From the NCBI GenBank assembly GCA_950295325.1, contig OX485805.1, positions 39,171,501 to 39,235,500 on the forward strand: a DNA stretch of 64,000 nt, written 5' to 3'. The DNA comes from Polytrichum commune (Eukaryota > Streptophyta > Polytrichopsida > Polytrichales > Polytrichaceae). Shown one piece after another: positions 1 through 64,000 of this stretch (position 1 is its first letter; the number at the start of each line of letters is the position of its first letter). The notes below the pieces were generated by a model. That model was not told the DNA's origin and made no database searches. It was given only the letters and a program-made list of their open reading frames with translations. The position numbers and the translations under genes were made by a program.

Positions 1-3000
1 AGCTAAAACCGTCACTCCGTGGACCCAGACCCTCCTATACCACAAGGAACAATTCAAGATAGTAGAGTATTGGCAATCGGGAAGCGTTTATAAGTGTTGG
101 ATTTAGCACCCTCTCTACCTTATATAGATTTCTCAAGCTATTAGAATCCCTCATTCACCATCATAGTTCATGCTACGGCTATAATACACACGCCTCCAAA
201 TTATGTTATATTTATCCCAAGGAACGCCTCTCTCATTACATGAAGTGACTTAGTTTTCTCTATGCTTGTAACAATATTTGATGTATTGTGCAAGGATGAA
301 ACTTCTTACTCCAATGCAAAATGGAGTCAATGCCCACATGCGTTTGATATGTGGTCAACCCCAACTAATGGGTCCCCATCGCAAAGTCTTGATAGAAATT
401 GCCACCGATAACAATGACAAGGTAGAAGTAGTGTCGGGTATAAATTAGCTTCATATGGAGCCTTGTGATTGTCAATGATCACATGTTGTAAACCTTACAC
501 GAGACAAGATAAGGTAGATGGTGCTAATTCCAATCCCCACAAGGTTTTTGGGCATCATTGGTCAAAATTCTAGTATTTCCCAAGTCCAATTGGTTACATG
601 TTGTGATCTTCCAGTTTTTTCTTTTATTTATTATTGTGAGATGTATTTCATAGATTCTTCTAGAATGATTGATATTTTTTTTAAGTCTTGAACTTCAACC
701 AGTTGTTTTTCAAACTCAACCGGATCATCTGTAATTAGAAGTTGGCTCTCCCCATTCATTGACCTCCACCCAAAAGTAATCCTTATTCGTGCTTCCTGAT
801 CTCGTACATGGAGCACGCCTCGAACCGTTTGAATGTCTCTAATGTAAAGCATGGGTGGACGTGGGTGAAAAACAAGGCGGTTTCAAGAGAATGTGAGGTT
901 GGTTTTGGGTGAAAGTGAGATTGGATTCGGGCAAATTTTGGGTATCGTAGCCAGGAGTAGGTTACTTGTATGTTCTTATCAAGATATTGTACGCACAATT
1001 ATAAGGGCTCAATTTTATTTATGGGGTGGAGTGTCGGTTTTAGTGTGGGGACGGATTGGATGAAAGGTGGGGCAATTTTGGATGAAATTAGGGTTGGATC
1101 TCGGTTGGATTTGTGCTAAAAACAAGGACAATTATGGGTGAATGTTGGGACAATCTTGGGAGTTGATCACAATGGAACAAGTGTGGGTTTAGGGGAGGGT
1201 ACAGTAAGTGACTTCAACAAAATTATAGTATATTAAGATGATGTGCAATTTTTTTTTTCAAATTTGTTTATACCATGTCTAAACCAATTTGCTAACCCAA
1301 CTATGCATACCACTAATCCGAATGGACTCCAAAAATAGGCGAAATCAACCAAAGGTTTGGTTTAAGCACCTTCTACCTTATTACAAGTAGAAGTTGTGCA
1401 CTAATTGATACCTTGTGGTAGACAAAAAGATTCCACATTTTGATTCCAATAAACAAAACCCCAACTTATGAACTATAGTATACCATATACATCATGTGCA
1501 ACTACAATTCATAAGTTTGAATTTTCTTTTTTAGAAATCAAATTGTAGGATCCCAATACACCTAATTGGTATATATGCTTCTAACAAATGAGTATTTTCT
1601 TGTGTGTGCGTGTGTGTGTACGTTAAGGTTGATCATTGGAAAATCCTAGAAGTTCTTGACAAATTTAATGTTGCAAAAAATGGTCACTTTTGTCATTGGC
1701 CCAATAAATTATGCTACGTAGGGGATGCACTCAATGTAGAGATTCAAAATGACATGAGCAGGAAATCGTAGTAATATCCCCTCTCTTCATTTACAATGAT
1801 TGTTTTTGGAGTAGTTGCTTATGAATATAAGCATGTTACTTGTAATCCTTTCATATGACAACAACAACAACAACTGATGGATAATTTTTTTCCACCGTAT
1901 AGAATTTGCTCAAGATATAACACATGTTTCTTTCTTTCTCACAATTTGTTCATATCGATTGTAAATGTGAATAGGGGATGGGTCGGACATACCCACTCGC
2001 TTCATTTTGGTTCTCTACGGTGAGTGTGCCGTGGGGGCAAGAGCCTAGACTCCAAGCGTGTGGCGCGTGGGATGGATGGGTCAAGTGATTGTGATAACGA
2101 AGACGACGTCTATGGAGAAACCCAAGTTTGGTGGGAAAGTGTGAGCATCCAAAGATGAGTGTGATGTAGGGCCTATAGATGAGGTACCGTAAGGCGCTCC
2201 TTGGTTTGGCTTTCGAGTCACCATTCAAAAGAAAGGGATGTCGGACACTCACATATAAAATAGTGGTGTTGGAATTTGGAAAGGTTTGACTCTTCCACCC
2301 CTTCATGCCACTTGACAACTTGCCTACTTGTGTCTAGAGATGGAAATAGAACGATCATATTTGAACGCGTCGTGATCTCTTGAAACTTGAAATAAGATGC
2401 CAAACACTTTAGGGTTATCAGTAAAATCACTCAGAGAGGGACGAAAACAATGGATTGATCCTTCTTTGAAAAGAAATCTATTAAGAGTTTGTTAGCTCGT
2501 CATGTATCGAAGCCTGTTTTGAAAATAGGGTGAAAAAATTGGGACTTTTTCTTTATATTTTTCTAATTTTGAGATAATTTTAAGATAAAAAATAGGGTAT
2601 GCGTTTGGGACTCACTATTCTAAATTATGGATTGCCCTATGCAAGGCTAGTTTGGTCCATAAATCCTATTAGGACTAGCTAGAAAGTTGGTAATAGCTTG
2701 ACGCCACTCTTTGTGTATGTTTATTTAAGAATTAAGAAAACTTGGATGACTTTAGTGAATTCTCATAAACATAAGGACTGAACCCATAATTTCATTTGCT
2801 TTACTTTATGAATGAAACTATTTCTCCTTCAAATTCAAGGCACAAATTGCCAACTAGCAAGAAGAAATACGGCAATGTAATGTAATTTGCCACAAACAAA
2901 ATGTTCACTAGATTTGTGTCATGTTCTACTCTCAAACAACTACAAACCTTGCTCATGGGAGTGCACAAACACAACGTCTACAGCTCCTCCAATGTCTTGT

Positions 3001-3080
3001 AATAAGGTATGCATGTATTATTTGGTTGCTTTTCTTAATCAGATACCTATCTTTTTTATTGGTATATGTTTAAGCAAAGA
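1..3080. other. intergenic, no gene recognised
   Basis: Only short scattered open frames occur here on either strand, with no recognisable domain and no convincing chain of spliced exons. A degenerate copy of the hAT-like MITE lies at about 531-761. The remainder is AT-rich unique or old repeat sequence. Confidence 0.6.
531..761 (+). mobile_element. degenerate hAT-like MITE, copy A
   Basis: This stretch aligns by eye with the better preserved copies at 27.2, 47.5 and 58.0 kb. Shared landmarks in order are the TTTTTGGGCAT block, a GGTTACATGTTG block, the CTTCAACC..GTT block, CTCAACCGGATCATCTGTAA, and a CTCCCC..TCATTG end. The left terminal repeat is decayed and I see no target-site duplication, so the left boundary is approximate. 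Confidence 0.55.
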
Positions 3081-3882
3081 TCAATGAACAAACACCATAA
3101 AGACACATGTTTAAAAGAGATTGGACTAAGTCTTCAAACTCCACACTCAATAGTGAACACCATTGGGATGACATGTGTATTCATTTAGAGAACCGACAAA
3201 CATGCATTTATGATAACCATAACTAAATCAAGGGGCATCCAATATTCAACCTGGATTTTTATGATGCTTTATTGTAAATTTGCTAATGCAAGTCAAGTTT
3301 CATTGTGTACAATGACAAAATTTAACAAAATTAAGTAACAAAATTAACAAAACTACATGTTGACATCGAACAAGTAAATATAATTGGTAGAAATTTGAGG
3401 ACATGAAAAACAAACCAAATAACACCCATGTACCTTGTGCTACAAGCTTGCCACAAGTAAGGTGCATTGTGAGGAAAAGGAGAAGAGGTGACTCCAATGA
3501 TGTTGCTACCAAGATGATTTATGTGTTGCTTCATGTTTGAGTTGGCTAACAACAAGTTTGACCCCAAAAAAATTGTTGTTAAAAAATACGTTTTGTTATG
3601 ACATGGTCGCCTCCATTTTTTGCTTAGACAAAAGTTTTTGGTTCTCTCACCACAAAATTTGGGTGCACCAAAAATTGTCTATTTTTGGATATCATAATTC
3701 TATGTCACTTTCATGTCACTTTGATTTTGTTTGCTAACGTGGTGACCCTTTTGTGACTTTGTGTAAAACAAAGTGAGAATGCCACTCATTTCCCAACAAA
3801 TAAGATAATAAAAAATGCGGTGGTCATGGTCACCGGCCACTATTATAAACATGGTCTTGCTATGGTTCAAGGGAGTCCTAAC

Positions 3883-3952
3883 ATGTGAGTGGTGAGCGGT
3901 GAGCAGTGAGCAATGAGCAATGAGCAATGAGCAGTAACTTGTGAGCAATGAG
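3883..3952. repeat. 7-bp tandem repeat (GTGAGCA-like)
   Basis: About eight imperfect copies of a 7-bp GTGAGCA/ATGAGCA unit follow ACATGTGAGTGG. A reverse-complement relative, with CTCACTACTCACATGTTACT and CTCACCACTCACATG, occurs at about 12030-12076. The motif is therefore dispersed as well as tandem. Confidence 0.7.
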
Positions 3953-4844
3953 GTTGGCAAATTTTTGGAGATGCACCCACTAGTATCCTATAACCGTGGT
4001 ATTTTGACATAAAAGTAGTTTCTTTATTTATAGTAGTATAAGTGGGAAGTTCACACAAAGTGCAATAAACTTAATGAATGCCTTACTTTACTCTTAAAAT
4101 CAACAACTGCAAGCTTGGCATGAGAGTTTGGAGGTCATGTTTAACATTAACGTTAGATTCAACATTCAATTACTTTAAAAAAATGTAACTACATTCCCAG
4201 TGTCGAGCATGCTCTAGACTATATTTTTAGAATCCATGTAAGTTTGAGAAATGAATTGATGGAGGCACTGTGGAAAATTGAAACACTAAATTTTTTGGAC
4301 ATAGATGGAAGTACAAGAGGAAATTACTCGCCCATATCAATGTCCACAAAGTAACGAGCACATTCGATGTAATCAATGTGGAACCATGCATAGAAACTCT
4401 ATAACTACCTTGATTTTCTTCCATTCCCAACTACTCTTTGTCACAAACATGTTCAATACGCTCCTTCACCTCGACATCTACGAATGATAGGATGCGACAA
4501 TCATAACCTAATGACGTACTATAATGTGATGATGTTGAGGTTGTATCCACAACCTTTGTGACCACCTTTGCATGTAATGGGATAATTATGCAATTGAAAG
4601 GGGACATCAAATTTTTCAAATTTTTATTAAAAAAACCTAAACTCAAATGGTCACCATTCATTATTGGAGAATAACATGTTAAATGATTACAAAATCAAAC
4701 AAACATGAAACAAATGGCAAACTTATGTCCCAAGGGGTGCACCTTTCATTAAAAACCAAGAACCACGTGTGTTCGCTACATTAAGTATACAAATATACTT
4801 TGAATAATAATAATAAACCCCTGTCATATGTATAATGTAAAACC

Positions 4845-5234
4845 CTAGCATTCATTAATAAAGTCGTTGAAGACTTTTTCATCCCCTTGATGTAACTTAT
4901 AAGTATCTAAGTCTACAATATACGTTACAAATGCTATGGCGATTATTGTTTCCAAATATACCATTAAATGACATGTAAGATCGTAAGTCCACTTATTGTT
5001 GGTTCCTTTTTGATACCAACATAAACCAATCTCCATGTTTGATGGATTAGACATCAAGCCATTTGGATCCCTATACTCCACCCAACAACTGCCAAACTTT
5101 GTACACATCCTATAAACCCTCCTAAGAAACCAAACCTTAATTGGAGCTAATTTTTTTGGTCTACAACATTTTTTGACAATTCTAGCTTGGGTGGGTTTAA
5201 AAAACATTCCACAATCACAACCAAGATTTAACAT
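4845..5234 (-). CDS. unrecognised 129-aa open frame
   Basis: This is the longest open frame in the first 9 kb. It encodes 129 residues with several cysteines near its N-terminus (CDCG, then a CC pair) and a hydrophobic stretch near the C-terminus. I recognise no family. The surrounding DNA is repeat-rich and no flanking exon could be joined to it, so it may be a decayed transposon fragment or chance. I do not assign a function. Confidence 0.15.
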   Translation of the reverse strand: MLNLGCDCGMFFKPTQARIVKKCCRPKKLAPIKVWFLRRVYRMCTKFGSCWVEYRDPNGLMSNPSNMEIGLCWYQKGTNNKWTYDLTCHLMVYLETIIAIAFVTYIVDLDTYKLHQGDEKVFNDFINEC

Positions 5235-6639
5235 GATATTATAATTTGTGGTGGTAAGGAGTTTAGGCTTTATATGTAAATATACCAGCCTTTATCCAAG
5301 TCAATTGATCTTTAGACAAAGTTGGATTGCCATTTTAATTGACTAACAAGTGTACTTTTGAAAATTTTAGAGTCCCCTACCTCTACATAAGTCATAATGG
5401 ACTTCACATTAGATCGAGAGGTTGTTTCGACATTTTCATGTTCATCAATTAGAACAAAAAAGGCATGTCAAAGCTCACTTTGCAACTCCACATCTTCATG
5501 TAAATCATTTTCAACATCTGACTACATCACTTCCATCTCTATGATAACATTCTTGCACATTTTGAATTGTCTTCTTCAACATTATAATTTTGAATTATCA
5601 CCACCTTGTGCACTAGAATCATGAATCAATGTGTGATCACAATTACACTCCTCATCCGCCTCCAGATTTCCAAATAAATGAGCTTCAATAAATGACCCTA
5701 CCATATGACTACAAATGTTGTATATTTTTCTAGATGTCCTCCGTACATGTATTTAATTACGAGTTACATGTTGTGTAGCATATGTATACGGTATGGAAAA
5801 GTTCAAATTAATACCCCTTTTGTGCACTCACGTATACTCGTATGTGTTATGAAAGGTGCACCCCCAATGACTTACATACTCCAGAGGTTTTTTGTGAAAA
5901 CTTTTTGAATAGGTTCCTCATCATCATCGAGGGAGATCATCTTCACCATTGAGCATCACTATAAGGTGAGGATAGAATATTTTATGATGGTGCCAAGATG
6001 ACATTGAATATTACAAAGTCTATCTCGAATGCGATGAAGTAGCACTACTACACCAACAAGCATGTATAAATGCATGTGCAATCCATGTGGACAAAGATAC
6101 TTTATTCAATGTTTGAAATCCACAACCACCAATAAAATTCGCATGTAGATGCACAAGCATCGATAAATGATCCCCGTTAGTCAACGCCTCTATAAAAATT
6201 TGCAAAGACCTTTTTTTATTCCTCTTGTCCACCTCTCCATGACACATTTACTTTCATAATTTACGTTTATGCAATAGTGCGATCGAAAAAGGTCGGTAGC
6301 TCTAATGGAAATTCTCTCTACTACCCATGTTAGCTACCCCTTTTGTCTACATTACCCTACTACCTAAACCTTATTACTACCATGTTACCAATGATATTAT
6401 TCTTGAAGGTTTCACCGATATTGCCCACCCCCTGATATTGGTCGAAACTCGTAGATGTACTACCTTAAAGTTTGACCTACTTACAACCACATCTTTATGC
6501 TAGTTATATAGATTATGTTATACTCTTTCTTATACTAGCAACATTATAACTATTGTTGGACTGGTTCTTATTTTATTAATACCATTTGGATATCTATAAT
6601 GAGGATGTCATATTTTTTTGATAACAGTGGATTTGAGTA

Positions 6640-6900
6640 TTTGATCTTATTTCTACCTGATACCATTCACATATATATATAAAACATGCAAGGTCCTTCA
6701 TATCTAGGTAAAATCATACTAGTATCAATATGGTCTAGAATGGCATTGACCCAAAGAATAACTTGAGTATACAAAGATTCTTTCACCTTGGCATACCCAC
6801 TAAATATCAATATTTGACTAGTATTATAATTTTGATACCCACGGTAGTTTCTTTAATACCATGCATTCACCTATATATTGGTCCAAAATTGGTTATAACC
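6640..6900 (+). repeat. dispersed repeat family R3, copy 1
   Basis: This block (TGATACCATTCA, TCCTTCATAT.TAGGTAA, AGTATCAATATGG, ACCATGCATTCACCTATA) is shared with about 21395-21745 in the same orientation and about 44925-45250 in reverse. It has no open frame of note and I saw no clear terminal repeats. It is probably an old non-autonomous transposon. Confidence 0.6.
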
Positions 6901-7559
6901 CTCCAACATGTGATTATGCACTTTCGCCCTTATTGATCTACCATGTTTTCTTCTAGCTTCCTAACTTAATCTATAATGATTAAGATTACCACATTATACT
7001 ATACTATGGAGGGTGGATCCCTAGGTGGTAGTGATATTGAGGTGTTGACCAACTTAGTCCTCTTAAATCTAACTCTAATGTAGTAGATACTTGTCATTAG
7101 GGAAAATGAAGGTAAGATATACATCAGTCTTGTCTCTCCAAGACTTTTTGGAACTAATTGCTTACACAGTGACAAGTTGCAAACCACAAACACAAATACT
7201 AATATTCCAAGGACCAACACTACTACATTCATTACCAAGGTTGTACACTGCAAAACTTCATCATTTCCTTGTACTGCTCACTTGTTTTCATACTTTCTAA
7301 GTAGGTACTAGGATTTGTGGTCTAAAAAACCCTTGATTCACTGTCCTAACCACCACTTCTTACGTGTTCATCCTAAAGGTTACAAGCACCACTCTTAAAT
7401 TTTTCCTCCATAGATCGTCTCGTTTGCCAATAGGTGTAGTTACCTTCTAAAAAAACAACCTAATTTTACCTTTCGACAATTACTCAGTAAAGCACAACTC
7501 CTTGCCATTAGAGCCTATATGAAAGTTTTGACATCACCATTTACAAAGCATTTGAGAAA

Positions 7560-8335
7560 AACAAAAGGCATTTTGAGCTATCTTCAAAATTACCCAAATT
7601 TTGCGGCATTTTGAGCACGCAAATTTCAAAACCTTTAAAGGATTTCAATGTCACTTTTAAAACCATTTGTAAATAATTTGAAAGAATAAACAAACTTTTG
7701 AGGTACCCAAATGTTGATAGTAGTCATCTCGGCACCAAAATGACTAATTTCTAAATTTTACAAACTTTTCAATATCGTTTTAAAAACCATGAAAAACAAT
7801 GCGAGGGCCATTTTTTTCCAACTATTTGAGAAAAATAAACAAAATTGTGAGAGAAACCAAAAGGTACCCAAACGTGGATACTAATCATCTCAACACCAAG
7901 GTGACTAACTTCAATTTTTTTAAAGATTTTTCGAAATCATTTGGAAAACCATGTGAGGGCCATTGTAAAAACATTTGAGAAAAAGAAAAAGAAAATTATG
8001 AGAGAAACTTAAAGGTAACTCAAATGTTTATATTAGTCACCTCGGCACCAAGGTGACTAATTTCAAAATTTTAAACAATTTTTCAAAATTGCTTTGAAAA
8101 CCTTTAGAAGCCCTGCAAGGGCAATTTGTAAATCATTTAAGAAAAATAAATCAAATTGTTAGAGAAACTTAAAGGTAGTAGTCATATGGGCATTGAGGTG
8201 ACTAATTTTATTTTTCTGATACTTTTCAAATTCACATTGAAATCCATGGGAAGATCTACGAGGGCCATTTGTAAACCATTTTTGAAACATAAACAAAATT
8301 GTGAGAGAAAATAGAAGGTATTCAAATGTTCACAT
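7560..8335. repeat. ~150-bp tandem repeat array
   Basis: At least four imperfect units of about 150 bp are present. Each carries a variant of CACCAAGGTGACTAATTTC, a T-rich block, GAGGGCCATTTGTAAA and AGAGAAACTTAAAGGTA. A further partial unit sits at about 8672-8790, separated by an unrelated ~340-bp block that looks inserted. The array is not coding in any frame. Confidence 0.7.
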
Positions 8336-8585
8336 TAGCACACTCAATATTAGTTCATAAACGAAGACTAGAGAACATACAATCTATCACAGACCTTCAA
8401 GACCTAGAATAACTAAACTACCTATCCCACAACCCGGTACACTGTACCATATAAAATAATGCCACTTCACTAGATAAACACCACTTACAATCATCACAAA
8501 CTACCGGTTACCGGTTAACCGACTATCTGTTACTAATATAGTGTCTACTCCCTGCAAAGGGTGAAGTAGTTCTACATCTAACGCT

Positions 8586-8672
8586 ATTGCCCTTGGGCGT
8601 GGCTAAGGATGTTTTACAAACATACACTTTATTCACTCCGGCCTCCTCCGTAGACCGGAGTTCTTCTTCTTC
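8586..8672 (+). repeat. left arm of a 1-kb inverted repeat
   Basis: This ~87-bp block (ACAAACATACACTTTATTCA, then ACCGGAGTTCTTCTTCTT) reappears as an imperfect reverse complement at about 9597-9690. It sits in the block that interrupts the ~150-bp tandem array. Confidence 0.6.
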
Positions 8673-9273
8673 ACATTAGTCATAGAGGCATCGAGGTCAC
8701 TAATTTCAAATTTTTGAAGATTTTCAAAATTGTTTGGAAAACCTTCGGAAGCATTATAAGGGCCATTTGTATACCATACCAAAATTAAATTTCATTTTGT
8801 TACCTTCAAAGCAATTTCTTATATATTACATCTTGTTTGAAATTTTGAGCATTTGAAACATGTGATCATGGCCAACAATTGAGGGGTAAAACTACGAATG
8901 CATGCCATGGGTGCAGTAGCAAATAATGTACAATACATATGGTTGATTATTGTGATATGTAGTTCGAAGATGTTACAACCCAACTATGATTTGGATAATT
9001 CTTTACAATCAAAATCACCCAATAACACATGTAATTGTTGTTGTAGTTTCAACACAAAAACCTTGCAAGAATTAGATGCACAAAAGACAATGAAGGATGT
9101 TGAAACATAATACCATGTCACTCTATGTTGGTGGTTGTATTCTAGTGCAGTTACAAAGGACAACTTTCATAATCTTTCAAAACAAGTGAGATTATGGCCT
9201 TTCTATTACATACAATAAATTGGTCACATGCTTTTGGTAGGTTCACATGAAGGACAACTAATACGTGTTGTGG

Positions 9274-9336
<63 letters not shown>
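9274..9336. repeat. (TA)n(TG)n microsatellite
   Basis: About eight TA units are followed directly by about 24 TG units. This is a compound dinucleotide microsatellite. Confidence 0.95.
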
Positions 9337-9338
<2 letters not shown>

Positions 9339-9596
9339 AGAGGATATTTATTTGGGGGGTATAAAGTGCATGATCTTTATTTGATTGCACCTAATTTTTA
9401 TACATAAAACCATTTTTTTTTGGTCAATTTCATTGATCCTATCGTTACTCAAACGGTGTAGGATAAGTAAATTTTTAGCACACAATAGTTGTTGCAAAAT
9501 TTAGTTTTTGACTTATAACTTTTGTTATTTTGGAACATATGTGCTTGCATCCAACAACCCAACATAAAAATACAAAGTCCATGCACTACAAGCCTA

Positions 9597-9690
9597 AAGA
9601 AGAAGAAGAACTCCGGTCCTTGTGGGGGGCTGGAGTGAATAGAGTGTATGTTCGTAGAACACCCTTGGCCATACCCCAGGCACTACAAGC
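9597..9690 (-). repeat. right arm of a 1-kb inverted repeat
   Basis: Imperfect reverse complement of about 8586-8672. It begins with the GAAGAAGAAGAACTCCGGT block. See the left arm. Confidence 0.6.
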
Positions 9691-9770
9691 CTACAATATA
9701 GTAGCCGGTGCTCTTATTGAAAATTTGACTCACAAAGTATACATATGGGAGCATTAAGATTGTTGGAGGG

Positions 9771-9795
9771 AGGGAGAGAGAGAGAGAGAGAGAGA
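9771..9795. repeat. (GA)n microsatellite
   Basis: A GA dinucleotide run following GGAGGGAG. Confidence 0.9.
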
Positions 9796-9799
9796 TTTC

Positions 9800-10732
9800 T
9801 TGAGTAGATCTATGTTTACATTCAAGCATAGTCATTTCTTAATCCATCCTCTTGTTCCAAGGCCAACTATTCTTCCGCATATTTGTGTACCTTTCAAAAC
9901 CCGGGAGGGTGGGTGGGACCAACCCTCATGGCCATATTATTGCATAGCTATCCTTATACTTTCATCACTAACTCCTCTTGGTATGTATCTAAAAATGGGA
10001 ACCTTTGAGCATCAAACTACCAAGGTTGTAACTTTTGTACCCTTAAATGATGTGTTGCAAACCATATCCAGAACTTACAAAGTAAAATGTAAAAGAGTAT
10101 GTAATACATGTATAAAATGTATTTCAATCAAACTCAACTCACCAATGCTTTGTATCCTTCATCATTTTGTAGAATACCTAAGCATTATACACATAATATT
10201 TTTGAAAGAAGATGATATACAAAACCTAAGAGTGTCGTCAAAGTTGTGAAGGGATTGCCTCACATGTGCCCATGCCAACAACTTAATCCAAAGAGATGAT
10301 TAGTAACGTACACGAGGTGAATAGCAACAAAACCCAATTGTTATCTATGTCACACAATCAAATACGGCATAATCATACATTTTGTATCATTGAATACCCA
10401 AACTACCATTGAGTGTTTTATTTGTTCCTTGGCCATTTGAACCTTGTGTGACCGCAAATTGGGGTAGTTAGCATACACTTCCCACAAGTCTGCACACTTC
10501 ACACTAATCCCATAAGTTACTTAGGGTAAACTTTCAAAGCGGCTTAACCTTTGAAAAGAGGTTCTCATTTCTCCTTTCACTCAATATAGGATTAGGTAAC
10601 CATCATAGTCCGCAAATGCATAGAACTAGATCTATGGCGAAAGGTAAAATTTTCCTAACCCTAAGGTAATTAATTAGTCCTTTGGGGTTATATTTTATTA
10701 CCATTTCAATTCTTTTATGGCATAATAAGTAC

Positions 10733-10775
<43 letters not shown>

Positions 10776-13450
10776 TCTCAGTGTGAGCCACTTTAGATAT
10801 GGCAATTGATGAAACAATATGATGAGGGGAAGAGTAGTTCTTGATAAAATAAAACTGTGAGCACTGATGATTGCCACAACCTTCACATAATTTTACTCCC
10901 GTTGTCAATTTTTTTTTGAATTGTGTTACAATCTTGTGTGTGTGTGTGCGCGCATGCGTGTACAAGGAAATTTATTGATGTCAATTGTAGGTTGTTTGAT
11001 CATTGTTGTTTCATGACTTCCATTCGGAATCTCCTTCTTCAAATCATAAGCTAACTTCAAATGCTGTGCGTTTCTCGATAATAGTTTATGTGGATTGTGA
11101 CAATAGAAGTAGAATCGTCTCTTACCTTCAAGAAATTCTAGGAATTGGGTTTTCTAGCTAAAATATGTCAACAATAATTCAACACTTTGCAAGGTTGTTG
11201 AATTGAATTGAGCCACAAGCCTAAAGACATTGCATGCATTGTGAAAGAGGAAGTACTTAATAAAGTTTGTAATAATTGAGATAGATCTTTAGGAGCTTCA
11301 CTAACAGTTGAAGGTTGCTTGATTGCTTAGTTGGATCATGCGTTTTGTTTGAAACTCATGGCATTCTAAATGTGCTCAATTATCATTGTGTATTGTCTTC
11401 TAATGCGGTAGTTGCAATTTTTTTGTTGTAGTGATCAAATCTAAGGAAATTTAATTGCAAGAAACACTTAAATAGTGTGTTGAGGCGTGTTGTTGGTGAT
11501 GATGGCTTTGCCTTACTTGTTATTCAAATTTTTTTGTGTCAAAGTACTTAGTGTTGGTGACGTATATGTTTGTGGGTTTTCTTTCCTAATATATTCATTG
11601 AGGGGGTGTGTTGGCGACGTGTATGTTTGTGGGTTTTTCTTCCCTAAAACATTTACCAAGGAGTTTGCATTATTAATGGAACGCCCAATAAATTATGTGT
11701 TCTATATTCAACAATATATAATCTGGATGTGATTTTAATACATTTTTGATATACAAATTTTAATGAACTTTCAATATTTGTAGGTAATTGTAGCTATTTT
11801 TGAGTTTCATTTACTAATATTCAAGCTACAATATTGTATTGAGGTTTATTTCTAGATCTACAAACACCAAGTTAATTACATGGTAATAGACCCCTTGACA
11901 AGATGTAAATCACGATTTCCATGGTAATGGGGTTTATTTTTTGCATGTCGAATGTCCCATTGGATTCCTTTTATAGCCAAGTTATTCAAACCTTGTGGAA
12001 TATAATCTAAAAATGAAAACTTATGTCTCATGTTATTTGCTCACTACTCACATGTTACTGCTCACCACTCACATGCCAACTTTCCCTCCTATGGTTCAAA
12101 GTTTAATCAACCAACAATTAATAGGATGTTATTGTTTTTTCTTTGCTTCTACTGAACTTGTTCTAAAAACCCACGTCTCACATTGGGACCCCTATGTTGT
12201 TTCTTATTTTGTCCTACAATGAATGTCAATGGGAAATGTTTGGCCACAAATTCCACTTAAAGTATAAAATTCATCATTTTGAGTTATAGAATTGTAGTTG
12301 AGATGTAGAAGTTATAAGAGATCAAATTGAAGATTATTTCTTCTTCTTTGAAATATCACATAAATTGATTGTCCCAATTAGTGTGGGTTTCTATTTGGAG
12401 TTACACAATGCTATAATCATTTAATGAGAATGTAATATTTTACCATGCAATCATTTATGTTCTAAAATGTTTGAATAACCCATTGAACATTTGTTTGTAA
12501 AAAAATAACTCTTGAGTAAGACGTTATTGCATTGCGTAGTTCCGAACAATACCACACTCGAATAGGGTTGATCAATATCCTAGACTTTGAAGGGTGTATA
12601 TATATTTTGAGCACGTAGTCCAATCTTATATTAACATTAGTCTTCTTTGCATTCGTTCTTCACAACCGAACTCAAAGTTGTAATCATCAAACTTGAAAGT
12701 TGTGCGAGTTCAGAGTTCAGGCTTGAACTTGAAAATCAATATGAACAAAGAGGAGACCAACCTTGAGACAAAGTTCTACGATCATTAGGCACATGTAAGG
12801 GCTCAATTTATTTACCTTTACCCACAATACATAGGAGCATGACTCTCGTTCATCTAACAAAAAACCCTATAATAGTATGTAGGACGGACCCCCCCATATG
12901 ATAATTTAGACACAAATTAACTTCAAAGACCCCGAATTAGTCTAGCATGACATATAATCAACCACAACCTTGTAAGGGCATGTTTTTAACATGGATGGAT
13001 GAGAGGTACATTCACATGCACCAATTCCCTCTTGCCTAAACCTTGAGCTCAAGTTGTGCAGTAGATGAGTCTTCTTTGTTTATGTATATTCTTTTTTGCT
13101 ATTGACTACTCGAATTAGGTACTACTCCTATTATGTACTACTCGAATTTGCAAGGTTGATTTTTTTGTGTTTCTAGAAATGTATATGAAGAAGCTAGGAT
13201 CAATTCAAAAAGTTTAAAAACTAATCTCGAATGATTAGAGATTATCAAAGTCCACTAACAATAAAGCCATAAGAAAACTAATGCAAAGATTCTCCCAATT
13301 AGATTGACTATATTAAACTTAGATGATTAACAACTTTTGAACATGTAGTCCAACTTCTTCATATTCCATTGATGACCTAAATTCGGAGATGGCTTTTGCC
13401 CTTTGTGATGAGCTCCAAAGTGCTAAACCATCAAAGTTCTTAGATCCTTT
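9800..13450. other. intergenic, no gene recognised
   Basis: No supportable gene. The open frame at 9800-10249 (149 codons) resembles nothing I know and has low-complexity composition. Simple repeats lie at 10738-10773 and 10934-10952. A short direct repeat with period about 57 bp lies near 11550-11645 (GTGTTGGYGACGTRTATGTT). A partial copy of the TAGTGTGAC-type MITE may lie near 12380-12440. Confidence 0.5.
10738..10773. repeat. (GA)18 microsatellite
   Basis: A perfect GA dinucleotide run. Confidence 0.95.
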
Positions 13451-13545
13451 GGCCTACCACCCACCACCCACCACCCACCACTCAAATATAGGTTTTCAAT
13501 TAAGATAAGTAACCGAATTAGGCCCGCCTACCTTATGTTGGCAAC

Positions 13546-13707
13546 GTGGCAACCCTCCTTTTTGAAAGCCGAGTAAAGTCCCGGATGGACGTTGTGGATG
13601 AGTCATGGATGAATGTAGATCAAAGCTCGACGGAGCAGCTCGTGGAATTGCGAAGCGAGGGTTTTGGCACCGAGAATCTGCGGGAGCGAAGGCGACCACC
13701 ATCGAAG
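13546..13707 (+). other. possible 5' non-coding exon of the SCI1-like gene
   Basis: GC content rises sharply here after kilobases of AT-rich DNA. The stretch ends with a good donor (CGAAG then GTAAAT at 13708), and the next good acceptor (GTTTCAG, ending at 14967) precedes the coding ATG at 15009. I infer a 5' UTR exon plus an intron of about 1.26 kb. The start at 13546 is nominal. Only cDNA could settle it. Confidence 0.35.
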
Positions 13708-14302
13708 GTAAATTTTGCGAACACTCTTTCGTATTTCAAGTTGATCCGCAACAACAGTCATCGTAGTGGTTTCAGAACACATTTTCATGTTTCATTACAG
13801 CGCTTTCAGAAATTTCTGTTTGCCGCGAAATTTTGCTTCATGCTCTGTTTCTGCAGTACTTCAAAATGGCTTAGGTCAGTGGTTCCTAGGTTTACACTTT
13901 GAATTCATGGAGAGTGCTTCATACGGTGCTACTGTTCTATTTTCCTTTTTCCTTTGCTCAAATTTCTGCCAATGTTTGAGGACCGAGCTCGGTGGAGTGC
14001 GTGAGATGTGTAATTAGGGTTTCGATGGCTCCTAATTAAGTTGCATGCCTCCGCTCGCATTTGCATTAAGGTGAGCGGGTCTTGAATGGAAAAACGGTAG
14101 CTCGTCATTCACTTCTCGTAGGATATGAAACATGAAATTAGTGCAAGATGATCAGCAAATCAAAATTGTGGCTGTAGCTGTTCTCCTTAATTAAGTTGAT
14201 TTATTAATTTTTGGAGCTCAAATTGAATATCTAAGTCAGCATCCAAGTGAGGATTCTCTTTCTCATAAAATGATCATAAAGGTCCCCTTAATTATGTTGA
14301 TT

Positions 14303-14465
14303 ATGGAGCCTAGAATGGTTAACAAATTTTGGGCACGTAGTCCAATCTCTTTTAAACACATTATGCCTTTTTGGTGTCCGTTCTTAGATCCACACATGAC
14401 CACACACCACTCAAATAAAGGCGTCTGTTTAAGACGAGTAACCAAACTAGGTCCTCTTACCTTGG
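14303..14465. repeat. dispersed repeat (GGGCACGTAGTCCAATCTC family)
   Basis: This block has recognisable relatives at about 20140-20265 (full length), and shorter ones near 12590-12640, 13330-13500, 27140-27180, 29855-29900 and 53440-53790. Shared words are TTTTGRGCACGTAGTCCAAT, CTTTTTRGTGTCYGTTCTTA and CACCACTCAAA. Here it lies inside the inferred 5' UTR intron of the SCI1-like gene. Confidence 0.55.
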
Positions 14466-15008
14466 TCGCAGTTTGCTGGATTTTGGATTTTCAACTTGAA
14501 TTAGGTTTCAAGTAGTCATCTCAATATATTGGAAATTCACAAATTCTGTGAGGTGCATGTTATGTTTGTTAAAAGTTGCGTCACAATTACTGGACATTAA
14601 GCTTTTCCTTATCTCAAGAACAGGATTGATGCTCTTGTTCTGTGGTTTCTCCAGAGTCATATAATAACCAAGAGGCACCTCTTGAATATTAACTTTCTCT
14701 TCTGTATTTTTTTGAGAGTCATAGTGATTTATGTTGATACTTCTAACTTTTAAGTACAGTGTTCATCATTGCTCTCAACAAGAAATGATGTGAGATGAGA
14801 ATAGTCATATTGTTTGCTGTGAAGCAGGTTGATGAGTGGTTAATATTATACCTTCTTTTTCAACTTCACGGTTCCATTGTCATTTTCTTTAGGTTTATAA
14901 TCAGAAACAAGCACATATTAGAAATTGCTCTTTACATGATCTAATTGGGGCTTCACTGTGGTTTCAGGTTAGAGCTTGAATTTCTTCAAGTTGCACTATG
15001 CTGTAGCT

Positions 15009-18000
15009 ATGGCTGCAGTGGACAGTGATGGTAATGGTGATGGAGGTCACCATCCCCGCAGCTCCGAGAGGGATCAAGGTGGGCGCCATAGGGGTCGTCG
15101 TTCTCCCAGCCTCTCTCCACCAAGACACAGACACAAGCGCACTCGATCTCCGAGTGTTGAAAAGTACAGAGAGAAGAAGGCAGGTGCAGGTGGTGGAAGG
15201 CATGGGAGCAGAAATGCTAGACATGATGCAAGAGAGGATGAGATGAATGAGACAAGTCCGGATATAATTCCGGAGAAAACCAAAAAAGGAAGCGAGGAAA
15301 GTGATGGTGAAGAAGGTAGGGGCAGGGTTAAGAAGGTCCAGAAGGACGATCGAAAGTCAGGAAAATATGCAGAATCAACAAGTGAAGATGTGAGTGAGGA
15401 TTCAGAAGAAGATAGTGAAAGTGGCAGAGATCGAAGGAAGAAGAGCAGGGAGAAAAGTCGTAAACATCGTCATGAGAAGAAGTCTAGGAGTAAGCATCGA
15501 TCTGTGCATTCAGAGTCTGAACAAGGTGAGGAGACTGGGAGTGAAGGTACATCAGGTGAAAGCCCAGATGACAGTGATGAGGATCACAAGAAAGCAAAGA
15601 GGCGGAAAAGAAGGAAGCAAATAGAGAGAGATGAACGGGAAAGAGAACGAAGACGAAGAAAGGAGAAGGTGAGGAAATGTTATCAAGAAGCTCCAGTTGT
15701 CTGACCAGCTTGCGTTCAATTATGGTGCATCTTCAGATCTTGTTTGATTGAATACTTCAAGTTGTAGTTGGGACAAAGTATGTACTGCTCTTGTTTTATC
15801 TCTACAAGATCATGTATGAAGTGTCACTTGCAGCCCCTAGCTTGCATATAAAAAGCAAAGGGGAGAGCACCTGCTGTTTAAGGTGTCAGGTTTTACTGAC
15901 TTCAGAGTCTTATCTTGTAATACAGAAACGAAAGCTGAAGGAGAAAGAGCGTGAACAAGAGAAAAAGAAGAAGAAGAAAGAGAAGGTGGAGAAGCGCTCC
16001 AAAGGCCCTATTACAGAGTCATGGGGAAAATACGGGATCATAAAAGAAATTGATATGTGGTTGGTTTTCTTGCCAAGAGGCTGTAGATATTGATGTTGTG
16101 GTTCTGCTAACATTATGGCGTATCGTTACTTGCTTCTGAGGTCTGTAAGGGTCCCTCTCCAGCTCAAGCTCCTGACAGTCTTACAACACATTCCTATTTA
16201 TGTTCAGTCATTTTCAGCTGGCAAATTGCTAGACTGCAGGTTTATGACATTTATGCTTTACCCCTGTGGTTTCTATGGTATCAAATATCGAAGTTAATCC
16301 CGGTAATCATTTATGGGTGCTTGGCTTTGTTATCACCTAGTGGCTCCGGACCTCCTGTTTTATAATGATAGACCCTCTTTTAGCACAGCATTATGATATC
16401 TTATGGGTGATTTGGCAGATTGCAAATGCTCATTCTCCTTGTTTTGCAGGACAAAGAGGCCTGAATTTAGTGCCTGGCTGGCTGAGGTGAAGAAGGTATT
16501 CTTGTGAACAACCAAGTGCTCTCTTGGATACTCATAGGTGATTATGTTGATTTTATCTGTGTGATTACAGTGGAGACTGAATGTAAATTTGGTGGTGGTC
16601 TTGCATGGCAGGTGAATTTGGAAACCTTAACAACTCGTGAAGAAAAGGACATGTATAAGCAGTAAGTTTTGTCTGAAGAACTAACACAAGCTATATGACG
16701 TGAAGGAGAGAGGATTGAAAAAAATTGTATCAAGCAAGTACCACTTGGGATTATGCATAAAATGTACAACCTCAGCAGCAAGGATATAATTTGTTTTGAA
16801 GTCTCTGTTGGGGGCACTGGTTCACTTATTGACTTAGTTTCTTTGTAGGAACTATGTGTGTGTTTGTTTATGTTTCAGGCAGTTGAGTGACGTGTTTTTG
16901 TTTTTTGGGCTCTTCTTTTGATGACAGGTACATGGAGGACTACAACACGGCCACTTTTCCTTCTAAAAAGTGAGACCTCTGCAAGTTGTGGTTGGTATGA
17001 AATCTCTAGTAGCTCAGTGGCACTTTTATAAGGTTGTAATGAGAGTCAAATGGTCCCTCTCAAGTCCGGTGCTGCTTTTAGATTATGAAATATAGAAGCT
17101 GCCGTTTCATAAAGCGTCACATGGTCTTAGTATAGAATTTACCTGTGGAGGTATTCACTATCCTTAATCTTGGGTTGTGATGTATAACAGGTATTATAAT
17201 ATTGATATTTATCACCGTAGAAAGGTGACCAAAATGAGGATGAAGGGCATGAAGGAAATGGCCAAGAAAACCGAGCGTACAGAGTTCAATGATGAGGAGC
17301 AGCGGCGGTATGCATTATGAAATCCCTTATAACGAATTTGATGTTATGTGCTTCTGTGGTCCTATGTTATCGTGTATCATGTGTTTTTCAAATATAAAAT
17401 AAAATAATGCTAATAATTATTTTTCTCTCCTCTCTATGAGAATACTGTGTCTATCAATGATTGAAGAAATTAAGCTAATATAAGGTTGTTATGACAGGCA
17501 AGAACTCATTGCAGAGCGAGCAAAGCACAAGGAAACTGAGCTGGACAAGATTAAACGCACAATGATGCAAACTGGAATGGTACTGCTTTTCTGTCTACTT
17601 CCTCTATCAATGATGCAAACTTGTGGTAACATTAATGCTCAATGCTCAGGAAGTCTCTATGATGAGCAGAGGTGTTCCTTTGTGTGTGTGCTCGTATTTT
17701 GGCACTGATGGGTGTGAAGCAATTTGTTAACCGTGAAGATTTCTGTTTCGAGCAGGGACAAGCCATGAGGGAACAAGCAGTGCTTCGAGAGGAGATGCAG
17801 TATCATTACCGACTGGGCAATGTGGATGTATGTGGTTCTTATCCTATCTTTTTTGTATAGGATGACAAATCAATGAATTTCACCACACTAACTGTGCATA
17901 GAGAGAAAGCTCCCTGTGAAATAGGAATACTTTGCTTTTGTGCAAGTTAATTTCACACATTGAAATGTGTGTTTGAGTTTAAAGTAGTAAATATCAGTTT

Positions 18001-18165
18001 GTCAATCTTTTGGAATGCTGGATAGCACCAGAGATTTATCTTGTGATTATGGATATCCCAGACTGAGGTCTTCCTATACTGATTCCATTGTGCTTAACCT
18101 TGTCACAGGCTGCAGCAGCGATCCAGAGACGGCTTGAGCCTGATGTTCCGGGTGCCACTTACTAA
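15009..18165 (+). CDS. SCI1-like (style cell-cycle inhibitor 1) nuclear protein, nine coding exons
   Basis: I read exons at 15009-15668, 15926-16059, 16450-16495, 16612-16661, 16928-16969, 17191-17307, 17498-17579, 17756-17827 and 18109-18165. All introns are GT-AG, the frame is continuous and the product is 419 aa. Residues 1-220 are rich in Arg, Ser, Asp and Glu with SR/SP dipeptides; residues 221-245 are Lys-rich, suggesting nuclear targeting. The conserved part starts at WGKYGIIKE (253-261) and continues through MWTKRPEFSAWLAEVKK, MEDYNTATFPSKKYYN, FNDEEQRRQELIAERAK, QAMREQA and AAAAIQRRLEPD near the C-terminus. From memory this matches the plant SCI1 family, nuclear proteins first described in tobacco stigma/style as cell-cycle inhibitors. 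The family name is less certain than the gene model. An in-frame upstream ATG at 14976 would add 11 residues; I chose 15009 because it opens with MAAVDSD. Confidence 0.85.
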
Positions 18166-18770
18166 CATGCAGGATGGGTTGCAGAAAGTACTTTCTTTTG
18201 TGGAGATGCAAGTGTTTTGTACTGAGGTCAAGCATTATCTTTATATTTTGTATCAGATTCCAACATCTGCTTGACAGAAATACATCACAGCTCCATGTTT
18301 GGCCATGATTTTCTGCTTGTGAGTGTGCAACCACATCTTAAAGTAGCACACAATCTCTATTGAAAGTGCATGGCTATCTTGGATTGCTCATCTTTAACAA
18401 ACGTAAATGTGAATAGTCCAGACACAACATAGGTTCATGAAAAATTTGATGTCGGCTGGGATTGTTACCTTTTGTTAAACTGTTCATATACTTTCACAAG
18501 AGGTTATACAAACTGACACGATGTTCCATTACAAGTGACTTTTACCAACCAAGGGTCAATGCTTTCTGCCTCAAGTACTGTATCCTATTTTATGTCTCAG
18601 TGTATTTTTTGAGGAGACAAATTCATTTCCAAATTCACTACATATTGCGTTATATTGACAAGCCCATTTCCCAAGTGCATTTGAAGTTGAGATGATATGT
18701 GTATCCGTGCACGTCTGGAGAACTTGTGAAGAGTATATGTTTTAATGAACACCGCATAATGTCATCCGTC

Positions 18771-18842
18771 TCCGTTGTAGTCTAGATGGTTAGGATACTC
18801 GGCTCTCACCCGAGCGACCCGGGTTCGAGTCCCGGCAACGGA
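18771..18842 (+). tRNA. tRNA-Glu (anticodon CTC)
   Basis: A 72-nt intron-free gene folds as a canonical cloverleaf. The acceptor strands TCCGTTG and CAACGGA pair. The anticodon stem CTCGG/CCGAG encloses the loop CTCTCAC with anticodon CTC at 18805-18807. The T arm contains GGTTCGAGTCC. The CCA end is not encoded, as expected for a nuclear gene. A T-rich run at about 18879-18885 could terminate Pol III. An identical gene lies at 46397-46468 on the other strand. Confidence 0.97.
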
Positions 18843-19643
18843 ATAGTTGCGCTCCCGAGTTAAAATACAGACTACCATTTTTTTTCTCTTCCCTCCAAGC
18901 ATTTTGTTTTAATTTATTAACTCTACTATACAATGGATCTCTTCCCTCCTAGCATTTTGTTTTTAATTTATTAACTCTACTATACAATGGATCTCTTCCC
19001 TCCTAGCATTTTGTTTTTAATTTATTAACTCTACTATACAATGGATCTCTTCCCTCCTAGCATTTTGTTTTTAATTTATTAACTCTACTATACAATGGAC
19101 AATGCAACGGAATAGTTGCGCTCCCGAGTTAAATATAGACTACCATTTATTTTTCTCTTCCCTCCTAGTATTTTGTTTTTAATTTATTAACTCTACTATA
19201 CAATGGACAATGCAACGGAATAGTTGCGCTCCCGAGTTAAATATAGACTACCATTTATTTTTCTCTTCCCTCCTAGTATTTTGTTTTTAATTTATTAACT
19301 CTACTATACAATGGACAATGCAACGGAATAGTTGCGCTCCCGAGTTAAATATAGACTACCATTTATTTTTCTCTTCCCTCCTAGTATTTTGTTTTTAATT
19401 TATTAACTCTACTATACAATGGACAATGCAACGGAATAGTTGCGCTCCCGAGTTAAATATAGACTACCATTTATTTTTCTCTTCCCTCCTAGTATTTTGT
19501 TTTTAATTTATTAACTCTACTATACAATGGACAATGCAACGGAATAGTTGCCCTCCCGAGTTAAAACTAGACTACCATTTTATTTTCTCTTCCCTCCTAG
19601 TATTTTGTTTTTAATTTATTAACTCTACTATACAATGGACAAT
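18833..19643 (+). repeat. tandem array derived from the tRNA-Glu 3' end and trailer
   Basis: Immediately after the tRNA, a 54-bp unit (CTCTTCCCTCCTAGCATTTT to TATACAATGG) is repeated at 18886, 18939, 18993 and 19047. Five 108-bp units then start at 19104, 19212, 19320, 19428 and 19536. Each 108-bp unit joins a 54-bp copy of the tRNA end plus trailer (GCAACGGAATAGTTGCGCTC onward) to one 54-bp unit. The 108-bp units are nearly identical, which suggests recent amplification. They contain only the last eight tRNA bases, so no extra tRNA genes result. Confidence 0.95.
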
Positions 19644-20140
19644 GTAGTGGTAGTGGTAGAGGTAGAGGCCATCATCGCACCGTTCCCCACCATTATGGAA
19701 AGATAAGGGAACCATGTTAAGTGTTGTATCATATGCATGGGTGAAAAGGCTTGGAATGGCACATGTCCATATTGATATGATATGGTAGGCAACGGTTTGA
19801 GACATACAAGAGTAGTCTAATTTTGGTGAAGGCTTTAAAAAAACAAATGATGTGATATTTTTCTTGTCAACATGTTAATATTACTCACTTGCTTTTGGTT
19901 TCGTAAGGCATGCAACCCTATTGTGGCACTTTCAACTCCATAGATGATGGTGGCCATTGGATTGAATGGGGGATGACATTGCCTCATCCACTTAGCAATC
20001 ACGTTTCACAAACGACTGTCAATTTGAGTGTCATGGTCGAAGTTGCATAAGATGTAAAAATTCAAAATGAGGTTTCTCTTTTTGCTTGATCACATGGCAT
20101 CCCTCCCCCATCCACCAATAAAAACTTCATGTTAACTATT

Positions 20141-20265
20141 GAACCTAGAATTGTCTCTATATTTTGATCATGTGCCTTTTTAGTGTCTGTTCTTAAGTAC
20201 ATGCCTTTTTTTCATATACCACTCAAACACATCCGTCCACTTAAAGACGAGTGACCACATAAGGC
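20141..20265. repeat. dispersed repeat (GTAGTCCAATCTC family), second copy
   Basis: Relative of 14303-14465, matching over AACCTAGAATTG, TGCCTTTTTAGTGTCTGTTC and CACCACTCAAA..GACGAGT. It ends next to the 54-bp array. Confidence 0.5.
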
Positions 20266-20270
20266 CCACA

Positions 20271-20487
20271 ACATACGCTTAGGTAGATGTCATATGAACA
20301 CTTTAATACGTCCAAATGCATACAACATACGCTTAGGTAGATGTCATATAAACACTTTAATACGTCCAAATGCATACAACATATGCTTAGGTAGATGTCA
20401 TATGAACATTTTAATACATCCAAATGCATACAACATATGTTTAGGTATATGTCATATGAACACTTTAATATGTCCAAAAGCGTTCTC
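20271..20487. repeat. 54-bp tandem array, four units
   Basis: Units start at 20271, 20325, 20379 and 20433. Each has ACATAYGCTTAGGTAGATGT, CATATGAACACTTTAATACG and TCCAAATGCATACA. Because 54 is divisible by three, open frames run through the array on both strands with an 18-residue repeat. Nothing else supports translation. The sequence is unrelated to the 54-bp unit at 18.9 kb. Confidence 0.95.
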
Positions 20488-20964
20488 GAAAACACGTGCA
20501 GGTGGACTTGATTGACACCTAAGCTTATTTGTTTTCATTGCCTTAGCCTCTTCAGCTTCTTGGACTTTTAAAATCAAATTGCCTGCATTATGAATCGGAT
20601 TTGTGAGAATAAAGTTGTATCATGAACTATCCACTGGATGGCGTATCCAATTCATTGCTTACACGATACTTCACTTATTCGTAGAGGTGAAGCATAGCAT
20701 AACATTACTCAGCTGATGAGTTGTGTTCATGGGCCTCATAATAGATTTGAGAAACAAGCCTCTGGATGCCAGAATCCTAGTGTTTCAAATTGTATTTGAA
20801 GTCAGGGCAGTTGAACACAACTCAACAGTTCAGTAATGCTATGAGGAATCATGTATTTATTTGCTTATTGTAAAATAACATCACTATGTTGGTACCTATC
20901 TGTTGAACAATTCTCCCTAACGTTTATTTGGAAGGATATTCCTCTACTAGGGCAGTTTGAGACT

Positions 20965-21178
20965 CTAACGCTACATTAAAATTGTATCTAGTGTCACTTA
21001 CGATTTGGAGTTACACAATGCTCATATTTTTGTTATTAATGTATATTTTGACCAAGTAAAGATGTTAATGCCCAAACAATCAATTTGACCTTTGTTGGCA
21101 AAAGGAACATTATAGTTCTAGCCTTGTGTGATTCCAAATAGTAGGTGACACTAGACACAATATTGAGTGTAGTAGAAT
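20965..21178. mobile_element. MITE of the TAGTGTSAC family, copy 1
   Basis: About 210 bp bounded by imperfect inverted repeats of about 45 bp. The left arm contains CTACATTAAAATTGTATC, TAGTGTCACTTAC and TTTGGAGTTACAC; the right arm is the reverse complement with GTGTGATTCC, GTAGGTGACACTA and GAGTGTAG. The same layout recurs at about 28.15 kb and, split by a LINE, at 33.59/34.86 kb. I could not fix a target duplication, so the superfamily is open. Confidence 0.7.
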
Positions 21179-21394
21179 TGTGGGGCCTACAACATACTTG
21201 CCATTTGACACAAGCGGTCGTCACCACATTACCCCATTTACATGTATCTAGTCAAATCTATGACAACTGTAAATTGGACTAGACATGTAAATCGGGTCAT
21301 GTCGCCATGAATGCATGTGTAAAATGGCAAGTGTGGTCTAGGTCCATGTTTTCTAGTAGTGTAAATGTATGACCCATTCTTGGACTAGTATCAT

Positions 21395-21745
21395 CTTTAC
21401 TTGATACCATTCAGGTACATTTGTAATGAGGATTTTGCGGGTATTTTACAACAAACATGGTCTGGGTAATCAAGGATTATTTGTTTGCCATTCAGTTCTA
21501 TATACCATCCAAGAACCTTCATATGTAGGTAAGATCACCCTAATATCAATATGGGTTAGAATGGTATTGACCAATCATATACAAAGATCTTGGGTATATA
21601 CAAAGATCTTCTCACTTTGTAATACCCACCAAGTAACAATCTTTGATTGGTATTTCAAATTTGATAGCACATGAGTACTAGGTTCTTTGATACTATTATT
21701 GATATTGTGTGTTGATACCATGCCTTCACCTATAGGTATATCGGT
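21395..21745 (+). repeat. dispersed repeat family R3, copy 2
   Basis: Shares TGATACCATTCAGGTAC, AACCTTCATATGTAGGTAA, TATCAATATGGG, AATACCCACCAAGTAAC and ACCATGCCTTCACCTATA with the copies at about 6640-6900 and 44925-45250. Confidence 0.6.
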
Positions 21746-22258
21746 CCAACTATGGTTTGAACCTCAAAAGGGTGAGAGTAGGGGATGTTTACATAAAGGT
21801 TTGGAGTTTAAGAAACTTGGGGGTCCAAAATTCCCTTAATCAAACCTTACTCTTGAACTCAAGCTTGAGGTTTGATTTCTCAAATTGGGTGAAGTAATTT
21901 CTTAGGTTTGGGATCGGCAAGAATTGGTGGGAATTCGATGCCACATTAGCACCACTTCATTTCTTGTAATGGACTCAAACTCTAGTGATATAAACTCATT
22001 GGGTCGATAATTTTACTCTCAACCATTAGGATTGCTCGATTTTGGAGTTGCTTTGTTCCCGATCCCTAATGTAAACCCACCCTAAATTGTAGAGCACAAT
22101 GAACTCTCAAAGACTAGGCCCAACGAACCCTTGAAATCGGACTTTACAATCCTTGAGACCAAATAATGTTCTCCTTCCAAAGATGTAAATATCTAATTTG
22201 TAGTAGGTAGCCCGCCAAGGAGAGGGATTCTATCACGTGTTATTATGGTACCTACTTA

Positions 22259-22849
22259 GAGCCACTTCACACACAAGACTAAAGGCCCATGACCATTGCG
22301 ATCTAAGAGCTCTCATTGGTCAAAAGGGCGGAGGCCATCCAAGTTCACTTCACACACAAAGGTGAAGGCTTAAAGGCCCAAAGAAGACTTCATGGATGAA
22401 AAGTCTACATGGAGTCCTACATGGCGGACTATGGACAAGGTTTCATGGTCTCCCGGAATTTTCATCAGACCCAACTCCAAGAGGTGGGCTTGACGCAAAC
22501 TCCGTGAGACCGTGACTTTTTTTGAATATTTTTTCCAGCATGACAAATTTCAGGTTAAATTCCATAATAGATTCCAGGATAAATTCCAGGACAGACAAAC
22601 ACCACCAAGTAATTCTCTTAAATTGATAGAGTTTGAGACATATTATATTAAACCAAATCCTCTTCTCTTTTTCCGTCAACAAAATATGCAACGGTCCCAC
22701 AACATGGTCCATTCTCACTTCACACTATGCTTGAGGGCCCGTGAGTACATAAAATGGCTTTCCCAACACCCATGGTATGGCCTTTGGATGAGAGTCAAGG
22801 TCCTCACCATTACAAGCTCACGACTCTTGGCTCATGTGTGAAGTGGCCC
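22259..22849. mobile_element. Tourist/PIF-Harbinger-like MITE, family T1 copy 1
   Basis: 591 bp with terminal inverted repeats: GAGCCACTTCACACA at the left and, reading inward from the right end, GGGCCACTTCACACA. It is flanked by TTA at 22256-22258 and 22850-22852, the 3-bp TWA target duplication characteristic of PIF/Harbinger elements. Internal words (GTCTACATGG, CCTACATGG, TTTCATGGTC, GAGGTGGGC) are shared with the copy at 33.0-33.6 kb. It has no transposase frame. Small open frames inside it are not taken as genes. Confidence 0.88.
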
Positions 22850-22852
22850 TTA

Positions 22853-24230
22853 CCAAGCCGCATAAGGCGGGTGACGTAAGTAGGTACCAAAATAACTATA
22901 TATGGGGAACCCTCCCTCCTTACACGCTACCTAGCATAGTTCCCATGGAGTAGGTTCACCAACTTAGTTCAGTCAACGCACCTTGTGACATCATTTATTG
23001 AAACCCGGCTATGAAGTATCATAATTCTTCTTGACAATATTATACAAGACGGTGGCCATGGCTACTCTTAATATTCTTATACAAAGAGGACTTCGGATAT
23101 GCATTGGTAGGTAGAAAGTAGGCAAGAATCTATTGGGGACTTCCATAGCATTAGCTATCATCATGGCTCACTCCCAACCTAAAAGAATATCAAGATGTAA
23201 TTCTTTACCCTCCGCATAGTTCAAGTTCAAGTTGACATTGTTTAATTTTTTCACTATGTTGTGTTATATTCTTAGCATCTTCACGGCAAGGTTCATAGTC
23301 CACCTAACTCCTCAGCTCTGCTAGGCAATGCTATGTTTCTTATGTCCAAAGCCAAAGGAAAACCTACGCTGGAGCTTTCTTCCCTACCCATGGAATTTAT
23401 ACCATATAATGAGGCCAACAAGATAAGACATTCAAAAGACGAACTTGCAATGATCATACACTCACTTATCATTGTCAACAAAAATCACAAGACTACTGTG
23501 TTTTTTGGGTTGCAATTACACACATTTGGTGGTGTTAAACGTGGTTTTTCGCTTAAGATGTGTGGCAACCAAGTTAGGAGGTCCAATAAAATCTGCATCC
23601 TATAGACTGCTGATTTTTTCAACCCAACTTAATGCCAATAAATATAATTCGGGGTCTCCCGTGTTGATTATATGTTCACATTTGCTAACAATAGAAATCT
23701 CCAAACTATAAAAGATTTTGATTGATTTCAGTTTGCTTTTTTTTACACAAATTGAAAATTCAATTGCAAGAAAGGAACCAATTGATTGGTTTCAATTTGA
23801 CTTACATAGCTCCCACGAATCCTTAGCCACGGTGCTCCATCAACCTACGTATTTGGAGTTTCATAGAGTCCAAACTCGTGAGGAAGTTGGGTTCAAATCT
23901 CTCTATTTGTGTACCCAACAATCCCCTTGCACAACACCGTCTACGCGTTGGGATTTAGTGTAAATTCCATGATACTATTTTGTTGTTGTTTGATTGTCAT
24001 GAATGTCATTTTCTAACAAAGAATGCTCATCATCATAAGAAAAAATTCTTTGGATTAAAATGATATTCAAAGTAGAATTCCATAGCAAAAGCGTAATTTC
24101 AAAAACCGACCTATTTTTAATGCCAATGTGAGGTGTAGCTTACCATAACATTATTCAGATGCATAACATTGTTCTTAAATGTTGGGAATTTTCAGTTTTT
24201 GAAATGAAATTGATTATAGACTCTAGGAAG
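22853..24230. other. intergenic, no gene recognised
   Basis: Short open frames near 23293-23963 on both strands have no recognisable motif and do not chain into a spliced gene. Confidence 0.5.
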
Positions 24231-24239
24231 CCAAAAGGC

Positions 24240-24560
24240 TAATGGACCAAAAGCATATTAGGCTTATTTCAAACCGGCTAATTCCCAAGAGTGGCAACAT
24301 GCAGGAGCCTCTCTGAGATAGAGACTATTGTCATTTTGATGATCTAATTGAAAGCAAGACTTGAGGCTCCCTAGAACCCCATTCTCAAATATTGATGGAA
24401 ACTTATCTCTAATGGGGTTATATAAGGGACACTCCAACACAAAGTGTGCCTCGTTTTTAACCGCATTGTAAGAGCAAAAGGGGCATAGACTTTTATCTCT
24501 AGAGATAGGGATAGTCGACCACCGTCCAATTGCAAATGCAATCCAATTTATCGAGAGCAC
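24240..24560 (-). pseudogene. non-LTR retrotransposon fragment, zinc-binding RT C-terminal domain (family L2)
   Basis: An open frame of about 98 residues contains IPISRDKSLCPFCSYN and NEAHFVLECPLYN. This gives the C-x2-C...H-x4-C arrangement of the zf-RVT domain found after the reverse transcriptase of many plant LINEs. There is no upstream RT domain, so this is a 5'-truncated remnant. Shared downstream sequence (TTTTGGCTTCCTAGA..., AATTTCATTTCA) links it to the fragment near 60.3-60.65 kb. A third relative is at 54.6-54.9 kb. Confidence 0.75.
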
Positions 24561-24622
24561 TCAGATTCTATACCATGAACATTTCGACAAGCAAATAAAA
24601 ATTTCATATTGTATTAATTGCA

Positions 24623-24653
<31 letters not shown>
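24623..24653. repeat. (CTT)n microsatellite
   Basis: A perfect CTT trinucleotide run. Confidence 0.95.
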
Positions 24654-24659
24654 TGAAAG

Positions 24660-27225
24660 AGGCCATCATATACTCTCTAAACTTCGTAATATCACGCTTG
24701 TGGCAACCAAAGTGTACGTGATATCAAAGGAGTTATGCAGTGGTAACATGGATGCGTGACAAAAGAGTGTCAGTGTAGCATGTGGCATTATGGAATAACG
24801 CAAAGGCAACATTGCAATAATGACAATATGATGCATGTGAGCTTATGGTTTGAATTCTTCGGTGGTTTATTTTAATGTCAAAAACTGTGATATATGGGAA
24901 AGAAACATGACAATGAGGAGTGAGATTTAAACTCAGAACATGCGTTGACTAGGGTTTTGAGATCTAAGAGAAGGAATAACATAAAAAAAAACATAACGAA
25001 ACTTAGAGTGTAGTTGCTTAGTCATGCTATGAAACATCTTATACGACAATATATATAACATCACTCAACACCTATTGCTTGTTCAGTGTCGAGACAATGT
25101 TATTTATCTCCAAAAATTGAAGGCATGGTTTTTTATATCTAGTATAATTTATATTTACAAATACATCATGTATGTGGTCCACAATAATTACATTGAACAG
25201 CATAGCCTCTTCACCACTCAAACTTCAACGGTAGGTACTACCCTTATTATACTTTTTTTGATATCGAGAGACAAAAGGCCCACCATTGCTTGCAACTTTG
25301 ACCACATCAATGAGGTCATAAAAGTAGGTAGGTGAGATGCAATGAAATTACTTCACGTATTGTAAATAACTTGGAAGTTGTATAGTAACAAAGATTACGG
25401 TGATTTATAGACTTGTAATTCAATTGTCAATTGAGAAATGTGTCCGTAAATTTTGTGCGTTTTGGGGAACTTATGATTGATATGTGCAAATAGGTTGCCT
25501 CTTTTATCCATGTAAACTACCTTGGGTCAAAATCTCATAATAAATGTTAACCTAAGTCACTCTATTGCTGACACAATTTTGAATATTGATGTATACGGCA
25601 ACCACGGTACAAAAAGCATTTCATGTGTCTTGTTATTGTGATAACAAAGATTCAAAGTACTGTGGAATCTTGATATATTAACATGGGGCAACCTAATTGC
25701 ATGTATCAAATGTAGTTTTTAGTCAACTTTAGAGGGAGTTCCATTTCATTTTTACGGGTGCCGAAATGTAGTATCCATAATGGCACTTAAGTGGGTCTCA
25801 ACCAATGTAGGAATGACACGCAACACAATTGGAGGGTAAATTGATTCCCTTTTGTGTGGCTAGAGATATTGTGCATGGGCAAAGAGTCAACCTATTTGTG
25901 AGGTCAATCTAATTGCACATATCAATGTAGAGGCAAGATGGCAACTTACCAAAAGAAGTAGAATACATTTGAATTCCACACTAGATCATGTCATGAGTTT
26001 GATTATTGTAATGCTACTCAAACTTTGTTGGTTACAATGAGATTGGATTGAGTATGTGCTAAAAATATGGACACCATTTCAAGTTTAATAGTTAACATAA
26101 TCGAAATGGCGTATGTGCTCACTCAACGAGAAAGAAAATCTTCAAATTCACTTCTTCTAAATTTTTAGTGGTATGTATCTAATAACGGGGAACATTATTA
26201 AAATTAAAAAAAGTTTCAAAGAGATTGGACACTACATCCTCAAATTTTGTTCACAATTCAAGATGGTCATAGCCAGCATGATTGGAACAACCTCTATGAT
26301 AATTCAGTTAGAAAGAGAATCTTCACTTTGACAATGAATAAGACATTCATATGAGCTCCAAAAAGTACGAGGAAAATGGCCATGGGCACAATTTGGATTT
26401 CCTAATTATCTCACACTACCTAATTGCTTCGTTTCATCTCTTATAAGAAGTGGGTGGGTATAGAGTTTGTGGGTGTTATTTGGTTCCTTTTCCATGTTCT
26501 CCAACTTCTACCAATTATATTTACAAAACTCAACTTGTGTTGCATGAGCAAATCTACGATGAAACATATCCAACAACCAGATTGAAAATTGGACCTACCT
26601 TGATTTAGTTATGGTTATCGCAAGTGCATGTTTCCTATTTTCCCTATTGGGTACATAGGACTTCCCCACTACCGTAGCTCTCTAGTTGCTTGGGCACCTT
26701 TCAACCTAATAATCAATTAAAAGTGAGAAAGTAAGTTAGGTAGCCCCAAAAACAATATTCTAAAACTGGGTAGATTCAAAAAGTAATTTAAAATAAGTTA
26801 GACATTCATTCCCGTTTACTTGTCTTATTCCCGTTTTTATGGTAGTGTGTCGGCATGACTTGTGGAGCAACTTCATGCTTGTATTGTTTTTAGACCATGA
26901 GTGAGATTGATGCCGCATGAAGACACTGTTGAAGTTATTTGATGCTACTTTGCTGGATTCCAATGAATGTCACTTCCATTATTGTGATGTTAGGCATTCT
27001 TTGAATCTTATTTCTTTTCCATTTAGGACACTCAACGAAATTAATTTCACAGAAATGTAGGCACACTCAAAAATAAACTATTTTATGTCCAAGTTACTAG
27101 AGAACTACAATATGTTCATTATTGAGTGTAGAGTAGTTATTAACATTTAAAAACATGCTCCAATCTCTTTTAAACACGTGTCTTCATCATATTTGCTCGT
27201 GGATCCTCACCGAACCAAGTACCAA
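24660..27225. other. intergenic, no gene recognised
   Basis: AT-rich, with no supportable gene. A 50-bp block at about 25790-25845 (CAACCAATGTAGGAATGACA) recurs twice inside intron 1 of the DUF1218 gene at about 40.05 and 40.26 kb. Confidence 0.5.
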
Positions 27226-27236
27226 TCACATCTAGA

Positions 27237-27462
27237 CAATGATCGGGGAGATTTTTGGGCATAATCGGTTGAGACCCGAGTGTTTGCAAGTCCAACTAGT
27301 TACATGTTGACATCCTCTGGTTTTCCTTGATTAAATTGGGGTATATTCTATAAATTCCTCTAAAATGATCGGTAATTTTCCTGCAGCCTCTAACTTCAAC
27401 CGGTTATTTCTCAAACTCAACCGATTCATTTGTAACTAACTGCCGGTTCTCCCCGATCATTG
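27237..27462 (+). mobile_element. hAT-like MITE, copy B (best terminal repeats)
   Basis: 226 bp with perfect 15-bp terminal inverted repeats CAATGATCGGGGAGA / TCTCCCCGATCATTG. It is flanked by CATCTAGA (27229-27236) and CATCTAGG (27463-27470), an 8-bp target duplication with one mismatch. Eight-base duplications are typical of hAT elements. There is no coding capacity. Relatives lie at 0.5, 35.5, 47.2, 47.5 and 58.0 kb. Confidence 0.9.
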
Positions 27463-27610
27463 CATCTAGGTGTTCGGTTTAAGAAAAGTAGCCACTTAAG
27501 ACCCATCTACCTTAGAGCGAAAAGCGTCCGTTTAAGACCGGCTCACTTAGGCCGCATCTCACATGCAAGGCCGGGTACAAAACTTGTCGATATTCTCTTT
27601 GGCTCACCTA

Positions 27611-27646
27611 CCCAAACCTAACCTAAACCCTAAACCCTAAAACCCT
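27611..27646 (-). repeat. interstitial telomere-like repeat
   Basis: About three copies of CCCTAAA, the reverse complement of plant-type TTTAGGG, appear in CCCTAAACCCTAAAACCC and its left flank. The stretch is too short to mark an old chromosome end by itself. Confidence 0.6.
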
Positions 27647-27767
27647 CGAACTCACCCGATCCTCGCCCAAATCCCAATAAATAATCCGTCCCCAAGTTCA
27701 AATAAACGTTGTCTCATCTTGCATAGCAAAAGCTTTACTAATAAAGTACGATGGGCCTTTAAGATGA

Positions 27768-27779
27768 GGGGGGGGGGGG
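27768..27779. repeat. poly(G) run, 12 nt
   Basis: Twelve consecutive G residues. Similar runs occur at 35920-35931 and 53567-53582. Confidence 0.9.
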
Positions 27780-28027
27780 AAAGACAAGCATAGGCTAATG
27801 AAAGACACTAGGTATACCTACCCCCAAACCCAGGTACTTCTGTGGCCCCCAATTAGTGTGATAGGATCTTACAAAGGCGATTTCTCATCCAGACAGGTGT
27901 ACGTCTCCTGTACTTTCTTCCTACTCCTTAGGCCCCCCCACATGGATGAACATTTTGATCAGTGGATGATTTTTACCACGTCATCTTTTCATCCATCGTA
28001 TGTGGCTGCTGGGAGAGGTTGGCTTTA

Positions 28028-28655
28028 GGGTGAGTTTTCATGTAGGCCGCTCGCCCACCAGATTCTAGTGTGAATAAGGACTCACCCGCCCAAATGTGGA
28101 GGGAACCTAGTGGGGTGGAGTTCGTATGTGCCAACTACATAAAATGTGATATTTAGTGTGACTTATTGTTTGGAATTTCGCAATGCATGCTATAAATGTC
28201 TACTGTGCATCTCATTTTCCATCAACCATGGTCGAATTGGTTGTTTGGACACTATAGAACATTAACATCTTTACTTGAAAAGAAAAGTACATTAATAGTA
28301 AAAAGATATACGAACATGTAACTCCGAACGGTAAGTCACACTAAATATCATTATTTGTGTAGCTACTCCCATCTTCTCAAATCCGGGCTCACCTACTAGA
28401 CTCCTCCTGCAGGTGTGAGAACCTCCTCCTCCTTCTGAAACGAGTCTCCAAAACCTTCAGTGACTGGCATGTGTAGGTTGAAGATTCTTCAATGAATGTG
28501 TGGAAGTCTAGTAGCATGTGTCCACGGCCCTCCACATTCTAGTGAACCGCTATAAATGTGGTTGGAGGATGGCTTGCACTTAAGTACATGCAAACACCTC
28601 TGACCCACTATTCTCTAGAATCTAGTGGGCGAGTGGGTTGTATGGAAACTCACCC
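28028..28655. mobile_element. Tourist/PIF-Harbinger-like MITE, family T2, with a nested MITE
   Basis: 628 bp with imperfect inverted repeats of about 42 bp. The left end is GGGTGAGTTTTCATGTAGG; the right end, read inward, is GGGTGAGTTTCCATACAAC. The arms continue through a CGCCCACYAGATTCTAG block. The flanks are TTA at 28025-28027 and 28656-28658. The TAGTGTGAC-type MITE at 28150-28360 is nested inside. There is no transposase. Confidence 0.82.
28135..28365. mobile_element. MITE of the TAGTGTSAC family, copy 2 (nested)
   Basis: About 230 bp. The left arm has GATATTTAGTGTGACTTA and TTTGGAATTTCGC; the right arm has the matching TAAGTCACACTAAATATC with TGTAACTCCGAACG. The interior (CATCTCATTTTC, TTGGTTGTTTGG, TAACATCTTTACTTGA, AATAGTAAAAAG) matches the copy at 33.59 kb closely. 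It lies wholly inside the T2 element. Exact ends are approximate. Confidence 0.75.
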
Positions 28656-28659
28656 TTAT

Positions 28660-31600
28660 TATTATCATCCCTAGCTAGAAGGCTTTTTAAGAAAACCTCT
28701 TTGGGCAAAGGAGTGGTCATGGGATGTGGGTGCCCTGGTATATTCTCCTAATTCCATGCTTACAAGAGAAGCTTCTAGGTTGCCATGGATTGTTGTTGTA
28801 GGTTCTTTGTTGCTTGTAAGTTAGGGACTTCTAACTACAATGGTTTTACCCCCATTGTAGTGAGGACGGGCTAATAGTGTGTGTGTGAAGGAAGTTAGTG
28901 AAGGCGATATTAAATTTCTTTATGCTATGAAATAAAATCAGTGTCATCAGAAGATCTAGGGTTTCAGGAGTCCAAAGTGTTTTCGCCCTTGTTTTTGTCA
29001 GGTTTTGATGAGTAGCAATGCTAGCATATTATTTTATAACACCTAAAGTTGTAGTTGTTGTTGTTGTTGCACTATCAAGAATGATTTATCAAAGTTGTGG
29101 CCTCAAGCTTCAGACTACCTTGGAGCATGCACTAAGTTTCTTTAAACATGTGGTGAGTGAGTATGTGTTCATGAATTTAGTGTTACTCAATAAAAATTTC
29201 AGCCCTCACTAATTTTGAGAGTTGAGATTTGAGATTTGAGATTTTGGCAAAATAGTGTGAGTTTTGAGAATCAGTTCCACACCCACTAAATGGATTAATC
29301 AACATAGTTACAAAGGCTTCAATTTTGTCATGTGATGCAAATTATTAGTTCAAATTATTCATATATATGTTTTTCCTACAACCTTCATGCAATACTACAA
29401 TATCATTAGACAAAATATCATTTAGATCAATAACAACGTTTAATGAGATTGACAATATTTTATAGAATATTCTCCGTTTAGACTTAATGGGGAATATTTT
29501 CGGATAGTATGTTATTATGGAATTGAATAATGTTATGATGAATTTAAGTCATGTTTTGCTCATTAGAAAGTTTTTTTGTTGTGCTTACTTGACAAAGATG
29601 TTACATATGGCTCTTCATTTGTCTTGTTTCACACATGATAAGTATTTCTTTACATTCATCGAATGTAAAGAAAGAAAGAAAGAAAGAAAGAAAACTAAAA
29701 TTGGTGTTATTGACCTTCATATGTAGAAAAGCCCGTTGGTCATTTACACTAAAGATTGGGAACCCTAAGGAGTTGGGTCTTAAGTGGCTCATTTTCTTGA
29801 ATTGGACCCCTACATTGGTTGGTATGTGGTTTGGTGAGGATCAACGAGCAAACATGATAAAGACACATGTTTAAAAGAGATTGGACTACGTCTTCAACTT
29901 ATTGATAGCTAACTTGTCACTCAATGCTGAGCACAATTGGGAGGACCTATGTATCCAATTAAGAAATCAACAAACATGCACTAAAGTGGGGGAGGTATGA
30001 TCTTCAATTTGGTTTTTTTGCATATGTTTCATAATAGCTTTGCTAATGCAACACAAGTTTTTGGTGCAAGTATAATCGCTAGAAGTTGGAGAACATAAAA
30101 ATTTAACCCAATAACACCCGCATACTTTACATACGGGGTGTGATTGTTGTTCTCTATTATCACACCACCTTGTGTTGTCCCCAAGATGCAGAGGAGGGAT
30201 AGTTTTTTTTGTAAGTCCCGTCAAAAAAATTCACGAATTTAGGTTGCCATGATCATTGTGGGTAGGTTTTAGTTTGATTTGGGTGAACCAACCCATGCAC
30301 TCGTTCCTTGCTGGATGCCTAAACCCTTGCCTCCAAGAAACCAATGTAAGAGTTGGTTCGCCCCAACTGTTCCAATGTCCCGTGTCATTGTAAATTTTCA
30401 CAATTGCTTTCAAGTTTGTGGGTAACATATGATCGTATTTCCTTCCATCGATATTCTATTTGATCCATGAATGCATTATACTTTGTGTGAGTGAATTCAT
30501 TGTGGATAAATGTTGTAGCTTGTGGTCCGCTTCAAGGTTCTAGAATTGCATTGAAGTTTGTGGGCACTATTTCGTGATTGCGTTTCCTCCATCAATCCAT
30601 GTTTGATCCACATTTTAACTTATAATGACCCCATTGGGCGAAGGTTTTGTTCACTTAGTTTTGAAGTGATAAAGCCCTCGAATATCTGGTAAATGTGGGT
30701 GGAGGTGTAGCGGGTAGGTTGTGGGTGTTGAGTTGTTGAGAGACATTAGCAAGGAGGGAGGATAAGATTTGGGGGTTGTAGTAGTTTTGGGTAGAAGGGA
30801 ATAGTGAGCTTAAAGAGGCAATAAAGGATTTTAGTTCTAAGGTAGAAACACCATAACCCGTGAAAATAAGGTGATTCGCATTGAAGATCTCGTCTGACAA
30901 TCATGAGACAATTTTCCAAGATAGACGAGAAGGATTCACGAAGAATGCAAGTTGTTTCATATTTTTCTGCCCTGTACAAAAACATGCTGCAATTTTTTCA
31001 AAGTGGAAAGTTGTCCAAACCCCTACTCGTTCACTAGATTCTCCCTACACCGAACACGGTCATCCGCATTTCCATACTGAACATCACCTAAATCGATTAC
31101 CTCATGAGCACAATAACACTTGACTCCCATTGGCTACACTAAGTGTACACACATTGAAGTTGATGCCGAACATGATCAATTTTAGAAATGGCACTTCACC
31201 ATTATGACGGCGGTCTAGTGCACGGTTGGAGGGTGGTTAACTGCTTATGGTATTTCAACCTTACAGAAGGAACGAGGTTAGTAGGGAAAGAGAGGTGCGA
31301 GATTATGAGCATGTGGTGAGAGAGGAGTAGGGAAGGTGGGTTACTTGGCATTTTCAATATTGTAGGATTCGATGGTCACGAGTTGGTGGAAGAATTGGCG
31401 ATTTGTGGGAGGTGGAGATGCCGTTGTGAGCGATCATTTCTAGTGAGTTTTTGAATGTCGGATGAATTATGAAATTATATTGTCTTTTTGGTAGTTTTTG
31501 GTGTAGTTGTAGATCGGTTTGTATTGAAGGGGGCGATGAATGTGGAGTGGTGGATGGAGGATATCGGGAGAGGATGAGTGGTGTAGGATGATGGAGTTGT

Positions 31601-33008
31601 AAATGCCATATGTGATGTTAATGTTTATGGAGCGGGTGTGGCAAGTTGAATGCTAGTCTTTTGCTCTCGGAGTAGTTTGTCTCGGGAGTCCCTCAAGAGT
31701 AGAGGTCGCTTTTGGATGCGGAGCAAGGAACATGTTCCCTATTTAGTGAAGCAAGATTTTGAAACTTGACAAACAATAGCATAACAAGTAGATTTGATAT
31801 AATGGTTTTTGCAATCAAATTCGTTATTTAAGTCTTAGTAGTGAGGAGACATGAAAGTTGGAGATGGGTTGGTATGTGCACTCAAATTGTGATTGCCGGC
31901 CGGGGATGCTTGAAGGTCGTTGGATAAGCCTCCTCCATATTATGTGTCAGAGTTCTTTTCTTTGCTTTGCATGTTTGTATTAGAATCCGGCAGGCTGACA
32001 TTAATTCCATAGTAACAAAAATGTTTTTGGAGAGCTTTTACTTGTGGTTTTTCTACTACATGTAAGGTAAACAAATCTTAGAAAAACATCAAATCTTAGA
32101 AGAACATTTTTGTTTTCTCTTCTCTTTGCACCGCTTCTCATAGGATATGAAACACACGACTTGTGTGAGATGATTCGCATATCTAAATCGTGCATGTAGC
32201 CAATGTCCTCGTAATATCAAATCAGCAAAGTATTAGTATTAAAATAGAAAAGGATGAACCACTAAATAAATATTGATGTGTTCGTATGATATTGATATTG
32301 TAACTGTCAATCCACAACAACTAGTGTTCGTGTAAAGTCCATTTTCCTAGTTTTGAGCATATGATATTGTGGGTTCAAAATTGGTGTGGGTCAAAAAAAA
32401 TTATTGACCAAAAATATTGTGGTAGGTATGACATAATTATATCGAGCCACATCAAACATGCATGGAAGGTGTACACGGTTCATGAGAGATGGAAAAACAT
32501 TGAATTGTTTGATTTTTTAGGCTAATGAAGGACCCATTGCCTTTGTGTACATTGATGTGTGCAATTAATACCACGCCCACACTAAGGCCAATTGTTGGTC
32601 TTGGGCAGTAGGAGAAGTTCGTTTTGATAGGCAAAGTCCACCCCTTTCCGAAAGTTATTGCTACTAGTAAGGGTTTTGTCCTACTCACAATAACCTCAAT
32701 CAATGTAATGTACTGCAATATTGCTAGTGTACAAACCATAGTAAGCAACTAAAGATTGCATTTTGTTATCGAAGTAATGCATATTTAAGACAATGTGAAA
32801 TGCAGATAAATTAGCGCAGGGCAATTGCACATACCATTATATATATATATATATATATATATATGCGTAGGTGGATATGGGCATAGGTAAGTCCTAACTT
32901 AGTAAGTTCATTACCTAAATATATAAGCTCAATTAGGTACATTTGCCACATACAACCTTCATGTTGGCTTCCTATTTAACAACTTCAATTAGTCTACGTA
33001 TGCTACAC
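28660..33008. other. intergenic, no gene recognised
   Basis: No supportable gene in 4.3 kb. Several short frames (29517-29874, 30655-31123) have no recognisable domain. An (AAAG)n run lies at about 29669-29692 and an (AT)n run at 32837-32864. The part at 30640-31720 is relatively G-rich on the plus strand, with no clear explanation. Confidence 0.5.
32837..32864. repeat. (AT)14 microsatellite
   Basis: A perfect AT dinucleotide run. Confidence 0.95.
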
Positions 33009-33011
33009 TAA

Positions 33012-33573
33012 GGGCCACTTCACACTGCGTTGGCCCGGTTGGCCTTCTGTCTCCAAAAAAAAAAAAAAAAAAAAAAAGGGGCCACTTCACACACGAGACT
33101 GAGAGCCCATGACCATTACACTTCACACACTCTCAGGTGGAAAGAACGGGGCCGGTCCGAGTTTGCTTCACACTACGATTGAGGGACCAACGGAGTATGT
33201 GAATGCAAGATGGATGTAAAGTCTACATGGATTCCTACATGGTATCCAATGGATCATGTTTCATGGTCACTTGGACTATTTTCAAAAACCACTTCTTGGA
33301 GGTAGGCCTAACACAAAACTAGGAGACCATGGCACTCCGAACGCTCACACCGTTGATTTATTCTATTTTATCATGCGTGACGACCTGCATGAATAGAAAT
33401 TCATTGAAATAGCATTTGGTTGAGGGCCTGGTCACATATGACTTCACACTACACTTGAGGGTCCGTGGCCACACTAGATAATATGGAGGTGTCTTGGGAC
33501 GGCCTTTGGACACTTTCTTTTGGGCTCTCACAATTTCATGGTCACGGTTCTTGGCTCGTGTGTAATGTGGCCC
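33012..33573. mobile_element. Tourist/PIF-Harbinger-like MITE, family T1 copy 2
   Basis: Terminal repeats are GGGCCACTTCACAC at the left and, read inward from the right, GGGCCACATTACACACGAG. TAA flanks both ends (33009-33011 and 33574-33576). The interior matches the 22.3-kb copy (GTCTACATGG, CCTACATGG, GTTTCATGGTC, TTGGAGGTAGGC). Fourteen bases inside its left end it is broken by a short LINE 3' stub (33026-33078). Without that insertion it would be about 495 bp. Confidence 0.88.
33026..33078 (+). mobile_element. 53-bp LINE 3'-end stub with poly(A) tail and 14-bp TSD
   Basis: The insert reads TGCGTTGGCCCGGTTGGCCT, TCTGTCTCC, then about 24 A residues. The word GTTGGCMTTCTGTCTC followed by A-rich sequence is the 3' terminus shared with the longer LINE copies at 48.5-49.7 kb and 33.7-34.9 kb. 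The 14-bp duplication GGGCCACTTCACAC flanks it at 33012-33025 and 33079-33092. It is therefore an extremely 5'-truncated retrotransposition into the T1 MITE. Confidence 0.85.
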
Positions 33574-33576
33574 TAA

Positions 33577-33746
33577 ATATTGTATTTTAGTGTCACATAC
33601 TATTTGGAATTACCCAATGCTATAAATTTTTACTGTATATCTCATTTTCTACCAACAAAAGTCACTTTGGTTGTTTGGTCATTATAGAACTCTAACATCT
33701 TTACTTGATATAAACTTACATCGATAGTAAAAAGTTGGAGCATTGC
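33577..33746. mobile_element. MITE of the TAGTGTSAC family, copy 3, left part (split)
   Basis: The left arm TTTTAGTGTCACATACTATT and an interior nearly identical to the 28.15-kb copy (TTTCTACCAAC, TTGGTTGTTTGG, TAACATCTTTACTTGA, ATAGTAAAAAG) stop at GCATTGCG, where the LINE tail begins. The matching right arm resumes at about 34859. Confidence 0.8.
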
Positions 33747-34858
33747 GTTATTTTTTTATTTTTATTTTTATTTTTATTTTTTTGAGACAAAAGGCCAAAC
33801 TAGCTAGCACCAAAATGAATACCACAAAAGGAAAAGATGCGCCCTTCACCGAGGGGAGGCGGAACCCCTTGGCACGAAACACCGCCACGTAAAAGAAACA
33901 AGGACCGACCGCAACCAAGGACAACCCACTGGGCCCACCGAGCCAAGGACCACCCCCACCCCACCAACCAAGGACAACCCCCAAGCCACCTAGAACACCA
34001 ACAAAGAGGCCGTGACAACCTACCTACGTTGCCTTTTCCAGTTCCACTCAATATGCAGGTTGTGTCTTCTACAAAGGACATTCCTAGCCCCCCATGTTTT
34101 GTCAAACTTTTGGAGCATTGCAACTGCAGTGAAACTACTAATCTTAATCATTGCCAACACTCTTTGCCACGCCGATTTGGCGTAGATGATGAGTTCGTCC
34201 CAAATCTGGTGCTTGAGCTTAGAGTCATGCCATTGCGTTTGATTGAAGACCTTGTCATTCCTTTCGATCCAGATAGTCCAAAGAGTAATGCCCCTGAGGA
34301 GGTGCCAAACTTTGATCATTTTACCATATCTCTTTGGGATTCTTTCCCCGAACAGGGCTTGCTTCCAATTGAAGCTATCATAGTTATTAGATCTAACCCC
34401 ACAGAGTTCATGCATAATGAAGGTGGCCCATCTCCATGCCCTCCTAGCTTGAATGCAATCCCAAAATTTATGCTTGACTGATTCGCTCGTATTGGGGAGG
34501 CAAAAAATGCATTGCTTAGAGATTGAGGTTGGTGCGATCTTGGCCCTCCATTCATTGACTGCGACCGCTTTATGCCAAATTGACCAGATGAACGCAACTT
34601 CTTTACTGGCTCTAAGTGGATTCCATATTTGCGACCAGTAAAATCTATAGTTACTCGGGAGGTAACCTTGCCATTTATCTACTGCACGGGTGATTCCTGG
34701 GTTTCTCTTGATGATAGAGTCACGGCCATCCTTGGTGGTGCAGGCAAGAAACCGTCCCCCGTCCATCCATCGCCACCTATCCGGGTCCCATCCATGGGAT
34801 GCCAATTTGCCATAGAAGAAGATTATTTCCTCTCTTTTCCCTTCCCTTTTAGGTCCCT
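33747..34858 (-). pseudogene. 5'-truncated LINE (family L1-like) with zinc-binding RT C-terminal domain
   Basis: On the minus strand an open frame of 282 codons (34868-34020) reads a reverse-transcriptase C-terminal region. It has WDPDRWRWMDGGRF, AFIWSIWHKAVAVNEWRA, then CIFCLPNTSESVKHKFWDC with the zf-RVT C-x2-C...H-x4-C pattern, followed by GITLWTIWIERNDKVF. The element ends on this strand with CTTTTGTCTC and an A-rich (AAAAT)n tail at about 33747-33785. The same protein is found in the 48.5-kb copy. No RT catalytic domain is present and the element is dead by truncation. Long plus-strand frames here are antisense shadows. Confidence 0.85.
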
Positions 34859-34910
34859 GTAAATCCAAATAATAAGTGACACTAAATACAATGATAAGTG
34901 TAGCTTCCTT
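34859..34910. mobile_element. MITE of the TAGTGTSAC family, copy 3, right arm
   Basis: AATCCAAATAATAAGTGACA, CTAAATACAATG and AAGTGTAGC form the reverse complement of the left arm type seen at 20.97 and 33.58 kb. Together with 33577-33746 it makes one MITE interrupted by the LINE. Confidence 0.75.
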
Positions 34911-35191
34911 CTTAAATCATCCTCCACCTCCCCATCTCCTAGCCCCAATAGCAAAAGCAATAGCTTACCCTATATTCACTCAGTTCCTTTATATAGTTGT
35001 CGTCAAAATTTGGCTGGCTGGCATTTACACCTACCACCACTCCCACACTTGGCATCCACTATTGATGCCTTTGATTCCATCCATATGACTTATCATCCAT
35101 TTATGATTCATTATTATCTTAGTTGTGGCTTCATCCACATGTAACTACAAGCAAATGTGGAAGCTAAATACTTCCCAAAACAATAATCCTA

Positions 35192-35448
35192 CTCCCTAAC
35201 TTTGGTGAGAGTTAAGGTCTGTTGACCATTGACCGTGCAGTTGTAAGTATGATTTTTTCAAATAAAATAAAACAAGTACTCCAAAACGTCCTAGAAGTTG
35301 CGGTGTCAAAAGACTTCTTAATATAGAAAGTTTGGCGCGAAAATATTTGACTTTGAGCCTCAAATTTCTAGCCAGGCAGATAAACTAGACAATCATTTTG
35401 GGACAAAAAAATCCGGGAAGTAGGACAATTATTTTGGGACGGAGGGAG
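35192..35448. mobile_element. Stowaway-like (Tc1/mariner) MITE
   Basis: 257 bp beginning CTCCCTAAC and ending GGGACGGAGGGAG, flanked by TA on both sides (35190-35191 and 35449-35450). The terminal CTCCCTCCGTCC motif and TA duplication are hallmarks of Stowaway MITEs. The left terminus is degenerate after CTCCCT. Confidence 0.8.
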
Positions 35449-35492
35449 TAACATAATCCAATATTATCATAACTCGCTTAGGCCCTCCAAGC

Positions 35493-35721
35493 CAATGAAC
35501 AGGGAGAACCGACTGCTAGTTACAAATGAACCGGTTTAGTTTGACAAATGACCCAGTTGAAGAAGTTGAAGACTGCAGGAAGATTACCGACCATTTTAGA
35601 TGAATTTATACTCCAATTTGATAAAGTAGAAACCGAAAGATGTCAATATGTAACTGGTTGGACTTGGAAACAATAGGATATCTATCAATGGATTATGCCC
35701 AAAAATCTCCCGGGGTTATTT
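35493..35721 (-). mobile_element. hAT-like MITE, copy C
   Basis: About 229 bp in reverse orientation to copy B. It starts CAATGAACAGGGAGA and continues through GTTACAAATGAACCGG, GAAGACTGCAGGAAGATTAC, ATGTAACTGGTTGGACTTG and ATTATGCCCAAAAATCTCCC. The far end is degenerate (CCGGGGTTATTTG) and no clean target duplication is visible. Confidence 0.8.
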
Positions 35722-35724
35722 GTA

Positions 35725-37380
35725 ATTAAAAAACAACCCCCATGCTCTACGATACAATCATCGTTTTCACCCTCCGCTTGGTAGGTGTCCCGACATTTAC
35801 CCTTGAACACTTAAAGCATGACCACATGTCATCAATTTACTTGCTTGCAACATAATAGTCTTGGATTGGGTCCAGAACTGGCTCCCACCACCAACTGACC
35901 TGAACTGAAATTTTGTTTTGGGGGGGGGGGGTGCGGAATTGCTTGGGTATATTGTGACCCAACTTTCGACTCCTATACCATGGAACCCAACTATCAATAC
36001 CTCACAATCATTTCTATGTAAAGTTGTGTGTCTTATAAGATATTGGGTTTGATCATGGAACCCACATAATGTGGAGCTTGTACAGAGTGAACGTGTGGAA
36101 CATGTATTGAGACTACACTAAATAATGTATTCCGTGTCACCAATTCTATTTGTCTTGCTCAATACTAATTGTAAACGGCCCGTGTAGTGTCACCCAACAC
36201 TAAATGTAAACATAACATTGTTTGTCATTCTTCTAAACTTTTTTGGGAACATGCAACATTGTAAATGTTGCAGTTTCCGTCACTTACTAGGTGATCCTTC
36301 ATCCAAATTTGAATCATCCTTGACAATATCTCATCACAAGGTTGTTAGCAAGTAGACTATATTAAACTTTGTTACAATAATTGACATTTGGAGAACTGAA
36401 AGTGAGCTGATATGACAATATATATATATATATATATACACGTATCCATGTGAAATATCACTAGAAAATGACCACAATGACATGTACTAGTCTAACCTCA
36501 TTAACACGTCACCCTTGATATTACGACACATTTTTGAGAGACCAAACTTTTTAGTTCAAAACTCCCTCTTTTATACGACTACGACACTTGATATTGTGAC
36601 ATTTAGAATCCCCGTTTTGTCGTATTTAAAAAGGTAGTTAATGCTAAATTTCCTTTCATCTATGTTATGTACATCTAAAATACATCCATTTTCACTTGGG
36701 AACTACTTGGGAACTTCACTTATCATTGGGAACTTAATGATAATTGGGGTTACTAGTGCAGAATGGACAAGGTTAGGGTCAGAGTGGCCTCCTGTCTAGT
36801 ATGTTGCTAAACGTCATGTATCATACTTGACTAGTTTCTTATTAGAGAACTCTTTATATTTTGGTGTTTAATGAAATTCTTAGTTTTAAAAGCCAGTAGG
36901 GAATTTAAATAAGACGACAATTGCTAACTTGGGTAGGCAACACCAAAGATCTTTGGACTCCTATTTCAACAGTTCTTAAGAACATTTGTATATGTTTGGA
37001 GTAATAAGCTACTATTTAATACCATCTACATTACTTAAACTTGTTGTATATATTCTTAAGCTCATATTACTTATGTTTTTTGCATCCCCTCAATAACACG
37101 ACAACTTCACACCATTTGTCATACTAATGAGAAGACGACACCTCGACAACATGACTTTTTTTTTGTTTGTGTTTCCCAAATGTGTCATACTAAAGAGGGA
37201 GAACAATACTACACATATGACAATAAATAAAATATTTCAGTGTTACCCACTAAAAGAATTTTCACCCAATTTAGCACCCCTTTGTGTTTGTGTTATCCAA
37301 CGTGTGATCATGCTCCTAGAGAAGCACAATAGAGATTCATCCATATGGATGAAAACGGTAGGATGACATGGACATGAATG
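35725..37380. other. intergenic, no gene recognised
   Basis: AT-rich with no supportable gene. It includes a 12-nt G run at 35920-35931 and an (AT)n run at about 36418-36438. Confidence 0.5.
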
Positions 37381-37399
37381 GATGATCGATGAGAAGGTG

Positions 37400-39858
37400 A
37401 CGTGGGAGTCAACAGGTATCACCTACCGAACCTACCTAACCCCCTCGGGGATCAGATACCACCGCGGAGCCAGTTCCGCCTCTCCGCCGCCGCCGCCGGC
37501 GGCGGCATCGGCGTCTGCGTCGCGGTACCTGTGTAAACGGAAGCAGGTACGGACCAGGTACGGCCGCACCCAGATGGCACCTGTTTTATCTCCTCGCCCT
37601 CCCCGGCCAGCTGCGAATCAACTATCAATCAATCCGCCCGATCGCACTCGTGTGCAACTCGAATTATCAACCCGTCGAGCCTCGCCGACCTGATCAGCGC
37701 CGATCCGCTCAATTTCAAGCGGCCAGGTGGGTTGCCATTCTCACCGTGACAAGCACGCCGGGGCAGGAACGGGCCCTGGCGTCGGAATGTTGCATTGTCG
37801 GGGGGTGTATTCCCAATTCGGTCTTAGGTTTTGATTTCTCGACGGGTTTCGTGGTGTGGGTCGGTCGGTGAATTCATGGATCAGTATGAGAGGTGTAGTG
37901 GGTAGGGAGTGAGAGCTTGCTCGGAGGTTCGTGCATTCGGGCGTCGCTTGGCTGAAGTGTTGCGATTCTGGAGTGTATCCCGAAACCGGTCTTGGGTTCG
38001 GTTTCTCGACTGGTTTCAGGCTGTGGGTCAGTCGTAGAATTGAAGGATTGGGTTGAGAGGTGTGGTGGGTAGGGAGGGAGTGGGGGCCTCCCTTGGAGAT
38101 TCAGCAGTTTTTGACGTCGCGTCGCTGAAATGTTGCACTTTTGGGGGTGCAACCTCGGCCCAGTCTTGGGTCTGATCTCTCGACGGGTTACAGGTTGTGG
38201 GTCGGTCGCAGAATTCGTGATTCGAGATGAGAGGTGTGGTGGGTAGGGAGCGAGAGCTTGTTTGGGGATTTGCCCTTGTTCGTCGAAATGTTGCTCTTTT
38301 GGGGGTACATCTCCACAGCAGCAGTCTTGGGTTTGATATCTCTACCGGTCTGAGGTTGTGAGTCGGTGTCAGAATCCGTGACTTGGGATGAGAGGTGTAG
38401 TGGGTTAAAGAGCGAGAGCGTGCTCGGTAATTCGGCAGTTTTCGGAGAGGAGACACGTCTTGTAGAATCAAAAGTGCTGTGGACTTGTTCGTTGCTGTTG
38501 ATTTTTGTGGGTTGTTGAAGAAGTTCGAGGGGGGTTGGATGCATCAGTTGGCTTGTGGGTGGTAGTTTAGGACATGCAAGTAGTAGTAGGGAGGGTCGGC
38601 ACTTTGAGCGGCAGGTGGCCGTGGATAGTGGGAGTAGTGGGTTAAAGTGTCACTGTTTTGATTTTCTGGAGTTTTTTGAAAGTTTTTAGAAGGTTTTGAC
38701 CTCGGACTCCGCTTGCCGACTTTTGCTGCACTTGCTTAGGCGTGCGGTCCTTCTTCGCCGAATGTCGATGAATGGGTGGAGAATTTAGCGTATCTTCTTG
38801 CTAGTTTAGTGTGCGAATTTCTGGGATGAACTATCAGTCGGTAGATTCTGAGAGTGGGAGGAGTTGGACGTGGTGGAGACTCCGGGACTACTTTCTCAGG
38901 TACATTATGCCTGCGGAGCTTTGAGCGAATTTTTCCTCGGACATGACTTGCACTCGATCTCCACCTGCAACGTGGCTACATATCTTGTAACGCGGTGGAA
39001 ACATCTCAACCAGAGTCCCAGAAGCCCACGAAATCCGCGCCGTTGCACCGATTTTGAAGGGTCGGTTATTGAGGTTAGGGACCGTTTTGTGAAGCTTCGG
39101 GTCTCACGACGCGGTGCAATTCCTTAAGAAATTACCTGCGTTGTAGAGTTGTAGAGTAGTCCTCCACGAACTTATATGTGATGTCGATCCTCCAGCTGTT
39201 TGTAATTTGTCTGGCGACTGCTCGGAGGGAATTGATGAAAAACTTCCATGTGTGCGCTGTGGCTGGCTAACTACATTAGTTCTCTTCAGATTCTTGTAGG
39301 ATTAACTTCCCATTTTCGTCTCTTGTATCTTCACACAGACGTCGAACTGAGGCAGCGACTTTTGTTTAGCTGGAAGAGAGAAGTCAGAACCTGCAATTGA
39401 GCTAAACCTCACTGGACCTGCCGAATCCTCTCGACAATAACCTCGTCCGAAGTGTAATGGGAGTAGTTGTAGCGCAATTTCTAGGATGAAGGGGAGAGCA
39501 GATGAATGTTGACAAGCACTCCAAGGACTGCAGACAGCACCATGCATATTCCATATCAATGTTAAGGACTTACCTGGACTCCGATGCGCCATGTGCTCCG
39601 AACAGGAGATCAGGCTGCCCGTGACATAGAATTGGAGCCTACAATTGGATGGAATTCCTCTTGAAATAATGGATTTTTTCGACTCTGTTTTTCTACATAG
39701 AGTAGTTCGGGAAGGTCTGGGGATGTGCAGCAGGATTGGAACAAAAAAATAAGCGTCTTTCATTGAGCGAGATTGAACTGATATTTTGTAGTGAGGGCGA
39801 CAAGAACATGGCAGCAGATTCCAGTTCTTTGGCCTAAGTTCTCACGAAGGGCAGGAGG
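37400..39858 (+). promoter_or_regulatory. GC-rich promoter/leader region of the DUF1218 gene
   Basis: After AT-rich DNA, GC and CpG content jump at about 37430 with a (CCG)n/(GGC)n palindrome, and remain moderately high until the coding start at 39859. I infer promoter plus a long 5' UTR, possibly with an intron. The transcription start cannot be placed. The region includes the four-unit repeat at 37788-38455. Open frames here, such as 37382-37693 (+) and 38028-38471 (-), have biased composition and no known domain; I do not call them genes. Confidence 0.4.
37788..38455 (+). repeat. four imperfect 158-173-bp tandem units
   Basis: Units start at TGTTGC at 37788, 37958, 38131 and 38289, giving periods of 170, 173 and 158 bp. 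Each has TGTTGC, a G-rich stretch, CAGTCTTGGGTTTGAT-like and TCTCGACGGGTT-like words, GTGGGTCGGTCG, GAATTC.TG, GAGAGGTGTAGTGGGTAGGG and GAGAGCTTG. Divergence between units is clear, so the array is old. Minus-strand frames crossing the array carry the same repeat in protein form and are likely fortuitous. Confidence 0.9.
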
Positions 39859-41838
39859 ATGAAGGGGTTTGCGGTGTCCATGCTGCTACTGTACCTCACC
39901 CTCGGAGCGTTAGCGGCCTACTTTGGATTCACCGCCATAAACCAAAGCAATTGTACAGTAAGTGTCCATACACCGCCTTCCATTGAAACGAATTGAATCA
40001 ATTTGAGAATGCAGGGCGATTCTCTCTCTCTATACGTGGGATTTAAGTGGTTTTAGCCAATGTAGGAATGACAACGTGAGGGTAAACCAAATTTTCACTG
40101 TCAGATTAGAGAGCCCTTCACAGCATCTGCATGATAGAGATGATTTTGTCCATGCTGTTGTAGAATGGTGAGAATTTGCTCAGATCAGACTACCGTAGAG
40201 GACCGCTCTTTTTCATCTGCACCGAAACGCAGTTTCCACATAGAATTCGATTGGGTCTCAACGAATGTAGGAATGACATGTGAGGGGAAACAATCACTTC
40301 TGTCGGAGTAGAGAGTTCTACACGGTATCTGTTCGGTAGAGAAGATTTCGCCCATATTGTTGTAGAATGTCGAGCGAATGTTGAACTTGAGGTGGGAATT
40401 AAATTGAACTCGGTTGTGATGACGCCGCAGGAGTATCATGTCTTGCTTGTTAACGACATTTGCATCTACCCCGACAGTCCTGCGCAAACCTCCGGGCTGC
40501 TTGCGGGGCTCATCTTGCTGCTGGCTCAAATGCTGGTCATCTGCACCTGCGGCTGCTCGTGTCGCTGGGATAACAAGAAGCAGCCGGAGGGCTGGAACGC
40601 CACCATGGTCGGCGTCGGATGCATTCTCAGCTGGTGAGAACTCTAATATAATAATGACTACATACCTTCTCTAATTTGTTGTCTCTCTAATTTGCATGCT
40701 CCTCTCTAATTTGTTGGGTCCTTTATTGAAACTTAATTCGTAAGCATCAAGTAACGCGTTTCCCACGCCAGAAAGATGTAGCAGCAAAAGAGGGGTCCAT
40801 GTCATGACAAAAGTGAAGTATTTCTCGACCACATGGTTCAAGTCTGGTGTACACTTGAGATCGCAAAGGTGATGTCTTCTTGAAGAAGATTGCTCTCTTA
40901 TATCTCAAGCATCTAAATATTGCGATAGTTTTGCGGCGATTTACCTACATCGCGGCCCCTCTCAAGCATCTGAACGATGTGGTGACTAACCTACTTTTGA
41001 GTCGATTTACATTTTGCATTTCTTGTGACGGGCATGTATACACATGTCGGTTCACGGCCATTTTTAATTGGCATTTCCTCCCCTATGGTGAATCACTCGA
41101 TTAATAAATGAACTGACGACCAACAGGTTATTTGTTATTCTCCCCTTCTAGTGCCCCCAATCAAAATACCCCCATCCCACATTGCGACCCCCTAAAGCAG
41201 CTCTGGAAGCTATACGTGCTAGATTTGGCCATAATAATACAAGACGTGGGTGCTTCATGTGTTGGTGGTTTCCATCTGGACCCTTGGACCCTTGTGAGAA
41301 CATTAAACCTATAAGAAAGATTTCTTTCCAATTCCTTGTGTGGTGTATAAGGTTTCTCAAGTGGGGTGGTTTTGCCTTGTTTAGCCGAGCCTGCACAGTC
41401 AGAAATTATGGACGATGTAAATTAGTGATGGTTTCATTTAAGGATCGTTTCGCGAGTGAAGGACTTATGTGGACGAGACTCGTGTTTGGGTTTGCTTGTA
41501 GTTTTGCAGCGGGGTTGGGAGCGGCATTCTTCGCGTCCGGCAGCGCGCTCAGCCGGCCCTCGGAGCGATACCGGACGCGGCACAAGACGAACGACTCCGA
41601 CGACTGCGTCCAGCCGAAGTTCCTCGCAGCCATCGCGCTCTTATTCTGCACGCTCTTCTTCGGCTTCGTCTTCTTCCTGGCGATCATCCGAGAGGTTAGG
41701 AAAGGGATGCTCACCAGCCCGTTGCCGCAGATTCTGCCGCCGATGGCCACAGCTCGACAACCTTCTAGTTCTCCCGCTCCCCCTCCGCCTCCCTCATCGT
41801 CGCCCGTGCGTCCTGTCTCCGACCAATCCCCTGTATAA
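39859..41838 (+). CDS. DUF1218 family four-helix membrane protein, three exons
   Basis: Exons read as 39859-39957, 40431-40633 and 41502-41838, all GT-AG, giving 212 aa. Hydrophobic segments lie at about residues 7-28 (a signal-like first helix), 52-74, 90-112 and 139-163. Residues NDICIYP and the cluster CTCGCSC after the second helix, plus DDCVQPKFLAA before the fourth, fit the cysteine-containing DUF1218 pattern. The C-terminus (about 180-212) is a Pro/Ser-rich tail. Arabidopsis members include the MWL (modifying wall lignin) and DEAL (desigual) proteins, which affect lignin and leaf symmetry; which subgroup this belongs to cannot be said. The acceptor of exon 3 is chosen at TTGTAG (41501), which keeps the hydrophobic frame; TTTGCAG eight bases later would shift it. 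Intron 1 carries a duplicated dispersed repeat. Confidence 0.85.
40030..40390 (+). repeat. duplicated block inside DUF1218 intron 1
   Basis: Two imperfect copies lie at about 40040-40172 and 40250-40380. Each has ..AATGTAGGAATGACA, GTGAGGG.AAAC, a TCTG TCAGA-like block, TAGAGAG.TCTACA and TTGTTGTAGAATG. The first 50 bp also occurs at about 25790-25845 in intergenic DNA, so the duplicated unit derives from a dispersed element. Confidence 0.7.
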
Positions 41839-42960
41839 TAAGAACGAGTTAGTCTTAGTGTTGCTCCTGCAAAGGATTTTTCTTGGGTAGAATTTTATCT
41901 AACTCAACACAGTTTACTGATCAAAAAGGAAGTTCCCACGTAAGATCTAATAAGGGTCTTGGCCACGGTGAACATTACACTCGGTGAATTTCTCCCCATA
42001 TTGGACTAGGGAGCACCCTAAGATAGTGACTACACTCTATGTTTCGGTTTAGGAGACTTCTTATGCACCAGCATGATTTACGGTGCTGCTTCTACGTCAA
42101 GTTGGTCTACGTCTATATTGAATCCCGAGAATTAGAGGCAATCCGCACCTATCTCTACGAAGGGCAATCCCCTTGGTTCCCACATGGGTGGTTGAAAATA
42201 CCCGGTTTCTCGCTACGATTGGGTGGACCAAATGGGATAGGATTCATTGGAAAACCAAGTGCTAGGGATGCCACCTTTTGGAGCAGTATTCCGGCCTCAT
42301 GCGGCTTAATTTTGGATTTCACATGGAATGTGGGTTAAGGCCTTGGGTTCAAACCACCCCGAGGCAATCGTCTTCATCATCCAGCTTCAAAATCACCCAG
42401 CTTCAGAAGTTTTCTTGTACAGATCAGAAGGAAGAAGCTCGTGTCAATTGTGGTACCTGCTACCGCACGGGAGTAGAGAGTGGAGTGGCCATTTTTTGCA
42501 GGCTCTAATCAATGCAGACCCTCGTCGGCATCACGACGGTGAAGAATGTCACTGCAGCAGGGGGTTTGTAGCGTAAGACGAGAAAAGAACGACTTTGTAA
42601 GGAACGCCATCAAGGTTTGTTTGTTGCAGGGGTATTGTAGAGGGTGGTCCATTCCCGTGTCTACCATGGGTGGAATGTAGTGGAGATTCCACGTGGGAAT
42701 TTTAGGTGTCCGTGGAATGGAAGGCACTTGTGGCGAGATGTGAGGGGGAGATGTTTCTTGGTGCGGATAGGGAAGCCCTCTACATAGTGTAGTTTGAGGA
42801 AGGAAAGAATTGTTGAGGTTTGTTGGCACAATCGCGGCTGCCAACTGCAACGAGAGAAGGAAAAAGTTGTTCCACGTATGAATGTACAGTGGGGACCAGT
42901 CTGCAGCGGTGTATCACAAGTTGATGATGTGGGGATTATTTAACAGAGAGTATAGGATTT

Positions 42961-43121
42961 TATCCAGTTTGGCACGGTCGGAGAAGTTCTAGAGTTATCA
43001 AGAGTCTGCTCACGTGTGGGCTGTGTGATCAGAAGAAGGACTTAATCCAGTTTGGCACAGTCGGAGAAGTTCTAGAGTTATCAAGAGTCTGCTCATGTGT
43101 GGGCTGTGTGATCAGAAGAAA
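42961..43121 (+). repeat. 83-bp tandem duplication
   Basis: ATCCAGTTTGGCAC begins at 42962 and again at 43045. Both copies run through TCGGAGAAGTTCTAGAGTTA, TCAAGAGTCTGCTCA and GTGTGGGCTGTGTGATCAGA with only a couple of differences. This is a young duplication. Confidence 0.95.
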
Positions 43122-43923
43122 CTTCATTTTTGTGATGATTTTGGCAACCTATCGCAGCCGGTTGACCGACATGTTCTTGTATGTAATACTCTCCCGTAAG
43201 TTACATTTGTTGGTCATTTGTCAGATTTGTTGTGCATGGAGAGCCGCTGGCATGCGTGCAAACTGGACGTATATATGTATTATCACGAATCAGTTGGGGC
43301 CATCTCTTTGATACTGTCATGTTTAGGTTACATTCCATGTCATTTTCTAAGTGTGCCCAACCAGTCATACGATACCATGTGGCACTATTGTAGCGAAATA
43401 TAATTAACTTGCACCTAAGTAGTCTGACTGCACGGAGGGTGGTTTTATGTGTTGTTTAAGAAACGTAGGCCATCCTGTTTCGGCTATGCTTACGTGATTA
43501 AAAAAAAAACTGCACTTTGTGATTTCGTCAACCTTCTAGTGGTCAGGCAGAAGATGGCCTGCAATATGTATCTGTATGTGATGCTCTCTCACATCAATAA
43601 TAGGATATATATACCAGCACCATCATTCATGTACAGTTCCCAATGAGCCTATGAGTTCTGTCAGTGTTTTCCTTCAAAGGATACATCTCTTTGTTGTAGT
43701 GCATCAAAAGAGACTGACATGCATGCAGAATTAATGCCTCGGGAATCAGAAGCCAGAAAGTGGTTGCCAAAGGCTTTTATTTGAAGGCCACATCAACTTT
43801 TTTTTCCTTAGTGTTTGTTTCTAGTACTGGGAACTAAACTATATATACCAATTAGTGAAGGTGATAATAATTTCCTTTACGCTATGAATAGTGCCACCAA
43901 AAGATCTAGGAAGCAATATTCAT

Positions 43924-44150
43924 CTTGGCACTTGGCACTATTCACTCAAAGTACCGGCACGTAGTGTGAAAGAATTGGCACTTGGCATGAAAGTATCGAC
44001 ACTTGGTATGAAAGTACCGGCACTTGGCATTAAAGTATCGGCACTTGGCATTAAAGTGTCGGCACTTGGCGTGAAAGTATCGACACTTGGTATGAAAGTA
44101 TTGGCACTCGGCACTATTCATAAAGTATCGGCACTTGGCACTATTCATTG
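43924..44150 (+). repeat. 21-bp tandem array
   Basis: About eight units of GGCACTTGGCATGAAAGTATC with point variants (GGTATGAAAGTACC, GGCATTAAAGTATC and so on), plus flanking partial units. Because 21 is divisible by three, a 7-residue repeat (ALGMKVS-like) is open on the plus strand and another on the minus. Expression is not supported. Confidence 0.9.
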
Positions 44151-44924
44151 ACAAGCATGTGGCATGCACTAATTTTCTTGAAATTTATGGTTAATGGGCA
44201 TAGAATTTACCGTCGTCATGAATTTAGTGTCACTCGGTAGCAACTTCAACCCTTGGTAACTTTAAGATCTAGCTAGATTGCGCGTGTGACTTGAGTTAGT
44301 ACCACACTCACTGATTGATATATTGAGTGTAGTAAACTTCTACTCCACCTCAAACAAACCCACTGAATTGATGTATTGTCTATATTTTTGGATGGACCTT
44401 TGAAGAATGTGGTTAATACCTCTTAAGTTTTTCCTTTGTACAAAGTTAACTGTTTGAGAAAAGTGAAGAAAGCTAATGGTTTATAGTGCTTATAATGTTT
44501 GCCAACATTACAGAAGTATGAACCAGATAGAGTCTCTTTGCTCACATACTGCTGCTGCAATTGAGGAAAGCAACAGCCTGAGCTCAGTAATTCAACTTTA
44601 TCTTTTTTGGCAATAAACTACTTTGCTTAATTTTGTGTCAAAGAGGAGAATCATGCATCAGATCGCTAAAGCCAGGTCATTGTTAACCAATTGAGGTGAA
44701 CTTACATGTTTGCCACAATGTGAGCATTGTGTGATCACTCTTCCAAGGGACACGATTTCAATGTGGGTGAGTTCTTGTGTCCTGAGCCATCAATATTTGG
44801 TAGAGTGTTATCAATCTTTGGTAAAGTGCTAAGATGGGAGAAATGTAGAGATAACAGAGAAGGACAAGCTGCTTTGGGGTTTGTACTTGTTTGGAATGTT
44901 AAGGAGAAATGTTGGACTGGTATA

Positions 44925-45250
44925 TAGGTGAATGCATGGTATCAGAATCAACATCAATAATGGTATGCAAGAACCTACCAATGGATGTCGAAATTGTAAT
45001 ACCTATCAAATGTTGATATTTGATGGGTATGTCAAGGTGAGAGAATCCTTGTTTACCTATGTTATTATTTGGCTTAGTACTATTCTAAATCATGTTGATA
45101 CTAGGACGAATTTAGCTAGGTATGAAGGTTCTTGTATGGTATATGTACCTGAATGGTATTGAAAACAAAATTATCGTCAATTTCTCATATCATAATGGTA
45201 TCGAAAAATGTGAAACCCTTGTTATAGATACTTGAATGGTATCTAGAGAA
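44925..45250 (-). repeat. dispersed repeat family R3, copy 3
   Basis: Reverse-complement relative of 6640-6900 and 21395-21745. Shared words include TATAGGTGAATGCATGGTAT, GTTGATATTTGATGGGTAT, TAGGTATGAAGGTTCTTG and ACCTGAATGGTAT. Confidence 0.6.
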
Positions 45251-46396
45251 GATGATATCAATTCAACATTGGTAAGGAGTCGCCTTTTGGTAGCTTAGAA
45301 CAATTCACATTGAAGAATGTGGAAGTCTCGTCCACCTCTACTCCGGGTAGTCGGACCCTCTTAACACCATCCCATTATTACTTGGAGGTGGAACATTCTA
45401 TTAGAGGTCATGTCACATCATTTCTATAGATACAACTACATAGAATTTAACAAAAATGAGTAGAACTTCTACATTCTCTCCCTCGAAGAGAGGGAATTAT
45501 TGCACATGAGTGTACCTCTCATTCATCCCACATAAAAGCCATGACATAGTATGCAACGCAAATATTGCTATGTTTTGCTCAGTTGAAATTGAAATTTAGA
45601 GACCTTGAATTAGTCTAGTCCAAATTGTTGGAGATGAATAAGCCACAACCCTATTGGGGGTCAAGTTTTGATGTGGTAGATAATCCTTGTCATCATCTTC
45701 TATACATTCCTACCTAATGCATTTCCTAGGCCTTCCCTAGCCCTCAAAATACATTGTAATTTATTGAAGTTGTATCAATTCCATGATTGTGACTGTGTAT
45801 TCCAATAAATAGGAAAAAGGCATATAAAAAACACTGAGATAAATACGCATCATAAAGACATGCAACAACTAACTAAGACAAGTTGATGAGTGATGGTGCT
45901 CGTTCCTACCTCATGTAGTTCATGGTGCCCGCTATCTTGGTTTCTCAATCAAGGTTATGTTAGTTTTTTAATGAGAAGGCCGAGAGTGGTTTGGGATCAT
46001 GTTTCTTGAACCCTTGGCTATTATGAGTACTATGTCGTTCCAACCATCGTTGAATCTCTCCAGCCTACACCACTTTCAACTTGGATATTTTCAAAGCCTT
46101 TGATGTCTTGGTTGTACATGTATTTCTCACCTATGCGACCACCTTTGACATGAAACAATAGGCACTTATTCCATAGCCATGCTCTGTAAACCCATTTTAG
46201 GTCCACATATGAACTTGGGGCTAATAATGAGCAAGGTCAAAGATCCATCATTCGCCAACACAAGGTGGTTGGCATCGACTTTGTTCTCTCTCCCTCAACT
46301 ATGCAACGAAAATTAATTTGCAGTTGAATTTGTTCACAACATAACCTATTAAAAGAAAAAAAATGGTAGTCTACTTTCACTCGGGAGCACAACATT

Positions 46397-46468
46397 TCCG
46401 TTGCCGGGACTCGAACCCGGGTCGCTCGGGTGAGAGCCGAGTATCCTAACCATCTAGACTACAACGGA
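46397..46468 (-). tRNA. tRNA-Glu (anticodon CTC), second copy
   Basis: The 72-nt sequence is the exact reverse complement of the tRNA at 18771-18842, with the same cloverleaf and anticodon CTC (46432-46434 on the plus strand). About 45 bases of 3' trailer are also similar between the two loci (ATGTTGTGCTCCCGAGT, GTAGACTACCATTTTTTT), whereas the 5' flanks look unrelated. The tandem amplification seen at 18.9-19.6 kb is absent here. Confidence 0.97.
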
Positions 46469-46650
46469 TCAGATGTTCACGATAAATATGATTATGTACA
46501 TTACAATTGAAACGCGCTGTCAACCACCGAAGTTTGAGAGCTGTGCAGTTGCGGAAGCAGATTTCTTCAAAGCAAGGTTTCGAGCTCACAAAAATCCCCT
46601 AAGCTAATTGAGATAACCCTTCAAACATTGCTACCGATTCTTGGAAACCT

Positions 46651-47022
46651 ATGGAATGGGAGCGGCTGACTCCCGAGTGGCCACAGAGTTGGCTGGCAGA
46701 ATTGCTTTGCCATCGTCATGTGCTCAAAATTTGGATTAGAATTCATGCGAAGAGTAGGGGCATGGCGAGGATGGGGCTATCTCCTGCCTTCCCGCGCAAG
46801 CAGTCCGAGCTCAAGAGAAATTGGGCTCTAAAAATTGGCAAGTTCCACCCAATGGGTTACCCAGACAACCTCATAGTGAAGACAGTAATGCTCCCTTTCC
46901 ATAGCTCAACTAGCAGGCATGTTTGTGTGCACCCATCGTTATTAGCTGATGATGCTTCACCACCCATGGTGAAGCCGAACTGGAAAAGTTTAGGCACAAA
47001 ACAAAGTTTCATCATAGTTTAG
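46651..47022 (+). CDS. unrecognised 123-aa open frame
   Basis: This open frame starts MEWERLTPEWPQSW and has no domain that I know. Composition is moderately GC-rich and no exon could be chained to it. It begins about 180 bp from the tRNA-Glu gene. It may be chance or the relic of a gene. Confidence 0.15.
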   Translation: MEWERLTPEWPQSWLAELLCHRHVLKIWIRIHAKSRGMARMGLSPAFPRKQSELKRNWALKIGKFHPMGYPDNLIVKTVMLPFHSSTSRHVCVHPSLLADDASPPMVKPNWKSLGTKQSFIIV

Positions 47023-47155
47023 TTTGGGAGGAGGCATATGCCCCACCCACAAACTCGCTTTTCAGTCCGACTTCAGCTTGCGCCCTGAAAGCAGGTGAAA
47101 AATTAACACGTAAATGTTGTCATCGGCACAGTAACAACTCCCAAGCATTGTGCGG

Positions 47156-47279
47156 GAAGATTTTTGGGCATAATCGATCGAGACCCTGGAGTTTCCAAAT
47201 CCAGCCAGCGACATGTTCACATCTTTCTAAACTCAACCGGATCATCTGTAACTTAACCGCCGGTTCTCCCCGAGCCCTG
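47156..47279 (+). mobile_element. hAT-like MITE, copy D (internally deleted)
   Basis: The left half (GGGAAGATTTTTGGGCATAA, GACATGTTCACATCTTTCT) is joined directly to the right quarter (AAACTCAACCGGATCATCTG, CGCCGGTTCTCCCCGA). About 100 internal bases present in the other copies are missing. Terminal repeats are degenerate and no target duplication is seen. Confidence 0.75.
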
Positions 47280-47340
47280 ATCTAGTTGCGTTCAGAGGAG
47301 GAAAAAAGCAATAGCAACCTAATATGAACCAAGTGTGTAA

Positions 47341-48075
47341 GTTGCGAAGATGCTGCTGATTGTGAGAAAATAATTTATCATCGTCATTCATTTCAGCTGT
47401 AGGAGTTTCGGGAAACCTCTAGCCTACTCGCCTGAATGCCTGCATTTGACATCAGTGAAACTTAGGTGACGACATCAATTCGTAACAATGATCAGGGAGA
47501 ACTGGCAGTTAGTTACGAATGAACCAGTTGAGTTTGAGAAATAACCGGTTGAAGTTCTTCAAGACCGCAGGAAAAATACCGATCATTTTAGAGGAATTTA
47601 TAGAAGAACATACCCCAATTTAAGAAAGGAAAGCTGGAGGAGGTGAACATGTAACCTGTTTGACTTGCAAGCACTCGGATCTCAACCGATTATGCCCAAA
47701 AATCTCCCCGATCACTGGTTCGTAAATTGCTTCAGATGGTTGACAGAGACTTAAGTTTGTCGATTGGCTTCAAGCTAGCTGAATCCGGTGTGTTGCGAAG
47801 ATGCTGATTGTGGGAGAAATAATTATCCTCATTTCCTTTCAGCTGCAGCCAAGTCCTAGAATCCTCTAACCTACTCGGTTGAATGCCTGAGTTTGACATC
47901 AGGTCAAACTTAAGATGACGGCATCGGTTCGTAATAAGTTGCTTGCTAATTCCCCCGGGCCGCAGATTGTTGACAGAAACTTAAGTTCGTCGACCGGCTT
48001 CAAGTAAGGTTAAACTCAACATGCACCAAGCGTGGCGCGAAGATGCTGATGATTGTGGGAGAACTTATCCTCCTC
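47341..48075 (+). repeat. ~210-240-bp tandem repeat, about 2.2 units, first unit carrying a MITE
   Basis: Units begin at GTTGCGAAGATGCTG at 47341 and 47792, with a partial third at about 48035. Shared words are TTCAGCTG, CCTCTARCCTACTCG, TGAATGCCTG, TTTGACATCAG, TGACRGACTTAAGTT-like and GGCTTCAAG. Unit 1 is enlarged by the hAT-like MITE at 47486-47717; unit 2 lacks it. Confidence 0.85.
47486..47717 (-). mobile_element. hAT-like MITE, copy E
   Basis: 232 bp, reverse orientation to copy B, with ends CAATGATCAGGGAGA and TCTCCCCGATCACTG. The flanks are ATTCGTAA (47478-47485) and GTTCGTAA (47718-47725), an 8-bp target duplication with one difference. The neighbouring tandem unit at about 47910-47930 has the unoccupied sequence GGTTCGTAATAAG. 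Confidence 0.9.
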
Positions 48076-48079
48076 AGGG

Positions 48080-48458
48080 CAAAACCAGTGTCCCCAAATT
48101 TTTCTCCGGGTAAATTGATTCGTTTGTCTTATTCTCCCATCGCTGCAGTTCAGGGCAACTTCTCCACTGCAAAACAACTAAGTTTTGCAGGACATTCACT
48201 GAAAATCAAATGTAGAGTAGTTCAGTTCATCCGTTTTGCAGATGGGTGGGGCAATTCCAGACTGAACTGAACTACTTTGCATCTGATTTTCAGTTCAGTC
48301 TGGGATGGGTGGCGATGCTCTAAAGAGCGGCATTAACAAAGACCGGTGTTGGTGGTGCTCTAGCCAATGAGAGGCCATGTAGTTGGGTTACTTTTACTAC
48401 GAAGAACCTACTGCATTTCCCTCAAGCGCTTGTTGGGTGGTCACCAACCCAACAAACG
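48080..48458 (+). promoter_or_regulatory. probable original promoter/5' UTR of the CRAL-TRIO gene
   Basis: This is the sequence immediately upstream of the first copy of the duplicated start exon, so before the LINE insertion it would have been the native promoter. It contains a hairpin-forming inverted repeat (arms 48199-48229 and 48263-48293). I could not identify a reliable TATA box. Confidence 0.4.
48199..48293. repeat. imperfect inverted repeat, 31-bp arms, 33-bp loop
   Basis: CTGAAAATCAAATGTAGAGT... on the left pairs with ...ACTTTGCATCTGATTTTCAG on the right. About 27 of 31 positions are complementary. Flanking words (TTTTGCAG, GATGGGTGG) repeat around the arms, so it may be a small foldback element or a structured upstream region. 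Confidence 0.75.
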
Positions 48459-48532
48459 CTTGTTTTCATAATCTCATCGGTGACGGAGAGATGGCGATGA
48501 TTGCATCTTTGCAGACATGGGTGCCGTCCCAT
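48459..48532 (+). pseudogene. duplicated fragment of CRAL-TRIO exon 1 (left copy)
   Basis: 74 bp match 50157-50230 with four differences. They include 32 bases of 5' UTR and the first 42 bases of coding sequence; the ATG is at 48491. The left copy stops exactly where the LINE begins. From this ATG the frame runs into LINE sequence and stops at 48713-48715, so only a short chimaeric peptide could be made. Confidence 0.9.
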
Positions 48533-50156
48533 ACCTCTAGATGCCTTAGGAAATGGGAAAATCCTGTCGGGGATATGGTTGGTTTCTTCCATGAGGTGAA
48601 TATAATTCACACTACTAGAGGTCCGAAAAAGGAAGGCGCAAAAAGAAGAAATTATCTTTTTCTATGGGAAAACGGCCACCTTTGGATGGGACCCGGATCG
48701 TTGGTGATGGGTTGATGGATATTGCTTCCTTAACTATACCACCAAGTTTGGCAAAGACTCTGTCATCAACAGGAACCCGGGAATCACTCACGCAACGGAG
48801 AATGGCAAGGCTATCTCCTGGGCAACTACATGTTTTACTAGTTTCATATATGGGATTGGCTTTGATCCGGTAAAGAAGCCACCTTCATGTGGTCTATATG
48901 GCATAAAGTTGTGGCAGTTAACGAATGGAGGGCTCGCATCGTGCTAGCCTCTATCTCCAAACAATGTCCCTTTTGCCTCCCGAACATGAGCGAATCAATC
49001 AAACACAAATTTTGGGATTGCATTCAAGTTAGAAGGGCATGGAGATGGGCCGCATTCATCATGCATGAACTTTGTGGGATTAGAACTGGCAACTATATAT
49101 GATGGTTTCAACTGGAAGCAAGCCTTGTTTGGGGAAAGGATCCCTAAATTTGGCACCTTATGCATGACATTACATTTTGGACTATTTGAATTGAGCGCAA
49201 TGACAAAGTGTTCAACCATGACCAATGGCATGAATCTGAAGTCAAGGATAAGATTTGGGATGAGCTGATCATTTACGCCAAGGCGGCGTGGGAATGAGTG
49301 ATCAAGCGCATTAGAATTAGTAGCTTCTCCGCTGCGACCATGCTCCAAGGATTTGACCAAACATGGAGTGCTAGGAATGTCCTTTGTAGGAGTCCGAACA
49401 GTATGCATATTGCCTAGAATTGGACGAGACAAAGTAGGTAGTTTGATCAACTCCTTGGTAGTGTTGATGATGGCTTGGGGGTTGTTCTTGGCAAGTGGGG
49501 TGGGGGTGGTCCTTGGCTTGGTGGGTCTGGTGGGTTGTCGGTGGTAGGAGGTCTTGTGGCATGGCTATTACTTTTTACGTGGTGGTGTTTCTTGTCCGAG
49601 GGACCTTGCCTCCCCTTGATGTGAGTGCGTTTTCTTGGTTCTTAATTCACTTGGCGTTGGCTATGTTGGCATTCTGTCTCAAAAAGAAAAGAAAAGAAAG
49701 ACTACGCTCTGTTGCTGTTGGTTTTAGGTGATGCCATGTCAGTCCACCAACTTGGCTTGGCACTAGTTAGGAATGGCAATGTGATTGCAAGCTAAACTAC
49801 TTAGATTTTGGGGGTTACAAAGGCCAAGATAAAGTCATGTGGAAAATGGCCATTATTCTTACTCAACATTTTTGGGTTAGGAGTAAGTTCGTGTGCAAGC
49901 TAAGCGCCCAAAACATCCACTCTTCTCCCAATGAGAGAGCTCCAATGTGGCTTGCGCTCAAGCTCTGGCTATGGCGGACGCCTCACGCTGGATTTCCTCC
50001 TTATCCCCATCTGGAGGTTCCTACCTACCTACCAAATTCCTCCCTCCCTACCTTCCTGCATACCGGCCTCCTGGCCTAGTACTAGGTACCTATTTTGCTT
50101 ATCCTTTGTGAGTCAAGTTTCTGCTTGGAAAAAAGAAAGAAAGAAAGAAAGAAAGA
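48533..50156 (+). mobile_element. 5'-truncated LINE insertion (family L1-like) plus 3' extra segment
   Basis: The 1624-bp insert lies between the two 74-bp copies of CRAL-TRIO exon 1. From about 48625 to 49400 it encodes, with frameshifts, the same protein as the 34-kb LINE: MWSIWHKVVAVNEWRA, then CPFCLPNMSESIKHKFWDC (zf-RVT C-x2-C...H-x4-C). The LINE proper ends at GTTGGCATTCTGTCTC and an A-rich AAAAG run at about 49680-49700. A further 430 bp not seen in the other copies then ends in a second A-rich (AAAG)n tail (50131-50156) directly before the right-hand duplication. The reading frame is broken, so it is inactive. Confidence 0.85.
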
Positions 50157-50188
50157 CTTGCTTTCATAATCTCATCGGTGACGGAGAG

Positions 50189-52852
50189 ATGGCGACGATC
50201 GCATCTCTGCAGACATGGGTGCCGTCCCATGCGTCGGCAGCAGCGAGTGCGGGGAAGAAGAAACCTTGTGGTGCTGCATATGTGCCAGTTTCGGTGGTCG
50301 TCTCGAGGTTGGAGGCTTCAGTGAGCACCGAGTCATCATGGGGCAGGTCGGTTTTCGGCAGGGGTAAGTGGTAAGATTTGTAGCTGCCTTCTTCAATCAT
50401 ATCTTTCACCAAATTTTCCCCACAAGTTTCCTACAAAATTTTCCACAAATTTTACAAATGCCATCCACAAGCTGTCTCGGAGATACCTTCTCTAGTCTGA
50501 CCTTTGACCAAGTTTTCCCACAATTTTTCACAAATCGTTACAAATGGCATACGCAACTTGTCTCGGAGCTCTGGGAAATGGTTGGGTCCTTTCTCCATGA
50601 AGAGGATTTGTGAAGAGGAATTTCTCCGTGTTGGAGATATTGTGCAAGGTCTCAATCTAAGCTGTGGAGTAAATTTGAAGAACAATATGATTTTGGGCGG
50701 GAAAGTTTGGCGATGGCGGGTCGAACGACAATTTACTGTAGTCGACGAGCAAAATGTAGCTCATTATGTTGTTATGAACGATTGAATCCTGTCGATCGAA
50801 TTTGGAAACATTCATAAGCCCCCAAACTGCATTGTGCAATAGTAGTAGGTTGAGCTACTTTGGAGAATCCGAGGTAATCCTCGGAGATCATAGCACAAAT
50901 TGAGAATCTTCATCTTTGCAAAACGAGGGTTAGAATGTGGTGCTTTTTCGTGTCTGTGTGTAGGTTTGGAAAATCAGAAGGGAAAACCTAGCCATGACGC
51001 AATGACAGTCGTTGCGGCCGCACAGCAAAGCACAGAGGCGGTACTCAACACTGTGGAATATCCCACAAACTACCAGCAGGTGGATTTCTATAGGACTAAA
51101 AGCTCCTTTATTAATTATAATTGGTGTGAGGATTGACGAGTGCAGCAATGCATTGACACAAACAAACATTATCTTCAAACTTTTCCTGTTTTTAAATTGA
51201 CAGCTTGTGAGCGAGGTTAAGGCTCGTTTGGAGAAGGAACGTGCGGACCTACCTGCTGGTAAGAACGGCAGAGACGACGAGGAGACTCTTCTCTGGTTTC
51301 TGCGTGACCGGAAGTTCGATGTCGATGCAACCGTTGCAAAACTTGTCAAAGCTCTGGTAATCAAAATTTCTCTCCCGACATAAGTCAGCATTCTTAAGTG
51401 GTGTAGCACCCTAAATAAACATCTTGGAGAGGATGCACTCGGTGAGATTACTTTTTGGCAAGGTCTCGAAGTTAATCTTGGAAGATGGGAGAAGGCTTTG
51501 TCCGAAGATAGAGTATCAATGAGGTGTCGACTAATGAGAAGGCCACTTGACTATGCTTGGCATTCATGCATGTAATCAAGGACCTTGATTGTTGGATTTA
51601 TCCTTGAAGCTAGAATAGAAAGAGAACTTCCTACAGATATACTATGGAGCTTGTGAAGAATAGTTTCAGGGTTTAGGGTTTAGGGTACACAGTCTTGGGG
51701 ATGCTTTATACAATTTCTGTATAATAGGTTTCTGTGTAGGATTCTTGAAGGGAAGGTTAATTCTGTTGCTAAAGAGAGCCTATGGTGATGAGTTGTGCAG
51801 GAATGGCGAAAGGAGTTTGGGGTTGAGGATATCACAGAAGCGTCCATCTCGAGGGTAGCGTCCAGCGGGGAAGCTTGTCTGCACACTTCCCCAGATACAA
51901 AGGGAAGGCCTGTCATCATCGTTTCCGCAGCAAAGCATTTTCCAAATGTATGTTTCTCAATGACCTTTGTGAATTAAGATCACATTTAATGAACTTCCTT
52001 AACTTCTTGATGTTGAATCTCAAATCTCACCATGAAACAACACTGTGTTGGAATCTTTGACACCTTTGGGAGAAGGTTGAAGATCCACCATTGCCAATCT
52101 CCTTGACTTTTGGTTTTTTCCTTTCTTTGCATGTCGGCAGGATCAGCAATTGCTGGACAGCAAGAGGCTGTGCGTATATTTGATCGAGAAATCTCTCAGC
52201 CAATTGCCTCCTGGTGGTGAAACGTTTCTTGGCATTTTTGATCTCCGAGGCTTTCAGCAAAAGAATGGAGACCTCAAGTTTGTTAAGTTTCTGGTGAGTG
52301 ATGATGATCCCTTCTTTGGAGTAATATATTTGTATTTGTGCACAAGCAACACATTGCCAAACATTTCTTCATTCCGGGTCAGCAGTCTGACAACTTTGAT
52401 CTGCCAACATGTGATTATGCACAGATTGATGTTTTCTTCAATTACTATCCCAAGAGACTTGGACAAGTTCTATTCGTTGATGCCCCCTTCATCTTTCAAC
52501 CCGGCTGGAACATGGTCAAGCCTTTGGTCGGAAAGTATGCTGCATTGGTAAGTAACCCACAATCCTCTTCCTTCCTCTTCCTTCCTCTTCTGCACTCAAC
52601 AAACTCCTGTCTGGATATGGCTCATTTTGACCCCCTCTGCCATTGCATTGCATCACATGGCTCTTCGCAAAGTGATGTTTTTGCAATCTAGAGCTCCCTT
52701 TTATTCTGCTGAGGGCCTGTGGAATTTTGGCTACACAAAGGATCAACAATTGTGTGTGATTCTTGACTTGGCAGGTTCGATTCTGTTCCGCTGACGAAGT
52801 GAGGAATGAGTACTTCACACCAGACACAGTTCCCGAATCATTCAGACAGTAG
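50189..52852 (+). CDS. plastid-targeted CRAL-TRIO (Sec14-like) lipid-binding protein, seven exons
   Basis: Exons read as 50189-50363, 50964-51040, 51204-51356, 51801-51947, 52141-52293, 52425-52547 and 52775-52852, all GT-AG, product 301 aa. Residues 1-60 are Ser/Ala/Val-rich with few acids ([20 protein letters not shown]), as in chloroplast transit peptides. The CRAL-TRIO N-terminal part is about 85-140 ([19 protein letters not shown]). The lipid-binding domain is about 165-300 ([58 protein letters not shown]). It ends [14 protein letters not shown]. Sec14-like proteins carry phosphatidylinositol or other lipids; the ligand here is unknown. The exon 6 acceptor is set at GCACAG (52424), giving [11 protein letters not shown]; an upstream GGTCAG would add residues. 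A LINE sits just 5' of the start codon. Confidence 0.88.
51668..51686 (+). repeat. short telomere-like motif in intron 3 of the CRAL-TRIO gene
   Basis: Two to three TTTAGGG units (GGGTTTAGGGTTTAGGG). Telo-box-like motifs occur in plant introns and promoters; no function is claimed. Confidence 0.5.
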
Positions 52853-52859
52853 AAGGATG

Positions 52860-54150
52860 TTCCTCCTGCACTATCCACTGTGCCACAGGTGTTAAGTGGT
52901 GTTTATTTTTTATTTTTTATTTTTTTCTTCTTTTGTTTTTCTCTCTGAGGCTCCTCACAAGATGCAGCCCTGTGTAACCTAATATTGACAAATTATGGGC
53001 AGAAATTATGTAACCGTACAGAGGTTGTCTTTGTATGCAGTTGCAAATGGTGCCATTTCTACAATTCAAGTCCACAATTATCATGGTAGCATGTAGGTGG
53101 TGTATCACAACCAACCGAAGGACAAGTCATGCAACAAACAACTCATGTCCTCCCTGTCCCATATGACTGGAATTACAAGAGCTCAACTTCACTGTCAACC
53201 ACACCATCCACACACCAAAACAGTGTGGTAAAGAGGTATACCACACTAAGGTAGATGGGTCATAAATGGTCACTTTTTCCAAGTAGCCCACTTCCCCTAG
53301 GATTGGAAGCACGCGATTAGTACAACATAGTTAGCAAATTCAAATGGAGGTAATAGCTGCTTTCCTCATAATGTTCGGAGTTTGTCTGAATCTCTTATAC
53401 ACTATGAAAGTGAGGATACTTGTGCTCATGAAATGGTCATATAGGTCCCCGAAGTATGTTCACTATTGAGCCTATAAAGATTATCGTATTTTGAGCACAA
53501 ATACATCAACATATATCCAAATATGATAGCCATTCTAGGCTTGGCAATCAACATATTTTGGGGGTTGGGGGGGGGGGGGGGGTTTGGACCTACAGTATAT
53601 GATCAGTTAATGAAATTGAGAATCTTCACTTCTATAATAAATAAGATATGCACAGGAGCTTCAAAGATTATGAGGAAAGTGATTCTGGCCTCAATTTCAA
53701 TTTGCTAACCATTGTGCTCTAACATGTGTGTCCTATCCTAGGAGAAGTGGGCTAGTTGAAGAAAGTAACCATGTAAGACCCATCGACCTCATACCGAAGT
53801 TCCTATTTGGGTCAATACGAATCCCAACACCACTCCGATATTGGGGTAAGTTCACCTAGGTACGAAGGTTTCAGCAGTGTATATAAACCTAAATAGCAGC
53901 ACATTCAAAAGCATCCTCAAATACTAATACCCTACCAGTGTCGGAAAATGTAAATTCCTCAATTTATGTACATAAGACCTTACCGATATCAAGAAATGCA
54001 CAATCCTTATCATGTAGACCTAAACGCCTGGTGTCAAATAAAGGTGATAGCAGCCCAACACAATACTGGTTGAGACAAGCAAAACTAATGCCATGCCCAC
54101 ACTAGGGTACGCAGACATATGTGTTATCCCATATGGTTCGGGCCAAGATC
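52860..54150. other. 3' flank of the CRAL-TRIO gene and intergenic DNA
   Basis: No supportable gene. A 16-nt G run lies at 53567-53582, and a copy of the GTAGTCCAATCTC-type dispersed repeat at about 53440-53790. Confidence 0.5.
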
Positions 54151-54158
54151 TCGGAGCA

Positions 54159-54325
54159 GGACCAAAGTGGAGCTCCATTCAGCTTCTGTTACGACTATAC
54201 TTGAACAGGATCTGTTCTATAGTGCGTACTTTCGGTCTGTGTTTTCCTATACAGACGATACCTTCATCCCGGACGATGAGATGTGGCTCTCCCTCCTGAG
54301 CGCGAATACCGCCACCGCAGATTAA
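54159..54325 (+). CDS. possible orphan 3' exon or gene fragment
   Basis: A GC-richer stretch stands out from its surroundings. After an acceptor-like CTCGGAGCAG at about 54158, one frame is open to a TAA at 54323-54325 and reads a balanced, protein-like sequence (LEQDLFYSAYFRSVFSYTDD, FIPDDEMWLSLLS). I do not recognise the family and could not find upstream exons, so this is either the remains of a gene or chance. Confidence 0.25.
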
Positions 54326-54599
54326 TCTGAGGTGTGCTTGATGAACGTCCTGGCTGCTCATTCCGCAGTCGTGATGGGCGGAGAGCGTTCTGACGGGCTT
54401 TTTATTTTTTTGAGTTTGGCGACATGCATGGATGTGGAGTTGTTGGTGTTGTTTGTCGGGAAGCGTTGAGACCAAGAATCTCTGTCGATTCTTACTTACA
54501 TTCGAATATTTGCATGCTAATTCATTAGAGTAGTGGAGTGCAGTGGTTGAGCTAATATCCACTCGATCCTCCAACTGGGAGGAAGATTTGAGCACTGTA

Positions 54600-55046
54600 G
54601 TACTACATTCTGAGATACTGAAGGGACCTTATCTCCAATGCATTGTAGAGGGGACACTCCAATACAAAGTGTGCCTCATTTTCAACTACATTGTACGAGC
54701 AAAAGAGGCACATATGTTAATCTCTAGGGATTGGGATAGTCAACCACAAGCCAATTTCAATGGCAAGTCTGTGATTTGAGGTGCAATGGGCAACGAAGAT
54801 TTTGCCTTGTGATGGTGTCAATGGTTGTTTCAAGTACAATTCACATTCATAGTGAGGAAAGTCATTGTGGTGGAGGTAATCCAGATTTTTCTCCCCATGA
54901 GGTAGAAAGAGTTCCACTCTATAACAAGACAGGCCTCCTTGAGTATCAAATGTGAAATAAGGACCTCTGTAAACACTTAAGTTCGAATATTTCCTTGTGA
55001 TATAGTATGCATGTGCCTGTTTGTGCCTTTCTCCTCCGATCGACAT
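54600..55046 (-). pseudogene. non-LTR retrotransposon fragment, family L2 (zf-RVT)
   Basis: On the minus strand, HRLAIEIGLWLTIPIPRD is followed in another frame by CLFCSYNVVENEAHFVLECP and LYN. This is the same C-x2-C...H-x4-C domain as at 24.24-24.56 kb. The frame is broken after the PRD motif, and there is no RT domain. Confidence 0.7.
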
Positions 55047-55049
55047 TCT

Positions 55050-55605
55050 GGTTCATGACAATCAGATACCGAAGATTGGAAAGAAATATCCCATAAATGT
55101 GAACAAAGCCATAAGCCTGACTGCCAAAGCCATGACCGACTTGAAGAATCCAAACCTTACCGAGCGCTATGTTAGTGAGAGTTATTAGTGTTAGGGTATG
55201 GGTTAAAGTATGCCGGCACCAATTGCCTGATTCTTCACTTGAGTCAGTTGCTCGATGATCCCGACATCTGTTTTGTGGCTGTTATGTATGATCTTTCATG
55301 AAGTAGGAAAACCCTAAAAAATCGCTTCTTAAATAGGAGATGAAGTCTACCCAGCTGTTGCAAATTACATCAACCACCACTTGAAGTGTAGCTAACAGTC
55401 CTACACTTAACTGCACAAGAAATGGTCGCTCTCCAAGGATTCAGTCACTGTATTTAAGTGCACCTCAATTATGCCTTTTGTTGTTGGAAAACCAAACATC
55501 TCCATACATTCTGGCACAGTACAAGAAACAGTAGTACCGAATTGTACAAGGTCAACTCAAAATCTCAAGATCAGTCATTAGGAGATGATAGGTAGGTTCT
55601 CCACT
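55050..55605. other. intergenic, nothing recognised
   Basis: No supportable feature was seen in this stretch. Confidence 0.5.
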
Positions 55606-55609
55606 TTGT

Positions 55610-56100
55610 CAGCCCAAAGAGAAGATTCCATCACAGTCTCAAGAGGTTACGAAGTGACGAAGAAGGATGTTAATGAACTGTAGAGTGGAGCATGCGCAAT
55701 CCAGTACATAGCTAGTAGCAATTAGAAACTGATGAGAGACCACCCACTCTGCACCAATGTAGAACCATCATCATCTACCTTCCCGCAGTTGATATTTTGC
55801 AGGATTTTGCGACATTTTGCTTCCATCCGTCAACATCTTTCACAGCCCAAAGAGAATATTCCATTCAAGGACGCATTGGCTAACTACATTACCAAGAGGT
55901 TACGAAGTGACGCAGAGGATTTTTTATGAACTGTAGAGTGGAGCATGCGCAATCCAGTACATAGCTAGTAGCAAGTACAAACTGATGAGCGACGACCCAC
56001 TCTGCATCAATTGAACCTGCATCATAATCATCATCTCCCTCTGCGCGGTTGACAAATTGCAAAATCTTGCAACCTTTTGCAACATTTTGATTCCATCAAG
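55610..56100 (+). repeat. ~233-253-bp imperfect tandem duplication
   Basis: CAGCCCAAAGAGAA occurs at 55610 and 55843. AAGAGGTTACGAAGTGACG and TGAACTGTAGAGTGGAGCAT, then CGCAATCCAGTACATAGCTA, follow in both copies. Spacing differs by about 20 bp because of indels. Confidence 0.9.
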
Positions 56101-56350
56101 CTCTTTCATTGTCCTGCACCTCCCAAACGGGCCTGCCTCTCTACAAAATCACAATTCAAGAAAGTGATGGAGGGCAGTATACCTAAAATGGAGACACCGC
56201 CCCTGGTTCTGGCTCGCTCGCCCTGGCGAGGAGAATGTCCCGATGACAAAATTATTCGTTAAGAATTGGGTTGCGCAGGTGAGTCAAGCAGAATGCCGTT
56301 GAGGTATTGCCCTGTGCAGAAAATTCATTTGCCTTTGTGGATTCCTTCTT

Positions 56351-56868
56351 GTATTTCTCGAATACGCAAGGTGTAAAAAAATATAAGGAACAATCCACCT
56401 ACCCACTTGGACAACTCTCAAACCCACTGCTCCACCTCTACCATCCAATTTGTGAGTTGGCTTCGACCATCTTTTCGATGGTCACACATGCCAATCTCTC
56501 TAACATTGAAGAAGCTGTGACATGGCTTCGACCATCTTGCAAAGCCTGAAATCATTGATTGGCATATGCCAATTTCTACAGTTGAAGAAGCTGCGAATGC
56601 TCGCTAAACCCTGCTGCTGCTGGTTCTGCCTCCCTAACTGTGTCATGATGCAGTATTTCTCGAATGCGTAGGAGTAAAAGCATTGTAACAATTCACATAC
56701 TCTGGCAAATTTCAAAACCACTCCTCCTTTCTACCATCCACTTGTGGCATGGCTTCGACGCTCTTGCAATGCGCAATTCCATTAACTGATATATGCAAAC
56801 ATGCCAATTTCTACCATTGAAGAAGCTGAGAATGCTCGCTAACCCCTGCTGCTGCTGCTTCTGCCTTG
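56351..56868 (-). repeat. ~300-bp tandem duplication in the 3' flank of PAM68
   Basis: Copy 1 is about 56351-56640 and copy 2 about 56651-56868. Both have GTATTTCTCGAATRCG, CTACCATCCA, TGGCTTCGAC, ATGCCAATTTCTAC, TTGAAGAAGCTG and AATGCTCGCTAA followed by (CTG)n. Copy 2 ends at the PAM68 stop codon, so the duplicated sequence is probably its 3' UTR. Confidence 0.85.
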
Positions 56869-56869
56869 C

Positions 56870-57508
56870 CTAATCCTGTGACTGCTTATCACCCTTCCCA
56901 CGCAACGTTTGCAAAAAGACAGGCCAATTGAGCTGCGCCTCCTTCCACCCAAGTGCCGAACCTTCCCTAGCCGGGTCCCAGCTGGCCGACAAGACACCAT
57001 ACGTGATGCCTGCGCCAGCGGAGCCAAATGTAAGCAACGAAGTGAACAATGGCAGCCACTCCGGCACATCCACCTTCCTCACAGCCTTCAAGTAGTAGTA
57101 GAGCACGAAAAATGCCACTCCAACCGCAAATGGGATGCCCACGGTGAATGTAATGCGCTTCAACATGCGGTTGGTGACCACTTCCGGCACCACATCATCA
57201 TCATCTGCCTCTGCCTCTGCCTCTGATTCGTCCTTTGCCTGTTTCAAGCTTTTTCCACTCCCCGGTTGCGGCTGCCTCTGCGTCTGCGGTTGCGGTTGTC
57301 TCTTCTTCTCCGGAGCTTTTCCAAAACCCTTGGGCGACTTCTGCACGGCGAATACTAAAACCCCTGTGCGACGTTGGCCGCAATTGGCATTGACATGCAA
57401 ACAGGGTAAGTTTGAAGAAGATGAGGAGAAAGCATGCCTAGCTGGCAGTGCGAGGAGCGTTGTGGGACGGCAGTGCAAAGCGGCATCACAAGAAATGGAG
57501 GGCAACAT
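56870..57508 (-). CDS. PAM68: PAM68, photosystem II assembly factor (DUF3464), chloroplast
   Basis: A single intronless frame of 212 aa. Residues 1-55 are Ser/Cys/Ala-rich and look like a transit peptide. KSPKGFGK (57-64) is followed by a Gln/Pro-rich linker (70-83) and an acidic stretch (92-105). The conserved core is PEVVTNRMLKRITFTVGIPF (108-127), a first membrane helix (about 119-143), VDVPEWLP, a second helix (about 152-175), then SWDPAREGSALGW (176-188) and NWPVF (194-198). This order is that of PAM68, a thylakoid protein known from Arabidopsis to help assemble early photosystem II intermediates. The ATG at 57506-57508 begins MLPSISCDAA; I chose it because the transit-like segment starts there. 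A long antisense frame (57135-58097) overlaps it and is not taken as a gene. Confidence 0.93.
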   Translation of the reverse strand: MLPSISCDAALHCRPTTLLALPARHAFSSSSSNLPCLHVNANCGQRRTGVLVFAVQKSPKGFGKAPEKKRQPQPQTQRQPQPGSGKSLKQAKDESEAEAEADDDDVVPEVVTNRMLKRITFTVGIPFAVGVAFFVLYYYLKAVRKVDVPEWLPLFTSLLTFGSAGAGITYGVLSASWDPAREGSALGWKEAQLNWPVFLQTLRGKGDKQSQD

Positions 57509-57968
57509 GTTGGAGAGATGTAAGATACAAGAGACAAGGAAAAAAGAGAGAGAAGAGAGTGAGGATATGATGTCGGTCGCAAATGTGAGCTTGCTATGTT
57601 TCTCTAAGTTAGCATTCTTGCTGCGAAGAACAGCGTGTCAGATGATGATACAAGAGAGCCCCATATCAATCTTTAGGAGCGATGCACATACTAATCAGTT
57701 ACATCGGACTCAGATCATGTTGATGTGTTGGTTTAGGAAAAGGGTGGTCTCGTATCTGGGTGTCCAAGGAGGGAGGAAGAAGGATCACCAATGGTCCGAC
57801 GTGGATTTTCGTGGGGTGGCCCGCTGTTTTGCCGGGTATATCTTGTGTGGAGAAATAGGTAGGGGCAATGCACCTACAAGAAGAGCATCCCAGAAAGCGC
57901 ACCAGCCGCTTTTGGCCTCTGTCCGTGGGTCATATTTCTCTACGGTAGACCTTATTCATCATATTAAC

Positions 57969-58196
57969 CAGTGTCCGGGGAGATTTTTGGTCATTGTCGG
58001 TCGAAATCCTACTGTTTCAAATATCAACCGGTTACATATCGACGTCTTTCGGTTTTTCCAATTATTAAGCAGAGGAAATTTCTGTAATTTCCTCTAAATC
58101 GATTGGTAATTTTCCTGGAGTCTTGAATTTGAACCAGTTATTTCTCAAACTCAACCGGTTCATCTGTAACTAGCTGTCGGTTCTCCTCGTTCATTG
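57969..58196 (+). mobile_element. hAT-like MITE, copy F (perfect 8-bp TSD)
   Basis: 228 bp from CAGTGTCCGGGGAGA to TCTCCTCGTTCATTG. It is flanked by identical ATATTAAC at 57961-57968 and 58197-58204. The interior follows copy B (TTTTTGG.CAT, GGTTACATATCGACGTC, TCCTCTAAATCGATTGGTAA, CTCAACCGGTTCATCTGTAA). It sits about 460 bp upstream of the PAM68 start. Confidence 0.92.
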
Positions 58197-58286
58197 ATAT
58201 TAACTTTGCACTAATGTAAATTCATTATTCCACTAACTCTTTTAAGACACAAGTCGCTTCCTCTGACAATTTGTATGAGCAATTTG

Positions 58287-58915
58287 GCTGCTGACCGGAG
58301 GTGAGCCGAGATCAATCACATGCGGAGACACTTGTACACTCTGAATTGTTGACAAGAACCCGAGGTTATTCATCCAGGCTATGGTGTTCAGTTTGCTTCA
58401 TGCATGTCGGAATCCTTAAGTTTATGGAATCGTGTGCCGTACTTGTTGGATGGGTCTCTACATACCAGGTGCGAAACTGCAGATTGTCTTATTGGGTGTT
58501 TGGAATTATGCGTGTAATCCAATGTAAGTCTTTCGAGGCCTGGGCAGGCTGGTGGACATAGAATCTGGAGGAGAGTCTTGAGTGCGTGTGCAGACATCAC
58601 TTACTCGAACTTAAGTATAATATAAACTTCCTTTAACTTTCAAAAGAATCAATCGTTTCTGAAATTTTTGCTGCTGGCCGGAGGTGCGGAGGTCAAAGCT
58701 AAATCAATCACATGTGTCGACACTTGTACAATCTGAGCTGTTGACAGAAGTCGAGGTTATCCAGGTTGTGGAACTGTGTGCTGCACTTGTTGGTTGGATG
58801 ATCTCTTCTGGGTGCGAAATTGCAAACTGTGTTAGTAACTCTTCTGGGTGTTGGAATTGAGCTTGTAACCAGATTTGGGTGTTTCGAGGCTTGGGCAGGT
58901 TGGTGGACATTGAAA
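58287..58915 (+). repeat. direct repeat, two ~250-270-bp units
   Basis: Units at about 58287-58560 and 58668-58911 share GCTGCTGRCCGGAGGTG, ATCAATCACATG, GACACTTGTACA, TGTTGACA, CCGTACTTGTTGG-like, GGTGCGAAA, GGGTGTTGGAATT-like and TTTCGAGGCYTGGGCAGG. The open frame at 58301-58561 lies in the first unit and has no known domain. Confidence 0.8.
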
Positions 58916-58959
58916 GTCCAGCAAGTTAATAGGAGTTGCTGAAAATCTCTCAAAAGATT

Positions 58960-59320
58960 GAGTTCTACCAAATAGTTCATTATAAAATGTTGAAGTCCGA
59001 ATGCGTTTTACAAAGTTCCATGAAGTCTCTGCGAAGTTCAAATTACTTTTGAAGCCCTGAGACGAGTCCCTATCAGTTCAGATTTGTCCCTAGAAGTTCT
59101 CCAGAGACCTTACAAATCTTGCAGAGTCTATACAAGTTCTAATGTATCCCTGAATAGTCCACATTGTTTATAGAAATCCAAACAAGTCACTTAAAGCTCA
59201 ATGAGTCCCCACAATTTAACAAAGTCCCAAGAAGTTCCAAGGACATACCAGAATTTTGGAGAAGGGACTCCCTGAAGTTCAATAAGTCCCTATAATCTAA
59301 ATAAGTCTCTAGAAGTTAAC
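58960..59320. repeat. degenerate ~25-bp quasi-periodic repeat
   Basis: The words AGTCCCTAGAAGTTC, AAGTCCC and ATAAGTCCCTATAA recur irregularly with spacing near 22-30 bp across about 360 bp. It appears to be an old tandem array. Confidence 0.5.
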
Positions 59321-59561
59321 AATTGTGCACATTTAGTTGTCCTCGTTTGCAATGGCCCATGAGATGTATATTTTCCCACTTCCGTGAAACAGTATACGTG
59401 CTCCCTGTCTTGTGAAATCTGCTAACATTTTTTGCAATTATTGACTGCAAGTGTTCTCTGCACATCCATATCTTACAACATACACTGTGCAACGTGGAAG
59501 GCAATCCATTCCAACCTGATCGAACATCATGAGCCCATCTGTTGGAGGACAAACATTCTCA

Positions 59562-59990
59562 TCATTGAGACCAAGAGAGGAAGCTCGTTGAGGTTAGATT
59601 GCTCAAGTGCATGAGCAATCCCAAGCACCCATGAAGCCCAAGTGCATCCATCAAGCCAAATGGGTGAGATTCGAAGGAATTAGCCAAGAAAGTGTTGGAT
59701 TTGACTATGGACACACGCATAGAGCCATCAAAGAGAAAAGACATGTCTTTCGAAGATGACCAATACATTGGCACCTTGGATAGAACTCTATTAAACAATG
59801 TGGAAGATGTAGAGAATGTGCATGACCAAACATGCGTTAAAAAGCGGAAGAATATTCCAAAGAAAGTCACCCCAGGTCCCCAGTTGCTTTGAGACAATCT
59901 CAAGCGAAGACAACACGGGCTGGAAGGGTAACAAAGGTGCTCCAAAGTGATATTAGAAGTGTTGAAAGGTTTGTCCACTGTGGCTAGTAT
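59562..59990 (+). pseudogene. decayed coding-like segment, unrecognised
   Basis: On the plus strand, translated pieces such as LDLTMDTRIEPSKRKDMSF, TLDRTLLNNVEDVENVHDQT and KRKNIPKKVTPGPQLL read like protein but are interrupted by stops at both ends. A T/C-rich run follows at about 60005-60030. It may be a transposon remnant; no family is recognised. The minus-strand frame over the same bases (59562-59978) is treated as its shadow. Confidence 0.3.
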
Positions 59991-60289
59991 AATCCTTCAT
60001 CACCTTTTTTTCTTTTTTTTTCTTTTTTTTCCCTTCAAGGTTTTATTTTTAAGAAATGAAATTGTTTATGACTTCTTCTAATGAACTACAACTCTCTTAT
60101 TGATGCGATTGAAAAAATGACGTCGGTTAATTCAAGGTTCAATATTTTTGATGTGCAGGTTACACAGAGTTGTTGTAGTCTTGCAGATGTAGATCACTTT
60201 AGTTTTGTTTGTTAAGGACCCCACATTACAATTTCAAGCCAGTGGTGGATATTAGTATTTTCTGTCTGTTAATATGACATGAAGGTTTT

Positions 60290-60650
60290 GCAGTTGCATG
60301 CCACAAGTTTTCCTCGAGATGGCACTCTAGCATTTTTTGGGTGGTTAAGAATGTCAAATTTTGTTATGGACGTGAAATGTAGTCTACGGCCATTGCAATC
60401 ATCTAATTACATTAGGGATGGGTTTCAATCACTTCTTGAGAATGTAGTATTAGGGAGCCTCAAGTCTTCCTTTCAATTGGACCGTTAAGTTGATATTAGT
60501 TATTCGTTTGACACCATCAAACCAACAAAGTTTCGATTCACTCTAGCAAATTAGCCAGTTTGACACCATCATGGTGTACATTTAGTCTCATATACTTTTT
60601 GGCTTCCTAGACTTGAAAAGCAATTTCATTTCATTGCAACGTGATTGTAG
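60290..60650 (+). pseudogene. non-LTR retrotransposon 3' fragment, family L2
   Basis: NYIRDGFQSLLENVVLGSLK then SSFQLDR matches NPIRDKFPSIFENGVLGSLK, SCFQLDH of the 24-kb fragment. About 100 bp further on, TTTTTGGCTTCCTAGACT and AATTTCATTTCATTGCAA match the sequence downstream of that fragment. The zinc-binding cysteines are lost. Confidence 0.65.
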
Positions 60651-60654
60651 TCAC

Positions 60655-63600
60655 TTTTGTTATAAAGACATACTTTGATGTTAATGTTGGTTTCTTTCCA
60701 TAATCCAACTTTGAAGCAACAGTTCATTGTACATAACTTCTATAACTTCCATCAATTTGTGTTACTCAACACTAGTTTTTCCCCAATGTCAACAGTTGCT
60801 AAGCTTTAAACTTTTACTTCTGGATACTATAGTTGCCTCCTACACTTCCACGCCACAACAACATGCTAATTTTAGAGCATTAGTAATCCAGCTTTAAGAT
60901 TGTATTAAAGGGGCCAATATATGGACTCCACTTCCATTCCACTCTCACTCTGCCCAAGCTCCAGTGGGCTGTGGAGTCAATTTTTTTGAATTTTTGGTAC
61001 AATCAGAAAAAACAATGTGAAAAAAGATAAAATAGAGCTAGCCATTCAATTAACATGTCACAAATTAGGCCATAAGCTATGAAATATAGAAAGAAAGATT
61101 TTGGAAGGCTATGTAGATCAAAGAGTGATCCTTTTTGTGAAGTAAAATTACCCTAGCCTGTGATTGCTAGTGGATTCGTGAATGAAGAATGATTCTTCGG
61201 TCCATTGTCTTCTTATCCTTTTTGTGTATGTTTGAGAGCCAAGTGGCTAAAACCATTGATTGTCCAGAGGAGCTTGGAGCTGAAAAGATACCAGGGTTGA
61301 AAGACAAGAAATCTACCTCATGCCAACAATTCTTGGGATAAGAAATAAATGTTGTGGTGGTACTTCAACAAAAGACCATAGCATGATTGTAATTCATTAT
61401 TAAAGATTTAATTAAGGAACATTGCAACCCTAAGAAGTTAAATTGGCATACTTTTAAAGTTGAATAAAAAAAGATAAATTAACATGAGACAATTGATTAC
61501 TCCAAAGTGCCCTTGGCTTTGGTAAAGAAGCTCAAGTGGGATACTACATGCAAGACAATTGACTATGGTTTTGCATGTGCTTGTGCACCACACCTTGTCC
61601 CACAAAATGAACCCACTGCCAGATTATTGCCTAGGTAAATAATTGATAATGTGAAATTGAGTGACCGTCACAATTGCATGTACTAACATTGAGAGATTTT
61701 GGAGTCTTTAACCCCTCAATCACCCCCTAATTTTCAATTTCAACCTGAAACAATATGAAACAACCCTGTGTTTTCCCTAAATAAACTTATCTAAGACACC
61801 TAGATGATACACAAATCACCTTTTAAGTCTACCGTGAGTGTTGGCCTAGGTTTGTTTGTTACCAAAAACTAAACTACATGGGCCTTGGTTATTGAACAAC
61901 CATTGCCACTTGAAGACCAAGGTGAGTTGGAGGGCCCACATTATGGGTTTGTGTTCAAGAATTATCCTTGTATTGCACCACATTGACTTAAATATGACAT
62001 ATGTACATACATTCTCAATTACCACATATGACACCATAATCCATTGCAATCGCCTTTATTTATCTAAAATACGGGATAGCATTATGAAACAAAACTGGAA
62101 CATGTAAAATGCAATTCAAACAATATCCTATTATTGGAAACTTGATAGAAGCTCTACAGTATCGTTACAATATCGCAACTCAAAGGTTCATGACATCTTC
62201 CAAAGTTAGAGTGTGAAGCGATGGAAGGCCAAAGACTTCACCACCATTTGTATAAGTACCTAAGTTTACAAGTGCATATTTTCTTGTATCAGAGTTCCTT
62301 GTATTTCTTCGAGAGTCTTAAGTAACCAATTTCTTCAAAGGTATATCAAGTAACCAAGTTCTTCAATTTCTTCAAAGGTTCTTCGATTTCTTCAAAAATT
62401 TCTTCATTGATTGATCCGGTTGATCCAATTTAGAAACCTCGAGCTACAAGTAGAAGCCTCAATTTCTTGAATCGCAAGTAGAATCTCCAATATCCAAAAT
62501 ATGCATAGAGTCTCAAGCATCAAGTAAATTCCGAAGGTAACATTTTGAGGTAGCAATTGAGACACTTCATGTAAAATGTGCAGGGCCAGATGAAATGCTA
62601 TAGGGTCTTTAAGTCCTCTCTACATTTAGTGTGTTCAAAATCTATTTTGACCTTAATTATATATAATTCTTATATTTACTAAACATAATACAATAATTCA
62701 TATTTCATTTAAGTTTAGCATATGTAAATCTACCATTATACTGCTAAAATCTAACTATTTTTCTACTATTTATTTTCCATGAACACACGTTGGTTTGAGT
62801 AGTTTCTATTAACTACTTTTAAAAGTGTATGGATCTTCAAACTCCTTGGTCTTGGTAATTTCTCAAGATTGGAGAACTTTGCGGGATGTTAATGCTAAGC
62901 GGGTTTAAGCGGCTTCTAAGACTCGGGGGTCTTCTTGAGTACAAGATGGGGGGTTTTGGCAGCTTTTGAGCATTCCCAATGTTATTCAAACATTCCCTTC
63001 ACGTTCATTTGGTTATTTCGAGTTCAAGTGCGACCCTGATCGTTCCCCTTATGAGAATTTCTTCTTCTCCAAGGCTTCTCATAGGCTGAAAGAAGCTATA
63101 TTTTATTTCCCTGCCTCTAAAGAGAGATGTTCTCATGCTCTATCCTTATTGAATTATGATTGTAAGATAGTACGGGGGTTTATTGTGGCAAATATCTTCT
63201 TAGTTATGTGTGGAGGCAATTGCTACTCCAATCGAAGTAACAACCCACAAGATTGGCTGGATGAGTGAAGTGCCCTAGTGCTACCAAACAATGACCTTCT
63301 ATATCTTATAATCATCCAAAAGCATCACATTTATCTGACCATTTTTTCATCCATGCAAACCACCCTAAGTTCGTCTAAAGCCCATCATTTAATCCATCAC
63401 AAAATCGTTCTTCATCCAACCTAAACTATCCTAACCACATCTAAATTCCATCCATCAAACCTAGTACATTCATCTACTAGATCATTCAAGAAAAATTAAC
63501 CTATTCACTTCATGGTCGTTTAATTGTTAATTGTCGGGATTAAATTCAGAGAATTTACTACAACCTAAAAACATTTTCAATGACCTAAGAACATTGTAAA

Positions 63601-64000
63601 ATAATTTAAGTCATTAATACATATTTTCCCCAATAATAATCTAAATTAGACTTGTGATTTACTTTTTGAGTGCTATTGACAAAGACTACTCAGAAAAAAT
63701 ACAAAAAATAATTCCAAAACCTTAGAAAAATTCCTACTAGAGTTGGACTACAACCAAACATTGCCGTAGTGACAATTTTTAGGCAAAATCTAAGAATATC
63801 CTAAATAATTCATTTGAGCTTGGAATTGGGCGTGTAAGGCATCGTTGGAAAGATATTCAGAAGTCAACTTCTCAAAAATTACTAACACTCCTAAAATCAT
63901 TTGAGAATTTACTGTAAATTTGCTACAGTAGGGGGTTGGCTTTAAAATACCTAACTTCCATCAATCTTCACACCGTCCATCCTTTGGTGGGGTGGCCGAC
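60655..64000. other. intergenic, no gene recognised
   Basis: No supportable gene. A TTCTTCAA-rich low-complexity patch lies at about 62320-62410. The 100-codon open frame at 62966-63268 (+) begins MSIPNVIQTFPSRSFGYFEF and has no family that I recognise; it remains open upstream without a stop for about 20 more codons. Confidence 0.45.

Follow-up and report, generated by a model that had tools for sequence, protein, structure and literature searches.

A LINE-bearing insertion between two copies of the start region of a CRAL-TRIO gene in Polytrichum commune

In the 64,000-nucleotide stretch of Polytrichum commune DNA analysed here (the window), a 5′-truncated LINE, a single-copy segment (X) and a second A-rich tail stand between two copies of the start region of a CRAL-TRIO gene that is open downstream (Table 1). 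This arrangement is best explained by a single retrotransposition event whose target-site duplication was unusually long and in which X would have come along by 3′ transduction or template switching, a reading that we hold to be probable though well short of secure.

Table 1. Features of the insertion and of the neighbouring gene (window positions)
Feature	Position	Strand	Basis
Left flank of about 135 bp, from the high-copy repeats to the left copy; presumed side of the old promoter	48324..48458	+	Repeat matches end at 48319-48338
Left copy of the duplication: end of 5′ UTR, ATG at 48491, 13 codons, 2 extra bases	48459..48534	+	Repeat and genome search
Decayed 5′-truncated LINE: 3′ part of ORF2 with zf-RVT-like remnant, 3′ UTR, own tail 49681-49701	48535..49701	+	Family homology
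Segment X: single-copy, non-LINE, pyrimidine-rich at about 49980-50040	49702..50126	+	Genome search, limit of family homology, pyrimidine percentile
Second A-rich tail: GG, A6, then (GAAA) units; adjoins right copy	50127..50156	+	Sequence read
Right copy of the duplication, in place within CRAL-TRIO exon 1	50157..50232	+	Repeat and genome search
CRAL-TRIO gene, 7 coding exons: 50189-50363, 50964-51079, 51204-51356, 51801-51947, 52141-52293, 52425-52547, 52775-52852 (including stop)	50189..52852	+	Open frame, GT-AG introns, CRAL_TRIO

A direct repeat carrying the start codon

Direct comparison of 48459-48532 with 50157-50230 on the plus strand gave identity at 70 of 74 positions, as the sequence-only reading had claimed, and the repeat extends by 2 bases to the edge of the LINE (48533-48534 against 50231-50232, with 1 mismatch), which makes it 76 bp long with 5 differences. 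When the left copy was searched against the 408-Mb genome of the same organism (64 contigs, the window being part of contig 3), the matches were itself and the right copy only (95%, E 3.6e-25). Both copies contain the ATG, at 48491 on the left and at 50189 on the right, together with the 13 further codons that had been predicted to lie within the repeat, and in the right copy the 74-base repeat ends at 50230. At all 5 differing positions the right copy has C or G and the left copy T or A, a base pattern that would fit decay of the left copy, with a two-sided P of only 0.0625 and a direction read without an outgroup.

The right copy belongs to a Sec14-like gene with 945 open coding bases (314 codons), GT-AG borders at 6 of 6 introns and, in the joined frame, a match to the CRAL_TRIO domain (E 4.3e-26). 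The complete coding exon said to remain downstream of the insertion is indeed there, and joins the rest of this seven-exon gene. A DNA search with 50157-51400 found no other copy in the genome besides the left 74 bases. Kinship with the chloroplast Sec14 protein CPSFL1 is possible, as a lead only. Intron 1 contains a 60-base direct repeat (50423-50482 and 50509-50568; 72%).

On the other side of the insertion, the unique sequence before the left copy amounts to about 120-135 bases, beyond which lie high-copy repeats (40 scored of 2923 first-look candidates); among these 40, matches end at 48319-48338, one of them reaching 48338. The nearest repeat, at 48076-48323, is about 245 bp long, recurs at near 90% identity in many places, holds a 32-base inverted repeat and gave sub-threshold matches to microRNA precursors on both strands; it looks like a short inverted-repeat transposon lying beside the left flank. 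Just upstream of it, other high-copy repeats match 47486-47719 and 47717-48076, which makes the former upstream region of the gene a patchwork of mobile elements. Elsewhere in the window, a minus-strand open frame at 56870-57508 has a chloroplast-like N-terminus and hydrophobic stretches, and it may resemble PAM68-type proteins.

A LINE, a single-copy segment and two tails

The LINE, placed with the plant-type non-LTR retrotransposons, is a member of an interspersed family with many copies (70-78% identity in long matches at the best other places; 40 scored of 706 first-look candidates), and one decayed frame retains a zf-RVT-like remnant (E 3.3e-5; 24.9 bits, under the curated cut-off of 27.5). 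With a query starting at 48301, the homologous piece begins at 48535-48545 in 27 of the 29 family loci fetched, so the left copy does stop at the LINE, to within about 2 bases. Other family copies carry homology farther upstream and the window copy begins at 48535, which identifies it as 5′-truncated. At the other end, no match among the 29 loci extends past 49702; the family 3′ end, TTCTGTCTC followed by A in other copies, equals window position 49680 or thereabouts, and the LINE's own A-rich tail occupies 49681-49701. We therefore rejected the whole of 48533-50156 as LINE, since family homology ends by 49702 and the remainder is single-copy. Since the LINE stops at about 49701, after a tail of its own, and the next 425 bases are non-LINE, the duplication flanks the LINE and X together.

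These borders amend the sequence-only reading in two respects. Its insertion of a LINE into the start exon, with a long duplication that includes the ATG, stands for a 5′-truncated LINE, but the inserted block is that LINE plus 425 bp of single-copy sequence plus a second A-rich tail. Likewise, the right copy begins straight after an A/G-only tract (50127-50156), as had been stated, but this tract is not the tail of the LINE, which ends at 49701. Taken alone, the LINE is not bordered by a short repeat (near score 12, against a 95% shuffle level of 17), so the 76-bp repeat is the sole candidate target duplication. In an alignment with 19 other copies, the window LINE carries 22 private substitutions in 508 conserved columns, 20 of them transitions (14 being C to T or G to A); among the 20 terminal branches its own, at 0.111, is the third shortest. 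The decay of the LINE (22/508) and the divergence of the two repeat copies (5/76) fit a single age.

Segment X, searched whole and as halves, had no second match in the genome, and on these grounds X as a repeat or as a retrocopy with a living source was rejected. No Pfam match was found at E 0.1 in its two longest forward frames. An Rfam search over 47400-51400 (E up to 1) returned only sub-threshold microRNA-like matches, which fell on the hairpin repeat at 48197-48295 and none in X; X as a known structured RNA was rejected accordingly. At 49980-50040 its pyrimidine content reaches at least the 99th percentile of the window in most 80-base windows. X has a CpG ratio of 0.34, where the sequence upstream of one other gene in the window has 0.67 and the left flank 0.60; this low value says little, since for the window as a whole, taken in 200-base pieces, the lower quartile is 0.31.

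Some of these properties would suit X as the native upstream sequence of the gene. The LINE would then have landed some 430 bp before exon 1 with no duplication of its target, and a 76-base filler, copied from the exon close by, would have sealed its 5′ end. X and the gene are equally single-copy, the pyrimidine-rich stretch of X would suit such a position, and the LINE has a real tail at 49701; yet the filler would be long, the start of the right copy at the end of an A-rich tract would be a coincidence, and the poverty of X in CpG is a further, weak point on the same side. We regard this course of events as very unlikely.

The presence of exon-1 sequence on both sides of the LINE could also be read as an ordinary segmental duplication of promoter and exon 1 that the LINE split later. 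Under that explanation X and the left flank would be old duplicates, a relationship that was rejected: their similarity score is 20 against a shuffle mean of 20.0, and 161 of 300 shuffles scored as high. The similarity between the two sides moreover halts at the LINE edge and at the A tract, and we give such a duplication almost no credence.

The two A-rich tails resemble each other (73% over 30 bases) and X lies exactly between them, as if part of one tail had been duplicated. Both observations would suit two steps, in which the LINE arrived first, with the 76-bp target duplication, and X with its tail entered the LINE's A-rich tail later as a separate retrocopy, its own duplication being hidden in the A/G tract. 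Against this, no retrocopy source is known, X being without a second copy and without the Pfam match sought in its frames, and a single event is simpler. A two-step history is accordingly unlikely in our judgement.

Duplication length and the course of the insertion

One event is supported by the manner in which the repeat is placed, meeting the 5′ edge of the LINE on the left and the end of the A-rich tract on the right. A-rich purine tracts of at least 18 bases occur only 6 times on the plus strand of the 64-kb window, and it is therefore unlikely that the right edge of the repeat falls at one by chance. From the two junctions we infer that the duplication is a target-site duplication. The proposed course would begin with a LINE RNA bearing extra 3′ sequence, gained either by 3′ transduction of the downstream flank of its source or by a template switch onto another polyadenylated RNA. 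A nick in exon 1 of the CRAL-TRIO gene would have been the site of its reverse transcription, and a cut in the second strand, some 76 bases downstream of that in the first, would have led to the duplication of 76 bases of exon 1 with the ATG among them. The 5′-truncated LINE, X and the A tail would have been left between the copies, the left one remaining beside the old upstream region. The coding sequence would have survived because the right copy is still continuous with the remainder of the gene.

This course has features in common with known target-primed LINE insertions, namely 5′ truncation, an A-rich tail and a direct repeat at both edges. It departs from the typical case, with its 10-20 bp, in a duplication of about 76 bp, a second, non-LINE segment, a junction in a start exon and an ATG in both copies. 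The order of LINE, own tail, extra sequence and second tail is that of LINE 3′ transduction, and a passage in PMC12458276 describes 3′ transductions as frequent in LINE-1 data. Unlike in a demonstrated 3′ transduction, X is not found beside a source LINE elsewhere in the genome; it may work like one if the source locus has been lost. The missing second copy of X nevertheless counts against one event, since a surviving source should be only moderately diverged. So would the implied first-strand nick, ACAAG/CGTTTG, which is not a T-rich site of the L1 type, and so would the length of 76 bp, far beyond the 12-16 bp at other family copies.

The family lengths come from 48 loci besides the LINE-bearing ones of the window, reduced to 45 after 3 repeat copies were dropped and to 44 after L019, a duplicate of L018, was taken out; 9 of the 44 extended beyond the 5′ side of the locus and 3 had no recognisable 3′ end, which left 32 for assessment. 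Edge repeats of 12-16 bp, above the 95% shuffle level near the junction, were found in 6 of these 32 copies (L009, L018, L027, L049, L057 and L059), where about 1.6 passes in 32 tests would be expected by chance. No long edge repeat was found among the 32 assessed copies, the other 26 of which were unreadable. We did not count an above-shuffle match in L006, whose borders, like those of L032, were wrong (lengths 153 and 144), nor a 37-base match in L023 that lay away from the junction. Because the other family members show 12-16 bp, the 76 bp of the window copy looks like an outlier and not a habit of the family.

Published LINEs mostly make short duplications too, and longer cases exist among them. 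According to passages in PMC6895275, APE LINEs make duplications of 10-20 bp as a rule, and the rotifer element R9 one of 126 bp; R9 differs from the window family in being rDNA-specific with a fixed long duplication. For zebrafish ZfL2-2 in wild-type DT40 cells, a section of PMC2666801 gives alterations of at most 20 bp in 24 of 25 insertions and a duplication of 1228 bp in one. Given such cases, 76 bp is rare yet has precedent, a rare form of an ordinary event. Part of a dog-genome preprint (PMC12458276) adds that very long inferred duplications may stem from homology-mediated events. The literature consulted on long duplications, plant LINEs, exon and promoter cases and break repair does not name the present case, from which we claim no absence from print.

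A further explanation is a staggered double-strand break: its protruding end, about 76 bases long, would have been filled in and then joined round captured DNA already containing the LINE, X and (GAAA)n, with no LINE machinery involved. Paired nicks are known to give duplications when breaks are repaired, and an excerpt of PMC8355091 describes short ones arising at opposed nicks in patch-mediated repair. The nick site here is not L1-like, and a 16-base inverted repeat whose right arm spans the left end of the duplication (48423-48462; arms 48423-48438 and 48447-48462, 94%, 8-base loop) might have favoured a break. However, patch-mediated repair gives tandem duplications, whereas here 1.6 kb with the hallmarks of a retroelement separates the copies. 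A break would also leave to chance the A-rich tract exactly at the right junction, and with 6 such tracts per 64 kb chance is improbable. Repair of this kind seems to us quite unlikely, and one retrotransposition event remains the preferred account.

Transcription and survival of the gene

The left ATG at 48491 opens a frame of 74 codons that runs into the LINE. A leader transcribed from the old upstream side would carry this frame as a decoy, and for that reason our guess, placed first among the options, is that transcription of the gene now probably starts in X or in the end of the LINE. Pyrimidine-rich stretches can mark plant promoters and leaders, and the one in X, at 49980-50040, could be a candidate feature of either kind. 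Within 48451-48720 no strict splice donor pattern (GT, two purines, G) occurs, weak evidence since about 1 would be expected there by chance. A bacterial promoter scan, which is not applicable to a plant-like gene, was discounted. The sequence-only reading allowed the gene only two ways out, a new promoter within the LINE or removal of the LINE from its leader by splicing; this choice was too narrow, since X might contain the promoter, the leader might be long or expression might have changed.

To evaluate whether the gene has been maintained, we compared its frame with the decay of the neighbouring LINE, which in the same 20-copy alignment has 10 private indels, of which 8 have lengths not divisible by 3. 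At the rate of this LINE, 6.5 frameshifts would be expected in the 945 coding bases and none was observed (P about 0.0015), an expectation taken from the indel count of one LINE, where other copies have 1 to 11 private indels; at the lowest family rate an intact frame would be unsurprising. That the frame is intact while the LINE gathered its 10 private indels suggests that the CRAL-TRIO gene has been kept under selection since the insertion.

It is conceivable, if rather unlikely, that a single retrotransposition separated the gene from its old promoter and at the same time equipped it with another, the duplication handing the start exon downstream and X supplying the start, so that the promoter was replaced in one step made harmless by the length of the duplication. 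With a duplication of 12-16 bp, as at other family copies, the whole of the ATG, the 13 codons and the end of the leader could not have stayed downstream. Whether an exonic insertion destroys a gene can thus hang on how long the duplication is. Should transcripts start in X, the locus would offer a natural and dated example of a retrotransposon replacing a promoter; otherwise, it would show a gene coping with a leader that holds 1.7 kb and a decoy start codon.
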